This document shows positions 1-64,000 of a stretch of 64,000 bases of DNA, one piece after another. The notes below the pieces were generated by a model. The model did no database searches. It saw nothing but the letters and a program-made list of their open reading frames with translations, and was not told where the DNA came from. Position numbers and translations under genes: made by a program. Within the stretch, counting starts at the first letter, position 1; every line of letters begins with the position of its first letter. Source of the stretch: Lentisphaera araneosa HTCC2155 (GTDB taxonomy: Bacteria > Verrucomicrobiota > Lentisphaeria > Lentisphaerales > Lentisphaeraceae); NCBI RefSeq assembly GCF_000170755.1, contig NZ_ABCK01000012.1:1-64000 (forward strand), written 5' to 3'.

Positions 1-1
1 C

Positions 2-829
2 TGTGCCCCTTATTTTTGTCACAGTTCTGATCATGGGCACCCAGCTGGCCCCGGACCATGGATGGTGCATGCCATGCAGCAATTGATTGTAGGTATTTAT
101 CAGCAGAGTGGGGCCAATGATAAAGACGTTTTATTAGGCTGTGAGGCAGCGGCAGCTGAACCCTTTATGGAAAACCTTCCACTCAATGATTTGCGCTTTA
201 ATCAAGTTTTGAGCTATGGTAGATGGGTGCCGGCTTATGCATTTATTTACCATGAATACGTCAATAACTTTCAGGGGAATCAAGTAGAAACAAGCGAGTT
301 TTTTGACACAGAGCAGGGGGCTAATCACTTGCTTCTGCGCACCGCTTATTCTTTTTCAATCGGCGATTTAATGACTATCGTTTTAAATGAAGAGGGCGAA
401 ATCCATTGGGCCTGGTGTAGTAAGTTCTCTGTCCCTGCACCCGATCAAAAAAGTATTATACAACTGATAAAAAATCTTAGCGCTTGGCGCAAAGGCGTCG
501 CAAAGGATTTTTTGATTTACGGTCGCATGGAAAAACCCTATGAGATCTTAAAACCACGCCAAGCTCAAGTTTATCGTAGCGATGGAACACTTATGAATTT
601 TGATAAAGTACTTAGTAGTCGTTTTGTTAATTTAGAGGGCAGAGACGTTCAACTTTTTGTCAATTGGCAAGATAATACTGAGCAAGTGGAGCTGAGCTTG
701 GACACAGATCTAAAGACTATAATTATTTATAGCTCTGCCACAGGTGAAATGAGGCAAGTAAGTCCCCAGGCTTTAAATTTATCAGTTCCTCCTTTAGATA
801 GCTTAATGATTGAGTATGTAAGATATTAA
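2..829 (+). CDS. C-terminal part of a DUF6259-like carbohydrate-active protein (5' end outside window)
   Basis: The reading frame is open to the left edge, so the gene starts before the window; codons upstream of the first in-window ATG (position 62) read as sensible protein (HSSDHGHPAGPGPW). The pattern 'GPW..HAMQQ', then 'LGCEAAAAEPF', 'LPLNDLRFN' and 'AYAFIYHEYVNNFQGNQ' resembles the C-terminal catalytic-barrel region of DUF6259 glycoside-hydrolase-like proteins (recognised from memory, not searched). The last ~80 residues look like a beta-sandwich tail. The substrate is unknown; a polysaccharide role fits the sulfatases nearby. The alternative is another GH-like TIM-barrel family. Confidence 0.55.
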   Translation, partial: CAPYFCHSSDHGHPAGPGPWMVHAMQQLIVGIYQQSGANDKDVLLGCEAAAAEPFMENLPLNDLRFNQVLSYGRWVPAYAFIYHEYVNNFQGNQVETSEFFDTEQGANHLLLRTAYSFSIGDLMTIVLNEEGEIHWAWCSKFSVPAPDQKSIIQLIKNLSAWRKGVAKDFLIYGRMEKPYEILKPRQAQVYRSDGTLMNFDKVLSSRFVNLEGRDVQLFVNWQDNTEQVELSLDTDLKTIIIYSSATGEMRQVSPQALNLSVPPLDSLMIEYVRY

Positions 830-873
830 ACTCACTTACACCCACAATTACAATGACAAATCAATATATCATA

Positions 874-902
874 TTGACATCACCTTAATTTTGGCGTATA
901 AT
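874..902 (+). promoter_or_regulatory. Consensus sigma-70 promoter of the first pseudopilin
   Basis: TTGACA at 874-879, a 17-bp spacer, and TATAAT at 897-902 form an exact housekeeping promoter, 30 bp before the ATG at 933. It differs from the TTGTCA/GACAAT motif seen before many other genes in the window. Confidence 0.75.
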
Positions 903-932
903 AATGATATATTGATTTAATAGGTATTGTAC

Positions 933-1583
933 ATGAAACAAAAATTTACATTAATTGAGTTAATGGTCGTTATTGCCATCATTGGGATATTGGTCTCACT
1001 ACTCTTACCTAGCTTAAACAATGCTCGGGAGAAATCCAAGTCAGCTGTTTGTAAAAGTAACCTCAAACAAATTGGCCAATTTGCCTCCATGGCCTCAGAT
1101 GACAATGATCAATGGACGGTAGCTCTTGACTGGAGTCATTCCAATCCAGGTTTTACCGGTACTTTGGTGAATTATAGTGGTACTGATAGATATATTACAC
1201 AAGCAACTAAATCCGGTTTATATCACTGTCCTAGCTTGGGTAGCTTAGCTGGCACATCTCAAGCGGCTTACCTATACACATCTTATGGCGTTAATGGACT
1301 TACTGTTCCCCACGCGACTAGGGAAACTCGTGGCAATCGTAAATTAAATGAAATCGTTGATTCGGCCAACAAAGTCTATTTTGCCGATATTACTACAAAT
1401 TCAATCTTCAAAGAATTTTTATATAATCCTGGTATAAGTAAGCCTCTCTTTCGCTGGCATGGCTCTAGCAGCAGTTTAGGCAAATCAAATGTTAATTGGT
1501 TCGATGGTAGTGTACGCATCGAACCCGGTGATTTCGATGCCGGGCCTGATGCTTGGAATAAGTATTTCAAAGACTTGAATTAA
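933..1583 (+). CDS. Type II secretion-like pseudopilin, tandem copy 1
   Basis: This 216-residue protein starts with the class III prepilin signature ([20 protein letters not shown]): a short basic leader, then F-T-L-I-E and a hydrophobic helix that serves as membrane anchor and assembly domain. The residue before the expected cleavage point is Lys, where classical prepilins have Gly. The C-terminus keeps a variant of the H-xn-DG motif (H followed about 14 residues later by DG). The ATG at 933 is preferred over a TTG at 927 because 'AGG' lies upstream and the leader is then normal. It is one of six intact pseudopilins here and nearly identical to the next gene. Such proteins are abundant in Lentisphaerae; whether each joins a secretion pseudopilus is unknown. 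Confidence 0.85.
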
Positions 1584-1827
1584 ATGGATGTCTTTGATTC
1601 GTGAGTGATATGGAATTTGGCTATAAAATATCTATATACTGCATTTTAAAATAAGAAAATTATCTATGTATTTAATTGCCTTTAGTGCCTCTCACTCATT
1701 AAAGATGCTTATGCATATTAAAGTTCATAATTATATAATTTGATGATTTAATTATAGATAAATCATTATATTAATTTAATTTTATATCAATAAATCAAAA
1801 GTTGTTTAATTTAGATAGAGAGTTTTA

Positions 1828-2478
1828 ATGAAACAAAAATTTACATTAGTTGAGCTATTAGTCGTTGTTGCCATCATTGGGATATTGGTCTCACTACTCT
1901 TACCTAGCTTAAACAATGCTCGGGAGAAATCCAAGTCAGCTGTTTGTAAAAGTAACCTCAAACAAATTGGCCAATTTGCCTCCATGGCCTCAGATGATAA
2001 TGATCAATGGACGGTAGCTCTAGACTGGAGTCATTCCAATCCAGGTTTTACCGGTACTTTGGTGAATTATAGTGGTACTGATAGATATATTACACAAGCA
2101 ACTAAATCCGGTTTATATCACTGTCCTAGCCTAGGCAGCTTAGCCGGCACATCTCAAGCGGCTTACCTATACACATCTTATGGCGTTAATGGACTTACTG
2201 TTCCCCACGCGACTAGGGAAACTCGTGGCAATCGTAAATTAAATGAAATCGTTGATTCGGCCAACAAAGTCTATTTTGCCGATATTACTACAAACTCAAT
2301 CTACCAACAATTTTTATATAATCCTGGTATAAGTAAGCCTCTCTTTCGCTGGCATGGCTCTAGCAGCAGTTTAGGCAAATCAAATGTTAATTGGTTCGAT
2401 GGGAGTGTACGCATCGAACCCGGTGATTTCGATGCCGGGCCTGATGCTTGGAATAAGTATTTCGGAGAACTCGATTAA
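1828..2478 (+). CDS. Type II secretion-like pseudopilin, tandem copy 2
   Basis: The protein has 216 residues, the same length and architecture as copy 1. By eye only about 22 of 651 nucleotides differ, clustered in the first ~35 bp, around 'FKEF' versus 'YQQF', and in the last five codons. The start ATG follows an AGAGAG stretch. The 244-bp gap between copies is AT-rich and I see no consensus promoter in it, so copy 2 may depend on transcription from copy 1 or on a weak promoter. The N-terminus ([17 protein letters not shown]) is closer to the other pseudopilins in the window than copy 1 is. This suggests duplication followed by gene conversion of the body. Confidence 0.85.
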
Positions 2479-2678
2479 GTAATTTTGATTCCAAATGAGT
2501 CTCTTGCTACATATCATAAATTCCTTCTTAGTATTTTTTATATTCATTGCTTCTCGCGGAAACACTTATAGATTTTGATGATTTAGTTTAAGACTTTTAG
2601 TCATCAAGGTGTTTTTTATATTTAATTGACTCCCTTTGACCTAAGTTGGTAGGAGGCTGAGTTTTTGCATAAAATAAT

Positions 2679-3569
2679 ATGGGCGTATTTATGAATACAA
2701 AATTTATCTTCATCATTCTTTTTCTCTCTAAGTCTCTGTTATGGGGTGCGGATGATCTTGTTTTTGCTAAAGGCTCTCAATGGGAAGTCTTATCTGTCGG
2801 CCACAAATATGCCGAGGGCATGGCCTGGGATTCAGAAGGGAACTTTTATTTTACTGATGTCCCACGTAGTCAGCTTTTTAAGATTGATCGAGAAAGTAAT
2901 CAAAAAACTCTCGTAGTGGCTGATACCGGGGTCGCTAATGGCATCGCTTTCGGGCCCGATGGCCGGCTTTACGGCTGTGCTCGTGATGCTATAGCATCTT
3001 GGAACACATCAACTTGGGAAGCAAAAGTTCACGGAGTAGGGGCTCACTCAAATGACTTGGCTATTCTCGATGATGGAACATTATTTTATACGGATCCAAA
3101 AACCCATAGCATCTGGCGACTGGATGGAAAATCTAAAAAACGCAGCTTGGCCCTCTCTCTTAAATTTAGGCCCAACGGATTGACTTTAAGTCCCGATAAA
3201 AAGACCCTGTTAGTTGCCGCATTTTTTGCAGATACTATTTATGCTTTTCCGATTAATGACTTTGGAAAAGTTGAAGATGAAGCTGAGGTGGCCTACGTCT
3301 TAGCTACACCTTCTAATGGCAGGGGCCTCTTAGATGGCATGCAGGTTTTACCCAATGGTAAACTCGTTGCCGGAACAGCGCTGGGGATACAAATTGTTGA
3401 ACCCCACAGCAAGGATAAAAGAGGCTCTATTATACTGATTCCTTCTCCGGTACAGGACTCCCGTTGCAATTATGTGCGCATCAGTCCCGATGGGAAATGG
3501 CTTTACGGCTGCTTTGTCAAAGAAGTGCGTCGCCGTCGAATTGAACTCAAATTAACCTCAAAAGAATGA
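2679..3569 (+). CDS. Secreted SMP-30/gluconolactonase-like beta-propeller protein
   Basis: This 296-residue protein has an N-terminal hydrophobic signal (residues ~5-23, ending LLWGA). Repeated propeller strands follow: 'AEGMAWDSEGNFYFTD', 'ANGIAFGPDGRLYG', 'SNDLAILDDGTLFYTD', 'RPNGLTLSPDKKTLLVA', 'LDGMQVLPNGKLVAGT', 'RCNYVRISPDGKWLYG'. The E/N/D pattern in these strands matches the metal site of the SMP-30/gluconolactonase/LRE family, which hydrolyses sugar lactones. Translation could begin at 2679 or at ATG 2691, which gives a cleaner signal peptide. Export makes a role on extracellular sugar acids more likely than a cytosolic one (inference). It lies 76 bp before the next gene, probably in one operon. 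Confidence 0.8.
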   Translation: MGVFMNTKFIFIILFLSKSLLWGADDLVFAKGSQWEVLSVGHKYAEGMAWDSEGNFYFTDVPRSQLFKIDRESNQKTLVVADTGVANGIAFGPDGRLYGCARDAIASWNTSTWEAKVHGVGAHSNDLAILDDGTLFYTDPKTHSIWRLDGKSKKRSLALSLKFRPNGLTLSPDKKTLLVAAFFADTIYAFPINDFGKVEDEAEVAYVLATPSNGRGLLDGMQVLPNGKLVAGTALGIQIVEPHSKDKRGSIILIPSPVQDSRCNYVRISPDGKWLYGCFVKEVRRRRIELKLTSKE

Positions 3570-3645
3570 GTCCTGTGTCTTATTCGATCGGGCATCCTCG
3601 AAGCGTCAAAGATCTATTTACAGCAAAACAAAGAGAATAAATTTT

Positions 3646-4527
3646 ATGAAAAAAATAGTTGTTATAGCACTCTGTCTATTTAGTCAGTTTTTATTTGCCG
3701 AATCATCAAAAGCTAAAGAGGCCTGGTCTTATTTAGACAATGGAAAAATCCGCATTGGCATAGATAAGTCAAGGGGTGGGTGTATCGGCTTTTTGGGAGA
3801 AAGTAAAACGGGAAGAAATCTCTTAAATCATTTTGATGAAGGACGCTTCATTCAGCAATCCTATTATGGAAAGAGCGATGGTTCAGATTGGAATGGAAAA
3901 CCATGGGTCTACAATCCGGTTCAGGGAGGGAGTTGGGACCGTAAGCCGTCTCGTCTTCTCGAATTTAAGAAAGATGACAGCAAGCAAAGTATGTATTCCA
4001 AAGTAGAGCCCCGTCGTTGGTCCAGTGCCAAGCCATGCCCGGAAGCCTTGATGGAGCAAAATATTAGCCTTCATGGTAATTTGGCAAAAATCAATTTCAT
4101 CATGAATTACACGGGGCCGGATCAAGGTAAAGCAAGACATCAGGAAATGCCGGCGGTATTTGTGGATGCTCTGTTAAAAAATTTCTATTACACAAAAGAA
4201 GGGAAACTGATCACGGAGGAGCCACGGGTTTTAAAGAAAAAGGATGGTGGTTTGAAATTAGGTAAAAGTAGTTCTGAGTGGGTGGCCTATGTAGACGATA
4301 ATAAGTGGGGTGTGGGGGTCTATACGCCCGGCTCGACGCTCTTTACTTGCTACAAAGCTTTAGGCAACGGAACTACAGGACCAAAGGGCTCGGCTTGTTC
4401 CTACGTTTCCCCCCTTAGAACGTATAGTTTAACACCGGGCCTAAAAGTCGATTATACTTTTTATTTAACTGTTGGAACTCTGGACGAAATCAAAGAGCGC
4501 TTTGAAGCCTTAAAAAAATCCAAGTGA
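3646..4527 (+). CDS. Secreted protein of unknown function, possible galactose-mutarotase-like fold
   Basis: The protein has 293 residues with a clear signal peptide (MKKIVVIALCLFSQFLFA). The mature start 'YLDNGKIRIGIDKSRGGCIGFL' resembles the first strands of mutarotase-like beta-sandwich proteins. Aromatic and basic motifs (NHFDEGRFIQQSYYG; HQEMPAVFVD) and a final strand set before 'DEIKERFEAL' fit a sugar-binding sandwich, but I cannot name the family. It follows the SMP-30-like gene with the same orientation and a short gap, so joint expression is likely. Function is not assigned. Confidence 0.6.
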   Translation: MKKIVVIALCLFSQFLFAESSKAKEAWSYLDNGKIRIGIDKSRGGCIGFLGESKTGRNLLNHFDEGRFIQQSYYGKSDGSDWNGKPWVYNPVQGGSWDRKPSRLLEFKKDDSKQSMYSKVEPRRWSSAKPCPEALMEQNISLHGNLAKINFIMNYTGPDQGKARHQEMPAVFVDALLKNFYYTKEGKLITEEPRVLKKKDGGLKLGKSSSEWVAYVDDNKWGVGVYTPGSTLFTCYKALGNGTTGPKGSACSYVSPLRTYSLTPGLKVDYTFYLTVGTLDEIKERFEALKKSK

Positions 4528-4983
4528 TTGAGAGCAAGTGCTAGCCTTACATAAGCTCAAGGTAGCGTCAACAAGTGGCCTTAGGTGGCGCTTCGCTTAG
4601 GTGGAAAGAAACAGGAAAAATAGAGTCGCCTGTGTGGTAATACCTAGGAGCGCCGATTGCTTAATCCGCAATAATGAGCCTAGAGTCTTATTCGGTCGGG
4701 TTTCCAGCCCTTGAAATTGTGTGTGGACTTTATCCGTGGGACTTTGCCCCACACTGGCATAGTTCGGGCTTCCAGCCCTAGGACTGACCGAACAAGTTCT
4801 TATATTCTCAGGAAACTCTAAGCGACGCCCATAGGTATGGAGAAATAAATTTTCCAAAAAATTTCATTTTACTGTAAGATTATGGCTTAGCGCGATAATA
4901 CTGATCTAAGAATGAATAGGTGAGAGCTCGAACTCTTACTTGAATAATTTGATTTATTTAGTTTAAATAAGAAGGAAAATATT
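4528..4983. repeat. Intergenic mosaic of dispersed hairpin repeats
   Basis: There is no convincing gene. The stretch holds a copy of the 'GGTGGCGCTTCGCTTAGGT' word (near 4572-4600), a degenerate GCCGATT/AATCGGC element (near 4640), and hairpin words such as GTGGG-ACTTTG-CCCAC and GGGCT-TCC-AGCCC (about 4735-4780) that recur at 60.5 kb. An open frame on the minus strand across 4597-4857 is made of these repeats and is not a gene. An AAGAAGGA ribosome-binding site for the next gene lies just before 4984. Confidence 0.6.
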
Positions 4984-6852
4984 ATGGATCGTCGCCAGTT
5001 TTTAAAATCAAAAATCGCAGGTACTGCAATCTTAGCTTCTTCGGGCTTAGTTTTTAAAGCGGATGCACAGAACCTGCCAACGCAGAGTGAAGAAAGTCCG
5101 GATATGTTGGATGTGGATGTTTTAGTTGTGGGCGGTGGTTCGGCTGGTCACGTGGCCGCTATTCAGGCTGGACGCATGGGTGCAAAAACAGTTCTTCTTG
5201 AACGTAACTCACAGCTGGGCGGTACAACCACGACTGGCGGCGTTTGCTTCCCCGGCCTCTTTCACGCTTGGGGTAAACAGCTTATCTCTGGTATTGGTTG
5301 GGAGCTGGTAAAAAAATCACGTGAAGTCGATTGTAAGCCCCTTCAGGATTTCTCTGTAGCTAATAAAGGTCACGTTTATTATCATGTTGATATCAATGGT
5401 CAGCTTTATTCTCTCTTAGCCGAAGAAGCCTGCCTCGATGCAGGTGTTTCACTGGCTTATTATCAGTTCCCAGAGAAAGTGACAGAGACGGCAAATGGTT
5501 GGCTTGTTGATGTCGTTGGTCAGGGCGTGCGTTACCAATTGCGCTGTAAGCAAATAATTGACTGTTCTGGTGGTGCAACTGTAGCGGGGATGTTGGGTAT
5601 GGAGCGCATGCGTGGCGAAGAACGTCAACCTGGGACACACTCTGTCATCTACAAGGGTTTTGATATGGCTGTGGTTAATAAAAACAAAAAGAAAATTCAG
5701 TCCATGTATAATCAGGCGCTTAAAGAAGGCCGTCTTCAGAAGGGGGATACCTGGGGCGGAAATGCTTTCCAACCCATTCAAAGTAGAAGTGGTAATTGTA
5801 ATCACATTTTTGGCGCGGATTCTTCTACTGCAGCAACGCAAACCCAAACAAATCTTGCGGGGAGGAAGTCGATTTTGCGCATGCTTAAATTTCTTAAAAC
5901 AATTCCCGGTGGTGAAAAAGCGAGCATTGATCGCATGATGACCGAAACTGCCAGTCGCGAAACTTACCGCATCAAAGGTGAGCGAGTGCTAACGGTAAAT
6001 GATTACACCAGCGGGCGAACTTTTAAAGACTCACTCTGTTATTCCTTTTATCCTATCGATTTACACGATAAAAATGGTGTAAAACCCCGAAAATTAAAAC
6101 CGGGAACCTTCCCCACTATTCCGAGAAGTTGCCTCATCCCAAAAGGGTCGAAAAACTTCATGGTGGCAGGTCGTAGCCTTTCAAGTGACCGTTTAGCCAA
6201 TTCCGCAGCACGTGTCCAAGCCACTTGTATGGCCATGGGGCAGGCCACTGCGGTGACCGCTGTACTTGCTGCTAGGCAGAGCAAGACTCCGGGTGATGTA
6301 GATTTGGCTGAAATCCGCGCCGAACTCATTAAGCATAATGCAATTGTCATTGGTGGACTAAAAAGTGCCAAAGCCGAGCCCAAAGAAGCTAAAGTCGAGT
6401 CGCAAGAAGCTAAAACGCAGGTCTTAAGTGGGGATAGACTTTTAGTGGATGCTGTGACTGCTCATGCAATAGGTTCTTGGCAAAAAAGCAGTAATTCTAA
6501 ACCTGCCATTGGTTCTAACTACCTTCACGATAACAATCAAGCAAAGGGTGAAAATTCTTTAACTTTCGACATCAAAGTCGAAAATCCCGGCAGGTATGCA
6601 ATTAAGTTTTTCTACAGTGCTCATGAGACTCGTGCAAATAATGTGCCTGTGTCGATAAGTATTGGCGGGCAAGTGACAGAACTTAAAGTCAATCAACAAA
6701 AGAGTGATGATGGCGGATTTGTACTTGGTCAATTTGATATCCAAGACCAGGTAAAAATTGTTATTTCCAATGCAAATACAAGTGGCTTTGTGATTGTCGA
6801 TGGCTTGGAACTTAAGACAACTAAGACAACTAAGGCAAAGCTTAAGATATAA
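4984..6852 (+). CDS. Tat-exported FAD-dependent oxidoreductase with C-terminal golvesin-like domain
   Basis: This is a 622-residue protein. An N-terminal Tat-type signal (DRRQFLKSK then a hydrophobic stretch to about residue 28) implies export after cofactor loading. Residues ~43-80 hold the dinucleotide-binding Rossmann motif DVLVVGGGSAGHVAAIQAG and the FAD signature 'LGGTTTTGGVCFPGLF', typical of the FAD_oxidored family. A second FAD contact 'FMVAGRSLSSDRLANSAARVQATCMAMGQA' lies near residues 393-422. The last ~120 residues form a separate beta-sandwich (GRYAIKFFYSAHETRANNVPVSI), like golvesin/xanthan-lyase accessory modules. A strong AGAAGGA site precedes the ATG. It is followed after 15 bp by a membrane gene that may supply electrons (inference). 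The substrate is unknown. Confidence 0.85.
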   Translation: MDRRQFLKSKIAGTAILASSGLVFKADAQNLPTQSEESPDMLDVDVLVVGGGSAGHVAAIQAGRMGAKTVLLERNSQLGGTTTTGGVCFPGLFHAWGKQLISGIGWELVKKSREVDCKPLQDFSVANKGHVYYHVDINGQLYSLLAEEACLDAGVSLAYYQFPEKVTETANGWLVDVVGQGVRYQLRCKQIIDCSGGATVAGMLGMERMRGEERQPGTHSVIYKGFDMAVVNKNKKKIQSMYNQALKEGRLQKGDTWGGNAFQPIQSRSGNCNHIFGADSSTAATQTQTNLAGRKSILRMLKFLKTIPGGEKASIDRMMTETASRETYRIKGERVLTVNDYTSGRTFKDSLCYSFYPIDLHDKNGVKPRKLKPGTFPTIPRSCLIPKGSKNFMVAGRSLSSDRLANSAARVQATCMAMGQATAVTAVLAARQSKTPGDVDLAEIRAELIKHNAIVIGGLKSAKAEPKEAKVESQEAKTQVLSGDRLLVDAVTAHAIGSWQKSSNSKPAIGSNYLHDNNQAKGENSLTFDIKVENPGRYAIKFFYSAHETRANNVPVSISIGGQVTELKVNQQKSDDGGFVLGQFDIQDQVKIVISNANTSGFVIVDGLELKTTKTTKAKLKI

Positions 6853-6867
6853 GCTTAGGGCTAAATT

Positions 6868-7770
6868 TTGAAAAAGAAAAAACAACTCGTTAATCTCCTG
6901 GTGGCCAGCACTTTTCTCGTGCTGGTGGTCTCGGGCTTGATGGCGTATTTCAGACCCTTTTCAATAAAAACCACTGGCTTGCATTCCTTGATGGGATTTT
7001 TCTTTATCCTACTTATATACCTACATGTGAAGCATAATTTCACGGGTTTGAAAAAAAGCTTTCAGGGAAAAAATCTAGTGCTGACTTTTAGCATCACAGG
7101 CTTGCTGACAGCCCTGTTTATTTGGCAGCCCAAACCCGTTCAAGCGGTCTTGGGTTTAAGTAATAATTTGGGTGCGGCTCAGGATCGTTTTGTGATGAAT
7201 GATAAGGGCATGATTTATAATTACACGCCAACGCCCAAATATAAGCTTAAAATAGAAGTGAGAGCGGGTAAAAACTACCAAATTGAAAAACCACCGCAAA
7301 TGGCGATTTGGTTGCAAAATCAATCCTTTTACCACATCAAAACTTTGCACAGTACGCAAAATACTGAAGAATTGCCATACTGGTCCTGGAAAGTTAAAGA
7401 ATATAATAAAGCGAAAAAAGAAGCCGAAGAAAACGACGGGGAAGTTTTAGCTGTAAGTGGGGCGACTCCCAATAGTTCATTTGATCCACGGGATTATATT
7501 TTGCCCGAAAGAAATGAAGAGCCCTTTTATTTGATGATCGAAGTGAATCAACCCGGCGATGGTAATGAATCTTACCAGGATCAGCCCAGCATGATATATA
7601 GAATTGAGATAGATAATAAATACCCCACGGCCTTTCAGGTATTTGAGCTCATGGGCTACTCAAAATACGATGATCAGGACGAGTCCTGGCAAGCCTATTA
7701 TCCCGATGGCTCCGTAACGACGGCACTCAAGCTTATTGATAGTGCCTTACTCACTGTAGAGAGAGATTAA
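6868..7770 (+). CDS. DUF4405-like membrane protein with periplasmic domain (TTG start)
   Basis: The protein has 300 residues. Three predicted membrane helices lie in the first ~95 residues. The motif 'TGLHSLMGFFFILLIYLHVKHNF' carries paired histidines typical of DUF4405 proteins, which resemble small cytochrome b subunits. The remaining ~190 residues are hydrophilic and contain 'PPQMAIWLQNQSFYHIKTLH', which may be a DUF2271-like domain. The start is TTG at 6868 because AGGG at 6857-6860 sits seven bases upstream and no ATG fits. Its TAA overlaps the ATG of the sulfatase (TAATG at 7768-7772), indicating translational coupling. Together with the FAD enzyme it may form a membrane redox module (inference). 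Confidence 0.7.
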   Translation: MKKKKQLVNLLVASTFLVLVVSGLMAYFRPFSIKTTGLHSLMGFFFILLIYLHVKHNFTGLKKSFQGKNLVLTFSITGLLTALFIWQPKPVQAVLGLSNNLGAAQDRFVMNDKGMIYNYTPTPKYKLKIEVRAGKNYQIEKPPQMAIWLQNQSFYHIKTLHSTQNTEELPYWSWKVKEYNKAKKEAEENDGEVLAVSGATPNSSFDPRDYILPERNEEPFYLMIEVNQPGDGNESYQDQPSMIYRIEIDNKYPTAFQVFELMGYSKYDDQDESWQAYYPDGSVTTALKLIDSALLTVERD

Positions 7771-9593
7771 TGAGAAAATTTTTATTTCTTTTATTTTGTT
7801 TAATAAGTTTGCCTTTATTGGCATTGGACAAAAAGCCCAGCGTTCTAATTATCAATGTGGATGACTGGAATGACTGGAACGAAGTCCTGCAGGGACATCA
7901 GCAAGCTATTACGCCCCATATTAAACGCTTAGCTGAACGCGGTATCACCTTCAGTAATGCGATCTGTGTCTCACCTTCCTGCGTACCTTCCCGTCCGGCT
8001 TTCTTTACCGGCATAGCTCCTTGGCGCTCCGGAAATATTTCCAATGATAATGGTCGTCGGCCCTGGCGTTTTTACGCAGGGCAAGAAGCCGTTACCATTC
8101 CTAAGCTCTTTTCGCAAAATGGCTGGGAAAGCATTGGTATAGCCAAGAACTTCCACAAAGGGGACAAGCCGGAGTTTGATACCTATATTCCGCCACCCAA
8201 AAAGGTGAATAAAGTTAAGGGCGTTGGAATTAGACTCAACTCTTCTGCTGTTTGGGATATTGCCGATGTGCCGGTCACTGAAATGTCTGATTACAAAGCT
8301 GCCAGTCTTGGCATAGAAAAGATTCGGTCAGTTAAATCCTCTTTATTTCTTTCGGTGGGTATTTATCGCCCCCACGTTCCATGGATTGTGCCACAAAAGT
8401 ATTTTGATATGTATCCGCTGGAAAGCCTGCAGCTGCCTGAAGCCCGCAGTGATGACCTGGATGACTTGCCGGAGCGTTTTAAGTTAGTCGCCGGCTTTGA
8501 GGCAAAGTTCGGTAAAGGCTACCATGAAAATCTAGTAAAAAAGGGCTACGATAAGCAGTTTGTTAGGGCTTACTTAGCGAGTGTGACTTTTGCCGATGAG
8601 CAAGTCGGACGCCTTTTAGATGCCTGGTACGCCAGCCCCCATGCAGAAAATGGTTATGTTATTCTGTGGAGTGATCACGGTTACATGCTGGGAGAGAAAA
8701 GTGCTTGGTCAAAGATCAAACCCTGGTACAATTCATCGCGCAGTAATTTTATGATTGCCGGGCCGGGCTTAGAGAAGGGCGCAATGTGCAATAAAGCCGT
8801 TTCGCTTTTGGACCTCTACCCCACGCTCATAGATTTACTTGGATTGCCAAAACCACCGCAAAAACTCGATGGCAATAGTTTGTTAGCTTTGCTCAAAGAT
8901 CCACAAATGGATTGGGATAAACCTGTACAAATGACCTGCCAAATGGATGGGGTGTTTTTTGAATCAATTCTTTCCAATGATTATCGCATGACGCGTTTAG
9001 CAACAGGTGAAACCGAGTTGTATAAACTAACGAGTGATCCCCATGAATTTCGTAACCTAGCTGGAAACCCTGAGTATGCAGCGATTATTAAAAAGATGGA
9101 AAAACATCTTTCCTTTTCTTATCCGGCCATACCCGAGGACGGTTGGATTAAAGCCGAACTGATTCCCGCCCAGACTTCGGCGGATTATAAGTTGCGGGGC
9201 AACTGCCATTACTTGAGGAGTACAGACGGAGCCGGGAAAATGCTTTACGCCGACCTCAATGCAGGGAAGGGCAGCTATATCGATTTTATTCTAGAAGTCC
9301 AAAGCCCGGGAACTTACCGCTTGGAAGCCGCGATGTCAGCTAAGGGAAAATTTTTAATCCAAGTCGATGATGTGAAAAACGATGCCGCTCAATCGGATAA
9401 TGGCTACCCAATGAAAAATATCGCTCAATTACCCGCGTCGACAGAAATGACTAAGTTAAATTTAGGCGTGGCTAAATTTGATGCACCCGGTCTTAAAATC
9501 ATTCGTTTTGTTTCGCAAGTTCCCAAGCAACAGATGAAGTTCCATCGCCTGCGTTTACTAAAAGATGACGATGCGCAGGAAGTTGCCGATTAA
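7770..9593 (+). CDS. Secreted sulfatase, iduronate-2-sulfatase-like, with C-terminal sugar-binding-like domain
   Basis: This 607-residue protein has a signal peptide (first ~19 residues). The sulfatase fold begins 'SVLIINVDDWNDW' (metal-binding Asp pair) and carries 'CVPSRPAFFTG', the C-x-P-S-R site whose Cys is converted to formylglycine. 'WSDHGYMLGEKSAWSK' provides the second metal site. The pattern is that of iduronate-2-sulfatase-like enzymes. Residues ~460-600 form an extra beta domain (GSYIDFILEVQSPGTYRLEA) like carbohydrate-binding modules. Translation is coupled to the preceding membrane gene. The TAA stop at 9591-9593 falls inside a dispersed GCCGATT-AACA-ATCGG hairpin, so the repeat supplies the gene's end. 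The sulfated substrate is not known. Confidence 0.88.
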   Translation: MRKFLFLLFCLISLPLLALDKKPSVLIINVDDWNDWNEVLQGHQQAITPHIKRLAERGITFSNAICVSPSCVPSRPAFFTGIAPWRSGNISNDNGRRPWRFYAGQEAVTIPKLFSQNGWESIGIAKNFHKGDKPEFDTYIPPPKKVNKVKGVGIRLNSSAVWDIADVPVTEMSDYKAASLGIEKIRSVKSSLFLSVGIYRPHVPWIVPQKYFDMYPLESLQLPEARSDDLDDLPERFKLVAGFEAKFGKGYHENLVKKGYDKQFVRAYLASVTFADEQVGRLLDAWYASPHAENGYVILWSDHGYMLGEKSAWSKIKPWYNSSRSNFMIAGPGLEKGAMCNKAVSLLDLYPTLIDLLGLPKPPQKLDGNSLLALLKDPQMDWDKPVQMTCQMDGVFFESILSNDYRMTRLATGETELYKLTSDPHEFRNLAGNPEYAAIIKKMEKHLSFSYPAIPEDGWIKAELIPAQTSADYKLRGNCHYLRSTDGAGKMLYADLNAGKGSYIDFILEVQSPGTYRLEAAMSAKGKFLIQVDDVKNDAAQSDNGYPMKNIAQLPASTEMTKLNLGVAKFDAPGLKIIRFVSQVPKQQMKFHRLRLLKDDDAQEVAD

Positions 9594-10168
9594 CAATCGG
9601 TGTAAAAGTAGGGCTAACTAAATTATTTGTCGTTTGGCTGACGTCACACGCTACTCTCTATCGCTACTTTGTACCTTAGCCTCTTTAGCGTGCGTATTTG
9701 CGGAGTCCGCAAAGGTGTTTTTATCGAAGTGAATTTAACCACGGATTACACAGATTAACACAGATTTGTATTTTGAGCGTATGGTGATTTTTGCTACTAT
9801 TTATTCTTTTTTATGATTAAAGAAGTAGGTGATTTTAGTGGTTAAAATATCTTTTTGTTTTTTTGATTCTAAAAACCGGACCCAGCAAAGAGCACGAAAA
9901 AGCACGAAAACTCTCTAATGATTCTAAATTATATCTGTGTAAATCTGCGCCATCTGTGGATGATTATAGATCTATAAAACTTCTTTGCGAAGACCGCAAT
10001 AGGGTACCGATTAAAAATCGGCTCTCCCGGCTATTTAAGTTATTCAATTAAAAAGCATATAAGATAAACTTATTTCCGTTTAAGTTATAAAAAATGTTAA
10101 ATCATTGTCGTTAAATGTTAGTTTACGATGACTGTGGTGTAGAGATATAAAAACGTTATGAGGTTAAA
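9585..10168. repeat. Intergenic composite repeat (hairpin, 'cacagat' and 'agagcacgaaaaagcac' words)
   Basis: No gene is recognised. The stretch starts with a GCCGATT hairpin overlapping the sulfatase stop, then a TTTGCGGAGTCCGCAAA hairpin (near 9700), a 'CCACGGATTACACAGATTAACACAGAT' word (near 9737), an 'AAAGAGCACGAAAAAGCAC' word (near 9888) and a second GCCGATT-type hairpin (near 10007). The same words in similar order occur at 29.1, 40.5-41.1, 43.9-44.2 and 46.2-46.4 kb. A 62-codon open frame over 9863-10051 is built from these words. Confidence 0.6.
10105..10132 (+). promoter_or_regulatory. Degenerate TTGTCA-N16-GACAAT-type motif
   Basis: TTGTCG, 16 bp, then GATGAC, upstream of the broken sulfatase gene at 10169. 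It is weaker than the other copies and is listed because spacing and position agree. Confidence 0.3.
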
Positions 10169-11535
10169 ATGAATATGTCTTTAAAGTGGGTTTTATTGTC
10201 CATACTTTGTTTCACAGTTAGCGCAGTAGATACTAAACCCAATATAGTACTCATCATGGCTGATGATATGGGCTATGAATGTCTGAGTTCGAATGACAGT
10301 AAGGATTATCGGACACCAGTTCTAGATAAGTTAGCAGATGAAGGGATGCGCTTTGAGCAGTGCTTTGCCAATCCCATCCCATCTGCACTCCATCTCGGGT
10401 AAAGATCATGACTGGCCTCTACAACAAGCGCAATTTCACAAAATTTGGGGTTTTAGATAGGTCTCAGATTACTTTTGCACATCAACTCAAAAAAGCTGAT
10501 TATACCACGGCTATCGCCGGCAAATGGCAACTGGGTAAAGAAAAAGATGCACCACAGCATTTTGGTTTTGATCAAGCCTGTTTATGGCAGCATTTTCGTC
10601 CGAAAGCTAAAGCAGGAACGACTTTTGATAGTCGCTTTCCCAATCCTCAGTTAGAGATCAATGGCGAGGCTGTAGATTACAATAATGGTGAATATGGCCC
10701 GGATGTCTGTGCGGATTTTCTCTGTGATTTTATGGAAAGCAACAAGGATAAGCCCTTTTTTGTGTATTACCCAATGATCCTTACTCATTGTCCCTTTGAT
10801 GCGACGCCGGATTCCTTGGCTTGGGATCCAAAGTCTCCAGGATCTAAAACTTACAAAGGTCCGGGGGATAATGCCCAAAAGAAAATTCATTTTCGCGACA
10901 TGGTTCAGTACGCCGATAAAATTGTAGGAAAAATGATTACAAAGTTAGAGGCTCTGGGTATTCGCGAAAACACTCTTGTGATTTTTACCGGAGATAACGG
11001 CACGGATTCTCCCATTGTAACAGCTTGGAATGACCGAGAGGTGGTGGGTAAAAAGGGCAAGGTTCTCGACGAAGGCACAAGAGTTCCTTTTATTGTCAAC
11101 TGGCCGGGGAAAGTACTCGCTAAAGTAGATAAAACAGAGCTCGTTGAATTCTCCGATATCATGCCCACGCTATGTGAACTTAGTGGTGCAGCACTTCCCG
11201 ATAATTACCCGGGTGATGGATTAAGTTTGTGGCCGACTCTTTCCGGTAAGGGCACTCGAAATAAAAAACAAATTTACATCTGGTATTTCAAGGGTGGTGA
11301 ATGGGCACGCAACGTTAATCACGGCGTTTTGAAAAAGGATGATAAAATCACTTATCAAAAATTCCCTGCTCATTTTGTGGAGGAAAAAGTTAACTTTGAC
11401 TCGGTTAGTGAAAAAGATCAGGCGATCTTTACTAACTTAAAACAAGTGATCGATGAAATGGCCTCCCAGGAAAGCCTCTTTAAACCCAAAGCTAAAAAAC
11501 AAAAGAATAATAAAGTAAAAAAGAAAAAGAGTTAA
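10169..11535 (+). pseudogene. Sulfatase gene disrupted by a 5-bp tandem duplication at its active site
   Basis: The first frame (10169-10402) encodes a signal peptide, 'KPNIVLIMADDMGYE' (metal site) and 'EGMRFEQCFANPI', then stops. The rest (to 11535) is in another frame and resumes with 'ICTPSRVKIMTGL', the C-x-P-S-R formylglycine site. At 10371-10380 the DNA reads ATCCC twice. Removing one copy restores a single 453-residue sulfatase with the sequence ANPICTPSR. Both halves are well conserved, including 'FTGDNGTDSP' and the C-terminal basic tail, so the mutation is recent, phase-variable, or a sequence error. The intact ancestor would be an arylsulfatase-type enzyme exported to the envelope. 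GAGG before the ATG fits the start. The second frame could at best start at a GTG (10360) without a signal peptide. Confidence 0.85.
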
Positions 11536-11581
11536 ATTCTCTGAGCTCAATTAAGCTTATTTTAGAATTTTTGTGACGATT

Positions 11582-11609
11582 TTGTCATATTAAAAAAGCT
11601 TGTGACAAT
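11582..11609 (+). promoter_or_regulatory. TTGTCA-N16-GACAAT motif
   Basis: TTGTCA at 11582-11587 and GACAAT at 11604-11609 with a 16-bp spacer; the second box ends 41 bp before the ATG at 11651. The two boxes are inverted repeats of each other (TTGTC/GACAA). Confidence 0.6.
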
Positions 11610-11650
11610 TGTAGAGAAAACTGATTTTAGTATTATCTACAGGAGCAAGT

Positions 11651-12517
11651 ATGAACGAAGAAAATATTGAGCCCGATTCTGATAACAAGTTACTTTTTAT
11701 TTTACGGCTATCGGCTTTTTTGTGCCTCTTTGGCTGGGCATGGCAGCACCTCTTATGGAAAGCACCCTATAGTGCCTTGATTGGACAGGAAGGTGCTTTT
11801 CTTCATTTAGCGGATAATCAGATTGCACTTTTAACCCGACTTATCGGAGTAGCATTTCTTGTCATGTCGGGCCTGTGCTGGACGGTCAAAAAAGAAAATT
11901 CCGGACAGATTATGACTTTAGCCGTAGCTGGACTTCTGCTCATATTTATGTTTTTCTGTCGCTTTGTGCAAGTTAATTACGCTTTGCCAAATTTTATTGA
12001 GCACGGCGGTCAAATGCTTTCTCCCTTACTATTAATTTTGGCTCTTAAATTTGGTGTGAGGAATCGTGCCGTTTTAGCCTCTGTGATATTGGCTTTTTGC
12101 ATGACTTTTATTGGCCATGGTATTTATGCTTCAGGACTTTATACCACGCCGCTGCACTTTTATGCCTTAGTGGAAGGTTCGCTTGCTTTGACGGGGCAGC
12201 CTGCTGATATTATGATAAAAACAGCTGGTTACCTGGATTTCATTATTTGCGCGGCGCTATTTTGTAAGCCCTTGCGTGGCTACTGCATGGCTTACGCGGT
12301 TTTTTGGGGCGCAGCTACAGCTTTGGCCAGGCCCGTCGCCGGCATGTCTTTATCCTTAGCTTTTCTTGGGGCGGATCAATTTCTTCAGCAGGCCATTTGG
12401 CGAGCACCGCATGCTTTGATCCCTTTGTTTCTCTTCTATTACTTTGCTAAATCAACTGAATCTAAATCAGAAGAAGTGTTTGTTGAACAGGGGTTGAAAG
12501 TTCAAAAAGATTTTTAA
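11651..12517 (+). CDS. Multi-pass inner-membrane protein of unknown function
   Basis: The protein has 288 residues with about seven hydrophobic segments (for example residues 15-35, 62-80, 90-108, 120-137, 142-160). Aromatic and histidine-bearing loops include 'GWAWQHLLWKAPYSALIGQEG' and 'EHGGQMLSPLLLILAL'. A short charged tail ends the protein. AGGAG six bases before the ATG supports the start. I do not recognise a named family; the weak resemblance is to DoxX-like or planctomycete membrane proteins of unknown role. It precedes the giant PVC-type heme protein in the same orientation, but each has its own motif-type promoter. Confidence 0.65.
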   Translation: MNEENIEPDSDNKLLFILRLSAFLCLFGWAWQHLLWKAPYSALIGQEGAFLHLADNQIALLTRLIGVAFLVMSGLCWTVKKENSGQIMTLAVAGLLLIFMFFCRFVQVNYALPNFIEHGGQMLSPLLLILALKFGVRNRAVLASVILAFCMTFIGHGIYASGLYTTPLHFYALVEGSLALTGQPADIMIKTAGYLDFIICAALFCKPLRGYCMAYAVFWGAATALARPVAGMSLSLAFLGADQFLQQAIWRAPHALIPLFLFYYFAKSTESKSEEVFVEQGLKVQKDF

Positions 12518-12597
12518 TTATGTGATAGATTTTGAAGGTTTTATACAATAATTATGGTGTAGCTTTCTTAAGATATGTAAACGAAAAAAACTGTATC

Positions 12598-12625
12598 TTG
12601 TAATATTTACTCACTTGGAGACAAT
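12598..12625 (+). promoter_or_regulatory. TTGTCA-N16-GACAAT motif (TTGTAA variant)
   Basis: TTGTAA at 12598-12603, 16 bp, GACAAT at 12620-12625. It ends only 6 bp before a GTG at 12632, so transcripts starting downstream of it could not use that GTG; this supports the ATG at 12665 as the true start. Confidence 0.55.
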
Positions 12626-12664
12626 TATACTGTGATTAAAAAATTTGAAAAAAAAGGAACCGCA

Positions 12665-15600
12665 ATGAAGTGGCTTGTTTACCTGTCTCTATTCTTAGGC
12701 TTTACGTATATTTTAAATAGTGCTCCACTGGAACTCAAAGATGGGGATCGTGTTGCCTTTGTCGGAGGTACATTTATTGAGCGCGAAGCGGAATATTCTT
12801 TAATTGAAACTTATTTAACTTTAGCTCATGCCGAAAAGGATATAAAATTCCGCAATCTCGGCTGGTCAGCAGATACCGTTAGAGGTGAATCACGCGGCTA
12901 TGAAAAAATCGGAGCAGGTTATGCTCCATTATTAAAAAAGGTTTCCGATACTAAACCGACAAAAATTATTCTTGCTTATGGTGCCAATGAAGCCTGGTCG
13001 GGTAAAACAGGCTTAGACAAATTTGTTCAGGATTACAAAACGCTGATCAATGATTTAAAAGTCAGAAATAATGCCGAAATCATTTTGATGAGCACACCGC
13101 GTCAGGAAAATCTGGGCGGAGCGTATCCAAACCCTGCAGATTATAATCACTTGCTTAAAATCTATTTTTCTGCAGTCGAAAAATTGGCTGCTGACCAGGG
13201 GCTTACTTACATCGACCTCTTTAGTGAAATCCAAGATATCAAAGGTTTGACCACAAATTCAATCCACCTCAACGAAGATGGCTACAGACGCATTGCAGAA
13301 GTTCTCAGTGGCTTGAAGAAAAATGATCACAGTAAAATAACTAAAAAAGGACTAGCTGAGGGGACTTATGACGTTCAAGTAAAAGGAAAAATGCTTTTTA
13401 GAACGCAGGCATCTGAATTGGGAAAAGGGCTTGAGCTCAAACATTTAAAACTCCACGAAAAGCTTCTTCAGAAAGAAATTAGAGACAAAAATGAACAGTT
13501 TTTCCACGCTTGGCGCCCGCAAAACAACTCCTATATCTTTGGCTTCAGAAAGCATGAGCAGGGACAGAACAGTAAAGAAGTTATTGAGTTTGCCGAAAAA
13601 GTAGTCGGCTATGAAAAGAGAATTACTGAATTAAAGAAACTGACAAAAGTCAGTCCTCAATTTGTCCTCGCTTCTGAAATCAAGAGAAAAGCTAGTTCGG
13701 ATAATGAAAAACTTATTTTACCTCCTGAAGAGGAAATCAAGACTTTTAATTTACCAAATGATCTCGAGGTATCGTTGTTTGCTACTGAGCCGATGATCAT
13801 CAACCCAACGAATATGAACTGGGATAGCAAAGGGCGTCTTTGGGTAGCCTGCACACCAGATTACCCTCAAATTAAGCCGGGGCATCTCGCCAGTGACCAA
13901 ATTGTTGTTCTTGAGGATACAGATAATGATGGAAAAGCTGATAAGCATCACGTCTTTGTTGATAATGTTTTGATCCCCACCGGTGTTCTACCGGGCAATG
14001 GCGGTGTCTATGTTTCCAACTCAACTGAATTGATTCACTACAAAGATACAGACGGCGACATGAGAGCCGATGAGAAAAAAATTATCATGTCAGGTTTTGG
14101 TACGGAAGACACTCACCATATTATCCACACGCCTTATTGGGGGCAGGATGGTATGCTCTACTTTAGTCAATCAATTTACATTAACAGCCATATCGAAACT
14201 CCCTGGGGAGTCGAGCGTCTTTGGGCCGGCGGCATTTGGCAGTATAACCCCCATACAGAACGCCTTCAGGTTTATTCCCGCGGTTTAGTTAACGCCTGGG
14301 GATTTAGTATGGATAAATACGGTCAGACTTTTGCTACAGATGGTGCTGGTGCTCACGGTATCAATTATCAGTTCCCGGGTGTAGCTCAACTCACGGCACG
14401 CGGAACAAGTCATTTGTACCCGGGGCTCAACCCCGGTCAGCCCAAGCACTGTGGACTAGAGACGATTTCGGGTGATCATTTCCCGGAAAAATATCGTGGT
14501 CTCATGGTCACTAATGACTTTCGCGGTCATCGCACAAATACTTTTAAACTCACTGAAAATGGCAGTGCCTTTGTTTCCAATCAGCAACTTGACATAATAT
14601 CTACCGGCTCAGGAAAACTTGATCGCAGTGGCAAAGGCGGAGGCTTCCGTCCTGTGGATGTAAAAATGGGACCTGATGGAGCACTCTATATTGCCGATTG
14701 GTCAAATATCATTATTCAGCACGGTGAAGTGGATTTTCGCGATAAGCGCAGAGATCAATCTCATGGTCGTGTTTGGAAAATTAAAGCAAAGGGAAAAGAC
14801 TTAAAAAGAACTGTTGATTTCACTTCCTTATCAACAGCAAAATTGCTTGAAAACCTCAAGTCTGATGATCGCTATGTCGCTGACATGACCAAGCGTGTCC
14901 TTATTGAAAGAGGGGCAGACTCAGTAGAGCCTGAGCTCCTTAAGTTTCTCACTAAAGAGCAGAGCGACTATACAAAACTTCAGGCTCTATGGTTGCGCAG
15001 AGGATTCAACTTGCCGGATAGTCAGTTACTGCTCGATGTTTTAAGTTCAGAAGATTACCACATTCGTGCAGCCGCTCTGCGCGTAGCCGCCCAGCAGTAC
15101 AGCAAGGATCCAGGTATTTTGAAAATATTTAAAGTATTTATTCGTGATAAAGCAGCTATTGTTCGCCTTGAAGCTGTTAACGGAGTGAGAGCTTTAAACA
15201 GTAAAGAAGCAGTAGAAGTAGCACTCCAAGCCCTAGATAGTGAAGTTGATAAGACAATTGATTATGCGCTGAAGCTTACCGTAAGAAAACTAGCTCAGCA
15301 ATGGATTGGTAAAACGCTTTTTAACGGCAATATCAAGCACCTAATTTACGCAGTAAGTGCAAGTGAAAACCCCAGAGCTTTAGACGCTCTCTATCAAGCC
15401 TATAAATCCGGAAAAATTCCGGCGGATCAGCAAAGTAAAGTGTTGAGCCTCATTGGTGAATTGGGCAATAGAAAGCAGCTCACGGAACTCTTTAAACTCT
15501 GTTTATCTCCCAAGTTGTCGGATGATGATAAAAGACTTGTCCTAACTTCATTGCTGCACACTAATCGCACGAGGGGTTTAAAACCCAATGTGGACTTTAA

Positions 15601-16993
15601 ACTCATAGAGAACTTCTTGGATAACAATAAGCTTAAGCATATAAGTATAATGCTGATCGGTGAATGGAAAGTAAACGCATTGGCAAATAAGCTTGCTAAG
15701 CACGCGCTCGAGGGAAATAACCAAGCTTTTGTGGCCCTTGGCAATCTGCAATGTCAGGATTCTATAATAACATTGCTTTTGATTATTGAACAAAAAGCAG
15801 GTCAAAAAGAGGCTGTTAAAGCTGTAGCAGCCTTGGCTTCTCTGGATATGACTATTGCGGTTGAGCGTGCGGTCGAAATCTTTAAATCTCACAATACTAA
15901 GCTTGACTATGGTTCCATATTTACGGCCATTTTAAAAGATAAAGAAGGCCCTGAAGCACTTAGGTTGGCACTCCAAGGCAAAACTATTGATTCATCTATT
16001 GCTTTGCTGGGCGTTCAGCGAGCCAATACAATGGGACGTGATTTAAGTGCATTAATCACGAGCTTAAATAAAGCCGGCGACCTAAAGCCGATGAAGCAGT
16101 CTTTGACTGAAGATGAAATGACGGCTCTGATCAAAGCAGTTCGTGAAAAAGGCAACCCTCACATGGGGGAGAATATCTATCGCAAGCAATCGATTGCCTG
16201 TATCAATTGTCACGCCATTGGCGGAGCAGGTCCAAAAATTGGTCCGGATTTACTAAGTATCGGCGCTTCGGCCCCCATTGATTACCTAATCGAATCTATC
16301 TTGCAGCCCAGCAAAAAGATTAAAGAAGGTTATCACATGACTATGGTGAGTACGAAAGATGGTAAAATGATTGCCGGTTCTGAGGTGTCTGCCAATGATA
16401 ATGAGGTCGTTATTCGCGATGCCTTAGGTAAGAAAATTCATATACCGACTAGGAATATTAAAACTAAGCAGATGAACCCCATGTCGATGATGCCTCCGGG
16501 CTTAGCAGCCTCTTTAAGTGAGGAAGAATTTATCCACATGATTGCTTTTCTCTCGCAATTGGGTAAAGAGGGTGACTTTAAATTATCGAATAAAAGATAT
16601 ATACGTACCTTCAAAGTGGTGGATCAAAAATTAATTAAACTCAACTGGGATCAGGTCGGCTCCTTTAATTATCAAACAGCACTGACAAAAGTGGATGCCA
16701 CAATTCAGGTAAAAGATAAGAAGCTCTTTCCCAAAGCCAAACCGGTTCTAAAATTTGATATCGATGTTCTCAAAGAAGGTCAATTGACCCTGAAATTCTC
16801 CGATATTAAAGGGGTGACAACTTATAAAGTGAGCCGTGAAAAATTCCAGGTTGATGCCAAAACAAATACCGCCACGGTAAAGGTGAATAAAGGTAAAATG
16901 AGTATCATTCTAGTTCTTGATAAGTCTTATAGCTCTCAAGATCTACAGGTACAGATTTTTGAGCCAAAAACGAGTGCCTTGATAAAGCTGTAA
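12665..16993 (+). CDS. PVC-type heme-binding CxxCH protein: SGNH hydrolase + propeller + HEAT repeats + cytochrome c
   Basis: This 1442-residue exported protein has these parts in order: a signal peptide; an SGNH/GDSL esterase-like domain (residues ~20-225, with 'ILAYGANEAW' and the 'NSIHLNEDGY' His block); a helical linker; a membrane-bound-dehydrogenase-type beta-propeller (~360-700, 'FNLPNDLEVSLFATEP', 'DGALYIADWSN'); HEAT-like helical repeats (~720-1130); a cytochrome c module with one CxxCH ('CINCHAIGGAGPKIGPDL', Cys near residue 1179); and a C-terminal beta domain. The start at 12665 is chosen for AAGGA six bases upstream and its position relative to the promoter. Family function is unresolved; an envelope-located enzyme coupling polymer hydrolysis or oxidation to electron transfer is inferred. 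Confidence 0.88.
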   Translation: MKWLVYLSLFLGFTYILNSAPLELKDGDRVAFVGGTFIEREAEYSLIETYLTLAHAEKDIKFRNLGWSADTVRGESRGYEKIGAGYAPLLKKVSDTKPTKIILAYGANEAWSGKTGLDKFVQDYKTLINDLKVRNNAEIILMSTPRQENLGGAYPNPADYNHLLKIYFSAVEKLAADQGLTYIDLFSEIQDIKGLTTNSIHLNEDGYRRIAEVLSGLKKNDHSKITKKGLAEGTYDVQVKGKMLFRTQASELGKGLELKHLKLHEKLLQKEIRDKNEQFFHAWRPQNNSYIFGFRKHEQGQNSKEVIEFAEKVVGYEKRITELKKLTKVSPQFVLASEIKRKASSDNEKLILPPEEEIKTFNLPNDLEVSLFATEPMIINPTNMNWDSKGRLWVACTPDYPQIKPGHLASDQIVVLEDTDNDGKADKHHVFVDNVLIPTGVLPGNGGVYVSNSTELIHYKDTDGDMRADEKKIIMSGFGTEDTHHIIHTPYWGQDGMLYFSQSIYINSHIETPWGVERLWAGGIWQYNPHTERLQVYSRGLVNAWGFSMDKYGQTFATDGAGAHGINYQFPGVAQLTARGTSHLYPGLNPGQPKHCGLETISGDHFPEKYRGLMVTNDFRGHRTNTFKLTENGSAFVSNQQLDIISTGSGKLDRSGKGGGFRPVDVKMGPDGALYIADWSNIIIQHGEVDFRDKRRDQSHGRVWKIKAKGKDLKRTVDFTSLSTAKLLENLKSDDRYVADMTKRVLIERGADSVEPELLKFLTKEQSDYTKLQALWLRRGFNLPDSQLLLDVLSSEDYHIRAAALRVAAQQYSKDPGILKIFKVFIRDKAAIVRLEAVNGVRALNSKEAVEVALQALDSEVDKTIDYALKLTVRKLAQQWIGKTLFNGNIKHLIYAVSASENPRALDALYQAYKSGKIPADQQSKVLSLIGELGNRKQLTELFKLCLSPKLSDDDKRLVLTSLLHTNRTRGLKPNVDFKLIENFLDNNKLKHISIMLIGEWKVNALANKLAKHALEGNNQAFVALGNLQCQDSIITLLLIIEQKAGQKEAVKAVAALASLDMTIAVERAVEIFKSHNTKLDYGSIFTAILKDKEGPEALRLALQGKTIDSSIALLGVQRANTMGRDLSALITSLNKAGDLKPMKQSLTEDEMTALIKAVREKGNPHMGENIYRKQSIACINCHAIGGAGPKIGPDLLSIGASAPIDYLIESILQPSKKIKEGYHMTMVSTKDGKMIAGSEVSANDNEVVIRDALGKKIHIPTRNIKTKQMNPMSMMPPGLAASLSEEEFIHMIAFLSQLGKEGDFKLSNKRYIRTFKVVDQKLIKLNWDQVGSFNYQTALTKVDATIQVKDKKLFPKAKPVLKFDIDVLKEGQLTLKFSDIKGVTTYKVSREKFQVDAKTNTATVKVNKGKMSIILVLDKSYSSQDLQVQIFEPKTSALIKL

Positions 16994-17088
16994 TAAGAGA
17001 AAAAGTTAGATCTAATCAACGTTGCCACCTTCGGTAAGATGAGCGAAAAGTAGATCATAGAAAAATCTCTTTACTCCGATAATATCTA

Positions 17089-17127
17089 AAAGCTTATTTT
17101 TGTGTAAGAAGCACAAAAATAAGCTTT
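17089..17127 (+). terminator. Long AT-rich hairpin terminator
   Basis: A 16-bp perfect stem (17089-17104 with 17112-17127) and a 7-base loop, followed by AGTCTTTT, lie about 95 bp after the heme protein gene and before the kinase promoter. Few G-C pairs leave some doubt. Confidence 0.6.
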
Positions 17128-17139
17128 AGTCTTTTAGGC

Positions 17140-17168
17140 TTGTCATATTCCCGTAAGTTCGTGACAAT
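17140..17168 (+). promoter_or_regulatory. TTGTCA-N17-GACAAT motif
   Basis: TTGTCA at 17140-17145 and GACAAT at 17163-17168, spacer 17 bp, 65 bp before the kinase start at 17234. Confidence 0.55.
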
Positions 17169-17233
17169 TGTATTGAAAGGAAGCTTTATTTATTAGGCTA
17201 AAGCTTCTACAATAAGAAAAATTGAATTTGTAT

Positions 17234-19156
17234 ATGAGTGAAGACGAAAGCATTTGGGAAACACTTTTTGACCGCGCCGATGAGGATGGGCGTGAAAAAA
17301 GTCTTTTAAACAGAATTTCTACGGTTGAAAACCGTTACGAGACTCTGGAAGTCGCAGGTGCAGGTGCTATGAAACGGGTCTTTAGGACCAATGATAGAGT
17401 TTCTGATCGTCTTATTGCCAGAGCAGTTCTTAAAGATCCGGAAAATGACCAAGCGGTTGAAAGTTTTTTGCGGGAAGCGCGAATTATTGCCACTCTTCAG
17501 CATCCGAATATTGTTCCTCTTTATGATATGGGAGTCGATGACTCAGGGCAACCTTTTTTTACCATGCGCTTACTCGATGGACTTACACTGACTAACATTC
17601 TAAATGAATTGAATAAGGGTAATGCGGAGTTTATCGAAAAATATACTTTATCCAAAAGAATAGATGTCTTTCTAAAAATCTGCGATGCCATGGCTTATGC
17701 CCATTCGGAGGGTGTTGCTCATCTAGACCTAAAACCTGATAATATTGCTGTCAGTCAATACGGTAAAACCCTTGTGTGTGACTGGGGCATAGCGGCTATT
17801 ATTGGTAGTGAAGATAAGTTCGAAACCTCCCTTCTGGAAAGCTTCGATTATTACTCAAAGCGCTATTATACACTGAGCGGCGAAATTAAAGGTACGCCAG
17901 GGTATATGTCGCCAGAGCAGGCAAAAGGTGCTGAAGAAGTGAAAGATGAACGTAGTGATATCTTTGCCTTAGGTTGTATCTTTTATGAACTTCTCTGCTT
18001 TGAAAAAGCCTTGGCTGGTGATGGTTTAGCTTCTATTATTGCGATGACGATCAGTGGGGCAGTGGATCCCCCAGTTAAAAGACGCCCTGATTTATTCGTG
18101 CCCGAAAGTCTAAGTGCTATTTGCATGAAAGCCATGCGCAAAGACCCCGATCGACGCTATCAGAAAGTAGAAGAAATTATTGCTGATATCGATGCCTACC
18201 GGCAGGGCTTTTTAACGGAAGCCGAAGACTTTTCATTTAAAAAACAATTTTACTTGCTTTACAAAAGGAATCGACAGATTTGTCATGTGGCCCTAGGCTT
18301 TATTATCATTATCATCTTGGGGTCTTTTTACTTTGTTGATAGTCTTAAAAAAGAAAAAGAAGCAACCGACCAAGCTCTCGAACACTCGGAAAATCTTCGA
18401 GCTCAGAATCAAAAAATCTCGGTTGAGGCAAGCGAGAATTATGCCCTCAAGGCGAGAACGGCTTATTACCGCTTTCAAATGCTTCCTGCAACTGACCTTT
18501 GCGAAGCCGCTTTAGCACTTGATAGTAATAATGAATTAGCCATATCATACCTCGCGAAAATTTTACTGATTCAACAGAAGTATAAAGAATCCTATGAAAA
18601 AAGTCTTAGCTACATGTCTTTGCAACAGCCAAAAAGACGAGAGTTTAAAGAAAAAGATTTACGTGAATATACTCAAAAAATGCTCAGTTATCATGAAAGT
18701 GAGCATCAGGACATAAAACGTATTTATCCCAATGTTCAGGAATTCTTGAAGATTGAAGATCGTTTTGTTCTCATTGCCCAGCTTTATGCCTGGGCAATTA
18801 TGGAAAAACAAAGTTTTGTGGATGATAAACTAAAAGAGATTGAGGCAGATATCAGCTGGCTCTTAAGCCATGAAAACGGCAAAGAAGTTAAGTGTAAGTT
18901 GAGCAGTGAAGTAGGGGGCTTTTTACTTGACCTCTCAGGCAATGGCGATTTAGCGGATATTCGCAGTATTGGTCAGCTTCCCATAGTGAAACTGGATTTG
19001 AGAGGTACACGCGTCAAACACATGAGCTTTGTTAAACCGGATGCCATCAATTTATTTGGACTGGATTCTTTTAGAAAGACCAAGATCTTATGGGTGGATA
19101 AGGAACAGGAAATTGCGCCGGATACATTTAGAAATGCAACGGTTCATTATCATTAA
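17234..19156 (+). CDS. Membrane Ser/Thr protein kinase, copy 1
   Basis: This 640-residue protein has an N-terminal cytoplasmic kinase domain (residues ~35-325), a single membrane helix (~351-370, HVALGFIIIIILGSFYFVDS), then an external region with a short coiled coil, TPR-like helices and a leucine-rich-like tail. Kinase landmarks: loop 'AGAGAMKRVF', helix-C Glu81 (REARI), catalytic loop 'HLDLKPDN' with Asp165, 'DWG' in place of DFG (Asp183), and 'GTPGYMSPEQA'. The usual VAIK lysine position is Ala64 (IARAVLK), so ATP contact may use Arg63 or Lys67. The ATG at 17234 aligns with the paralogue's start. It converges with an ECF sigma gene and overlaps its 3' end by 4 bp. ECF-kinase pairing is known in Planctomycetes, where the kinase is thought to control the sigma factor. 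Confidence 0.85.
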   Translation: MSEDESIWETLFDRADEDGREKSLLNRISTVENRYETLEVAGAGAMKRVFRTNDRVSDRLIARAVLKDPENDQAVESFLREARIIATLQHPNIVPLYDMGVDDSGQPFFTMRLLDGLTLTNILNELNKGNAEFIEKYTLSKRIDVFLKICDAMAYAHSEGVAHLDLKPDNIAVSQYGKTLVCDWGIAAIIGSEDKFETSLLESFDYYSKRYYTLSGEIKGTPGYMSPEQAKGAEEVKDERSDIFALGCIFYELLCFEKALAGDGLASIIAMTISGAVDPPVKRRPDLFVPESLSAICMKAMRKDPDRRYQKVEEIIADIDAYRQGFLTEAEDFSFKKQFYLLYKRNRQICHVALGFIIIIILGSFYFVDSLKKEKEATDQALEHSENLRAQNQKISVEASENYALKARTAYYRFQMLPATDLCEAALALDSNNELAISYLAKILLIQQKYKESYEKSLSYMSLQQPKRREFKEKDLREYTQKMLSYHESEHQDIKRIYPNVQEFLKIEDRFVLIAQLYAWAIMEKQSFVDDKLKEIEADISWLLSHENGKEVKCKLSSEVGGFLLDLSGNGDLADIRSIGQLPIVKLDLRGTRVKHMSFVKPDAINLFGLDSFRKTKILWVDKEQEIAPDTFRNATVHYH

Positions 19157-19728
19157 CCGATTTCTCGCTGTAGCCTCTGTATTTCTTTAAACATCTTCTC
19201 TTCAACTCGTTTCTTGTTGACAGATATGGTGTTTTTTGGTATCGATAAACGCTCCGCAATAATATCAAAGGATTCACCCTTCATCAAAGCTTCAAAACAG
19301 AGGCGTGAGTTTTCACTCAAACCATCTTTAATATTTTGCCAGGCTTTTTTTGAGATAAAAACTTTCCATTCACGATCACTTATGGCCTCGATATCGGGGG
19401 GGAGTGAAGTCGGCAGTTCGAGTTTTTTATCTAATTCGGAACGTCGACTATGCTTGCGGATGTGATTGTTGACGGTGAATTTTGCGATGCGACTCAACCA
19501 ATAACGAAAGCGACCCTTGTCGGGATCGTAGTTAAAATCAGGTAATTTTTGCCAACAGATGACCAGCGTACTTTGAACGTGGTCTTCTATTTCCACAGGT
19601 CGAACACCTAGATTTTTGATAATCACATAGATGTAGGGGCGATAGATTTCAATGAACTCATTCCAGGAATCTTCGTCCTGGGTACTTTTTATCTTTTGTA
19701 AGAGAGTCTGTCGCGTATAGTTTTCCAT
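19153..19728 (-). CDS. ECF-type RNA polymerase sigma factor, copy 1
   Basis: The protein has 191 residues. Region 2 spans about residues 15-85: 'EDSWNEFIEIYRPYIYVIIK', 'VQSTLVICWQKLPDFNYDPDKGRFRYWLSRIAKFTVNNHIRK' (region 2.2-2.4). Region 4 is the C-terminal helix-turn-helix 'LMKGESFDIIAERLSIPKNTISVNKKR'. There is no anti-sigma gene next to it. Instead the 3' end overlaps the convergent kinase gene (stop codons share 19154-19155), suggesting kinase-based control. It is clearly paralogous to the sigma factor at 24250. Upstream, only a right-hand GACAAT half-site is visible, so its promoter is uncertain. Confidence 0.88.
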   Translation of the reverse strand: MENYTRQTLLQKIKSTQDEDSWNEFIEIYRPYIYVIIKNLGVRPVEIEDHVQSTLVICWQKLPDFNYDPDKGRFRYWLSRIAKFTVNNHIRKHSRRSELDKKLELPTSLPPDIEAISDREWKVFISKKAWQNIKDGLSENSRLCFEALMKGESFDIIAERLSIPKNTISVNKKRVEEKMFKEIQRLQREIG

Positions 19729-19868
19729 TAAATAGAATATCGGAGCAATAGAATTTCTTCTAGTTCTTTATTGTCAAATTTTGGTGATATTTCTTAAGCT
19801 CGAAGTAAATGATATGAGATATAGCTAAGTTCTGTGTATAAGGATGGAGGCAAGGAGCGCCGATTTGC

Positions 19869-20035
19869 AATCGGCAATTAAATTGCGGAATTAATATTTT
19901 GTGTATTTCAGGTAATGCTCCAACGCCTGACCCAAAAACTGCAGGCCGAAGGCCGATCTGCAGTGAGCGTAGCGAACGATCTGCAAGCGAAGCGATCTGA
20001 TTACTTTATTCAATCGCACGCTAAAGCGTGGACTA
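19869..20035 (+). repeat. Left arm of ~166-bp inverted repeat around the PhoD/cytochrome pair
   Basis: This stretch matches the reverse complement of 22963-23127 with roughly 13 differences by eye. It contains CTGCAGGCCGAAGGCCGATC and a series of short hairpin words (GGCC-GAA-GGCC; GCGTAGCGAACG). Shorter relatives occur at about 46086-46140 and 55446-55520. The flank just before it holds a GCCGATT-type hairpin (near 19860). Confidence 0.75.
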
Positions 20036-20090
20036 CATACATGCGTCTTTTATCCTGGGAGCGCGGCATTCCAATGCCGCATTGAATCAC

Positions 20091-20121
20091 AAAAAAAGCC
20101 CGGCAGTTTAATGCCGGGCTT
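20091..20121 (-). terminator. Rho-independent terminator of the PhoD gene
   Basis: The stem AAGCCCGGCA / TGCCGGGCTT (20096-20105 with 20112-20121) has a 6-base loop and, read on the minus strand, is followed by seven T. It lies about 20 bp after the phosphatase stop codon. Confidence 0.88.
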
Positions 20122-20141
20122 AAGAGTTGAGTGTGTTAGCT

Positions 20142-21971
20142 TTATTTAGCTAAGATAGACTCAGCGTAAACTAACTCGCCGCTTAAGGCGTCGTAGAACT
20201 GGAACATCACCTGAGGAATAGGGAAGGCTACACGACGTGTACCACCTAATTCTTTTGGGTTATTGAACACATTATTTACTTTGATAACGCAGAAGTGAGG
20301 GAATTTGCGGGCATCGCGAGGGATGTCGTTCATGGCTGTAGTAGACCAGCGAATTTCGCATTCACGAGGACCGTATTTAAAAGGGCCATTCATTGGACGA
20401 TTACCTTCGTCACTAGGGCGGTGATTGACCGAGTTGTGAGGCCCGGAAGCGAATTCCCAAACGGAGTCAGTGATTTTGACTGAGTAAGAGTTGTGTAGGT
20501 CACCGGAAAGGATGAAGACTTTTTTGCCGAGCTTATCCCAGAAGTCGATAAGTTTTTCACGTTCATCAAAGAACACCGTCCAGGCATCATCTTTTGTGGG
20601 AGCCGCAAAACTTACCGCACCGCCGCCACCGACGTGGGGAACCATGAAGTTTACAGAAGAAACCACGAAGTAGAACTCAGCATCTTTTTTAGCCATGAGG
20701 TTCATCATCCACTCACGTTGCTTTTTGCCGATCATCGAGATGCCTTTCTTATAAGGATTCTTGATGTCGTGGGCATCGCGCTGGGATTTGGTGTCGAGTA
20801 AAATAAAGCGGCAGTTAGCAACTTTGAAGGTACCGAAATTATCGCGACCAATTGAGTAATGACTCTCACGAGTTTCTGCGAGTGGGGGATTGATTTCCAA
20901 TGTGTGTTTGTCGATGACTTTTACGATCTCATAAACTTTTGCATTGGGATCGCCGCCTTCTTTGTCTCCGTTGACACTATCAATCAGACCTGCGTCTTCT
21001 GTGCTCCAGTGAATGTGAAGGTTGGTGGTTTCCTTAAAATTAATTTTAGTGAAGTCAGCCGATTTATCCACGAGGAACTTAGAACCCTTTTTGGCCTGAG
21101 TTCTACCAAAGTGAATGCCCTGCGTTGTTTCAGTAGGATTGGCCCAGCCGAGGTAGTCGTACCAGCCTTGAGTTCCCGTGTCTCTGAATACAGCGCGACG
21201 GTCTTGGAAACCTACTGTCGACGTACCAATGATGTCGTTGAGTAATTCGTGGTCATCGAAAGTAAAGAAACTTGGGAGGTTGCGGTGCCAGTCCATGAGG
21301 TTGGGAGCGCGATGCATATAGGTTTTGTAATTTTCCCATACACCTGTGAGGTGCGGTGCATCTTCAAGGATTTTTGGGACTTCTTCAGTACCAACCTGTT
21401 GTTTCCACTGCTCCACAGTGAAATCGCGGTCTTCTTCGTAGATCCAGTCACCATTTTGTATAGCAAAATCAAGATTATTGCGGAAATTATTATTTAAAGT
21501 ATCATATGCCGGAACGCCGTAGCCAAGGCCATTATTGGGGTTTTGGTTATTACCGCAGGCAAACTCAAATGAAAAGTTAAAAAGTCCCTCAGGATTGAGA
21601 TCAGACTTCAAGAGTTTTGTGTCGTTAAGTGTTTTGAATGATCCCTCTGGACTAATTTGCTTACCGTCAGAAAAAATGGCGTAGAAATACTCTGTGCCCG
21701 GAGTCAAATCCGTCAGCTCCACAGTTCCGGTATTGTCGTGACTTAGTTCAGTAGAAGTCGTTTTTGAACGAATATTCAAAGCACCTTTTTCAGTGCCATA
21801 TCTCACGTAAAAACTATCAGGAGCTTCCGTTCTGCCCCAGACTTTGATACTATCGGAATCAACAGCGCCGAGAACCGGACCGTGTGACAGTGGTGCCTGG
21901 TTTTCTTTAAGTTGTTGATTAGCACAAGAGACCACGAAGGCCATGGATAAACAGCTAAATAATTTTCTCAT
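20142..21971 (-). CDS. phoD: PhoD-like alkaline phosphatase/phosphodiesterase lipoprotein
   Basis: This 609-residue protein has a lipoprotein signal ending at Cys16 (FVVSC). An N-terminal PhoD fibronectin-like domain ('SIKVWGRTEAPDSFYVRYGTE', 'LTPGTEYFYAIFSDG') precedes the metallophosphatase domain. Visible motifs are 'FEFACGNNQNP', 'QNGDWIYEED', 'FFTFDDHELLND', 'FILLDTKSQRD' and 'FILSGDLHNSYS', which supply metal ligands in PhoD enzymes. Members cleave phosphate mono- and diesters, including cell-wall polymers and phospholipids. An insertion of about 90 residues (near 'ETTNLHIHWSTEDAG') is longer than in Bacillus PhoD. It is divergent from the cytochrome gene and ends at a strong terminator. 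The symbol reflects family membership only. Confidence 0.85.
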   Translation of the reverse strand: MRKLFSCLSMAFVVSCANQQLKENQAPLSHGPVLGAVDSDSIKVWGRTEAPDSFYVRYGTEKGALNIRSKTTSTELSHDNTGTVELTDLTPGTEYFYAIFSDGKQISPEGSFKTLNDTKLLKSDLNPEGLFNFSFEFACGNNQNPNNGLGYGVPAYDTLNNNFRNNLDFAIQNGDWIYEEDRDFTVEQWKQQVGTEEVPKILEDAPHLTGVWENYKTYMHRAPNLMDWHRNLPSFFTFDDHELLNDIIGTSTVGFQDRRAVFRDTGTQGWYDYLGWANPTETTQGIHFGRTQAKKGSKFLVDKSADFTKINFKETTNLHIHWSTEDAGLIDSVNGDKEGGDPNAKVYEIVKVIDKHTLEINPPLAETRESHYSIGRDNFGTFKVANCRFILLDTKSQRDAHDIKNPYKKGISMIGKKQREWMMNLMAKKDAEFYFVVSSVNFMVPHVGGGGAVSFAAPTKDDAWTVFFDEREKLIDFWDKLGKKVFILSGDLHNSYSVKITDSVWEFASGPHNSVNHRPSDEGNRPMNGPFKYGPRECEIRWSTTAMNDIPRDARKFPHFCVIKVNNVFNNPKELGGTRRVAFPIPQVMFQFYDALSGELVYAESILAK

Positions 21972-22005
21972 TTTTTCCCTTTATTAATTTGTGTATTACA
22001 CCATT

Positions 22006-22033
22006 ATTGTGATGAGTTTTGCCTAAATGACAC
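22006..22033 (-). promoter_or_regulatory. TTGTCA-N16-GACAAT-type motif for PhoD
   Basis: On the minus strand GTGTCA, 16 bp, CACAAT. It lies 35 bp upstream of the PhoD start and faces away from the cytochrome promoter. Confidence 0.5.
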
Positions 22034-22139
22034 AAAATTAAAAAAAATGTTTTTTTAGTTGAGAAAAATTTTACCTAGCTTAAGAAATCTCTTCAAAAGA
22101 ATTTAAAATTCAACCTTTTTTAATTAAACTTATTTATTT

Positions 22140-22167
22140 TAGTCATGTTTATGGATTTTACGACAAT
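22140..22167 (+). promoter_or_regulatory. TTGTCA-N16-GACAAT-type motif for the cytochrome gene
   Basis: TAGTCA at 22140-22145, 16 bp, GACAAT at 22162-22167; it ends 39 bp before the ATG at 22207. Confidence 0.5.
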
Positions 22168-22206
22168 TAATGAGTATATTGGCAAATAATGAACAAAGGA
22201 GTTCTC

Positions 22207-22920
22207 ATGATATTATCGATCATTCCAACTGGCTTCATTCTCATTTCGCTCTCGCTTTTATTAAGCTGTAAAGCAGGGGAGAAATCCACAGAACAGACTC
22301 CAGTACTTAAAGAGAAAAAAGTAGCGGAAGCCGACAAGCTTGAAGATAAAGCTCAACTTCTTCCGGCAGATCACCCCTTTGCTCAGTGTGCTACTTGTCA
22401 TGGCGTGAATGGTGAAGGTAATCAGGAGCTATTTAGTCCCCGGATTTCAGGTCAGAATTCCGCGTACATTAATCAGCAAATTGAATCCTATAAGATGGGG
22501 TGGCGAGGGAAGGATCCCAAAAATCCTCATGGCCTAATTATGGCGGAAGTCGCAAAAAAGCTAAGTAAAGAAGATTTGGAAAAGATCAATAAGTATCTCA
22601 AGACAGTGAAAGCAGAAGAAAAATCCCCGCGTTTGTATGCTAATACAATTCGCGGCGAACGCCTCTACAGAACAAATGGCTGCTCTTATTGCCATGGAGA
22701 TAATGCCGAAGGTGACCCGGTCAATAAGGTGCCAAGGTTGAATCATCAGCATGGTTGGTACATGCTCAAGCAATTGAAGAATTTCAAAAGTGGCGTGCGC
22801 GGGGCTCATGCCGATGACGCCATGGGGCATACCATGGCCTTCTACGCAAAAACTATTCATGATGAGCAGTCAATGCACGACATCATTTCATGGATTACTT
22901 CCATCTCCAAGAAAAAATAG
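22207..22920 (+). CDS. Dihaem cytochrome c lipoprotein (c4-like)
   Basis: The protein has 237 residues. A signal with lipobox (LLLSC near residue 21) is followed by a charged linker and two cytochrome c domains, each with one haem site: 'CATCHGVNGEGNQ' and 'CSYCHGDNAEGDP'. Each is followed by 'QIESYKMGWRGKD' or 'QLKNFKSGVRGAH' and a distal Met segment ('HGLIMAEVAKKL', 'MGHTMAFYAKTI'), as in cytochromes of the c4/class I type. ATG 22207 is preferred to ATG 22189 because AAAGGAG at 22195-22201 lies five bases before it. It probably carries electrons in the periplasm. The neighbouring phosphatase is divergent, so functional linkage is only suggested by the shared intergenic region. Confidence 0.85.
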   Translation: MILSIIPTGFILISLSLLLSCKAGEKSTEQTPVLKEKKVAEADKLEDKAQLLPADHPFAQCATCHGVNGEGNQELFSPRISGQNSAYINQQIESYKMGWRGKDPKNPHGLIMAEVAKKLSKEDLEKINKYLKTVKAEEKSPRLYANTIRGERLYRTNGCSYCHGDNAEGDPVNKVPRLNHQHGWYMLKQLKNFKSGVRGAHADDAMGHTMAFYAKTIHDEQSMHDIISWITSISKKK

Positions 22921-22962
22921 GGCGAGAGCATATTATACAGATTTGACTAAAATCCATGTGGC

Positions 22963-23127
22963 TAGTCCACGCTTCAGTCTGCGATAGAATAAAGTAATCA
23001 GATCGCTTCGCTTACAGATCGTTCGCTACGCTCACTGCAGATCGGCCTTCGGCCTGCAGTTTTTTGGTCAGGCTTTCGGGGATTACCTGAAGTACACAAA
23101 ATATTAATTCCGCAATTTAATGCCGAT
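22963..23127 (-). repeat. Right arm of ~166-bp inverted repeat
   Basis: This is the reverse-complement partner of 19869-20035, beginning TAGTCCACGCTTCAG. Between the arms lie only the PhoD and cytochrome genes with their control regions (about 2.9 kb). Confidence 0.75.
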
Positions 23128-23198
23128 GATAAATTTGATCTCCTAAAAACTGCTGAGTTCGCAAAAATTTGAATGTCTGTTTTACATTTGACCGACTT

Positions 23199-23226
23199 TC
23201 GTCAGATATATAAATTCTATGACAAT
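23199..23226 (+). promoter_or_regulatory. TTGTCA-N16-GACAAT-type motif
   Basis: TCGTCA at 23199-23204, 16 bp, GACAAT at 23221-23226, 79 bp before the lipoprotein ATG at 23306. Confidence 0.5.
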
Positions 23227-23305
23227 AGTAGATAGAGACTTAGCTAGCCTATATTAAATGAGTAGCGAATCTTATAATAATCCATCCGCCAAAAGGAGCT
23301 GACCT

Positions 23306-24026
23306 TTGAAGATTATACATTTTCTAATGACCCTTTTAACCGCCTGTTTAGTGGGCTGTTTTATTGGGGCAGATTATGAGGATAAAGAGATAGCCGTCTA
23401 CAAGATAAAAGGGCCTAAAGTCTTAGCCTGGATGGATGAAGACTCTAAGAAAGAAGATTTAGGAAACCAAAACCTATCAAGAAAATATGACGATATACTT
23501 CGTCGAATTTTAGCGAGGGAATTGAATGCTAATGGTCAAGTAGTGTTTCTTCATCAATTCATCCCAGACCTTCATGAGCAAGCTCGAAAAATTAAAAATT
23601 TTTTTCCGGGTATTCGCATAGCGATTGTCCATAAGTCCTTCAATGAATGGCCAAGAAGCTGGCTCACAGTAATCAATAGTAAGCTAGTGACGGAACATCT
23701 TGATGAAAGTTGCTGCCCCGATAAATATAAAGAAATGAGGGAAGAGGACTTTGAAATCATCTTAGATGACTTTTTTCTCCGGTGAATATGATTTGCTTCT
23801 TTGTTCCGGGAACTACTATAATGAAAATCATCTTTATAAACGCAATGCTTCAAGTATAAATGTTCCTAGTATAGAAAAAATTAATATGCGCGTGAAAATG
23901 CTGGAATGGCAAAAACGTAATGGAGTTTGGCGAGCTGAGGCTAGTTATAGTTATAAACCATATACTTTAGAAGCTGCAGATGCCTACGCTATTCAAGTAA
24001 TAGAGGGACTCTACGGAGAAAAATAA
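23306..24026 (+). pseudogene. Small lipoprotein gene with a 1-bp frameshift in a T6 run
   Basis: The first frame (to 23785) encodes a lipoprotein signal (TACLVGC) and 'VYKIKGPKVLAWMDED...'. It ends soon after 'LDDFFLR'. A second frame (in phase with 23766, ending 24026) continues as 'SGEYDLLLCSGNYY' to 'IQVIEGLYGEK'. Deleting one T from the six at 23771-23776 joins them as DDFFSGEYD, giving about 239 residues. No family is recognised. AAAGGAG precedes the ATG. It sits upstream of the second sigma/kinase pair and has a promoter motif, so it may once have belonged to that locus. A sequencing error in the homopolymer is an equally good explanation. Confidence 0.65.
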
Positions 24027-24135
24027 ATTATTTTCTTAATACGCGAGAAGCCCTTCGATAGACTTAGGTTTTTTGCTTGCCGGTAACTTAGCTGACTAGC
24101 TTTGTCTTTTATTTTTTTGATAAAAATTCAGTTTT

Positions 24136-24163
24136 TTGTCAGATTTTCTATAATAATGACAAT
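24136..24163 (+). promoter_or_regulatory. TTGTCA-N16-GACAAT motif
   Basis: TTGTCA at 24136-24141 and GACAAT at 24158-24163, spacer 16 bp, 86 bp before the sigma factor start. Confidence 0.6.
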
Positions 24164-24249
24164 ATTGTTAATAAGCTCACGTGATAAGTAAGTTGTCTTT
24201 AACTTACTAAATTTAGGAAACTTAATCAAGATTGGATCTAAGAGGATTT

Positions 24250-24825
24250 ATGAATCATTATACCAGACAGACGCTACTGCAAAAAATTAAGGATACACAT
24301 AGCGAAGATTCATGGAATGAGTTTGTAGAGATTTATCGTCCTTATATCTATCACGTCATAAAAACTTTTGGTGTTAAAACTGATGAAATAGAAGATTTTG
24401 TGCAAAATACCTTGATCATTTGCTGGAAAAAACTTCCGGGATTTAACTACGAGCCTGACAAGGGACGCTTCCGTTATTGGTTGAGTCGTATAGCTCAATA
24501 TTCAGTCAACAATCATATTCGCAAATTTAATCGTCGCGCCGAATTGGATGAGGAAATTATAATTCCTACTTCGCTTTCACCGGAAATTGAAGAAATCTCC
24601 GATAAGGAATGGAAGGTCTTTATCTCTAAAATGGCTTGGGATAATATTAAAGATAATTTGAGTGAAATAGCTCGCCTGAGTTTTTCGGCTCTTATGGATG
24701 GAGAGTCAATGGATAGTATATCTGAAAGGCTCGCCATCCCCAAAAATACGATCTCGGTTAACAAAAAGAGAATTTCGCCCAAAATGTTTAAAGAGATCCA
24801 AAGACTTCAACGCGAGTTAGGTTAA
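24250..24825 (+). CDS. ECF-type RNA polymerase sigma factor, copy 2
   Basis: The protein has 191 residues, the same length as its paralogue at 19153-19728 and alignable end to end: 'NHYTRQTLLQKIKDT', 'EFVEIYRPYIYHVIK', 'GRFRYWLSRIAQYSVNNHIRK' and the region 4 helix-turn-helix 'ISERLAIPKNTISVNKKR'. The ATG at 24250 is chosen over 24232 because AGAGGA lies a few bases upstream and the length then matches copy 1. It is followed after 52 bp by the kinase gene in the same direction, so sigma factor and kinase are probably one transcript. No anti-sigma factor is present. Kinase control of this sigma factor is inferred from the pairing. Confidence 0.88.
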   Translation: MNHYTRQTLLQKIKDTHSEDSWNEFVEIYRPYIYHVIKTFGVKTDEIEDFVQNTLIICWKKLPGFNYEPDKGRFRYWLSRIAQYSVNNHIRKFNRRAELDEEIIIPTSLSPEIEEISDKEWKVFISKMAWDNIKDNLSEIARLSFSALMDGESMDSISERLAIPKNTISVNKKRISPKMFKEIQRLQRELG

Positions 24826-24877
24826 AATTAAAACTAAGCTTTATAGTGTCTTAATGAAATAAGCTGGCTCAATAATT

Positions 24878-26767
24878 ATGGATGACGAGAAACATAGCTG
24901 GGAAAACCTCTATGAATTGGCTGATGAAGATGGTCGTGAAAACAGCCTTCTCAATGCACTATGGAGCGTAGAGGAACGCTACCAAGATTCTGATCTTGCC
25001 GGGACCGGGGCGATGAAGAAAATTATTCGAGCCGAGGATAAAGTCTCCGGTCGAGTAATTGCCAAGGCCGTGCTTAAGAACTCTCAGGATGAACAAACAG
25101 TTGAAAGTTTTCTTCGCGAAGCGCGAATCACTGCCATGTTACAGCACCCAAATATTGTTCCACTCTATGATATTGGCCTAGATGATCAGGGGCAGCCTTA
25201 TTTCACCATGAAATTGATAAAAGGGCTTAGTTTAAGGGATATTCTTGATAAGCTCATCAAGAACGACCCCAAAACTCTCAAAGACTATCCACTTCCCAAG
25301 CGAATAGATATTTTCCTCAAGGTTTGCGATGCAATTGCTTATGCACACTCCCGCGGGATAGCTCATTTAGATCTCAAGCCTGAAAATATCACAGTGAGTA
25401 CCTTTAGTGACGTTGTGGTTTGTGACTGGGGCTTAGCGGCGATCATTGGTCATAATGAGGATATGGATATATCCCTGACTGAAAGCCTAGATTACTACAG
25501 CAAGCGTTATTATACTCTTAGTGGGGAGATCAAAGGAACCCCGGGGTACATGGCGCCCGAGCAGGCTAGAGGAGGGTATGAGGTAAAAGATGAACGCAGC
25601 GATATTTTCGCCCTCGGCTCTATACTTTATGAATTACTGAGCCTTGAAAACGCTATCGACGGTGAGGGCGTTAAGGAAATAATTAGCGAAACTCTTACGG
25701 GTCATTTTATAAAGCCAAGTAAAAAAAGACCGGACCTCGTCATACCGGAAAGTTTGGAAGCCATTTGCATGAAGGCCTTGCGCTTGTCTCCGCAAGAGCG
25801 TTATCAATCGGTAGAAAAAATCATCAGTGAAATAGAGACCTATAGAAATGGTTACCTGACCGAGGCGGAAGAAGCTTCCTTTGGCAAACAATTAGCACTA
25901 ATATATAAACGCAATAGAGCTATTTGTCTTCTGACGATGATGCTGACTTCGGTGATTTTTATTGGTTCTCTCATATTTATCGAGAGCCTGCGGAATGAAA
26001 AAAACCTCACTTCTGAAGCACTGCGACAATCAGAAAAATTATCTAAAGAAGCCAGTTTAAGTTATCTCTTTAAAGGCCGCAATGCATATTATCGCTTTAT
26101 GCCATCTCAGGCCACAGAGGCCTATGAGGCCGCGCTAGTACTCGATAAAGGTGATGTTAAGCAATATTATTATTTAGCCAAGGCACTTTGTGTTCAACAA
26201 AAGTATTCTGAATCTCATAAGGTTGTGCTGAAGGGGCATGATTTAATAAGACATAAACGCAAAGATGCCGAGATGATAATTTTTTACTCTGAGCTAGAAG
26301 ACTTGCAATCAGTCAAGGTCTTGAGCGTTCAGGAACTTTACCCCATCGTGCAAAATTTTTTTCCTGCTGATAGGTACTTGATCTTTAAATCCCAAATCTT
26401 TACCTGGGCCATTCTCAATACAGAAAGAACTGTAGGCAATGAAATTCAGGAGATCGAAGCGGATATAAACTGGCTGCTCAGTAAGCAAAATAAAACGCCA
26501 ATTAAAGGTAAACTTGAGGGTCAATACAAAGGTTTTAAGTTTGATTTATCAGGTCATCCGCAATTGCAAGATATCCGCTACATTTCTCAATTTACCTTTA
26601 CAGAATTAAATATCCGCGGCTGTGACGTGAAAGAAATGGCTTTAGTTAAAGCTTTCCCTAAACACCCCGATATGGATGCTTTTCAACGAGTGGAGACTTT
26701 ACTGCTGGATGAAGAGCAGGCAATACACAAATACGCCTTTGTTAATACCAAACTGCTTCGTAAATAA
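24878..26767 (+). CDS. Membrane Ser/Thr protein kinase, copy 2
   Basis: This 629-residue protein is paralogous to the kinase at 17234 with the same residue numbering through the catalytic core: 'AGTGAMKKII' loop, Glu81, 'HLDLKPEN' (Asp165), 'CDWG' (Asp183), 'GTPGYMAPEQA'. The VAIK position is again Ala64, here flanked by Lys63 (IAKAVLK). A membrane helix lies at about 349-370, followed by an external coiled-coil/TPR-like region and a leucine-rich-like tail ending 'VNTKLLRK'. Both kinases begin with a short motif 'W..L...ADEDGRE.SLLN' before the catalytic domain, perhaps a sigma-factor contact (inference). It is cotranscribed with ECF copy 2. Confidence 0.87.
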   Translation: MDDEKHSWENLYELADEDGRENSLLNALWSVEERYQDSDLAGTGAMKKIIRAEDKVSGRVIAKAVLKNSQDEQTVESFLREARITAMLQHPNIVPLYDIGLDDQGQPYFTMKLIKGLSLRDILDKLIKNDPKTLKDYPLPKRIDIFLKVCDAIAYAHSRGIAHLDLKPENITVSTFSDVVVCDWGLAAIIGHNEDMDISLTESLDYYSKRYYTLSGEIKGTPGYMAPEQARGGYEVKDERSDIFALGSILYELLSLENAIDGEGVKEIISETLTGHFIKPSKKRPDLVIPESLEAICMKALRLSPQERYQSVEKIISEIETYRNGYLTEAEEASFGKQLALIYKRNRAICLLTMMLTSVIFIGSLIFIESLRNEKNLTSEALRQSEKLSKEASLSYLFKGRNAYYRFMPSQATEAYEAALVLDKGDVKQYYYLAKALCVQQKYSESHKVVLKGHDLIRHKRKDAEMIIFYSELEDLQSVKVLSVQELYPIVQNFFPADRYLIFKSQIFTWAILNTERTVGNEIQEIEADINWLLSKQNKTPIKGKLEGQYKGFKFDLSGHPQLQDIRYISQFTFTELNIRGCDVKEMALVKAFPKHPDMDAFQRVETLLLDEEQAIHKYAFVNTKLLRK

Positions 26768-26797
26768 GTTTAATGCACCTGCGGCAACAAGTTGCTT

Positions 26798-27098
26798 AAG
26801 GTATCGCTTCGCTCAAGGTGGCGCACTTCGTGCTTAAGGTATCGCTTCGCTCAAGGTGGCGCACTTCGTGCTTAAGGTATCGCTTCGCTCAAGGTGGCGC
26901 ACTTCGTGCTTAAGGTATCGCTTCGCTTAGGTATCGCTTCGCTCAAGGTGGCGCACTTCGTGCTTAAGGTATCGCTTCGCTCAAGGTGGCGCACTTCGTG
27001 CTTAAGGTATCGCTTCGCTCAAGGTGGCGCTTCGCTTAGGTATCGCTTCGCTCAAGGTGGCGCACTTCGTGCTTAAGGTATCGCTTCGCTCAAGGTTT
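26798..27098 (+). repeat. 38-bp tandem repeat array
   Basis: About seven to eight units of a 38-bp word (AAGGTATCGCTTCGCTCA then AGGTGGCGCACTTCGTGCTT) follow the kinase gene; unit starts at 26798, 26836 and 26874 are exactly 38 bp apart, with shortened units later. Each unit holds a GCAC-TTC-GTGC hairpin. Isolated copies of the same word occur near 4575, 42590, 55225 and 60770. There are no unique spacers, so it is not CRISPR. The open frame within it is not a gene. Confidence 0.85.
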
Positions 27099-27220
27099 TT
27101 GAATCATGTAAAAACTAATGGGCTTGTGATAATAGCTGGGAGCGCCGATTTTTAATCGGCTCAAAACGCAGGACTAGGGGCAATACCTGGGAGCGCCCCA
27201 TTTCAATGCGGTATTAACTA

Positions 27221-29104
27221 GTGCCTGACCGAAATGAACCTAAGTCTTTTAAGTATAATAATTTATAAGGAAAATAAGTTGTGAGTTTTTCTAGAAAACA
27301 GTATTAAAGTACCCTATAAAACTTTTGTTTAAATGTATAGTACTTCATCATAAACTACTATTTATCCAATAGGATACAGATAAAATAAAAGAATCCAAGG
27401 TGTCATATAGCATGCGTAATTTTACAAGTACACAAGCAGAATTAGGAGAAAACCCACTTCTCGGAGTCACGCCAATTGAACAAGTGAGACTCGACACATA
27501 CTGCCGTGATGAAATAACCAAAACTCTTCGTGGTTTACAAGAAATTTATCGAAACAAAGTTTTACTCAAAGAAATCCAAGATGTTTTGTCTGAATTAGTT
27601 CCTAAAGGAACATCCTGGAATGATGGACGTAAAGGAATGGATCTCTGGGTTATTTTTGTTTTAGGCACTTTGCGTTTGAGCTGTAATTGGGATTATGACA
27701 AGCTCAAAAGTTGCTATGATTATCATCACAAAATTCGGGAGATCTGTGGAGTTGATCTTTTTTGTGATGTCGACATAGTTACAGGACGCCAAACAATACA
27801 CGATAACGTTAGCCTTTTTACAAAAGAAATTGCCAATAAAATTAGTAAGCTCGTAGTTGCTTTCAGCCATGAATTACTTTTCCCAGAAGAACGAGAATTA
27901 CATAGTCGTTGCGATTCTTTTGTTTTTGAAACGAATGTTCATTTCCCCACTGATTTGAATCTATTAAAAGATTCTGTACGCAAAGTATTGAGCATCGGAG
28001 GCAAATTGGCTTCATCTTTGAAAATCACTGGCTGGCGTGAAGTAAAAAGCCAGCAAAAGAAATTCCATAGCCTTTATAATAAACTGAGCAAGATGCGTCA
28101 CTCTAACTCGAAGAAAGAAGAGCGAAAGGAAAAACGTCGCTTAGAAATAGAGGAGATAATTAAGGATTACCTTAGTGTGGCTCGAGCTCATTTACTCAAA
28201 GCAAGAACTCTCCAGAATTCTTTAGATGAAGAGTGTCCCAAGCTTCAGTTAAACATGGATTACACGGACTTATTCATTAAGCAAATAAGTCGTAGAGTTC
28301 TTAATGGAGAGACTATTTCACCCGATGAAAAGGTGTATTCGATTTTTGAACCTCACACAGAATGGATATGCAAAGGAAAAGCTGGGATTCGTCAGGAACT
28401 TGGCGTGAAGGTATGTGTAGTTGAAGATCAGTTTGGCTTTATTCTCGACCATAGGATCATGAAGGGCGAGCAGGATAAAGACGTGGCGGTTGAAATGGTT
28501 CGTAAAAGTAAGGAGCTGTACCCTGGGCTGACATCGATGAGTTTTGATAAGGGTTTTTATTCAAAGGTAGATAAGGATGGTCAAAATAATCACTCCCGCA
28601 TTGAAGCATTAGAGGTAAGAGCTCACCTCCCTGTAAAAGGTCGCCGAAATAAAGCTGCTCAAGAGCGTGAACGTAAGGAGGCCTTTGTCGTCGCTCGCAA
28701 ACAACACCCCGCAGTTGAATCAGCTATTAACGCTCTTGAAAGTCATGGTTTTGACCGATGCCCTGATAAGGGTACTCCTAATTTCGAACGTTATGCCGCT
28801 ATGGCGATAAGTGCCAGTAATATCCATCATCTTGGTGCTATCATCATGGCCAGAGAAATCAAAGTCCTACGTAGAAAAAGAAAAAGCGCTTAAAGCTCTT
28901 CATAATAATAAAAACGCCATTCACGGCGTACTTTCTCCTGCCTTGACTTAGTGAATAAATAGAAAAAAAGCCTTTGTTCTGACGCCTAGGCCTTAAAAAA
29001 ATGATAATACTATGACTGCACGACACGTATAACCATATTTTGAATTTTTATATTAACTTAAAATCATCAACAAACTCATAAACACTGGGTTTTCGGTCAC
29101 GCAC
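27221..29104 (+). mobile_element. ISNCY-type insertion sequence with inverted ends and 6-bp target duplication
   Basis: The left end GTGCCTGACCGAAA (27221-27234) matches the inverted right end (TTTCGGTCACGCAC, 29091-29104) with one mismatch. TAACTA flanks both sides (27215-27220 and 29105-29110) as a target duplication. The element is 1884 bp and carries one transposase gene. The flanks join into a dispersed repeat: an apparently empty relative at about 40505-40560 reads ...AATGC.GTATTAACT... followed by the 'ATCCAC' word, as here. A weak ACGCC/GGCGT hairpin follows the transposase (28912-28931). Confidence 0.85.
27412..28893 (+). CDS. ISNCY family transposase
   Basis: The protein has 493 residues. 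The pattern 'RCDSFVFETNVHFPTDLNLLKDSVRKVL' in the middle and 'VRAHLPVKGRRNKAAQERERKEAFVVARKQHPAVESAINALESHGFDRCPDKG' near the end are characteristic of ISNCY-type transposases; acidic residues in these blocks probably form the DDE-like centre. A GTG at 27400 is an in-frame alternative start; AAGG at 27397-27400 is closest to the ATG at 27412 though the spacing is long. The frame is intact, and the element has intact ends and target duplication, so it may be active. Confidence 0.85.
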   Translation: MRNFTSTQAELGENPLLGVTPIEQVRLDTYCRDEITKTLRGLQEIYRNKVLLKEIQDVLSELVPKGTSWNDGRKGMDLWVIFVLGTLRLSCNWDYDKLKSCYDYHHKIREICGVDLFCDVDIVTGRQTIHDNVSLFTKEIANKISKLVVAFSHELLFPEERELHSRCDSFVFETNVHFPTDLNLLKDSVRKVLSIGGKLASSLKITGWREVKSQQKKFHSLYNKLSKMRHSNSKKEERKEKRRLEIEEIIKDYLSVARAHLLKARTLQNSLDEECPKLQLNMDYTDLFIKQISRRVLNGETISPDEKVYSIFEPHTEWICKGKAGIRQELGVKVCVVEDQFGFILDHRIMKGEQDKDVAVEMVRKSKELYPGLTSMSFDKGFYSKVDKDGQNNHSRIEALEVRAHLPVKGRRNKAAQERERKEAFVVARKQHPAVESAINALESHGFDRCPDKGTPNFERYAAMAISASNIHHLGAIIMAREIKVLRRKRKSA

Positions 29105-29110
29105 TAACTA

Positions 29111-29250
29111 CATAAAAAAATATTAATCCACAGATCATGATACTCTCAAAAAAACATCTGTGTTAATCCGTGTTGATCCGTGGTTAAATTCACCTCGATA
29201 AAACAGCTTTGCGAAGTCCGCAATAGGGTGCCGATTAACAATCGGCGCTC
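29111..29250. repeat. Composite intergenic repeat, landing site of ISNCY and the group II intron
   Basis: In order: a 'AATCCACAGATCATG' / 'CTGTGTTAATCCGTGTTGATCC' block, a TTTGCGAAGTCCGCAA hairpin (near 29211), 'ATAGGG' and a GCCGATT-AACA-AATCGGC hairpin ending CGCTC at 29250. The same order appears at about 43930-44180 and 46215-46410. Confidence 0.7.
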
Positions 29251-31136
29251 GTGCGCCTGAGAGCGCACACAATCAGTGAGGTGAAAGTCCTCATCAACAA
29301 AGGCTGATTATGTTGTAGTCGAACCTAACTGCGTTGTCGTGAGGCGGGGTGGAGAGCAAGGCAAGGCGAAGCAGCAGTCCGTAGGATGACGAACTCGATT
29401 CGGCTTTATAGTACTAGCGAGCCTGCGATCGCGTGGCGAAGCTTGGAACGGAATGAAAATAATAATAAGGAGTAATTCTGAAGATCCTTTATGCTGAATA
29501 TCAGCGAGTAGAAAAGCAGTAGAGGAAGTCTATAGAGTGGTTGGAGACGGAATGCGGTGAAGGTTGTGTGACGTTAATTAGGGAGATCTGCATGTGCAGT
29601 GCAATAAGGCATGCAGGAGTCAGAGCTCTCATAGTAGCGAAGAAGGCGGTGAAAGCTGTTAGAGCGAAGGAGAGTAGGAAGATGAAACTGAGAAGAAAAG
29701 AATGAAGGAGTGAAACAATTGTCAGAGATGACTAAACATACATGGGAGCACTTAGGGCGCACCGAAGAAATTCGTGCGTGGGCCTCGACTTCAGTCTGGA
29801 CAGATCAGATGCTGGGAACTCTTGAAACAAGAGTTGAAGGTAAGAAATGGTATAGCTTAATAGATAAAGTAGCGCGAGAAGTAAACCTTATAGAAGCTTG
29901 GGAATCTGTTCGTGCAAACGGCGGGAGTCACGGGGTGGATATGGTGAGCTTGGATCGTTACGAATCAGAGCTAGAGCACAATACAAAGCAATTGATGAAG
30001 CAACTGCAGGCAGGGACTTACCTACCACAATGCGTTCGCAGGGTAGAGATCCCAAAAGCAGATGGTAAAACGCGTGCTTTGGGAATACCGACCGTGCGCG
30101 ATAGAGTTGTTCAGACTGCGCTCAAGAATGTTATTGAACCGATATATGATGTGGATTTTTCTACACAAAGTTTTGGTTTTCGTCCGCAACGTGGATGTAA
30201 AGATGCGCTTCGGCGTGTTCATCATCTACTTACGCAGGGACAGCTCTACGTCATTGATGCGGATATTCAAAGTTACTTTGATATGATACCGCACGACAAA
30301 CTCATGGAACGAGTCAAAGAGAAAATAAGCGATGGCAAGACCCTAGATCTTATAGAAGCTTTCCTCAAAGCAGGAATATTTGATGGGATCAAGGAGTGGG
30401 ATCCCGAGAAAGGGACTCCGCAAGGAGGCGTAATTAGCCCACTACTTGCCAATATTTACCTCAATGAATTCGACCACAGGATGACAGCGGCTGGCTTTGA
30501 AATCGTAAGGTATGCGGATGACTTTCTGGTGGTGTGTAATAATGCGAAATCGGCTAAGAGGGGCTTGCGCAAAATCAAGCGTTGGATGAAGGCTCATGGT
30601 CTGAACCTCCATCCCGATAAAACCCGAATTGCCGACATGAATCAGCAGGATGAGTACTTTGAATTTCTAGGTTATCACTTTGAGCGCTCGAAAAGAACGG
30701 GCAGGATAAATAGGTGGCCAAGAAAACAGAGTATGGCTAAAATGAAAGACACTGTGCGAAAGCATACGAGGCGTTGTAACTGGCAATCGGTAGAAGAAAT
30801 CATTAAAGGTCTCAGGCCTAGTCTCAAAGGTTGGTATGAGTACTTCAAACACTCAAATCGTTGGGCTATGCTCGAAGTTGATGCTTTCTTTCGTCGAAGG
30901 TTACGAAGTATTATCGCTAAGTACAATCGTAAGAAAGGTTCACATCGCTTTATAGATAACAGGAAATATACCAAGAAATACTTTGCAGAGCTAGGGTTCT
31001 TTTCACTGGAAGAGGCTTGGCTATTGGAATCTCAGTCTCTTCGGAGTAAGCATTGACCGGAGAGCCGTATGCGGGAGATCCGCACGTACGGTTCGGAAGG
31101 AGGGGAGGCTCCGCAAGGAGCTTTCCCTACCCTTAT
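29251..31136 (+). mobile_element. Group II intron with reverse transcriptase
   Basis: The 5' end GTGCGCC (29251) matches the group II consensus GUGYG. Domain V is visible at 31062-31094 (GAGCCGTAT...CGTACGGTTC, a 33-nt hairpin with the conserved ends), followed by a domain VI-like stem and a 3' end near 31136 (CTACCCTTAT). The reverse transcriptase lies in domain IV. The intron sits directly behind a GCCGATT/AATCGGC hairpin, like introns that target terminator-type stem-loops. The exact 3' boundary is less certain than the 5' one. The class was not determined. Confidence 0.85.
29710..31056 (+). CDS. ltrA: Group II intron reverse transcriptase/maturase
   Basis: The protein has up to 448 residues. 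Reverse transcriptase blocks are clear: 'GSHGVDMVSLDRYE', 'ADGKTRALGIPTVRDRVVQTALKNVIEPIYD', 'FGFRPQRGCKDALRRV', 'DADIQSYFDMIPHDKLM', 'GTPQGGVISPLLANIYLNEFD' and the catalytic 'VRYADDFLVV' (near residue 268). A maturase (GIIM) domain follows (~340-415, 'SVEEIIKGLRPSLKGWYEYFKHSN'). No HNH endonuclease domain is present after it. The start is ambiguous: GTG 29710 overlaps the AAGGAG site, whereas TTG 29719 has ideal spacing from it and ATG 29728 is also in frame. It promotes splicing and retrohoming of its intron. Confidence 0.9.
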   Translation: MKQLSEMTKHTWEHLGRTEEIRAWASTSVWTDQMLGTLETRVEGKKWYSLIDKVAREVNLIEAWESVRANGGSHGVDMVSLDRYESELEHNTKQLMKQLQAGTYLPQCVRRVEIPKADGKTRALGIPTVRDRVVQTALKNVIEPIYDVDFSTQSFGFRPQRGCKDALRRVHHLLTQGQLYVIDADIQSYFDMIPHDKLMERVKEKISDGKTLDLIEAFLKAGIFDGIKEWDPEKGTPQGGVISPLLANIYLNEFDHRMTAAGFEIVRYADDFLVVCNNAKSAKRGLRKIKRWMKAHGLNLHPDKTRIADMNQQDEYFEFLGYHFERSKRTGRINRWPRKQSMAKMKDTVRKHTRRCNWQSVEEIIKGLRPSLKGWYEYFKHSNRWAMLEVDAFFRRRLRSIIAKYNRKKGSHRFIDNRKYTKKYFAELGFFSLEEAWLLESQSLRSKH

Positions 31137-31252
31137 CTATAGTAGTCCAAGTAATTAAATAGATAAAAATAATGAGGGGGTCTGGGGGAGAAATTTTAGA
31201 ATTAAAAAAGGAACATATAAATTTAATCATTCTCGATACGAATCGGCGCTCC

Positions 31253-31388
31253 TGTCTTTTAAAGACTTTCTGGGCATTTCGACCGGGAATGTTTACCAGC
31301 GGGACGAATACTCAGAAAGCTTCAGGCACGAATGCTATAGGAATTTCGCATGCTGTTTTTTAAATCTATATATTCCCTAGGAGTAAAA
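31253..31388 (+). ncRNA. Candidate bridge RNA region of the IS110 element
   Basis: IS110-group elements encode a bridge RNA in the non-coding left end, upstream of the recombinase. Here that end carries a stem CTTTCTG/CAGAAAG enclosing an internal loop with CCGGGAATG and CCAGCGGGAC segments, then a second potential stem around GAATTTCGCATGC. Guide loops pairing with the target and donor ends were not worked out. The assignment rests on location and fold only. Confidence 0.4.
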
Positions 31389-32648
31389 ATGTATAATACA
31401 AGAACTAAAAATCCATCTGAATATCAAGTTATTATTGCGATCGACTGGGCTGATCAAAAACATGACCTACGAATTCTTAAGGATTGTGAAGAAGAATGTA
31501 AAGTTATCAGTAGCGATTTACTTACTCTCAAAAACTTCTTTGATACACTCATACTTGAAACTGTTAATGGTTCCATTGCCATTGTCATCGAGAGCTGTCA
31601 ATCTGCACTGATGAATTTATTAATATCATTCACAGAGTTTGATATCTATGTGGTTCATCCTACGACTGCTTCAAAGTTTGCTAAAACATTTCATTTGAGT
31701 GGTGCTAAAAGTGACCGAGCAGATACTAAATCATTACTTGAACTGTATTTAAAACATCCTGATAAAGTTCAAAAAGTAGACTCATCTTTTTCAAAGGGGA
31801 AACTGAAGCGACTTAATATAAAAAGGCGTGATTTAGTAGATGATAGAACTCGTTTAACTAATCAATTAACTGCGTTATTGAAGATTTATTACCCAAACGC
31901 CCTCAAAGTCGTGGGCAATCATTTATATGCAGATATGTTTCTAGACTTTTTAGATAAATATCCAAGCCCGCAGGATGTCATTAATGCTCATCAAATCGGC
32001 ATTACCAAATTCTTTAACAAACGCAGTACCAATCATAGTAAAACAAAAGAGAGAGTTCAAATATTACGCTCCTCCGTAATTGTTGTTAATGATGAAGATG
32101 AGTTGGATTACTACATATTTGAGATACAACAATTCTGCCACAGAATCAGGAGTTTAAATAAGGTCATTAAAGCTTATGACGAAAAAATTGAGCAAGCATA
32201 TCGCAGTAATGAAGACTATGAAATGTTTCAATCTTTCCCAGGAGCAGGCCCTAGTATCGGCCCACGTCTTATGGCTTTCTTTGGGGACGATCGAGATAAA
32301 TTTAAGTCTGTAAATGAGGTTCTTAAAATCAGTGAAATAGCTCCTGTGACAATTCAGAGTGGAAAAATGAATATTGTCCGAAGACGTTTTTTATGTGATA
32401 GGTTCACTCAACTTAGTTTTGTGGAGTTCGCAAATAATTCCATAAGATCGTCAATATGGGCACATGAATTTTATTATCATAAGAAAGCTCTTAACATACC
32501 TCATTTCACTATACTTAGAGCTTTGGCATACAAATGGATTCGTATCATGTATCGCTGCTGGAAAACGAGAACTCCATATAATGAAAAGACCTATCTGGAA
32601 GTATTGGAGAAAAGACAACCTGCATGGTTTCAGAAATTCGTTAATTAA
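31389..32648 (+). CDS. IS110 family transposase (DEDD recombinase)
   Basis: The protein has 419 residues. The N-terminal DEDD/RuvC-like domain shows 'IAIDWADQKHDLRI', 'VIESCQSALMN' and 'HLSGAKSDRADTKSLLE'. The C-terminal Transposase_20 region has 'FQSFPGAGPSIGPRLMAFFGDD', including the serine used by IS110 enzymes, and 'IAPVTIQSGKMNIVRRR'. The ATG at 31389 follows TAGGAG with ideal spacing; an upstream ATG at 31350 is in frame but lacks such a site. The frame is intact. Such enzymes are directed by a bridge RNA to specific targets, and related elements insert in REP sequences. Confidence 0.9.
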   Translation: MYNTRTKNPSEYQVIIAIDWADQKHDLRILKDCEEECKVISSDLLTLKNFFDTLILETVNGSIAIVIESCQSALMNLLISFTEFDIYVVHPTTASKFAKTFHLSGAKSDRADTKSLLELYLKHPDKVQKVDSSFSKGKLKRLNIKRRDLVDDRTRLTNQLTALLKIYYPNALKVVGNHLYADMFLDFLDKYPSPQDVINAHQIGITKFFNKRSTNHSKTKERVQILRSSVIVVNDEDELDYYIFEIQQFCHRIRSLNKVIKAYDEKIEQAYRSNEDYEMFQSFPGAGPSIGPRLMAFFGDDRDKFKSVNEVLKISEIAPVTIQSGKMNIVRRRFLCDRFTQLSFVEFANNSIRSSIWAHEFYYHKKALNIPHFTILRALAYKWIRIMYRCWKTRTPYNEKTYLEVLEKRQPAWFQKFVN

Positions 32649-32780
32649 TCTCGTATTCTAGTTGTAAGTGCACTCAGAAAAGCCCAGGTATAGCCTGAAA
32701 ATGAAATTATCCTTACGTAGTCAACGCTTTAGCGTGCGGATTTGCGAAGTCCGTATGGGAATGCCTTGTTCAAAAGGAAA

Positions 32781-33617
32781 TTATTCTTTTGCCTTTTGTA
32801 TATCTTTCGCTTTTTTATTTGGAAAATTCTTTTGATTGATGTAAATACTAGCCTCGTTGAGGTCTAGACTTCCAGATTTATCTTTGTCAGCAGATAAGAA
32901 CATGAGTTTTGAGGCTTCTTGGAAATAAGGAATAGCTTTTTTATATTCTTTTCTTCTATCTAATAGCAAAGCCGCATTAATGTTAGCTTGAGCTAAGCCA
33001 AAGTCTGCAGCTTTCATATAATATTTTAATGCATCGTCTTCACTTTTTTCGACACCATGACCTCTCATATAGAGCTGGGCCAAATTGAACATACATTGAC
33101 GATGATTTTTATCAGCGCCTCGCTGCCACCATTGAGCAGCCAGAGTCGTATTTTTATCAAGACCTAAACGACCATGAAAATAGTTATTACCTAATTCAAG
33201 AATAGCTGACTTATAACCAGCTTGAGCGAGTGCCTCGAGTTTTTTTAAACGCTTCTTTTGGATTTTTTCGCGTTCTTCTTTTTTTAAGTCTTCATCAAGT
33301 GTAGAGGCCACCGTCTGGGCGCCAGCAATTGGATTCAAATCCAATTTTTTTGGTATTTGGGAATAAATTGTTGGATTACGCTCAAGCACTTGTGCGACTT
33401 CCGCATAAGAAATCTGACCATTTCCATCTAGATCAACAAGGGCAAAAAGTTCAGTCGGAGTCATCTTCAATATTTCGGGAGTAGGCTCGACTATTTTGCT
33501 TGTACTGTTACTTGTTTTAGATACAGATACTTTATTGGACGTGATTACCATTGCATTAATCGAGGTGAAGCTTAGTGAAAGCATTGTAGTTATTACTAAT
33601 TTTTTAAATCTATTCAT
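32781..33617 (-). CDS. Exported EF-hand protein with Sel1-like repeats
   Basis: The protein has 278 residues with an N-terminal signal. An EF-hand loop 'DLDGNGQISYAE' (near 62-73) is followed by a coiled segment and about three Sel1/TPR-like repeats ('AILELGNNYFHGRLGLDKNTTLAAQWWQRGAD', 'CMFNLAQLYMRGHGVEKSEDDALKYYMKAAD', 'AQANINAALLLDRRKEYKKAIPYFQEA'). A second EF-hand 'DKDKSGSLDLNEA' is near the end. Its N- and C-terminal parts are close to the adjacent EF-hand protein at 33752, but the middle is replaced by Sel1 repeats, so it looks like a module swap after duplication. It probably binds calcium in the periplasm; partners are unknown. AAGGCG precedes the ATG. Confidence 0.75.
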   Translation of the reverse strand: MNRFKKLVITTMLSLSFTSINAMVITSNKVSVSKTSNSTSKIVEPTPEILKMTPTELFALVDLDGNGQISYAEVAQVLERNPTIYSQIPKKLDLNPIAGAQTVASTLDEDLKKEEREKIQKKRLKKLEALAQAGYKSAILELGNNYFHGRLGLDKNTTLAAQWWQRGADKNHRQCMFNLAQLYMRGHGVEKSEDDALKYYMKAADFGLAQANINAALLLDRRKEYKKAIPYFQEASKLMFLSADKDKSGSLDLNEASIYINQKNFPNKKAKDIQKAKE

Positions 33618-33751
33618 TCGATTCGCCTTATTTTGCTATTAGATTCTTTGAATACATAGGTATAGAATTGCTATATCTGGATAGTTTTTAATTCTCTTTT
33701 GATTTTTTCTATGTTCACCCGAGGTTTACACTTTGTAAGCCCGTTGCGAAT

Positions 33752-34555
33752 TTATTGGCCCGATGCCTTTTGTATCTTGGCCTTTCTTATATTTTTCGCT
33801 TTTTTACTTGGAAAGATTTCTTGATCGATGTATATACCAGCCTCTTTGAGGTCAACACTTCCGGATTGATCTTTGTCAGCTCTTTTAAAGAAAGTATTCA
33901 GGTGTGCATTCTTACCTAAAAACAGGGCGAATTCTGCTTTGCTAAGCAGGCCGTTGCCATCCTTGTCTGCAGGTTTGAACATTTCTTCCGGCGTTTTTCT
34001 TGATAAGTTCCACCATTCCATCCTGGTTAAAACTGCTGCAAACTCTTTCTGGTTCAAAGTACCTGATTTATCTCTATCGCTCTTGTTAAATTTTTTGGGG
34101 CCATGTTTTGGGCTTTGCTCTAGCACCTGTGCGATCTCCGCATAAGATACCTGACCATTGCCATCTAGGTCAGTTACTTTAAAAAGCTCAGCCGGAGTCA
34201 TCTTTAACATTTCGTGGGTCGGCTCGACTATTTTACTGGTAGCGGGCAAAGTAAGGCTAGCTGATTGAATAACTTCGTCCTTGACTGAAACCGTTATACC
34301 ATAATTAGCTTTTATCACTTTTTCGGTGTTTTCAAAACTAAGGAATTTGATTTTACTATTCTCATCTATCGTCAACTTTCGAAGATAATTATCCCGTGAG
34401 AGCACCTCAATTTTGTTGCCATCAACTTTTTGTACGACACCAATAATCAAAGAACTCTTCGGGCCTTTAACCGATTTAGCATAGAGCTGAAATGAGTTCA
34501 AGCAGAGTAAACTTACTATCATTATTTTGATAAAGCGTTTTTTGAATGTGGTCAT
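33752..34555 (-). CDS. Exported protein with four EF-hands
   Basis: The protein has 267 residues. A signal peptide is followed by a small beta domain ('LIIGVVQKVDGNKIEVLSRDNYLRKLTIDE') and four EF-hand loops: 'DLDGNGQVSYAE', 'DRDKSGTLNQKE', 'DKDGNGLLSKAE', 'DKDQSGSVDLKE', each with Asp at positions 1 and 3 and an acidic residue at 12. It starts 15 bp after the DUF1592 cytochrome gene and is probably in that operon. A homologue at 52232 lies downstream of the second DUF1552/DUF1592 pair, which supports a functional link. It is likely a calcium-binding envelope protein. Confidence 0.8.
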   Translation of the reverse strand: MTTFKKRFIKIMIVSLLCLNSFQLYAKSVKGPKSSLIIGVVQKVDGNKIEVLSRDNYLRKLTIDENSKIKFLSFENTEKVIKANYGITVSVKDEVIQSASLTLPATSKIVEPTHEMLKMTPAELFKVTDLDGNGQVSYAEIAQVLEQSPKHGPKKFNKSDRDKSGTLNQKEFAAVLTRMEWWNLSRKTPEEMFKPADKDGNGLLSKAEFALFLGKNAHLNTFFKRADKDQSGSVDLKEAGIYIDQEIFPSKKAKNIRKAKIQKASGQ

Positions 34556-34570
34556 CTTTAAGTTCTAGGC

Positions 34571-37276
34571 CTATTTAGATTGAAATTGTTTTGATTGCAC
34601 GATGCCGTGGATGAAATCGACCAATTGATAATCCTGTCTTTTTGCTGATGCCATGATTTGTGAAGTCAATTCATCATCAGTAAAAGCATAAGGTCGGCGC
34701 AGGCCATACTCGATGAGTGCCTCGATGAAACCCTGAGAAAAATCCTCTTTTCTCTCGCTGATCCTATCTCTCAATTCAAAGAAATCGGCAAAGGCCGGTC
34801 CTTTATATAAAGCTCCGGAAGCATCAACTTTCTTGGGTTTAAAGCCCTTGTTTTTTTTCCGAGTTGCTTTATCCATCGTTGCGGTAGTGTATGAACCGCG
34901 CCATTTACCTGAGGCATCAAAGTTCTCCATGCCAAAGCCAATAGGATCGATTTTACGATGGCAACTGGCGCATTGCGGTTCTTCTTGGTGAGCGACTAAA
35001 CGCTGGCGTTTTGTTAATACTTTATCATCCAGGCGTGAAATTTGAGGTACATTGGCAGGAGCTGGAGGTGGCGGGTCATTGAGTATGTGGCGCAAAACCC
35101 AGGCGCCGCGCTCAACCGGATTGCTCTCTCTACCGTCACTGCCCATGACGTGAATAGCCGCCATGCCTAAAAGGCCGCCTCGTGGAGAGTTATTTGCTAG
35201 CGAAACTTTGCGGTAGTGATCCCCCTTCACACCTTCCAGTCCATAATAAGACGCCATCATAGCGTTGACGACAACATAATCACTTTTTAATAAGTTATGG
35301 ACTTGGCCCTGCTCTGAGGAGCGCAATAGATAAAGAAATGATTGATACACTTCTTCACGCGAAGCCTCCCTGGTGTTTTCGTCAAATTCGCGGAAGGTCT
35401 GCCCATTAAACTGAAATAAATCCAGACGTTCCATGTCCAACCATTGATGCACGAGACCTGCGGCAAAATGATGTGCTTTGGGGTCTTTGATCATGCGTTC
35501 AACTTCCTGGCGTAAAACTTTTGGGTTTCGTAATTCTCGCTTATTGGCAAGGCTAATAAGTCTATCATCTGGAGGTGAGCTCCAAAGAAAATAAGACAAG
35601 CGCACGGCCAACTCGCGATCACTTAAGCCTCGCGGATTGCCTTCCCGACCAGGTTCATTCAGATAAATAAAACCAGGTGAAGCCAAAATTATACTCAAGG
35701 GCTTTCGTATAGCGACATCGAAGTCTTTGTCAATTTTGAGCTGTCGCTTAAAAATTTCTAGAAGTGCATCGACAAACTGTGCGCTGGGTTGGTTTTCACG
35801 CAGAGCTTTAATAGCAAAATCTTTAATAATATTTCGAGCCCGCTTAAATTGATCTCCAGTACTTTTTTCATGATGAAGGTCAAGAATTTGATCCAAGGGT
35901 GATTTAGCCTGATTTTGCACGATGGGTCCTTCAATCTCTATCCAATCGATCCAAATGGAGGGTTCATGGCCATAACCATTTCTATTCTGCTCTTTGTTCA
36001 AAATCTTCCTTAAGTGCCCCCAAGCTGTGGGCTGACGTTCACGAATGACAAAATCACGTCTTGTATCCATCCCCACTCTTATTTGAGTTTCAGTAACATT
36101 CGGCTGCCCTGGTCTTCCCGTGATGTGCAGAGACTTTATAGGAAAGCCATCTAATTGACTCTTTATATTTTTCCCTTCCTCAGGATGTCCCAGCTCGATA
36201 AAATGACGATAAGACGGTGACTCTGCCGTGACCCCTCCAGCCACACGTAAGGTATAAGTTCCAGGAGGCATCTCTTTTTTGGGGTTTAAATGAATGAGCA
36301 CATTACCGGTGGTGAGCATCAAATAAGCGCCTTTGTCGTTATGAGGAAGTCTAGCGTAATGTTGACCGTATTTTCCCCCTCCATAATGTTGGGGCTTTTT
36401 AGCATCCTTCTTAGCTTTCTGGCTATTCTCACGAGCCTTTTTGATTAATATTTCAGGCTCTACACGATAAACAAAGGGCTTAACATTTCGTGCAGCTCTC
36501 TTGAGATAGAACTCATCCAGGGCTTTGCGACCGCTTTTTAAATACTCTTCCAATTTGCTACTGGACAGAAATAATGAGGCTCCGACGGTGTCGAAATCAT
36601 TGGAGCCACCATCCGCTGGAAGGAATTTTTCATCCAGCTTCACGCCTAATAAAGCATCAAGACTATTCTGGTACTCTCTTTTATTCAGGCGGCTCATGGT
36701 GATTTTTCCGCCACTATCCGAAAGAACTTTTCTGGCATCTACCATGGTATTGGAAAGGCTTTCAAGAAAATCAGCCTTTTCCTGACTCTTGGGCTGCTTT
36801 TTATCTTCAGGGGGCATTTCCCCGGAATTTATTGCATTGAGCACGCTCTGCCAGAGCTCGGCCTGTTCGATAGTTGTTATATGAAAATCCAGGTCTTCGA
36901 GATTAACTTCGCCCTCTTCTTTTTCCGCATCGTGACAATTAAGACAATAATTGGCTAAAAAGTCGAAGTTCTTTTCGGGGAGAACTGCCTTTTCGGAGCT
37001 TGTCCCAAGAGAACTCTTGATGCTTTCTTTATCAAGAGACCCCACTTCGCGAAGCGAAGACTCATCTAAGTGGGAAGGTTTACCTTGGGGAGTTTCATGG
37101 GAAGTACCCAAATTCGCCACGGTATTATTCTCATTTCTAACAGTATGTTCACCTAAAAAATACCAGCCAAGACCGGCAGCAGCAAGCATTAGAATAAGGA
37201 AGATATAGACGGGGGATTTCCCGGAATGACTCTTCTTTTGTTGTCTTTTCGTGGAGGATCTTGTTGAGCGGCTCAT
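34571..37276 (-). CDS. DUF1592/DUF1588 planctomycete-type cytochrome, locus 1 (membrane-anchored form)
   Basis: This ~901-residue protein has an N-terminal basic stretch and membrane helix ('[22 protein letters not shown]') with a ~55-residue linker, instead of the cleavable signal of the other two copies. Then come PSCyt1-type haem site '[23 protein letters not shown]', DUF1587 ('[19 protein letters not shown]'), a sugar-binding-like middle region, DUF1595/DUF1592 ('[15 protein letters not shown]'), DUF1588 with a second haem site '[19 protein letters not shown]', and DUF1585 at the end. The ATG at 37276 overlaps the stop of a 14-codon mini-ORF. Family function is unknown; two CxxCH motifs suggest envelope electron transfer. 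It is cotranscribed with DUF1552. Confidence 0.85.
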
Positions 37277-37317
37277 ACATATTTCCCGTTCTGTAGTGAA
37301 CTTAAAAGCTTTTTCAT
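37273..37317 (-). CDS. 14-codon mini-ORF, relic of the original DUF1592 signal peptide
   Basis: Its ATG overlaps the DUF1552 stop (ATGA, 37317-37314) and its TGA overlaps the DUF1592 ATG (ATGA, 37276-37273). The peptide [14 protein letters not shown] begins like the signal peptides of the other two DUF1592 proteins (MKKVLTGLSC, MKKFLSYLSL). It probably now serves only to carry ribosomes from one gene to the next. Confidence 0.6.
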   Translation of the reverse strand: MKKLLSSLQNGKYV

Positions 37318-38597
37318 GCCTGAAGCTCCTTAATAATGCCCGTACTATCACCATGGTTTTTTAGATTAAGGCCAACGCCCTGCAGCATGGTTAGCCAGAC
37401 ATTATTCAGTGGCGTATCCTTAGGTAAAACCAGGTTATGCCCTAATTTTATATTGGCGGCACCCCCGGAAATAAGTGTAGGACAATTGTCCATGTAGTGA
37501 ATGGAACGAATATTTGATCCAAAAGCCAAAGCAACATTATCAAATAAGCGCGAGCCATCCGCTTCTTTAGTCGCTTTTAATTGATCGATGAAGCCAGCTA
37601 GCAATTCACTGTGAGCCTTATCTCTTTTCTTTGAACCCTCCATTGTTTCGCCGGGTTTATAATGACTCATGTTGTGAGGGTTCGCACCTATCTGCAGGCT
37701 TTGCATTAAACTGTGAACCGGTAGACGGTAAGTAATCACCCGGGTACTGTCGGTTTGCAGTGCAGCAACCATGAGCTTGTACATGAGTTCAATTTCCTGA
37801 ATACCTTTCACACTGTCTGCAGGGGCCGCAAAAGGTGCTTTTGCTTTGGGTACGTCCAGCCAGGCTTCTTCTTTACTTAAACTTGTTTCTATATCGCGTA
37901 TGGACTGGTAATATTCGTTTAATTTATCCACATCTGTCTTGGTCAAACCCTTTTGAATGCGCTTGGCTTCAATGTGAATGGAATCCAATACACTGCGTCT
38001 ATCTGCGATCATGCTTTGGCGTTGAGCTAATGGCATATTATCAGCAGAAAAGAGTTTGTGATAAGTCATAAGAGCCGAATTAAAGGCAGGTATGGGCTTG
38101 CCTCGTTGATCCCAGGCTAAAGAAGTCCCCGGGCCATGACCACCGCTTTTTGTATCGCGGCTATCCAGTTGAATAGATGTAAAACGAGTGTGTTTACCCA
38201 CGGCATTTGCCATGACTTGATCGGCGGAAATTGTATTGGAAAAAGATTGTCCCGGGGTGCCGTATTGATTGGCTCCAGTGAGCCAAAATGTACTACCCCA
38301 ATGAGGTTGGCGACTAAATTTGTGTTTACAGCCTTGTACGATGGTAAAGTCTTTTTTGTGTCGTTTTAAAGGGCTCAGGCCTTCGCTAAGTTTGTAAGCT
38401 GCTCCGGAGTCTTTGATATCTGGGAACCAGGTTTCCGCAGTCACACCATAACCCATGCCCATGAAAGCCAGTCTTTTGGGTGGTAATGTCTTTTTGTTGG
38501 AGCCGGCAGCAAAAGCCTTAAATCCCGCTGATTCCAGCAAAGGCAAGGCCACAAAAGCCCCTGAGCCTCGTAAAAAGTTTCGTCTGTTCATATTCAT
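37314..38597 (-). CDS. DUF1552 secreted protein, locus 1
   Basis: The protein has 427 residues with a Tat signal ('NRRNFLRGSGAFVALPLLESAGFKAFA'). The body carries DUF1552 hallmarks: 'LAFMGMGYGVTAETWFP', 'WLTGANQYGTPGQSFSNTISADQV', 'GGHGPGTSLAWDQRGKPIPA', 'MVAALQTDSTRVITYRLPV', 'HYKPGE' and a C-terminal 'HGDSTGIIKELQA'. Function is unknown; the fold may relate to DUF1501/sulfatase-like proteins. The last codons AAGGAGCTTCAGGC double as the ribosome-binding site of the next gene. It follows a pseudopilin gene by 58 bp, so pseudopilin, DUF1552, mini-ORF, DUF1592 and EF-hand probably form one operon. Confidence 0.87.
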   Translation of the reverse strand: MNMNRRNFLRGSGAFVALPLLESAGFKAFAAGSNKKTLPPKRLAFMGMGYGVTAETWFPDIKDSGAAYKLSEGLSPLKRHKKDFTIVQGCKHKFSRQPHWGSTFWLTGANQYGTPGQSFSNTISADQVMANAVGKHTRFTSIQLDSRDTKSGGHGPGTSLAWDQRGKPIPAFNSALMTYHKLFSADNMPLAQRQSMIADRRSVLDSIHIEAKRIQKGLTKTDVDKLNEYYQSIRDIETSLSKEEAWLDVPKAKAPFAAPADSVKGIQEIELMYKLMVAALQTDSTRVITYRLPVHSLMQSLQIGANPHNMSHYKPGETMEGSKKRDKAHSELLAGFIDQLKATKEADGSRLFDNVALAFGSNIRSIHYMDNCPTLISGGAANIKLGHNLVLPKDTPLNNVWLTMLQGVGLNLKNHGDSTGIIKELQA

Positions 38598-38655
38598 GTT
38601 TGTTCCAGTTTAATCTTCTATAAAATAATAAAGCTTCGGCCTCTTTTCTAGACAC

Positions 38656-39333
38656 CTAGAAACTAAGGGCCGTTCCATTTTCTGTAAAAATGTAATCGAT
38701 TCCCAATTGCTTCATTGAACCTAACCAATGGGAAGAGACATGACCGTCGGCAAACCAAAGATTTGCCCTTTCACTATGTCGAGCATGAATTCTCAATGCT
38801 GAAGTTCGTCCTCTGTTTTTATACCAGTATTCGAAGTTATTCCATTGTTTTAATACGCCATTGTCAGACTTAGCCGAATCTGAGTACCAAAACAATTCTG
38901 ACGGTGATTCAACTTCATTAAGTTTGAAACCATTATAGGGACTTGTTATCTCACCTGCCCGTACCACCTTGCCGGGTCTTGGCGCTCCATACGTTACAAC
39001 CTTCTCGTCTGACCAGCCCCCATCATAAGGCATTGAAGGGCAAGTCATTGCCGCTTCTGTCCACTGAACATATCCTCCGTCTTTTAGAGCATTAGTCCAC
39101 CAAATCCCACTGGTGTTAGGAAGACTGCCAGCTGCACCACTTATTGGAATTCTTCCATCATTATCATCGGCAAAGATATATGCAGACACACCAAGCTGGC
39201 CAATGGTGGATTTACAAACCGCAGATTTACTCTTTTTCCTGGCACTCTTAAGTGAAGGTACCAACAAGGACGCCAAAATACCTATTATCGCAACCACAAC
39301 TAAAATTTCAATTAAACTAAATTTCTTCATCAT
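38656..39333 (-). CDS. Type II secretion-like pseudopilin upstream of DUF1552 locus 1
   Basis: The protein has 225 residues: prepilin N-terminus '[20 protein letters not shown]', '[23 protein letters not shown]', a variable middle with 'MTCPSMPYDGGWSDE', and the C-terminal H-x9-DG motif 'RHSERANLWFADGHVSSHW'. Lys precedes the cleavage Phe. GGAG lies upstream of the tandem ATGs. It is close to the pseudopilins at 39665 and 45270. A TTGTCA/GACAAT-type promoter precedes it, so it may be the first gene of the DUF1552 operon. Confidence 0.85.
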   Translation of the reverse strand: MMKKFSLIEILVVVAIIGILASLLVPSLKSARKKSKSAVCKSTIGQLGVSAYIFADDNDGRIPISGAAGSLPNTSGIWWTNALKDGGYVQWTEAAMTCPSMPYDGGWSDEKVVTYGAPRPGKVVRAGEITSPYNGFKLNEVESPSELFWYSDSAKSDNGVLKQWNNFEYWYKNRGRTSALRIHARHSERANLWFADGHVSSHWLGSMKQLGIDYIFTENGTALSF

Positions 39334-39370
39334 CTGTCAATCTCCAGTAATTAGTTCATTATATACTTTG

Positions 39371-39398
39371 ATTGTCGTGAAAATTCAGTAAATGACAG
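39371..39398 (-). promoter_or_regulatory. TTGTCA-N16-GACAAT-type motif
   Basis: On the minus strand CTGTCA, 16 bp, GACAAT, 37 bp upstream of the pseudopilin at 38656-39333. The remaining non-coding sequence up to 39664 holds a TTTGCGCAGTTCGC hairpin word (near 39593) and nothing else recognised. Confidence 0.6.
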
Positions 39399-39664
39399 AT
39401 TTTTGATTTTGATTCATTTTTTTTTATTAAAATGATCCAGTAGCTAATTATTAATCATTTAAACTCACATTTCATGCCGGTTAAAAGTTGCTATGAAAGT
39501 GTAGATGTAAAAACACATGCCTTTGGCGAGAGGGGGAGCCCCCTGGTGACAGGTGATCAGGTATGGTGTTCAAGCTTTACCTTGTCGGTTTGCGCAGTTC
39601 GCGATTTGAATGGCGATTAAGTATTTTATAAAAAATATAAGTCTCACGGCTTTTTGTTCGATGA

Positions 39665-40351
39665 TTAAAAATTAATGGCATTTCCGTTTTCACCAAAGAT
39701 GTAATCGACACCGTGCTCCTTCAAAGAACCTATCCAGTGCGGAGAGACATGACCATCGACAAACCAAAGATTTGCCTTCTCAAAGTGCCGAGTATGAATT
39801 CTCAATGCTGATGATCTACCTCTATTCTTATATTGATATTCGTAAGTATTCCATTGTTTTAACAGGCCATTATTTTTTTTAGCTGAATCGGCATACCAAA
39901 AAAACTCTGATGGTGATTCCACTTGAGTGATTTTAAAGCCAAAATACGGACTCTCAATCTCTCCTTGACGAGGATTTCTCCAGTGCTTATCTGGCTCTCT
40001 TGTTGCGCCATAAGTCACATAATTTTCATTAGACCAATCTCCCTCAAAAGGCAGAGACGGGCAAGTCATAGCTTCTTCTGTCCAGTTTAGGTACCCGCCT
40101 TCTTTTAGAGACGCCGTCCACCAAGACGAGTTGGTATAAGGTAGACTGCCGATTGCGCCAGCGGCAGGGACCTTACGATCATTATCCATGGCAAAGGCAA
40201 ATGCGCTTGTGCCGAGCTGATGTAAATTGGACTGGCATATAGCCGCCTTGCCCTTCTTCCTTGCATTAGCCAAACTTGGAATTAATAAAGACGTCAAAAT
40301 AGCAATGATGGCGAGGACAACTAAAATTTCGACCAAACTAAATTTTTTCAT
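39665..40351 (-). CDS. Type II secretion-like pseudopilin
   Basis: The protein has 228 residues. The N-terminus 'MKKFSLVEILVVLAIIAIL', 'NARKKGKAAICQSNLHQLGTSAF' and the C-terminus 'RHFEKANLWFVDGHVSPHW' with H-x9-DG are complete. The middle 'WTEEAMTCPSLPFEGDWSNENYVTYGA' is shared with the pseudopilins at 38656 and 45270, so these three form a subfamily. It has its own promoter motif at 40386-40414 and a 331-bp gap to the next pseudopilin, so it is probably transcribed alone. Confidence 0.85.
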   Translation of the reverse strand: MKKFSLVEILVVLAIIAILTSLLIPSLANARKKGKAAICQSNLHQLGTSAFAFAMDNDRKVPAAGAIGSLPYTNSSWWTASLKEGGYLNWTEEAMTCPSLPFEGDWSNENYVTYGATREPDKHWRNPRQGEIESPYFGFKITQVESPSEFFWYADSAKKNNGLLKQWNTYEYQYKNRGRSSALRIHTRHFEKANLWFVDGHVSPHWIGSLKEHGVDYIFGENGNAINF

Positions 40352-40385
40352 TTCATAGATCCATTAATTATAGTAATAAACTTTA

Positions 40386-40414
40386 ATTGTCGTGAGATTT
40401 TCATGTCATGACAC
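40386..40414 (-). promoter_or_regulatory. TTGTCA-N17-GACAAT-type motif
   Basis: On the minus strand GTGTCA, 17 bp, GACAAT, 34 bp upstream of the pseudopilin start at 40351. Confidence 0.55.
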
Positions 40415-40439
40415 TTCCTTATTTTAAATGATATAATTT

Positions 40440-41170
40440 CCCATTATAAGGGGCATGATGTTGCTCCAATCGAGCTTTTTCTGCTCCTATGGCAATACTT
40501 GAGGGGCCGCATTTCAATGCTGTATTAACTCCATGTTAAATAATATTCATCCACGGATTAACACAGATCAACTTACTTGAATCTTGGATTGATTTTAACT
40601 AAGAACAGGCTGTTCCTTTCTGTGTCACTTGGGGATGTTTAGTAGTAAAATAAAAGCATCTAATTTTAGAAAAAAATCGAACCACCAAAGAACACAGAAA
40701 AGCACTAAAAATGATCTTATTTATACAACTAATATCTGTGTTGATCTGTGTTAATCTGTGTTGATCCGTGGTTAATTTACTTCGATAAAAACATCTTTGC
40801 GGGTCCCGCAAATACGCCCACTAAAGTTTAAGGTGATAGGAATCAGCTAGCAGATGACAGGGAAATAGAATCGCCCGTGAGGCCATAACTTGAGATAAAA
40901 TAATATCCGCCCGTATGGCAATACCTAGGAGCGACAGATTCCAATGCGGTTTGGACTGTAGGTAACTGTAAAAATCCATTAAATTTATCATCCACAGATT
41001 TCTCAGATTAGCACAGAATAGATTTTTTTTGATCTTGAGCTAAAAAATAAGTTTCAATCAAGCTAATAATTTCCGTTCATTTATTTACTTTTAACTCTGT
41101 GTCAATCGGTGTAATCTGTGGATGAATTTGGTCAGTAAAACAGATAAAATACTTCTGTGTTTTTTTACCT
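40440..41170. repeat. Intergenic composite repeats upstream of the IS3 element
   Basis: No gene is seen. The region contains GCATTTCAATGC (near 40509), several 'CAC(A/G)GATTAACACAGATCAA' blocks in both orientations (near 40551, 40735 and 41095), an 'AAAGAACACAGAAAAGCAC' word (near 40686), a TTTGCGGGTCCCGCAAAT hairpin (near 40796) and a degenerate GGAGCGACAGATTCCAATGC element (near 40927). The two orientations of the same words suggest two head-to-head copies. Confidence 0.6.
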
Positions 41171-41223
41171 TGTCAAGTCCTGAAAAATAGTTGTCACTTT
41201 TGTTTATGTTAATTGACTAATAT

Positions 41224-42060
41224 TTATGCACATTGTGTTTCATGAACAACACTTGGAAATGAATATTCCAAAGCTGTATGAGGGCGACAATTATTGTATA
41301 AGTAAATAGCCTGCTTAATTGCTTTTTTAGCATCTTTAAAGTTCTTAAATGTTTCGCGTAAATGATATTCATACTTCAGTATTCCGTTGACTCTTTCAGC
41401 TTTTGAATTTTCATAGCAATGGTTTTCTTCAGTCATACTGACAGGAAGATTTCTATTCGTCAAGATTTCAATGTAATCGTGACAGCAGTACTGAGAGCCT
41501 CTGTCAGAGTGGTGGATGGGACGAGAACCTTTAGGCAGGTCTTTTAAAGCCATTTTCAAAGCCTTGATACATCCTACAGCCTCTAAGTTCTCTCCAACAT
41601 TATACGCAATTATTTTTCTAGAATATGCATCCGTAATCAAGGCTAAATAAACAAAACTCTTAGCTACTCTGATATACGTAATATCACATACCCAAACCTG
41701 ATTAGGGGAAGTTAAATTTATATTTTTGATGAGGTTTTTATAAATTTTAAAACGATGTCTAGAATCGGTTGTGCGACAGTACTTCCTCTTCCTTTTGATT
41801 AATAGTCGTTCTTCACGAGCTATATCGAACAAGCGATCTCGTCCTACTTTTATAGAATTCTCTTTGAAGTCATCTGCTAATAGGCACTTTAACTTTCGAA
41901 TTCCAAGTTCTGATTGGATGCAGCGTTGTTCTTTGATCAGTTCGACTATAAGCTTTTGATCAACTTCTTTTTTAGTACTAATAGATCTATGTTTATAGAA
42001 GTTTTGTCGACTCATTTTCAAATACTCACAGAGTTGCTTAACAGTGAATGATTTGTTCAC
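41224..42060 (-). CDS. IS3 transposase OrfB (DDE integrase)
   Basis: The protein has 278 residues. It has a helix-turn-helix-like start ('FTVKQLCEYLKMSRQNFYKHR') and an integrase core with the DDE triad visible in 'VWVCDITYI', 'HHSDRGSQYCCHDY' and 'ENSKAERVNGILK'. The end 'YNNCRPHTALEYSFPSVVHE' is typical of IS3 OrfB. The GTG start overlaps the OrfA stop (GTGA). An OrfAB fusion can also form, because the OrfB frame is open back to an A9 run in OrfA. Confidence 0.92.
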   Translation of the reverse strand: MNKSFTVKQLCEYLKMSRQNFYKHRSISTKKEVDQKLIVELIKEQRCIQSELGIRKLKCLLADDFKENSIKVGRDRLFDIAREERLLIKRKRKYCRTTDSRHRFKIYKNLIKNINLTSPNQVWVCDITYIRVAKSFVYLALITDAYSRKIIAYNVGENLEAVGCIKALKMALKDLPKGSRPIHHSDRGSQYCCHDYIEILTNRNLPVSMTEENHCYENSKAERVNGILKYEYHLRETFKNFKDAKKAIKQAIYLYNNCRPHTALEYSFPSVVHETQCA

Positions 42061-42440
42061 TGCTCTGACTCTCCAGACAGCTTCGCATCGACTTTTTTTT
42101 TGAATGCGACTTTATCTGAAACACCGAACTTATCACACGCTATATCAAAGTAAGCTTTATTCATAACATCACTTATAGCTAGTTCAGTTACTGTTTTCTC
42201 TAACTCAGCAATATGCTTTTTAAGAGCTTTAATCTCATCAATATCATTTTCTGATTCCACTTTAATCACCTTTGGTAATAAGTCTGTTCTACCATACTTT
42301 TTGACCCAGGCTCTTACTGTACAAGAGCCTGATATCCCATACGCTTGGCTCGCTTCTCCACAGCTTATAAATTTACCTTTGGAGATCTCGTTTACCACTT
42401 TTTGTTTAAACGATTCACTATATCTTATTGTATCTTTCAT
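42057..42440 (-). CDS. IS3 transposase OrfA (helix-turn-helix)
   Basis: The protein has 127 residues. The N-terminal helix-turn-helix ('SESFKQKVVNEISKGK...GISGSCTVRAWVKKYG') recognises the IS ends; a leucine-zipper-like coil ('IKALKKHIAELEKTVTELAI') allows oligomerisation. Near the end the coding strand has A9 followed by G (42093-42101), a slippery site for -1 frameshifting into OrfB, as known for IS3. Confidence 0.88.
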   Translation of the reverse strand: MKDTIRYSESFKQKVVNEISKGKFISCGEASQAYGISGSCTVRAWVKKYGRTDLLPKVIKVESENDIDEIKALKKHIAELEKTVTELAISDVMNKAYFDIACDKFGVSDKVAFKKKVDAKLSGESEQ

Positions 42441-42484
42441 AGGTACTTCCTATTTTAGGTGACAACCTATATCAGGACAAGACA

Positions 42485-42575
42485 CTGAAACCTGAAACCT
42501 GAAACCTGAAACCTGAAACCTGAAACCTGAAACCTGAAACCTGAAACCTGAAACCTGAAACCTGAAACCTGAAAC
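42485..42575 (+). repeat. Heptanucleotide tandem repeat (CTGAAAC)x13
   Basis: There are thirteen exact copies of CTGAAAC (91 bp) directly after the IS3 right end, followed by CTGTCACC and the 'CCTAAGCGTAGCGCC' word. It ends about 80 bp before the promoter motif of the lactonase-like gene. Confidence 0.95.
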
Positions 42576-42657
42576 CTGTCACCTAAGCGTAGCGCCACCT
42601 AAGCACGCAGTGCGCCTCCTTAAACAAAGCGAAAATTCTTCCCAAAAAATCACTGAC

Positions 42658-42685
42658 TTGTCATTTGCCGATATCTGATGACAAT
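42658..42685 (+). promoter_or_regulatory. TTGTCA-N16-GACAAT motif
   Basis: TTGTCA at 42658-42663 and GACAAT at 42680-42685 with a 16-bp spacer, 37 bp before the ATG at 42723. Confidence 0.6.
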
Positions 42686-42722
42686 TATGGATAAGATCAA
42701 AAAATTATAGGATTTATAAGTC

Positions 42723-43835
42723 ATGGGAAAGTTTCAATTATTTATTGCTGTTTTGAGTTTATACTCGCTTTGTTTTGCCGAAAATGTCAATGTCTATTTC
42801 TCTACAGGTGGACGTGGAGCCCTGGGCATCTACAAATCAAAATTCAATACTCAATCAGGTAAGCTGGGTCATCCATCCTTAGCGGCAGAATTAAAGAATG
42901 TCAATTTTTTAGCCTTGCATCCGGATAAAGACAAGCTCTATGCTGTGGGCGAGCTCCCGGAAGGGCACGCAGTTGTCGCTTATAACATTGACAAAAAGGG
43001 TGGGCTCAAAAAGTTCTCCAGCTCTTTAATTAAGTGCAACAAAGGCTCCCATATCAGTGTTCATCCTTCAGGGAAGTTCTTATTGACAGCGCAGTACTTA
43101 GGACCATCAGTTGCTTACTTTCCCCTCAATGACAAGGGTGAATTAGGCGAGAGAGTGAGAATTGAGCACGAAGGTGCTTCTAAAGTAAATATAAAGCGTC
43201 AGAAGGATCCGCATCCCCATTGGACGGGTTTCTCACCCGATGGGAAATACGCCTTCGTTCCCGATTTAGGTACCGATAATATTCATATCTACAAAGTTAA
43301 AAACGACCTTTCCGGCATCACTAAACACGGCCTGGCTAAATCAATCCCCGGTGGTGGGCCGCGTCACATGCGTTTTTCCGTTGATGGCAAGTTTATTTAC
43401 CTGGTCAATGAACTCGACCTATCGGTATCTACCTTTGCCTACAATAGCAAAAAGGGTGAGGCTAAGCTAATCAAAGTGACACCTGCTTTGCCCAAGGAAA
43501 TTAAAGATAAAGAAGTCTTCAACTCTTCTGCCGAAATTATCGTACACCCCAATGGTGAGTTTATCTGGACATCAAATCGTGGTAATGATAGCGTTTCTAC
43601 CTTTAAAGTTGACAAATCGAGCGGCAAGTTAAACTTTGTGGAATCGGAAGCCGTTCGCGGTTGCTGGCCTCGCAATATCAACATCGACCCCACATCCAAG
43701 TGGCTCCTGGCTGCAGGGCAGTTTTCCAGTACGGTTTCAGTCTTTAAGATCAATCAGGATACTGGTGAATTAACTTTTATCACGAAGAATATCATTAGTG
43801 TCCCGGGACCTACGTGTATTCTTTTTGCTAAATAG
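42723..43835 (+). CDS. Secreted lactonase-family beta-propeller (6-phosphogluconolactonase-like)
   Basis: The protein has 370 residues with a signal peptide (to about residue 19, LCFA). Seven propeller repeats are visible through 'FLALHPDKDKLYAVGE', 'SHISVHPSGKFLLTAQ', 'PHWTGFSPDGKYAFVPDLGTDNIHIYKV', 'GPRHMRFSVDGKFIYLVNELDLSVSTF', 'AEIIVHPNGEFIWTSNRGNDSVSTFKV' and 'CWPRNINIDPTSKWLLAAGQFSSTVSVFKI'. This is the Lactonase (Pgl-like, YbhE) family. The signal peptide argues against the cytosolic pentose-phosphate role and for an envelope sugar-lactone or redox-linked role (inference). AGGA lies upstream of the ATG. Confidence 0.83.
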   Translation: MGKFQLFIAVLSLYSLCFAENVNVYFSTGGRGALGIYKSKFNTQSGKLGHPSLAAELKNVNFLALHPDKDKLYAVGELPEGHAVVAYNIDKKGGLKKFSSSLIKCNKGSHISVHPSGKFLLTAQYLGPSVAYFPLNDKGELGERVRIEHEGASKVNIKRQKDPHPHWTGFSPDGKYAFVPDLGTDNIHIYKVKNDLSGITKHGLAKSIPGGGPRHMRFSVDGKFIYLVNELDLSVSTFAYNSKKGEAKLIKVTPALPKEIKDKEVFNSSAEIIVHPNGEFIWTSNRGNDSVSTFKVDKSSGKLNFVESEAVRGCWPRNINIDPTSKWLLAAGQFSSTVSVFKINQDTGELTFITKNIISVPGPTCILFAK

Positions 43836-43859
43836 AATAAATCTTCGGTGTTCTAGCTG

Positions 43860-44187
43860 ATTTACCCGCTCGCCGAAGGCATATGATTTTACGCCGATTT
43901 TTAATCGGCATTTGTGGAAGAGATTAAATGACTCATCCACAGATCACCCAGATTTGCACAGAGATTTTATGTGTATACAATTTAGTATTTTAGGGGGATT
44001 TCTGTCTTTTACTAAAACCTTGAGCGAAGCGAAAACTATCTGTGTTAATCGGTGGTTGAATTTAACTCTATAAAATACCTTTGTGGAGTCAGCAATTATA
44101 CTACCGCATTGCAATGCGGGGCTCCCAGCTTTTGCGGAGCCCGCAATAGGGTGCCGATTTCAAATCGGCGCTCCCAGATACAAAAAT
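43860..44187. repeat. Intergenic composite repeat
   Basis: No gene is seen. In order: a GCCGATT-TTT-AATCGGC hairpin (43891-43908), 'ATCCACAGATCACCCAGATTTGC' type block, 'CTTGAGCGAAGCG', a second 'CTGTGTTAATCGG' block, ACCGCATT-GC-AATGCGG (near 44103), TTTGCGGAGCCCGCAA (near 44132) and GTGCCGATTTCAAATCGGCGC (near 44151). The order repeats at 46.2-46.4 kb. Confidence 0.65.
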
Positions 44188-44212
44188 AAAAAAAGATTTT
44201 TTTTTTAATCTT

Positions 44213-44240
44213 TTGTCATTTTCTTTGTTTTCACCATAAT
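44213..44240 (+). promoter_or_regulatory. TTGTCA-N16-GACAAT-type motif
   Basis: TTGTCA, 16 bp, CATAAT, 32 bp before the pseudopilin ATG at 44273. It is preceded by an A7-G-A-T10 tract (44188-44206) also found before 45270 and the relic at 46578. Confidence 0.6.
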
Positions 44241-44272
44241 CATGGTTTAATTGAAATGATGAGGCCTTAGAT

Positions 44273-44944
44273 ATGCGTAAGAAATTTACTTTAATTGAGC
44301 TTTTAGTTGTTGTCGCCATAATTGGAATTTTGGCTTCTTTACTTGCGCCATCACTCAAAACAGCCCGAGGCAAGAGCCGGGCAGCCGTTTGTAAATCTAA
44401 TTTAAAACAACTCGGCATGCTTGCTGGTATGTATGCTGAAGATAATGAGGGGGTGTATATCATTCAATTAAATGGTCTTTGGTATGTTCACCCTCTAAAG
44501 GCTTTTGGCTATGTTTCAAACATTACTGAAGAATCTTTTACCTGCCCATCTCTGCCTTTAGCTAATTGGAATATGACTCATAATATTTTAAATGTCTATG
44601 GCATAGCGCAGGATAAGGCTCCACTTCGCTCAGGGTATTACGAAGTAAATAATGGTGGTCCTAAGAATAAGTGGATAAATTCAAATGAAGTTGAAGTGAG
44701 TTCAGAACACTTTTTCTACGTGGATTCTGCAAGAATTCAAGGAGGAGAACTACGTCAAAGTTATAACTTTGAATGGAATAGATCAATTAATCAAGGTTCT
44801 GATGCAAGAATTCATACCCGTCACGATGAGGCGGGCAATGTTTGGTTTCTCGATGGTCATGTGGCTCCTCATAGAATTGGTTCCTTGAGTCAAATGCGCT
44901 TTCGAAGCGGCTGGATGGAAGCCGGTACACTAATAGACTACTAA
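44273..44944 (+). CDS. Type II secretion-like pseudopilin
   Basis: The protein has 223 residues. The N-terminus '[20 protein letters not shown]' is followed by '[24 protein letters not shown]', a divergent middle and 'RHDEAGNVWFLDGHVAPHRIG' with H-x9-DG. GAGG nine bases upstream supports the ATG. The 5' region, about 85 bp including the A/T tract, promoter motif and 'GATGAGGCCTTAGAT' leader, is nearly the same as that of the next pseudopilin, so the two share regulation even though their bodies differ. It is probably exported as an inner-membrane-anchored minor pilin. Confidence 0.85.
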   Translation: MRKKFTLIELLVVVAIIGILASLLAPSLKTARGKSRAAVCKSNLKQLGMLAGMYAEDNEGVYIIQLNGLWYVHPLKAFGYVSNITEESFTCPSLPLANWNMTHNILNVYGIAQDKAPLRSGYYEVNNGGPKNKWINSNEVEVSSEHFFYVDSARIQGGELRQSYNFEWNRSINQGSDARIHTRHDEAGNVWFLDGHVAPHRIGSLSQMRFRSGWMEAGTLIDY

Positions 44945-44959
44945 AACAATTGATAATTG

Positions 44960-45182
44960 CGGATCGTTCCGGGGAGCGCCGATTTTGAATCGGCATCTTA
45001 CTTCAGACTCAATAATTTTAAATTCTCAATTTTTAATTTTTAATTATTCTCAACATCTGCAGCGAATAGCATTAGTTCCACAGTTGGATTCCGCATTGGA
45101 ATGCGGGGCTCCCAGGTATTGCCATAAGGGCGGATAAATATTAATTCCGCATTGGAATGCGGTACTCCCGGCGGTAGGGGCG
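44960..45182. repeat. Intergenic hairpin repeats
   Basis: A GCCGATT-TTG-AATCGGC element (44975-44992), 'AATTCTCAATTTTTAAT' AT-rich filler, and two CCGCATT-GG-AATGCGG hairpins (near 45092 and 45150), each followed by a (G/T)(G/A)CTCCC tail. No gene is seen. Confidence 0.6.
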
Positions 45183-45208
45183 AAAAAAAAGATTTTTTTT
45201 TAAATCTC

Positions 45209-45236
45209 TTGTCATTTCCTTGATTCTCACCACAAC
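45209..45236 (+). promoter_or_regulatory. TTGTCA-N16-GACAAT-type motif
   Basis: TTGTCA at 45209-45214, 16 bp, CACAAC at 45231-45236, 33 bp before the ATG at 45270. Confidence 0.55.
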
Positions 45237-45269
45237 TATGGGTTAATTGTAAATGATGAGGCCTTAGAT

Positions 45270-45932
45270 ATGCGTAAAAAATTTAGTTTAATTGAGCTTT
45301 TAGTTGTGGTGGCGATAATTGGAATTTTAGCTTCCTTGTTGGCACCCACCCTCAAGAGTGCCAGGGGAAAGAGTAAAGCTGCGGTTTGTAAATCAACCAT
45401 TGGCCAGCTTGGTGTGTCGGCATATATGTTTGCCGATGATAATGATGGCAACATTCCATTAAGTACTTCAGTTATTGGCGGCTTTCCTAATACCAATGGA
45501 CGTTGGTGGACTCATGCGCTAGATGGAGGGGGGTATGTAAAGTGGACAGAAGCGGCAATGTCTTGTCCATCACTGCCCTATGAGGGCGACTGGTCAGACG
45601 AGGACTATGTGACGTATGGCGCATCAAGACACGGGGGGCGCACAGGTGAAATCACAAGCCCTTATGGTGGTTTCAAACTTACTGAAGTTGAATCACCATC
45701 AGAATTTTTTTGGTTTGCGGATTCCGCTAAGACTGATAATTCTGGAACACTACATCAGTGGAATAACTTCTTATATCACAGTGGAGCGGATCAGAGAATT
45801 CATACCCGCCATGATGAGGCGGCAAATTTATGGTTTGCCGATGGTCATGTTAGCTCTAATAAAATAGGGGCTTTAATGAACTTGGGGATCGGATACATAA
45901 GAACTGAAAATGGAACGGCACTTAATTTTTAG
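45270..45932 (+). CDS. Type II secretion-like pseudopilin
   Basis: The protein has 220 residues: '[20 protein letters not shown]', then 'SARGKSKAAVCKSTIGQLGVSAYMFADDNDG', 'SCPSLPYEGDWSDEDYVTYGA', 'VESPSEFFWFADSAK' and the H-x9-DG motif 'RHDEAANLWFADGHVSS'. The middle and end belong with the pseudopilins at 38656 and 39665, while the leader and promoter are shared with 44273. The combination suggests recombination between subfamilies at the conserved N-terminal helix. It lies upstream of the second DUF1552 locus. Confidence 0.85.
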   Translation: MRKKFSLIELLVVVAIIGILASLLAPTLKSARGKSKAAVCKSTIGQLGVSAYMFADDNDGNIPLSTSVIGGFPNTNGRWWTHALDGGGYVKWTEAAMSCPSLPYEGDWSDEDYVTYGASRHGGRTGEITSPYGGFKLTEVESPSEFFWFADSAKTDNSGTLHQWNNFLYHSGADQRIHTRHDEAANLWFADGHVSSNKIGALMNLGIGYIRTENGTALNF

Positions 45933-45939
45933 TCGGGGC

Positions 45940-46489
45940 CCCGCATTCCAATAAGCAGATCAATTGAAATTGATAATTAAAAATTGATAATGGATAATTG
46001 CGGGTCATGCCGGGAGCGCCGATTGTTAATCGGCATCTGACTTCAGACTCAATAATTTTTAATTCTCAATTACTCTCAAGCTCTGCAGCGAATGAAATGA
46101 GCGATCTGCAGTGAGCATAGCGAACGATCTTCAGCACAGCGATTTTATTAGTATCCTAAGTTTGTTCTTGATATTCTGTACTTAATAAAATCATCTAATA
46201 CTTGGAGGAAATCGAACCACAAAAGAGCACTAAAAAGCACTGAAGTATATAATTCCACTTTGTTTATATCTGTGAAATCTGTGGATGAATCATATATGTA
46301 TATAACACATCTGCGGAGCCCGAAACTATACTACCGCATTGGAATGCGGGGCTCCCAGCTTTTGCGGAGTCTGCAATAGGGTGCCAATTGCAAATCGGCG
46401 CTCCCAGGCTGCTGCCGCAGTGGCGGTTAACATTAGTTTCGAAGTTGGATTCCGTATTGGAATGCGGTACTCCTAGCTGCATTTTAGAT
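45940..46489. repeat. Intergenic composite repeat upstream of DUF1552 locus 2
   Basis: No gene is seen. It contains a GCCGATT-GTT-AATCGGC hairpin (near 46018), a partial copy of the inverted-repeat family (TCTGCAGTGAGCATAGCGAACG, near 46104), 'AAAGAGCACTAAAAAGCAC' (near 46221), 'CTGTGAAATCTGTGGAT' (near 46268), CCGCATT-GG-AATGCGG (near 46332), TTTGCGGAGTCTGCAA (near 46361), a damaged GTGCCAATT.CAAATCGGC (near 46381) and a second CCGTATTGGAATGCGG (near 46452). Confidence 0.65.
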
Positions 46490-46515
46490 AAAAAAAAGAT
46501 TTTTTTTGAGCTCAG

Positions 46516-46543
46516 TAGTCACTTCCTTCAAACTTAGCACAAT
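46516..46543 (+). promoter_or_regulatory. TTGTCA-N16-GACAAT-type motif, captured pseudopilin promoter
   Basis: TAGTCA, 16 bp, CACAAT, preceded by an A8-G-A-T8 tract (46490-46507) as in the two intact pseudopilins upstream. It now reads through a pseudopilin relic into DUF1552. Confidence 0.5.
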
Positions 46544-46577
46544 TATGGGCTAAGTTTAAAAAATGTGGAAGCTACGC

Positions 46578-46637
46578 ATGCGTAAACAATTTAGTTTAGT
46601 TGAGATTTTAGTTAAGTCGTGCGTCTTGAGCAAATGA
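46578..46637 (+). pseudogene. Truncated pseudopilin start (relic) in the DUF1552 leader
   Basis: The ATG opens a frame MRKQFSLVEILV, identical in type to the N-terminus of the neighbouring pseudopilins, then diverges after 12 codons (KSCVLSK) to a stop at 46637. Promoter tract and spacing before it match the intact genes. The DUF1552 ATG follows 34 bp later. This looks like a deletion that fused a pseudopilin promoter and start to the DUF1552 operon. In locus 1 an intact pseudopilin occupies the same place. Confidence 0.75.
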
Positions 46638-46671
46638 GAATATATTTAAATAACTAATCGGAATTAGAATC

Positions 46672-47952
46672 ATGAAATCAAATATCAATCGACGACATTT
46701 CCTGCGGGGCTCCGGAGCTTTTATTGCCCTTCCTTTATTAGAGTCAGCGAGCTTTAAAGCCTTTGCTTCTGCAGCTGATAAGAAAACACCTATGCCGCCT
46801 AAAAGGCTGGCTTTCATGAGCATGGGTTTTGGTGTGACTCAGGAAACATGGTACCCGAGCAAAGACGATGCCGGGCTAAACTACAAAGTACCAAAGGGTT
46901 TAGCGCCTCTCGCAAAGAATCAGAAAGACTTTACTTTCGTGCAGGGCTGTGAACACAAGAATTCACGTCAGGCACACTGGGGCAGCACATTTTGGTTAAC
47001 AGGTGCCAATCAGTATGGCACACCGGGTCAATCCTTTTCCAATACCATTTCTGCTGATCAGGTAGCTGCGGCCCAATCTGGCAAATACACCCGTTATTCT
47101 TCCATACAATTAGCTTCCGATGATACTAATGGCTCGGGGCACGGGCCAGGGGCTTCATTGGCCTGGGATCAAAACGGTAAGCCCGTCTCTGCCTGGAATT
47201 CTCCTTTGCAGGCTTATCATAACTTGTTTTCAGCTGATAAGCTTCCCATTGAGCAGCGCAAGGCTTTATTGGCTGAAAAGCGCAGTATCCTGGATTCTGT
47301 TCACATTGAAGCTAAAGATATTCAACGTTCTTTGAATAAATCGGATAAAGACAAGATCGGTGAGTACTTCCAGGGCATTCGCGATATTGAAACTCGTTTG
47401 AGCAAAACTGAAGCATGGATGAATGTTCCCAAGGCAAAAGCTCCTTTTGGCGCACCCGCTGATGGATTAAGTGGACCTGAGGAAATTGAAACTATGTATA
47501 AAATCATGATTGCAGCTCTGCAAACTGACAGTACTCGCGTGATTACCTACCGCCAGCCTCTTAAGAGGTTCATTGGTGGCAACCCTCATGCAATGAGTCA
47601 TTATGCACCTGGTACGATTCAGGAAGAGGCGTCAAAAGCAAGAGATTTGGCTCAGTCAAAATTACTCAATGGTCTTATCAACCAACTAAAAGCGACTAAA
47701 GAAGTCGATGGTTCCAGCCTCTACGATAATATTGCTTTGGCTTTCGGATCCAATATTCGCTCTATTCACTATTTAAGTAACTGCCCAACCATTCTTATGG
47801 GTGGAGCGGCTAATATAAAACTTGGTCACAATATGGTTCTGGAAGAAGGAACCCCTCTTAACAACGTATGGTTAACCATGCTACACGGAGTAGGTGTAAA
47901 GGTTGATAGTCATGGTGATAGTACTGGTATTGTTAAGGAGCTCCAGGTATGA
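46672..47952 (+). CDS. DUF1552 secreted protein, locus 2
   Basis: The protein has 426 residues with a Tat signal ('NRRHFLRGSGAFIALPLLES'). Conserved blocks match locus 1: 'FMSMGFGVTQETWYP', 'HWGSTFWLTGANQYGTPGQ', 'GSGHGPGASLAWDQNGKP', 'AALQTDSTRVITYR' and the C-terminal 'HGDSTGIVKELQV'. The region 'KRFIGGNPHAMSHYAPG' is a few residues shorter than in the other copies. The final AAGGAGCTCCAGGTATGA contains the ribosome-binding site and ATG of the next gene (4-bp ATGA overlap). The biochemical role is not known; the strict pairing with DUF1592 suggests a complex or sequential action. Confidence 0.87.
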   Translation: MKSNINRRHFLRGSGAFIALPLLESASFKAFASAADKKTPMPPKRLAFMSMGFGVTQETWYPSKDDAGLNYKVPKGLAPLAKNQKDFTFVQGCEHKNSRQAHWGSTFWLTGANQYGTPGQSFSNTISADQVAAAQSGKYTRYSSIQLASDDTNGSGHGPGASLAWDQNGKPVSAWNSPLQAYHNLFSADKLPIEQRKALLAEKRSILDSVHIEAKDIQRSLNKSDKDKIGEYFQGIRDIETRLSKTEAWMNVPKAKAPFGAPADGLSGPEEIETMYKIMIAALQTDSTRVITYRQPLKRFIGGNPHAMSHYAPGTIQEEASKARDLAQSKLLNGLINQLKATKEVDGSSLYDNIALAFGSNIRSIHYLSNCPTILMGGAANIKLGHNMVLEEGTPLNNVWLTMLHGVGVKVDSHGDSTGIVKELQV

Positions 47953-50597
47953 AGAAAGTTTTAACTGGTTTATCCTGTTTGATTATGGGCTTGAGTACTC
48001 AAGCTGAAAAACCCCAAGCTATTTTACCTGAAAAAAACTTTGACTTCCTGGCAAATTACTGCCTCAACTGCCATGATGAAGAAAAGCAGGAGGGTAAAGT
48101 TAACCTTGAGGATTTGGACTTTAACATAACAACGATTGAGCAGGCCGAGCAATGGCAGAGTGTACTCAGTGCCATCAATGCAGGCGATATGCCTCCAGAA
48201 GATAAAAAACAACCTAATAGTCACGAGAAGGCAGATTTCCTGGAAAGTCTATCCGACACCATGGTTACTGCTAGAAAAGTACTTTCAGATAGTGGTGGCA
48301 AGATCACCATGAGCCGCCTCAATAAACGCGAATACAAAAATAGTATCCAAAGTTTAGTTGGGGTAGAACTGAATGATAATATTTTGCCCAGCGATGACGG
48401 TTCAACTGATTTCGATACAGTGGGGGCTTCTCTCTTCATGTCAGGAGACAAGTTTGAGCAATATTTAAAGCTTGGGCGTAAAGCCATAGATGAATTTTAC
48501 GAACAAAGAGCTGCCCAGAATGCTAAGCCATTTGTTTTCCGTATAGAGGCTGAAGATATTGGCAATCCCAAATTGAAGCAGCGACTAAAGAAATCCGATG
48601 AACTTTTCAAAAAGTTTGAAGCTCTGAAAAAGGCTGTAGACGAATTTGCCGCAAGACCAGAAAATGCCGAAGCAATAGCCAAAATGTCCCAAAAAGATAA
48701 AGCTTTTTTAAGGCGCTATTACGAAAAGCTTTCTTATCTCGACGGAGCACCACACCCAAAGGATTTTGGCTTTAAATACAGTCTTGCTAACGCTGCTAAA
48801 TTCTATGAGTTGGCAAAAAATGATTATGAATACCACAAGCATTTTTACAATTTACCTCACAGAGAAAACGGCACTTATCTTCAACTTAATTATGGAGTAA
48901 CCAGGCTCGAATTGACCCCTAAAGAAATGCCTATTGGGACTTATAAACTTCGCGTTTCGGCAGGCGCAGTTGAAGGCAGCCCGGCATATCGTAATTTCCT
49001 TGAGTTCGGTCACCCCGGTGGTCCCATTGATGATAGAGGGGATTTTGAAGGTTTTCCAATTAAATCAATGCAGGTTCTGGGCTCAGTAACAAATCCCAAA
49101 GTTATTGAAACTGAATTTGAGGTGAGACCGGATACTCAGCGCGAATTTGCTATACGCGAAAGACGTCCTACATCCTGGCATGAATTAAGAAAAATTTATC
49201 ACAGAGAGGTCAAGAAAAACGGTTATGGTCACGAACCAGCAACTTGGGTTGACTGGGTAGAAATAGAGGGGCCTATTGCTAAGCCTCAAGCTGGGAAATT
49301 GGCAAAGATCTACGATGCCTATCGTGATAAAGAAGGCTTATCTGATATTCAAAGAGCACGTTATATTCTTACAGAGTTCTCCAAGGAGGCTTTTAGAACC
49401 AACAAAGCAAGACCTGAATTTATTGAATCGGTTATGGCTATCTATAAAAATAGGCTGACTATGGAGAAAGATTTTGAACTGGCCATTAGAACGCCATTGA
49501 GCATCATCGTTTCCTCTCCACGCTTTATATATAAAAATGAAGTGGGATATGATAAAACACGTCAGTTAACTAACCTTGAAGTCGCGATTCGACTTTCTTA
49601 TTTCCTCTGGAGTTCGCCGCCGGATCAGGAGCTTTTAAACATCGCACAAAAGCAGCAATTGAGTAATAAAAAAGTCCTCATGCAGCAAGTTGAGCGCATG
49701 CTCAAGGAGCCCAAAGCTCATCGATTTGTGGCGGGCTTAACTCATCAGTGGCTGGATATGCAACGTTTGGATTTATTCCAGTTTAGTGTGACGGACTTCC
49801 GCGAATTTGATCAAAATTTACGTAAAGCTTCTCGTGAAGAAGTGTATCAAACTATCCTTCACTTACTCCGTTCCAAAGACAACGGTCAACTGCAGAACCT
49901 AATCAAAAGTGATTTTGTGGTGGTTAATGGCATGCTGGCAGCTCACTACGGTATGACAGGTATAGAAGGCGATAATTTCCGCACAGTTAAACTTTCAGAT
50001 AAATCTCCTCGCGGAGGTCTCTTGGGTATGGCAGCGATTAATGCCATGGGCAGTGATGGTATGGAAAGTAGCCCGGTGGAACGCGGTGCCTGGGTACTTC
50101 GTTACATGCTGAATGATCCACCACCACCGGCTCCGGCAAATGTACCGCAATTATCCCGCCTAGCTGATAAGAAAATGTCTAAGAAAGAAAAATTAATAGC
50201 TCATCAGGAAGAGCCGCAATGCGCTAGCTGTCACCGAAAAATCGACCCCATTGGTTATGGCTTAGAAAACTTCAATGCCATAGGTCAGTGGCGGACAAAA
50301 GATAAGCATGCTATTTCGAAGACAAATAAGAAGGGTATTGTCGATGCCTCTGGCGCCTTCCACAAAGGACCAGCTTTTGCCGATTTCTTTGAGTTAAGAG
50401 ATAGAATTTACGACAAGAAGGATGATTTCGCTCGTGGCTTTACAGAAGCACTTATTGAGTACGGACTCGGTCGCCCCTATGCCTTCACGGACGAAGATTT
50501 AGCTCAGCAAATCTTAAGTGCAACAAAAGAAAAAGATTACAACATGCAGGAATTTGTTAAGGCTCTCGTTAGCAGCAAGCAATTCTGGAGCAAATAA
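47949..50597 (+). CDS. DUF1592/DUF1588 planctomycete-type cytochrome, locus 2
   Basis: The protein has 882 residues with a cleavable signal ('MKKVLTGLSCLIMGLSTQA'). Domains: N-terminal haem site '[23 protein letters not shown]', DUF1587 ('[19 protein letters not shown]'), a charged coiled insert (~residues 210-260) and a sugar-binding-like domain, DUF1595/DUF1592 ('[15 protein letters not shown]', 'HQWLDMQRLDLFQF'), DUF1588 ('[32 protein letters not shown]', haem site '[18 protein letters not shown]') and DUF1585 ('[20 protein letters not shown]'). It is coupled to DUF1552 by ATGA. A terminator follows. It is an envelope c-type cytochrome of unknown substrate. Confidence 0.87.
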   Translation: MKKVLTGLSCLIMGLSTQAEKPQAILPEKNFDFLANYCLNCHDEEKQEGKVNLEDLDFNITTIEQAEQWQSVLSAINAGDMPPEDKKQPNSHEKADFLESLSDTMVTARKVLSDSGGKITMSRLNKREYKNSIQSLVGVELNDNILPSDDGSTDFDTVGASLFMSGDKFEQYLKLGRKAIDEFYEQRAAQNAKPFVFRIEAEDIGNPKLKQRLKKSDELFKKFEALKKAVDEFAARPENAEAIAKMSQKDKAFLRRYYEKLSYLDGAPHPKDFGFKYSLANAAKFYELAKNDYEYHKHFYNLPHRENGTYLQLNYGVTRLELTPKEMPIGTYKLRVSAGAVEGSPAYRNFLEFGHPGGPIDDRGDFEGFPIKSMQVLGSVTNPKVIETEFEVRPDTQREFAIRERRPTSWHELRKIYHREVKKNGYGHEPATWVDWVEIEGPIAKPQAGKLAKIYDAYRDKEGLSDIQRARYILTEFSKEAFRTNKARPEFIESVMAIYKNRLTMEKDFELAIRTPLSIIVSSPRFIYKNEVGYDKTRQLTNLEVAIRLSYFLWSSPPDQELLNIAQKQQLSNKKVLMQQVERMLKEPKAHRFVAGLTHQWLDMQRLDLFQFSVTDFREFDQNLRKASREEVYQTILHLLRSKDNGQLQNLIKSDFVVVNGMLAAHYGMTGIEGDNFRTVKLSDKSPRGGLLGMAAINAMGSDGMESSPVERGAWVLRYMLNDPPPPAPANVPQLSRLADKKMSKKEKLIAHQEEPQCASCHRKIDPIGYGLENFNAIGQWRTKDKHAISKTNKKGIVDASGAFHKGPAFADFFELRDRIYDKKDDFARGFTEALIEYGLGRPYAFTDEDLAQQILSATKEKDYNMQEFVKALVSSKQFWSK

Positions 50598-50609
50598 AGC
50601 CCTTAAAAA

Positions 50610-50653
50610 CTTTGCGAAGTTCGCACTTATTGCGGACTTCGCAAAGCCTTTTT
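50610..50653 (+). terminator. Rho-independent terminator after DUF1592 locus 2
   Basis: A 16-bp stem (50610-50625 with 50631-50646, one mismatched pair, CTTTGCGAAG...CTTCGCAAAG) and a 5-base loop precede CCTTTTT. The stem is a longer version of the TTTGCGAAGTCCGCAA word dispersed in the window. Confidence 0.85.
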
Positions 50654-50672
50654 GATATTCAATTTTCATCGC

Positions 50673-50699
50673 TTGTTATTGAACAGGCTTAAATACAAT
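50673..50699 (+). promoter_or_regulatory. Weak TTGTCA/GACAAT-type motif
   Basis: TTGTTA, 15 bp, TACAAT, 32 bp before the sulfatase ATG at 50732. Spacing is one short of the usual 16. Confidence 0.35.
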
Positions 50700-50731
50700 T
50701 TTTTAAAATTAACAAAAGGCGTCACCCCTAT

Positions 50732-52078
50732 ATGAAATTCACTTTTTATGCCTCTTTGCTCATGGCCTTTATATGCTCAGCAAATACCAAACCCAATTTT
50801 ATTTTTATCATGACAGATGATCATGGCTGGAGCCAATTTAGTCATATACCTCACCCGACCATGAAAGAAGCTAAGTCCCAATATCTCGAGACCCCGAACT
50901 TAACCCGCTTAGTAGAAGAGGGCATGCGCTTTACGCGTGGTTATTCACCTGCATCACTCTGTACTCCAACGCGTAGAAGTATTTTATGTGGTGCATCGAC
51001 TGCCCGTAGTGGTACTGAATTTAAGAGTTCTTTTATTCCCCATGAGCACATGACCATGCCCAGAGCCATCAAAATGGCTGATGAAAATTATGTTTGTGCC
51101 CACTTTGGTAAATGGGGAGAACACATGGTTTCGACTCCTGAGCAATGCGGCTATGATCTAAGTGATGGTGAAACTGGTAACGTAACGGGTGGGATGGAAG
51201 ACAAGTTTCAGCCTTATCACATTATGGATGACCCCAAACGAACAAACTCAGTTACTGATAGAACTATTGCTTTTATAAAAGAACAAAAGTCCTCTGGCAA
51301 ACCCTTCTATGCTCAAGTAAGCTATTACGCAACACACCTCAGTGTTGAACTTGAAGAAAAATCCCTCAAGAAGTTTCAGGGAAAAGGTGAGCCGGATCGT
51401 CGTTATACTGCGGGATTCGCAGGCATGCTTCAAGAAACTGATAGAGCTATCGGCCGAATTCTCGATGCCCTAGATGAACTTGAAATTGCCGACAACACGT
51501 ATGTGATTTTCTCTTCAGATAACGGCGGTCGTGGCGAAATTCCCGGAGCAGCGACAGAAGGTTTAGATCCCAATTATCCTCTCACAGGTTATAAACACAC
51601 CCTCAATGAAGGTGGCATCCGCGTGCCTTTTTACGTTCGTGGTCCCGGTGTAAAACCAAATTCTTGGAGTCATGAGATCGTTTCGAGTTATGATTTATTG
51701 CCGAGCTTTTACGAGCTTGCAGGTGGTACTGAAGCACTTCCGGAAACTGTCGATGGCGGCAGTTTTGTTCATTTGATTCACGATAAAGAGCTCGACCACG
51801 TTAAACGTGCTGTGGGTGGTTTGGTTTTTCACCGTCCGCGTCAGCGCGAATCCGTGTACAGCAAGGGGAAATATAAGCTTTTACTCAATTGGAATGGTGA
51901 ATCACCGGGTCAGGCAGAACTCTATAATACTTTAAGTGATGCCACAGAGAGTAAAAACCTCGCAGACCAATTCCCTGAGCGCGTCGAAGATATGAAGAAG
52001 AAACTTGTTCACTTCCTCAAATCAGTTGATGCCGAAACGGTTAAAGACTACCCAAAAATGCGCGCTAAAAAATATTGA
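50732..52078 (+). CDS. Secreted sulfatase with CTPTR active site
   Basis: The protein has 448 residues with a signal peptide (to about residue 18). 'KPNFIFIMTDDHGWSQF' gives the metal-binding Asp pair and 'ASLCTPTRRSILCG' the C-x-P-T-R form of the formylglycine motif. 'VIFSSDNGGRGEIPG' is the second metal site. The C-terminus 'KGKYKLLLNWNGESPGQAELYN' is usual for arylsulfatases. It lies between the DUF1552/DUF1592 pair and an EF-hand gene but after a terminator and weak promoter, so it is probably a separate unit. A Cys-type sulfatase requires a maturation enzyme encoded elsewhere. Confidence 0.87.
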   Translation: MKFTFYASLLMAFICSANTKPNFIFIMTDDHGWSQFSHIPHPTMKEAKSQYLETPNLTRLVEEGMRFTRGYSPASLCTPTRRSILCGASTARSGTEFKSSFIPHEHMTMPRAIKMADENYVCAHFGKWGEHMVSTPEQCGYDLSDGETGNVTGGMEDKFQPYHIMDDPKRTNSVTDRTIAFIKEQKSSGKPFYAQVSYYATHLSVELEEKSLKKFQGKGEPDRRYTAGFAGMLQETDRAIGRILDALDELEIADNTYVIFSSDNGGRGEIPGAATEGLDPNYPLTGYKHTLNEGGIRVPFYVRGPGVKPNSWSHEIVSSYDLLPSFYELAGGTEALPETVDGGSFVHLIHDKELDHVKRAVGGLVFHRPRQRESVYSKGKYKLLLNWNGESPGQAELYNTLSDATESKNLADQFPERVEDMKKKLVHFLKSVDAETVKDYPKMRAKKY

Positions 52079-52231
52079 TATATAAACTAATGTAAATGGA
52101 TTGCGAAGTAGCGACTTAGTCGCCTAAGTGCTAACTGATCATTAGGGGAAAACCAAGAGGCAGAATTTTCTCAATATATACGCAGTCTAAAAAATCACTG
52201 AACCATTTATAATATAAACATAAGGATCACC

Positions 52232-52978
52232 ATGAAATTATTTCTATCAATCATTTTTTGCCTAAGTGCACTAAGCTTTGCTGCAGAAAATGCCAGTAAG
52301 GGAGCCAAGAGCCCCATGGTGGTTGGTATTGTCGAAGCTTCTCAAGATGATCATGTGCTGGTGGTGACCAGGGACAAGTTTAAACGAAAGCTTTTATTTA
52401 ATGAGCAGAGTAAGATTATATACATTGGCTATGATGAAGAGGTCAAAGAAATCAAAGCCAAATGTGGCATTAGAGCTCAAGTCAAAGATGAAGTGATTTC
52501 AACCATCTATGTCACTCAGGATATTGGTGTGGATCAACCTGAGCCCACACCGGAAATGGTCAAGATGACAAGCCATGAGCTCTTTGCCGTCGCAGACTTA
52601 AACAAAAATGGTAAAATCAGCTATGTGGAGGTTTCCAAAACAATTAAATACTCCCTAAAACACGGTCCCATCACTTTCTCTAAAGTGGATTTAGATAAAT
52701 CCGGTTCTCTCAATCAAGGGGAATTCGAGGCCTTTCTTGCCAAAACTAAATGGTGGAAGATGTCGCGTAAGTCGCCTCAGGAATGGCTTGACTCAGCTGA
52801 TCAAGATAAGAACATGCTTCTCTCCAAGGAAGAACTGGCGATTCTTTTGGGGAGTACGGCTCATATCGAGATATTCTTTAGACGAGCCGATAGCAATAAA
52901 TCCGGCGATATCGACCTAAACGAAATTGCCGCTTTCATAGACACACTTATTTACCCCAGCCTAAAAAAACAAAGATAG
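52232..52978 (+). CDS. Exported protein with EF-hands, homologue of 33752
   Basis: The protein has 248 residues with a signal peptide. A small N-terminal beta domain ('MVVGIVEASQDDHVLVVTRDKFKRKLLFNEQS') and EF-hand loops 'DLNKNGKISYVE', 'DLDKSGSLNQGE', 'DQDKNMLLSKEE' and 'DSNKSGDIDLNE' match the four-EF-hand protein of locus 1 throughout. The third loop lacks the usual Gly at position 6 and may bind calcium weakly. AAGGA lies six bases before the ATG. Its position downstream of DUF1552/DUF1592 is conserved between the two loci. Confidence 0.8.
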   Translation: MKLFLSIIFCLSALSFAAENASKGAKSPMVVGIVEASQDDHVLVVTRDKFKRKLLFNEQSKIIYIGYDEEVKEIKAKCGIRAQVKDEVISTIYVTQDIGVDQPEPTPEMVKMTSHELFAVADLNKNGKISYVEVSKTIKYSLKHGPITFSKVDLDKSGSLNQGEFEAFLAKTKWWKMSRKSPQEWLDSADQDKNMLLSKEELAILLGSTAHIEIFFRRADSNKSGDIDLNEIAAFIDTLIYPSLKKQR

Positions 52979-53188
52979 ATTCTTAGAAAGTCTTATTTAA
53001 ATCATTAGTCGAATGCCGAAGGTATGACCTAATAAAGCCCAAGGTGTGAGCGGATGTGTAAAAAACATTTCTAATATCTAATAAGGGCTGAAAGCCCGTT
53101 AGATTATAGCGTGCACCGAAAGGTGCATGTATCTGTTGATTATAATGTTCACAGGGCTGAAAGTCCGGCACATACAAGTCCTTCTGTC

Positions 53189-53337
53189 GGTGCGTTGCAC
53201 CTTTCATACCTTCTCTTATTTAAACGTGCGGCTTTACCGCACGCTGGTATCTATCGGTGCGTTGCACCTTTCATACCTTCTCTTATTTAAACGTGCGGCT
53301 TTACCGCACGCTGGTATCTATCGGTGCGTTGCACCTT
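53189..53337 (+). repeat. 67-bp direct repeat, two full units plus a partial third
   Basis: GGTGCGTTGCACC recurs at 53189, 53256 and 53323 (67-bp period); each full unit contains the GGTGC and CGTGCGG hairpins. Confidence 0.85.
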
Positions 53338-53496
53338 AAATGTTATTTTTTACACAGACTCGTGAGCCTTGGGGCATATTTCTGGGGAAAGAGAGAATGC
53401 CGAAGGTATGAAATAGTTACTTATACCGTCCCGTTGGGACTCATTTTTTATCTATTCTGCCCACACCTAGCACTTGCGTGCTAGGCTGAGTTATGT

Positions 53497-53725
53497 CGTC
53501 CCCTTGGGACTCAAACTGAGTGCCGAAGGCATGACATAATATAGCCCAATGGCGTGAGCCTTGGGATAAGTATATGATTCCCACAAAGAGAATGCCGAAG
53601 GTATGATATAGGGATCTATGCCGTCCCCTTGGGACTCAAACTGAGTGCCGAAGGCATGACATAATATAGCCCAATGGCGTGAGCCTTGGGATAAGTATAT
53701 GATTCCCACAAAGAGAATGCCGAAG
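53497..53725 (+). repeat. 125-bp direct repeat, two copies
   Basis: 53497-53600 and 53622-53725 are identical by eye (about 104 bp), offset by 125 bp; each has GTCCC-CTT-GGGAC, TGCC-GAA-GGCA and a CCCAA/TTGGG hairpin. Confidence 0.85.
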
Positions 53726-53735
53726 CTATGGCATA

Positions 53736-54244
53736 GGTGTTGATACCTTGGTAATTCTCAGTTTATATAATGGCTTCCTGGCTTAATAGCTTTGAACTCA
53801 AAAAAGTAATTTTATCAAAAATTTTTATCTAAAATGTCATTGCTTGTCATGCTTGCAACAATAAAAAGATTAGTTGTGAGAATGATAAGTGACTGTGGTA
53901 GCTGCAGATATTTTATAATTAAATTTTTTTAGATGCTGCTGTAAAGAAACTCTTTCCTCTCTCCGTATAAAGTATGAAGTATGAAGTGTGCAAAATGAAT
54001 TGGATAAAGAATGAATGTGATAGCACTAGGGATTTTATAATTTGTATCTTTGGTGATGATAAAAGATTAAAGATTAAAAAGGCCTTTTTCTAGATTCAGA
54101 TGTTAAGAATGATCCCCTTCATGGGTATCCTTAGTTTATTGAATCATTAATGATTTCTGATTTTTACTTAAATTAAAGTGAGATCAGCTATTGGCTGGAC
54201 AAGAGTTTTGTAGAAACGTAATAAAACAAGTGAGTATATAAAAG
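53736..54244. other. AT-rich non-coding stretch, nothing recognised
   Basis: I see no gene, hairpin word or clear promoter motif here apart from short direct repeats such as 'GTATGAAGTATGAAGTGTG' (near 53968) and 'AAAGATTAAAGATTAAAAAG' (near 54061). Confidence 0.5.
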
Positions 54245-55158
54245 ATGAGAAATCTGAGTATAAGTTTAATCTTCATATCGATTCTAAATGTGGCATTTGC
54301 CGCAGAATTAGAATTTGTAAATAAGGATGGAACTAAGTTTAATAGTGAGGGCATTCCTGCACTTATGGTGACGGAGTATCTAAAAGAGCAGGGGAAATTG
54401 CTGAAAGATGGGAAATTGCCAAGCAGTGGGCCTCTTACGGCAAATGCCAGGAGGCATGGAAGACCAGTGAAGGGGCCGTTATTTGCGGAGCTTTAGGGGT
54501 TTGGAAATACGATAATGAAAGTACTCGCGCGATTTATTTTGAGCCCAAAATGCGGCCCTTGGAAATTCATTCCTGCCAGCCGCTGAAGGATGGCGGCATG
54601 CTCATCGCAGCGAATAAAGTTATCCTTGAGCTCAGTCCAGAGGGCAAGATCAAAAAGATGATCAAAATACCTTATTTACGCAGCGAACAACGCCTGCAGA
54701 TGAAAACAGTGAGAAAACTCAGTGATGGAGGCTACGTCATCTCCGGCTGTGCTCAAAATAAAATTTACCTCTTAAACGACAAGGGCATGGTGACGCGCAC
54801 AATAGATTTAGATAAAATAGAGCTTCCCGCTAAAGTGCGAAGAATTCATGGTGTTGCCGTATTAGGTAATGGCAATGTGCTAGTCGGAACAGGTTACGGA
54901 GCTTCTCTCGTTGAAGTTGACAAGGATGATAAGCTCGTGTGGTCATTGACTGCAGAAGACCTTCCCACCATTGGCTTGAAATATGTGGGTAGTTTTGTCA
55001 TTCGAGAAAACGGTAACATTATTGTTGCTGCTTATAATAGCGCTTATCCAATGTTCGAAGTCGATCGTGAAAAGAATCTGATTTGGAAAGTGCGCCGCGA
55101 CAAAGAAAAGGGCATCGATTTGCCAACTGCGGTTAATTTGGCAAGTATAGGTTTTTAA
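54245..55158 (+). pseudogene. Secreted beta-propeller (PQQ-like) protein gene with a frameshift
   Basis: The first frame (54245-54496) encodes a signal peptide (ILNVAFAAE) and 'GIPALMVTEYLKEQGKL'. The second frame is open from 54349 and continues as 'EIAKQWASYGKCQEAWKTSEGAVICGALGVWKYD', then propeller repeats 'MLIAANKVILELSPEGKI', 'GYVISGCAQNKIYLLNDKGMV', 'VLVGTGYGASLVEVDKDDKLVWSL', 'NIIVAAYNSAYPMFEVDREKNLIWKV' to 55158. Coding character clearly passes from one frame to the other within 54349-54430. Loss of one G from the GGGG at 54391 or GGG at 54410 would do it. The restored protein (~304 residues) resembles the PQQ-like/arylsulfotransferase-type propellers. An internal ATG at 54550 would lack the signal. 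Confidence 0.7.
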
Positions 55159-55217
55159 TTAAAGCTTTCATTATTATTGATTTACGATGAGCCAAAATAT
55201 AATTATTTCGGCTCATT

Positions 55218-55560
55218 TAGTTGATAAGGTATCGCTTTGCTCAAGGTTTCGCGTAGCCTAAGGTATCGCGTATTTCCTCAAGGTCCTAAGAAAATAGAGA
55301 TCGTATGGCAGCACCCGGGAGCAAGCATTGTCCATCGGCATATTTGAATGCGGATTTGGTGAGTCGTCTATTTGAAGATTTGAAATAGTCGGGAGCGATC
55401 GATTCCAATGACTAGAGCAATTGATAATTATAAATGGATAATGACTGAGCTCTGCAGCGAATGGAATGAGCGATCTGCAGTTAGCGAAGCTAACGATCTG
55501 CAAGCGAAGCGATCTGATGACTTTTTATACCTAGGAGCAAGCATTGTTAATCGGCAAAAT
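55218..55560. repeat. Intergenic repeat copies
   Basis: 'AAGGTATCGCTTTGCTCAAGG' words (near 55228), degenerate GGAGC...ATCGGCA elements (near 55308 and 55531), and a partial copy of the inverted-repeat family (GATCTGCAGTTAGCGAAGC, near 55471-55520). There is no gene. Confidence 0.55.
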
Positions 55561-55667
55561 TGATTGTTGGCCATGCGGAATAAGGACTGATCATGCTTGG
55601 ATCACTAAGTCGAACTTACTAGTCCTAGATATATCTCTAATTTTTTTTTGATTTTTTTATAATACTT

Positions 55668-55695
55668 TTGTCATATGGGTATTTTTCAGGACAAT
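55668..55695 (+). promoter_or_regulatory. TTGTCA-N16-GACAAT motif
   Basis: TTGTCA at 55668-55673 and GACAAT at 55690-55695 with a 16-bp spacer, 40 bp before the sulfatase ATG. Confidence 0.6.
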
Positions 55696-55735
55696 TTATA
55701 TGCATACCTATTAACAAATTCATGAGGATGTAATA

Positions 55736-57292
55736 ATGAAGAAAGTACTGAGTGTCTGTTTAGCTGTAATGTTTTCAGCTAAACTTGTGTCGGCAGAAAT
55801 AAAAATGCCCAAGAAACTAAAATCAAAAAAACCAAATATCGTCTTTTTTCTGACCGATGATCATCGCTTTGATGCATTAGGTTTTATGGGGCACCCCTTC
55901 CTCAAAACACCCCATCTCGATAAACTTGCGGCCCAAGGCGCTCACATGAAAAATGCCTTTGTGACCACTTCACTTTGTTCACCGAGTCGTGCTTCTATTC
56001 TAACGGGTAAATATGCCCATAGTCATGGTGTGATTGACAATTACAATGATGTTGACCCCACTTTACTTTTCTTTCCGCAATACCTCCAAAAAGTAGGTTA
56101 TGAAACAGGCTTTATTGGCAAATGGCATATGGGCGATTCCAATGAACCACAACGAGGTTTTGATCACTGGGCGGCCTTCAGAGGGCAGGGTACTTACTAC
56201 GCAGATGGTCACGGTGCCAGTCGCGTTGTACCACAGAACAATTATGATGGTTATAATGTGAATGGTAAGAAGGTTCCTCAGTTGGGCTACATCACCGATG
56301 AACTCACTGACATGTCTATTGACTGGCTCAATAACCGCAAGCAAAAAGAAAAGCCTTTTTTCATGTATGTTTCACATAAGGGTGTGCACTCAGATTTTGT
56401 GGCTCGTGATGAAGATAGAGGTATATACAAAGACAAACCTTGGACACCGCCAAGCACTTACGCCAATACTCCTGAAAACCGTAAGAATAAACCCATGTGG
56501 CTCATAAATCAGCGCAATAGCCGTCATGGTTCTGACTATGGTTACAACCTCGAAAATTTTGATGTAACTTTTTACTTCAAACGCTATAGCGAAGCACTCA
56601 TTCCCATTGATGATGCCGTAGGTCGCACAATTGAGCACCTCAGAAAAATGGGTGAATTGGATAATACTTTATTTGTCTACATGGGCGATAATGGTTTCCA
56701 GTTTGGTGAGCAAGGTCTCATTGACAAAAGAACCGCTTATGAAGCCTCTATGCGCGTTCCTATGATCATGCGCTATCCAAAAGCCTTCAAGGGTGGAACA
56801 GTCGTTGATGAAATCGTAGCGAATATTGATATTGCTCCAACAATTCTCGAAGCGGCTGGCTTAGCAACACCTGAGCAAATGCATGGTGAGAGTTTCTGGA
56901 AAATCCTCCAGGGAAAAGAAATTCCCTGGCGTGATTACCTTCTTTATGAATACCTCTGGGAATGGAACTACCCACAAACTCCAACCATCCACGCTGTTCG
57001 TGGTGATCAGTACAAGTATATTCGCTACCATGGCGTCTGGGACACAGATGAACTCTATGACCTTGTGAACGATCCTGACGAGAAAAACAATCTCATTAAA
57101 GTTCCTGAGCATCAGGAAAGAATCGCCGAAATGAAAAACCGTATGTTCGCTATTTTAACTTCAACTGATGGCAAAAGTATTCCTTTGAAAAAGGATAAGG
57201 GACGTCAGTTCTTTAACCGCCTCAAAGGCAAAGCCGAGCAGGGCGAGTTCCCCAAATGGTATTATGATAAAATGATTCCTGTAACTAAATAA
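55736..57292 (+). CDS. Secreted sulfatase with CSPSR active site
   Basis: The protein has 518 residues with a signal peptide (to about residue 20). 'KPNIVFFLTDDHRFDAL' and 'VTTSLCSPSRASILTGKYAHSHGV' give the metal site and the classical formylglycine motif. 'GFIGKWHMGDSNEPQRGFDHW' carries the conserved Lys/His pair, and 'LFVYMGDNGFQFGEQGLIDKR' the second metal site. The C-terminal 'YEYLWEWNYPQTPTIHAVRGDQYKYIRYHGVWDTDELYDL' matches sulfatases acting on sulfated sugars (mucin, heparan or algal type). GAGGATG precedes the ATG and a terminator follows, so it is a one-gene unit with its own promoter motif. Confidence 0.9.
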   Translation: MKKVLSVCLAVMFSAKLVSAEIKMPKKLKSKKPNIVFFLTDDHRFDALGFMGHPFLKTPHLDKLAAQGAHMKNAFVTTSLCSPSRASILTGKYAHSHGVIDNYNDVDPTLLFFPQYLQKVGYETGFIGKWHMGDSNEPQRGFDHWAAFRGQGTYYADGHGASRVVPQNNYDGYNVNGKKVPQLGYITDELTDMSIDWLNNRKQKEKPFFMYVSHKGVHSDFVARDEDRGIYKDKPWTPPSTYANTPENRKNKPMWLINQRNSRHGSDYGYNLENFDVTFYFKRYSEALIPIDDAVGRTIEHLRKMGELDNTLFVYMGDNGFQFGEQGLIDKRTAYEASMRVPMIMRYPKAFKGGTVVDEIVANIDIAPTILEAAGLATPEQMHGESFWKILQGKEIPWRDYLLYEYLWEWNYPQTPTIHAVRGDQYKYIRYHGVWDTDELYDLVNDPDEKNNLIKVPEHQERIAEMKNRMFAILTSTDGKSIPLKKDKGRQFFNRLKGKAEQGEFPKWYYDKMIPVTK

Positions 57293-57300
57293 GCTTAATT

Positions 57301-57328
57301 GAGCTGCTTTCGGGTAGCTCTTTTTTTT
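57301..57328 (+). terminator. Rho-independent terminator after the sulfatase
   Basis: GAGCTGC-TTTCGG-GTAGCTC followed by eight T, directly after the sulfatase stop. Confidence 0.9.
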
Positions 57329-57362
57329 GTTTTACAGATTTAAGAATTTATACGGATAAAAA

Positions 57363-57884
57363 ATGAAAAAACATTTTAATATACTTTTGCTAAGCTTCTT
57401 TTTTGTTGCTTGTCAATCTCAAGAAAAAATTGCCGTGCAAGCAGAGACTAACTTGTTTCCTCTTGAAGGCGTAACTTTGGGGAAAACAACTGAAGATGAG
57501 ATTAGGTTATTAGGTGAAGAGAGCGACAAATTTAATTATTATAAAGTCAGAGGTCAGAATTTTTGGATTAAGGGAGGCCTCGCAGAACATATGTATGTAA
57601 CAAGAGGTTCTGAATGGCCGCATAAATGGAGAAACTACAATTTTAGCTGGTATCTAAGTTATGACGAATGGATTGAGGTACTTGAGAATATTGGTTACGA
57701 AGTGACCGTTATTGAGCCACCAAGAGTTGATGTGCACAATGATCATCCATCACTTTACGCTAAACTTAGAGCAACTAAAAAAGAAGAAACGACAATTCAG
57801 CTCAATTTGGATTTTAGATTTTCTAAAAATACAAAAACAGATCAGCATGGTTCTTTGTGCAGTATAAAAATACGCTCTTTGTAA
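57363..57884 (+). CDS. Small lipoprotein of unknown function
   Basis: The protein has 173 residues. The lipoprotein signal ends at 'FFFVAC' (Cys near residue 17). The mature part is rich in aromatic and charged residues ('VTLGKTTEDEIRLLGEESDKFNYYKVRGQNFWIKGG', 'WLSYDEWIEVLENIGYEV' type pattern). The segment 'PLEGVTLGKTTEDEIRLLG' is reminiscent of small envelope proteins such as BamE/SmpA, but this is a weak resemblance only. A terminator follows 20 bp later. No family is assigned. Confidence 0.6.
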   Translation: MKKHFNILLLSFFFVACQSQEKIAVQAETNLFPLEGVTLGKTTEDEIRLLGEESDKFNYYKVRGQNFWIKGGLAEHMYVTRGSEWPHKWRNYNFSWYLSYDEWIEVLENIGYEVTVIEPPRVDVHNDHPSLYAKLRATKKEETTIQLNLDFRFSKNTKTDQHGSLCSIKIRSL

Positions 57885-57904
57885 TATACCTGAATGCAAA
57901 TGTG

Positions 57905-57927
57905 GGGAGAGGTCTCCCTGCGTTTTT
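57905..57927 (+). terminator. Short terminator after the small lipoprotein
   Basis: GGGAG-AGGT-CTCCC then TGCG and five T (57923-57927). The stem is short but GC-rich. Confidence 0.65.
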
Positions 57928-57983
57928 CATTTGATTAAAGATCTAATCTTTTCTTACAAAACATTTAATTAAGGTTTATAGCA

Positions 57984-58748
57984 ATGAATAAAAAAAGTTT
58001 ATCTTTGCTCTTACTCGCAGGTCTTCTTAATACGGGATGTCAGGTGGATAGTACAAAAAATCCAAAACCGGCTGCACAGACAGTTGAAAAAGCTAGTCCT
58101 AAATTGGAACAAGAGCAGCAAGCAAGTGCATTTCTATCGGATGAGTTTAACTCACAGCTCTTTAGTCAGGGAACAATGGTTTATTCAGATGATTTTGATG
58201 GTGAGCTTAACAAGAATTACCTACGCTCAAAAAAAATGTATTTAAAAGACGGTACTTTGATTATGGCACCGGCATTTAAAACGAAAGAAGAAGCGATGAA
58301 GAAACTCAAGCGGGATCACCATCTCGGCTTGGGTGTAGTTGGCCACCTCAATAAAGTCCCAGAAAAATTTGTCCTACACATGCGTTATAAGTTTGTGACA
58401 GACGCCATAGTTCCTGCTAGGCCATCATTTCAGATTGGCCATCACATGATGTCGCTATCCTATAATCCTGAGGGAGGTTATAAACTCATTCTTCCAGGAG
58501 AGAAAAAGGTGCCTTTCATCGAAGCCAATGCAGAAATGAAGATCAATGAATGGGTCGATTTAATTATTGAATACCAAAAAGGCAAAATGCTACTCAGTGT
58601 TAATGGCCACAGTAAAGTCTATGAGCACCCACAAGTGACTATGGACAACAAAAAAGATAAGTCCGGTCCTAGATTCAGTTTAAAATCAAAAGACGGCATC
58701 GAAGAACGTATCGTATTTGATTCCATCAAGCTCTGGCAAGCCGAGTAA
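57984..58748 (+). CDS. Lipoprotein with concanavalin-like (LamG/DUF1080-type) domain
   Basis: The protein has 254 residues. The lipobox 'LLNTGC' (Cys near 19) is followed by a low-complexity linker and a jelly-roll-like domain beginning 'MVYSDDFDGELNKNYLRSKKMYLKDGTLIMAPAF' and ending 'ERIVFDSIKLWQAE', the usual first and last strands of DUF1080/LamG-type proteins. 'HMRYKFVTDAIVPARPSFQIGHHMMSLSY' and 'INEWVDLIIEYQKGKMLLSVNG' are the central strands. It probably binds or cleaves a sugar polymer at the cell surface. It is 75 bp upstream of a sulfatase in the same direction, suggesting joint expression. Confidence 0.65.
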   Translation: MNKKSLSLLLLAGLLNTGCQVDSTKNPKPAAQTVEKASPKLEQEQQASAFLSDEFNSQLFSQGTMVYSDDFDGELNKNYLRSKKMYLKDGTLIMAPAFKTKEEAMKKLKRDHHLGLGVVGHLNKVPEKFVLHMRYKFVTDAIVPARPSFQIGHHMMSLSYNPEGGYKLILPGEKKVPFIEANAEMKINEWVDLIIEYQKGKMLLSVNGHSKVYEHPQVTMDNKKDKSGPRFSLKSKDGIEERIVFDSIKLWQAE

Positions 58749-58823
58749 GTTCCACCTCGTGCAATTCTAAGGTGAACCGACCCAGCTCTTTAATCTCATC
58801 AGAAAAATACTTATCGAGAACAT

Positions 58824-60155
58824 ATGAAAAAAATAATCATTTACCTTTTGTTCATGACGACGCTCGTCGCTCAGGACAAACCCAATATCGTTTTTATTAT
58901 AATAGATGACTTTGGCTATGCCGATAGTGAGCCCTATGGCGCAAAAGATATTAAAACTCCTGGCATCAATGAGCTGGCTAAGGATGGACTTAAATTTACA
59001 AATTTTTATGCCAATGCCCCCGTGTGTTCACCAACGCGCTGCGCTTTCATCACCGGTCGCTGGCAACAACGTTCTGGCTTTGAGTGGGCGCTTGGTTATG
59101 GCGGGACAAATTCTCAACTCAAAAACGGTCAATATGAAGCTGTTACGGACATTCATGGAATAGGGCTTTTACCTGAGAAAAATCATCTGCCTAAATTACT
59201 GAAAAAAGCCGGTTATAAGACGGGCGCTTTTGGTAAGTGGCACCTTGGATCACAAGATAAGTTTAATCCCATTCATCACGGCTTTGATGAATATTACGGA
59301 CCACTTTTAGGGCACTGCGATTATTACACATACAAGTACTACGATGATACTTACACCCTTCGCGAAGGGGCAAAGGTGATTAAGGACTCCGGATATTTGA
59401 CGACAAACATCAACGAACGTGCCGTAGATTTTATTGATAGGCATGCGGACAAACCTTTCTTCATGTATGTGCCTCACATGGCAGTTCACAGTCCTTATCA
59501 ATCAGCAGATAAAAAGCCGAAGCAAATCACCAAAACTAACCTAAATGACGGTAATAGAGCAGATTATGCTGCCATGGTTGAAGAAGTTGACAAGGGCGTA
59601 GAAATGATCATTGCCAAGTTGAAAGAGAAGAAGATTTTTCACAAGACTTTATTTGTGGTCAGCAGTGATAATGGTGGGGCGCATTTCTCTGATAACGCAC
59701 CGCTCTTTCACCGTAAGACCACTCTTTTTGAAGGGGGCATCAGAGTTCCTTGTATTATGCATTGGCCTGAAAAAATTGGTAAAGGTGTCGTTAGTGATCA
59801 AATCGCCATCACCATGGATTTGTCCAAAACATTTTTAGCTCTCGCGGGAATCGATGAGCCGTCCTACGATGGTATTAACCTTCTCCCTATGATGACAGAT
59901 AAAAACAATAAGGTCGAGAGAACTTTATTTTGGCGCTCCAATAGTAAAGCCAGAAGGCAAAAAGCCGTACGCATGGGCAAATGGAAATATATCCTGGATG
60001 TAAACTGTGAGCTGCTTTACAACCTGGAAAACGATATTGCAGAAAACAAAAACCTCTTTTATCAACGTCCGGAAATCGTTCAGCAAATGAAGCAGAAACT
60101 AGCCTCATGGGAACGCGAAATGGATCAGCATCAGCCCCCATTCAAAGTTAGGTAA
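58824..60155 (+). CDS. Secreted sulfatase with CSPTR active site
   Basis: The protein has 443 residues with a short signal peptide (to about residue 17, LVAQ). 'KPNIVFIIIDDFGYADSEPYGAKDIKTPGINELA' holds the metal Asp pair, 'APVCSPTRCAFITGRW' the C-x-P-T-R formylglycine site, 'TGAFGKWHLGSQDKFNPIHHGFDEYYG' the Lys/His pair and 'LFVVSSDNGGAHFSDNAP' the second metal site. This is an arylsulfatase-type (S1) enzyme. It is likely co-expressed with the jelly-roll lipoprotein upstream. The tail 'MKQKLASWEREMDQHQPP' is usual for the family. Confidence 0.9.
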   Translation: MKKIIIYLLFMTTLVAQDKPNIVFIIIDDFGYADSEPYGAKDIKTPGINELAKDGLKFTNFYANAPVCSPTRCAFITGRWQQRSGFEWALGYGGTNSQLKNGQYEAVTDIHGIGLLPEKNHLPKLLKKAGYKTGAFGKWHLGSQDKFNPIHHGFDEYYGPLLGHCDYYTYKYYDDTYTLREGAKVIKDSGYLTTNINERAVDFIDRHADKPFFMYVPHMAVHSPYQSADKKPKQITKTNLNDGNRADYAAMVEEVDKGVEMIIAKLKEKKIFHKTLFVVSSDNGGAHFSDNAPLFHRKTTLFEGGIRVPCIMHWPEKIGKGVVSDQIAITMDLSKTFLALAGIDEPSYDGINLLPMMTDKNNKVERTLFWRSNSKARRQKAVRMGKWKYILDVNCELLYNLENDIAENKNLFYQRPEIVQQMKQKLASWEREMDQHQPPFKVR

Positions 60156-60159
60156 CTTT

Positions 60160-60860
60160 TAGCTCGGGAGCGCCATAATAATTGAAAATGGACAATTGAT
60201 AATTACGGATCATGCTGGGAGCGCCGATTGTCAATCGGCATTCAAACTGTAGATCAATCTAAAAGTGCATTTAATATTCATCCACAGATAAACTCAGATT
60301 CACACAGATAATAATGAAATATATAAGGTGTGTATTAATCATTACATTATGCAATTTTCTTTGCTTAAAATGACTTATTTGAATATTTATAAGCGGAGCC
60401 ACCAAAGAGCACGAAAAAGCACAAAATTGCAGAATTCGCAATCATTAGAATAACATTATTTCGGTCGGACCTTCGGCCCTGGCTTTGTCCTTGATTTTTG
60501 TTTCGCGGGGCTTTGCCCCACGCTGGAATAGATCGGGCTTCCAGCCCTAAGGACCGGAGGCCCGTCCGATGATAGCATGCAGCGCCAGCTGCATGAACAA
60601 GTCGAAATTAAAGAGCAGGGCCGAAGGTCCGACCGAGTACAAAGTCGATATCAACCCTTCTATGTTGTGTAGTAAAGCCTTGAGCGAAGCGCTGCCTAAG
60701 AACGCAGTTATTTTAACTTTTATATCATTGCATACTCAGACCAATGGCGCTTGCACATGATAAAAAGATTAAACCTAAGCGAAGCGCTACCTAAGCGAAG
60801 TGCTACCTAAGCACGAAGTGCGCTTCCTAAGAAGGCTAATAAAAATCACAAAAAAATGGA
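60160..60860. repeat. Intergenic hairpin-word mosaic
   Basis: No gene is seen. It holds GCCGATT-GTC-AATCGGC (near 60221), 'CCACAGATAAACTCAGATTCACACAGAT' type block (near 60281), 'AAAGAGCACGAAAAAGCAC' (near 60404), and words shared with 4.7 and 53 kb: GGGGC-TTT-GCCCC (near 60507), GGGCT-TCC-AGCCC (60535), ATGCAGC-GCCA-GCTGCAT (near 60577), then 'CCTAAGCGAAGCGCTACCTAAG' words (60690-60830). Confidence 0.65.
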
Positions 60861-60875
60861 AATAAAATTATAAAT

Positions 60876-60903
60876 CTGTCATTTATTCAGTTTTCGCGAT
60901 AAT
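60876..60903 (+). promoter_or_regulatory. TTGTCA-N16-GACAAT-type motif
   Basis: CTGTCA at 60876-60881, 16 bp, GATAAT at 60898-60903, 82 bp before the DUF1552 ATG. Confidence 0.5.
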
Positions 60904-60985
60904 TGTGAGCTGAGAATAATTAGCGGTCTCATTCTTGAGTGTTGGGCCAAAAATAATAATTTATTAAAAACAGGTTACTGAATAG

Positions 60986-62275
60986 ATGAGATCCAAAATC
61001 AATCGTCGCAATTTTTTACGTGGTTCAGGCGCAGCTATTGCCTTGCCAAGCCTAGCGTCTATGAATTTTAAAGCTTTTGGCAGTTCAAAATCGAAACAAA
61101 CGAGCCCTGCCAAGCGAGCCATATTTATTAGCATGGGTTTTGGTGTCACCCAGGAAACCTGGTATCCCGACCAAGCACAGAAGGGAGCAGATTATAAACT
61201 TCCTGCCGGTTTGAAGCCTCTGGCAAAGCACAAATCAGATTTTACTGTCGTTCAAGGCTGTCGTCATGAACATCATTATGGTCCTCATAATGGCAGTACC
61301 AATTGGCTCACGGGTGCTAATCGTTATGCCATTCCGGGTCAAAATATGGCCAATAGTATCTCACTCGATCAGGTTATAGCTCAACAGCTGGGGCATGCGA
61401 CGCGTTTTGCATCTTTGCCTTTGACGAGTTCTGACGTTAAAAGTGGAGGTCACGGACCGGGTCTCTCTTTATCCTGGGATGAGAAAGGTAAACCCATCGG
61501 CGGCACGAAAGATCCCCTTCAGCTTTTTCATAAACTTTTCTCGGCTGATGATACACCTTTGGAGCAACGTCAGGAAGCAATTCGCCACAACCAAAGTGTT
61601 TTAGATACAGTTTTGATGGATGCCAAGCGCGTGCAACGCGGTCTTTCTAAAGACGACCAGGATAAATTAGATGAATATTTTACAGGCATTCGCGATATCG
61701 AGACACAATTGAGAAAGGATGAAGACTGGCTCACTGTACCTAAGGTACAGGCTCCCATATCAGAGCCGAAGTCCGGTTTACAAGGTAAAGCTGAAATCGA
61801 AATGATGTATAAATTGATGAACGCCGCACTGCAGACCGACAGTACTCGAGCTATCACTTATCGACTTCCTGTCGGAAGCCTTTTAAAAAGTTTGGATATA
61901 GGTATGAACCCCCACACCCTGAGTCATTATGCACCGGGGGTACGCATGGAGGCATCACAAAAAAGAGATCAGGCCAACACAGCTTTACTGGCGGGTTTGA
62001 TTGATCAGTTAAAAAGAACTAAAGAGGCCAATGGCTCCAGTTTATTTGATAATACCACGGTCGTTTTTGGCGGTGGTACAAGAAGTATTCACTACATCGA
62101 TAATGTTCCAACGATTATCACCGGCCGTGGATCCAATCTAAAACTAGGTCAAAACCTGGTTCTTCCTGAGCATACACCACTTTGCAATGTCTGGCTCACT
62201 TTACTTCAGGGAATGGGCATTAAAGCCGCCAGTCACGGAGATAGTACGGGTGTTATTAAGGAGCTTCAGGCGTGA
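60986..62275 (+). CDS. DUF1552 secreted protein, locus 3
   Basis: The protein has 429 residues with a Tat signal ('NRRNFLRGSGAAIALPSLASMNFKAF'). It is the most divergent of the three: 'FISMGFGVTQETWYPDQAQ', 'HEHHYGPHNGSTNWLTGANRYAIPGQNMANSI' (an extra His-rich stretch where the others have 'QPHWGSTF' or 'QAHWGSTF'), 'GGHGPGLSLSWDEKGKPIGG', 'NAALQTDSTRAITYRLPV' and 'HGDSTGVIKELQA'. It ends with AAGGAGCTTCAGGCGTGA, coupling to the next gene. No pseudopilin precedes it here and its own promoter motif is present. Confidence 0.87.
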   Translation: MRSKINRRNFLRGSGAAIALPSLASMNFKAFGSSKSKQTSPAKRAIFISMGFGVTQETWYPDQAQKGADYKLPAGLKPLAKHKSDFTVVQGCRHEHHYGPHNGSTNWLTGANRYAIPGQNMANSISLDQVIAQQLGHATRFASLPLTSSDVKSGGHGPGLSLSWDEKGKPIGGTKDPLQLFHKLFSADDTPLEQRQEAIRHNQSVLDTVLMDAKRVQRGLSKDDQDKLDEYFTGIRDIETQLRKDEDWLTVPKVQAPISEPKSGLQGKAEIEMMYKLMNAALQTDSTRAITYRLPVGSLLKSLDIGMNPHTLSHYAPGVRMEASQKRDQANTALLAGLIDQLKRTKEANGSSLFDNTTVVFGGGTRSIHYIDNVPTIITGRGSNLKLGQNLVLPEHTPLCNVWLTLLQGMGIKAASHGDSTGVIKELQA

Positions 62276-64000
62276 AGAAATTTCTCTCTTATTTAAGCCT
62301 AATGGGTGCCTTGAGCCTTCAGGCTGACAAAGCTGTTCTTCCTGAAAAAAACTTTGACTTTCTGGCTAACTACTGTCTCAATTGCCATGGCGAGGAAAAG
62401 CAGGAGGGTAATGTAAATCTCGAGGATCTGGAGTTTTATATTCAAAACCTCAAAGATGCCGAAACCTGGCAAAAAGTACTTCACAGTATCAATGCAGGTG
62501 AAATGCCGCCAGAAGATAAAAAGCAGCCGAAAAATCAAGAGAAAGCGGACTTTTTGGATGACCTGTCCAAAACCATGGTTGTTGCGCGTAAAGTCTTGTC
62601 CGATTCAGGCGGAAAGATCACCATGAGTAGACTTAATCGCCGTGAGTACCAGAATACAATTAAAGCTTTAACGGGTACGACTGTTGATGTGGAGCTACTT
62701 CCCACAGACGAAAGTGCCGGGCGCTTTGATACGGTTGGTTCTTCACTGTTTATTTCCAGTGATCAGTTTAAAGAGTATTTAAAATTAGGTAGTTTGGCTA
62801 TTGATGAAATGTTTGCTCGTCAGTCAAATTCAGCAAGTAAAATTTCTCGAGTGGAGCCAGAGAAAGTTTATAATCCACAAGCAGACAAAGTGATTAAAAA
62901 CGCTACATATCGCCAGGAGCAATTTAGAAAATGGCAAGTTGGTGTGGATAAGGCCGCCAAAGACCCTCAGAATAAAGAGATAGTTGAGAAAATTCTAAAG
63001 GGTAAGAAAAAAGTCACTGCAAGGACAATTTACTCAAGTGCCAACTTGTTAAAGGGGGCGCCCAATGCAAAGGACTATGGTTTTAAGGATGCTCAGCAGG
63101 CGTCCAGTGCTAACCCTGCAATTGATCGTGCCAACTTAGCTCTTTATAAGCATTTTGCCTCTTTGCCTCAACGAGATAGCGGCTTGTATTTAATGAAGGC
63201 GCATGGGATTGGACGCATCGATATCGGGTCAAGGAAATTGCAGCCAGGGAAATATACTTTGAGAATTCGTGCAGCAGCCCTTGATGATGCTCCTGCAGAA
63301 AGGCGCTTTATTGACATAGGTCATCCCCAGGTTGAAACAGGTCAGCAAAAAGGCATTCTTTCTGGAGCCCCCATTGCAACACGCCATGTAAACGGCACGA
63401 TGGATTCGCCTGAGATTATTGAAGTCCCTATTGAAATAGGCATGAATACTACCAAACAATTTGCCGTGCAGGAAAAGCAACACAACGACAATCTTAAGGC
63501 TGCCTGGGGAATACATATTATCGAAAGAAAGAAAAATGGCTACGGTATTCCACCTGCTATTTGGGTTGATTGGCTTGAGTTAGAGGGCCCTCATAAAGAA
63601 GAGAGTCCCATGGACTGGTGGGTTGAGGAACAATCAAGTCTCACTGAAACGGAGCGTGCTAAAAAGATTTTGATGCGCTTTATTTATAAGGCCTTCCGTG
63701 GTCAGAAACCAAGTAAAGAATATTTTTATGCCTTGGTTAAACTCTTCGAAAAGAATCGTGCCGCAGGCGATGCTTTTGATGTAGCCATACGCGAACCCTT
63801 GAGCGTTGTCTTAGCTTCTCCCGGTTTTATCTACCTAAATGAGCCAAGTGTAGAAGAGGGACGCCGTAAACTAAATGATCGCGAATTGGCGATTCGTTTA
63901 GCTTATTTCCTCTGGAGCTCGCCCCCGGATAATGAACTCATGAGTCTAGCTGCAAAAAAGCAGCTCAGTGATCCCAAAGTCCTTAATCAACAAGTCGCCC
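62272..64000 (+). CDS. DUF1592/DUF1588 planctomycete-type cytochrome, locus 3 (3' end outside window)
   Basis: The GTG start at 62272 overlaps the DUF1552 stop (GTGA), as ATG does in locus 2. The frame stays open for 576 codons to the window edge. It begins with a signal 'KKFLSYLSLMGALSLQA', then haem site 'NYCLNCHGEEKQEGNVNLEDLEF', DUF1587 ('MSRLNRREYQNTIKALTG'), a long charged insert with 'GAPNAKDYGFKDAQQ', a sugar-binding-like region ending 'GYGIPPAIWVDWLELEGP', and the start of DUF1592 ('[16 protein letters not shown]'). The second haem site and DUF1585 should lie beyond the window. Overall architecture follows locus 2. Confidence 0.88.
   Translation, partial: MKKFLSYLSLMGALSLQADKAVLPEKNFDFLANYCLNCHGEEKQEGNVNLEDLEFYIQNLKDAETWQKVLHSINAGEMPPEDKKQPKNQEKADFLDDLSKTMVVARKVLSDSGGKITMSRLNRREYQNTIKALTGTTVDVELLPTDESAGRFDTVGSSLFISSDQFKEYLKLGSLAIDEMFARQSNSASKISRVEPEKVYNPQADKVIKNATYRQEQFRKWQVGVDKAAKDPQNKEIVEKILKGKKKVTARTIYSSANLLKGAPNAKDYGFKDAQQASSANPAIDRANLALYKHFASLPQRDSGLYLMKAHGIGRIDIGSRKLQPGKYTLRIRAAALDDAPAERRFIDIGHPQVETGQQKGILSGAPIATRHVNGTMDSPEIIEVPIEIGMNTTKQFAVQEKQHNDNLKAAWGIHIIERKKNGYGIPPAIWVDWLELEGPHKEESPMDWWVEEQSSLTETERAKKILMRFIYKAFRGQKPSKEYFYALVKLFEKNRAAGDAFDVAIREPLSVVLASPGFIYLNEPSVEEGRRKLNDRELAIRLAYFLWSSPPDNELMSLAAKKQLSDPKVLNQQVA

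What the first reader, a model, noticed from the sequence alone, without database searches (positions are those of the whole stretch)
53010..53735. Non-coding DNA written as a string of distinct mini-hairpin 'words'
At least nine different short perfect hairpins (4-8 bp stems; loops GAA, GAAA, GTT, CTT, TTGC, GTGA) follow each other in 700 bp. Other sets occur at 4.69-4.78 and 60.47-60.62 kb (GGGCT-TCC-AGCCC is shared) and, in simpler form, at 26.8 kb. Stem sequences differ while geometry is kept, which suggests selection or a mechanism for hairpin formation rather than copying of one sequence. I know of no named repeat class with this form.
Basis: seen in the sequence. Interest (0 to 1): 0.7.

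Follow-up and report, generated by a model that had tools for sequence, protein, structure and literature searches.

The report
Hairpin arrays of a single-strand transposase
The string of small hairpins is real; it is made of scattered ends and stripped-down copies of a little-studied mobile element whose transposase probably acts on folded single-stranded DNA, and it includes the unexplained 'Acido-Lenti-1 RNA' of the Rfam database.

Summary
Confirmed and largely explained. Window 53010-53735 holds 17 short hairpins; shuffles give 2.3 +/- 1.5. They form a fixed unit: hairpin A (8 bp), 12-nt linker, hairpin B (5 bp, 3-nt loop). Three of these units are Rfam Acido-Lenti-1 'RNA' (RF01687), which has no known function. 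The same words flank small Y1 (HUH) transposase genes elsewhere in the same genome. Those proteins carry the signature of TnpA-Y1 subclass 1.2, published as having no REP sequences.

Transposase and RF01687 co-occur in 145 genomes (19/3/6/117, p = 8.5e-16). Across 80 named loci from many phyla the ends are three inverted hairpins per side, B'-A'-C'-[tnpA]-C-A-B. Stems covary freely while spacing is kept. G.T/A.C bias shows that the strand opposite to Rfam's is the one that folds (103:30).

The window holds a tnpA-less mini-element (53084-53268) plus tandem units. In Segatella copri the ~250-bp mini-elements are abundant and absent at orthologous sites of a close relative. TnpA cleavage of these hairpins is inferred, not shown. 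It is a new variant of the REP/REPtron kind.

The parts
53012..53044 (-). Degenerate unit: short hairpin ATGCC-GAA-GGTAT (53013-53025), linker and remnant of hairpin A'
   Evidence: CM hit 18.6 bits; hairpin
53084..53129 (-). Unit B'-12-A' (B' GGGCT-GAA-AGCCC 53085-53097; A' CGTGCACC-GAAA-GGTGCATG 53110-53129): left end of a tnpA-less mini-element. This unit is one of the 13 seeds of model R1
   Evidence: CM R1 55.1 bits (by construction); hairpins
53154..53166 (-). Hairpin C' (GGGCT-GAA-AGTCC), 24 nt inside of A'
   Evidence: spacing peak 23-25 nt across 80 loci
53189..53268 (+). Right end of the mini-element: C (GGTGC-GTT-GCACC, 53189-53201), 23 nt, A (CGTGCGG-CTTTA-CCGCACG, 53225-53243), 12 nt, B (53256-53268). 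With 53084-53166 it forms a complete B'A'C'-22 bp-CAB mini-element lacking tnpA
   Evidence: same anatomy around tnpA in 80 loci
53292..53335 (+). Tandem extra A-12-B unit (67-bp period)
53397..53440 (.). C' (ATGCC-GAA-GGTAT) - 18 nt - C (GTCCC-GTT-GGGAC): core of a second mini-element; left part truncated
53466..53511 (+). Acido-Lenti-1 unit: A CCTAGCAC-TTGC-GTGCTAGG, linker CTGAGTTATGTC, B GTCCC-CTT-GGGAC
   Evidence: RF01687, 55.5 bits (gathering 37); also a seed of R1
53519..53565 (-). Acido-Lenti-1 unit inverted to the previous one: B' GTGCC-GAA-GGCAT, A' CCCAA(T)GGC-GTGA-GCCTTGGG
   Evidence: RF01687 41.1 bits; R1 34.5 bits, not a seed
53644..53690 (-). Tandem copy (125 bp) of the inverted Acido-Lenti-1 unit
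   Evidence: direct repeat D1 97%
4731..4779 (+). Unit of a second set: A-like GTGGGACTTTGCCCCAC, linker ACTGGCATAGTTC, B GGGCT-TCC-AGCCC
   Evidence: read from sequence, B
60504..60548 (+). Unit of the second set: CGCGGGGCTTTGCCCCACG-CTGGAATAGATC-GGGCTTCCAGCCCT; differs at few positions from the unit flanking the tnpA at C38:5400
   Evidence: CM hit 19.3 bits, sequences
60550..60595 (-). Inverted partner unit (A CATGCAGC-TGGC-GCTGCATG)
   Evidence: CM R1 32.6 bits

Best explanation
The array is a cluster of non-autonomous ends and mini-elements of a mobile element family whose autonomous form is B'-A'-C'-[tnpA]-C-A-B: a ~450-bp TnpA-Y1 subclass 1.2 gene flanked by three short hairpins on each side in inverted orientation. 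The repeated A-12-B unit includes Rfam Acido-Lenti-1. Shown: architecture, covariation, linkage to the transposase, folding strand, dispersal to intergenic DNA, and presence/absence of mini-elements at orthologous sites in Segatella. Inferred: that subclass 1.2 TnpA (HUH tyrosine nuclease) binds the hairpins on single-stranded DNA, probably at replication forks, and cuts and rejoins near them, so that units without their own tnpA are moved or amplified in trans, with tandem amplification building local arrays. Recognition seems to rest mainly on hairpin geometry and a short 5' foot (N-Y-A-R) of hairpin A, so stems can drift by compensatory change.
For: Excess of hairpins. RF01687 at three places in the stretch, >=124 hits in the genome. 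All four subclass 1.2 tnpA genes of the genome sit among hairpin sets, two with the sets seen in this window. Co-occurrence TnpA x RF01687 in 145 genomes 19/3/6/117, p = 8.5e-16, none in the five IS200-only genomes. Geometry-only scan of 80 named loci: 111 units vs 2 in shuffled, 103 within 1 kb of tnpA. Orientation within 120 bp: 39 and 33 in the expected inverted sense vs 7 and 3. Third hairpin 18-30 nt inside of A: 78/149 vs 19/149 control. Compensatory changes at all 13 pairs. G.T on one strand mainly. 0 of 105 units in ORFs, 91 expected; 81 of 105 lie >2 kb from a subclass 1.2 tnpA. Tandem autonomous + tnpA-less copy in L222. S. copri: 76 copies of one A hairpin, regular mini-elements, empty orthologous site.
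Against: No biochemical or transposition assay. About a quarter to a third of the 80 loci show no unit by the models used (53/80 by CM; 59/80 by geometry). Six genomes have RF01687 without a detected TnpA, three the reverse. TnpA similarity does not correlate with stem similarity between loci (Mantel rho 0.10, p 0.09). A test for guide/target pairing of the foot gave no signal. In Segatella the elements carry an extra terminal motif that also bounds a different insert in G195, so another enzyme could take part there; absence in G195 could also be deletion.
Confidence: 0.82

Rival explanations
1. Acido-Lenti-1 is what Rfam says: a small structured RNA, and the arrays are tandem copies of an sRNA gene.
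For: RF01687 is in Rfam and was rated 'probably' an RNA. Covariation is real.
Against: G.T pairs occur on the opposite strand 103:30, so the Rfam strand is not the better-folding one. Units come in both orientations next to each other and flank a transposase symmetrically. Stems differ within one genome. Covariation does not tell RNA from single-stranded DNA.
Confidence: 0.07
2. They are domesticated or passive structural DNA (transcription terminators, nucleoid or supercoiling sites) unrelated to TnpA activity today; the transposase link is historical.
For: Strictly intergenic. Low tnpA copy number, and tnpA almost absent from plasmids and phages, like the housekeeping-like behaviour reported for TnpA_REP (PMC8266576).
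Against: No T-run after the hairpins (position counts). Mini-elements differ in presence between close species. Tandem and dispersed near-identical copies point to recent activity.
Confidence: 0.15
3. Another transposase with terminal inverted repeats spreads them as ordinary MITEs, and subclass 1.2 tnpA is one more passenger.
For: Segatella elements share a terminal motif (AAGTTTCGCAAGT) that also bounds a non-hairpin insert in G195.
Against: The hairpin set surrounds tnpA 1.2 at fixed distance in many phyla. No other gene was looked for systematically, but the units co-occur with this transposase family. No target duplication was seen at the one clean empty site.
Confidence: 0.08
4. Chance or mutational bias towards hairpins in AT-rich intergenic DNA.
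For: None found.
Against: 17 vs 2.3 hairpins; strict geometry scan 32 vs 0-1 in shuffled genome sequence.
Confidence: 0.01

Closest known systems
Acido-Lenti-1 RNA (Rfam RF01687; Weinberg et al. 2010, PMC2864571)
   Same: The A-12-B unit is this motif; three sites in the stretch pass the gathering score.
   Different: Described as a probable RNA in Acidobacteria and Lentisphaerae, function little known; here it is the end structure of transposase elements, better folded on the opposite strand, with a third hairpin and an inverted partner. Many divergent versions fall below the Rfam threshold.
REP sequences / BIMEs / REPINs and REPtrons of TnpA_REP (RAYT)
   Same: Intergenic palindromes in many copies, often as inverted pairs, flanking a Y1 transposase gene; several sets per genome each with its own tnpA; chromosomal rather than plasmid-borne.
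   Different: Canonical GT[AG]G foot in only 4 of 149 units; two to three hairpins of different size per end; transposase of class 1 (subclass 1.2), not class 2.
TnpA-Y1 subclass 1.2 (Quentin et al. 2018, PMC6006769)
   Same: HUH, WQ and Y-x3-Q-x2-HH motifs and a conserved C-terminus.
   Different: The paper lists 'REP: no' for this subclass and mostly Cyanobacteria/Bacteroidetes; here hairpin ends and wide spread (PVC, Bacteroidota, Ignavibacteria, Calditrichota, Acidobacteria and others).
IS200/IS605 insertion sequences (IS608, ISDra2)
   Same: Related enzyme by sequence (PDB 2xm3, 2a6m, 2vhg), ssDNA hairpins near the ends (from the literature).
   Different: Hairpins in inverted orientation at the two ends, three per end, variable stems; the strict scan finds no such units at five IS200 loci.

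Membership tests
Acido-Lenti-1 (RF01687) | Covariance-model score above the gathering cut-off | tested here: met
   55.5, 41.1 and 41.1 bits vs 37 in the finding region
Acido-Lenti-1 (RF01687) | Transcribed structured RNA on the modelled strand | tested here: inconclusive
   No expression data; G.T/A.C bias favours the other strand 103:30
TnpA-Y1 subclass 1.2 | Y-x3-Q-x2-HH motif, WQ, HUH, about 150 aa | tested here: met
   80/80 Y..Q..HH, 80/80 WQ, 78/80 HUH in named loci; own four proteins
Canonical REP | GT[AG]G tetranucleotide at the 5' foot of the hairpin | tested here: not met
   4 of 149 units; a looser NYAR foot in 96 of 149 vs 9.8% expected
REPtron-like arrangement | tnpA gene flanked by copies of palindromes that are dispersed in intergenic DNA | tested here: met
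IS200/IS605 insertion sequence | Spread of near-identical full tnpA copies, incl. plasmids and phages | tested here: not met
   Four tnpA in own genome, the other three at 34-51% identity to L003; 2 of 72,556 plasmids, 0 of 50,697 phages
IS200/IS605 insertion sequence | Cleavage of ssDNA near hairpins by HUH tyrosine | not testable with these tools
   Needs biochemistry
MITE-like non-autonomous derivative | Internally deleted copy keeping both ends of the autonomous element | tested here: met
   L222 tandem pair; S. copri mini-elements share the sequences next to C'/C with the tnpA copy L221
MITE-like non-autonomous derivative | Presence/absence at orthologous sites | tested here: met
   G195 lacks the L250 element cleanly; element also missing at L251, L255, L257 sites, half at L258
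Intrinsic terminator | G+C hairpin followed by a run of T | tested here: not met
   Only the first base after B is T-enriched (83 of 149), then none

The most novel reading that the evidence does not exclude
Subclass 1.2 transposases read the shape and spacing of a three-hairpin end rather than its sequence, so each lineage can rewrite its stems by compensatory change; the orphan 'RNA' Acido-Lenti-1 is then a single-stranded DNA signal, not RNA, and a distinct multi-hairpin REP system spans many bacterial phyla.
Probability: 0.45. Interest if true: 0.75.

Novelty: new variant of a known kind. Interest (0 to 1): 0.64.

Why it matters
It gives an unexplained Rfam 'RNA' family a concrete identity as DNA element ends, shows that a Y1 transposase subclass published as lacking REPs has elaborate hairpin ends, and explains why group II introns lie next to these motifs in this genome. 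It turns the question of how REP-like DNA spreads into direct assays with small proteins and oligonucleotides, and gives a recent case (Segatella) where movement can be followed.

Tried and rejected
Canonical REP tag (GTAG): rejected, 4/149. Terminators: no T-run. TnpA-stem co-divergence between loci: no significant correlation. Guide/target dinucleotide pairing of the foot with flanking CT/TT: no signal. Gelidibacter for empty sites: few units outside the tnpA locus, and inspection showed the L183 and L198 tnpA in the same flanks, so dropped. Plasmids and phages for empty sites: almost no hits. The 26.8 kb set: a 38-bp tandem repeat with no A-12-B unit, not explained. Literature: Acido-Lenti-1 appears in three papers and RF01687 in two; the two Acido-Lenti-1 papers opened give no mechanism. 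Only an open-access library was searched, so an unheld description cannot be excluded.

Full report
OBSERVATION. The stretch 53010-53735 carries 17 non-overlapping hairpins with stems of 5-8 bp; 200 dinucleotide shuffles give 2.3 +/- 1.5, maximum 7. Part of the series is tandem duplication, a 67-bp and a 125-bp repeat. The stretch lies downstream of an ORF ending at 52978 with no ORF of 100 aa in it.

WHAT THE HAIRPINS ARE. They are not independent words. They follow a fixed grammar: hairpin A (7-9 bp, sometimes bulged, loop 3-5), a linker of 12 nt, hairpin B (5 bp, loop 3). Rfam calls three of these units Acido-Lenti-1 (RF01687) above its gathering score; the genome has at least 124 hits (only 150 candidates were scored, so this is a lower bound). 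A covariance model from 13 own-genome units chosen away from tnpA genes (R1; two of its seeds are the window units at 53084 and 53466) finds 132 hits in 43 arrays in 1.66 Mb. None of 105 full units lies in an ORF of 120 aa or more, 91 expected. Pairs show compensatory changes: 11 of 13 pairs in the seed set, 13 of 13 in 136 sequences from other genomes, with no shuffle reaching the covariation score. The second alignment was fitted to the structure, so its counts lean that way; the geometry scan below does not depend on it.

THE LINK TO A TRANSPOSASE. The genome has four small Y1 transposase genes whose flanks are full of such hairpins, each with its own set. The set around C1:416938 contains the words of 53.0-53.7 kb. 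The set around C38:5601 contains those of 4.7 and 60.5 kb; the unit at 60504 differs from that at C38:5400 at few positions. The proteins match Pfam Y1_Tnp and IS200/IS605 models and solved IS608/ISDra2-type transposases. Their motifs (HUH, WQ, Y-x3-Q-x2-HH) are those given for TnpA-Y1 subclass 1.2, a subclass reported without REPs and without IS features (PMC6006769). In 145 genomes of the phylum, subclass 1.2 TnpA (bits > 60) and RF01687 co-occur: 19 both, 3 TnpA only, 6 RF01687 only, 117 neither; Fisher p = 8.5e-16; the five genomes with IS200-type hits only have no RF01687. Related genomes are not independent, so the p-value is nominal.

ANATOMY ACROSS PHYLA. A scan of genome contigs gave 80 named subclass 1.2 loci from Bacteroidota, Lentisphaerae, Planctomycetes, Verrucomicrobia, Kiritimatiellota, Ignavibacteria, Calditrichota, KSB1, Acidobacteria and others. 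Hairpin density is 7.5 per kb within 500 bp of the gene and 1.3 per kb at 2.5-3.5 kb. A scanner that uses geometry only finds 111 units against 2 in shuffled loci, 103 of them within 1 kb of tnpA. The nearest units face each other: 39 downstream on + and 33 upstream on -, against 7 and 3 in the other sense; the median gap is 52-53 bp on each side by the covariance model. A third hairpin C sits inside A at a spacing peaking at 23-25 nt (78 of 149 units, control 19 of 149), and hairpin positions peak at about 10, 45 and 75 bp on both sides of the gene. The autonomous form is therefore B'-A'-C'-[tnpA]-C-A-B. Stem sets are more alike within a locus (0.71) than after permutation (0.52; 0 of 1000), but stem similarity does not track TnpA similarity between loci.

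WHICH STRAND FOLDS. When a pair is not Watson-Crick it can be G.T on one strand and A.C on the other. On the Rfam strand the A.C form dominates in three data sets, 54:21, 36:7 and 13:2, so the complementary strand, read B-linker-A, is the one kept foldable. On that strand the four bases before hairpin A fit N-Y-A-R in 96 of 149 units (9.8% expected), GT[AG]G in only 4. This resembles the GTAG foot of REPs, in which the last two bases matter most for cleavage-site choice in one studied system (PMC8266576), but it is not that tag.

THE WINDOW. 53084-53268 is a complete tnpA-less element: B', A', C', then 22 bp, then C, A, B. A tandem A-B follows (53292-53335), then the core of a second element (C'-18 nt-C at 53397-53440) with A-B at 53466-53511, and the inverted unit 53519-53565 with its 125-bp tandem copy. 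The same thing is seen more clearly in L222 (Rubritalea), where a tnpA element is followed by a copy with tnpA replaced by about 38 bp.

MOBILITY. In Segatella copri (L221) one A hairpin occurs 76 times, reversed control 0, many copies in pairs 124-127 bp apart. They form a uniform mini-element whose inner borders repeat the sequences next to C' and C in the tnpA copy. Joined flanks of the L250 copy match a congener (G195) in one piece, with 97% and 93% flanking identity, so about 250 bp are present in one and absent in the other. At three further sites (L251, L255, L257) G195 has no such element, and at L258 only one half. No target duplication is obvious. The elements there also share an outer terminal motif that in G195 bounds a different insert, so the exact ends, and whether TnpA alone moves them, remain open. 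Insertion in one and deletion in the other cannot be told apart from two genomes.

MECHANISM. Shown: structure, strand, linkage, dispersal, presence/absence. Inferred from the HUH-Y1 family: TnpA cuts and joins single-stranded DNA next to the folded hairpins during replication, and acts in trans on units that lack tnpA. Tandem arrays may arise by repeated insertion beside existing units or by ordinary recombination; the data do not decide.

GROUP II INTRONS. The genome has 29 group II intron hits. Of 12 on fetched contigs, seven have a 5' exon ending in a B-type hairpin plus G-R-TATA; in four of these the 3' exon continues with the rest of the linker and hairpin A. These introns thus sit in the linker, in the sense of the folding strand. 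The window's own intron follows another hairpin. This is independent support for hairpin B folding on that strand, if these introns read a folded sense strand as class C introns do (general knowledge, not tested here).

NOVELTY AND LIMITS. No paper found in the library joins Acido-Lenti-1 to a transposase; a 2026 paper still states that little is known about it (PMC13298647). I rate this a new variant of the REP/REPtron kind, not a new kind. The main gap is biochemistry.

Noticed in passing
window 29251-31136 (RF00029 at 31060-31136), and 28 more places in the genome: Group II introns; 7 of 12 examined sit directly after hairpin B plus GRTATA, inside the Acido-Lenti-1 linker (4 with the rest of the unit on the 3' side); the window copy follows hairpin GCCGATT-AAC-AATCGGC.
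   Followed up: partly
window 26790-27100: Tandem repeat AAGGTATCGCTTCGCTCAAGGTGGCGCACTTCGTGCTT with small hairpins but no A-12-B unit; full unit found only here in 1.66 Mb. Unexplained.
   Followed up: partly
G000, L005-L008 and further Y1 places: Twelve weaker Y1_Tnp matches in longer frames (189-352 aa), probably class 2 TnpA_REP-like; no A-12-B units at the four checked. Their own repeats were not sought.
   Followed up: partly
L321 (G195), G195:C1 about 979.6 kb: At the site of an S. copri mini-element the relative carries another insert bounded by the same terminal motif (CAAGTTTCGCAAG ... GCGAAAGTTCAG) but without the hairpins: different inserts with like ends at one site.
   Followed up: no
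L221 4780-4920: Four tandem copies of a ~30-bp piece (ACGCCCTGAGGTTTCATTCGCGATACCCCAC) at the left border of the tnpA element in Segatella copri.
   Followed up: no
G000:C4:253991-254377: Six tandem 68-bp units with a stem (CCTAGGGTC...GACCCTAGG) unlike those around the four tnpA genes: a possible orphan set whose transposase is lost or on unread DNA.
   Followed up: no
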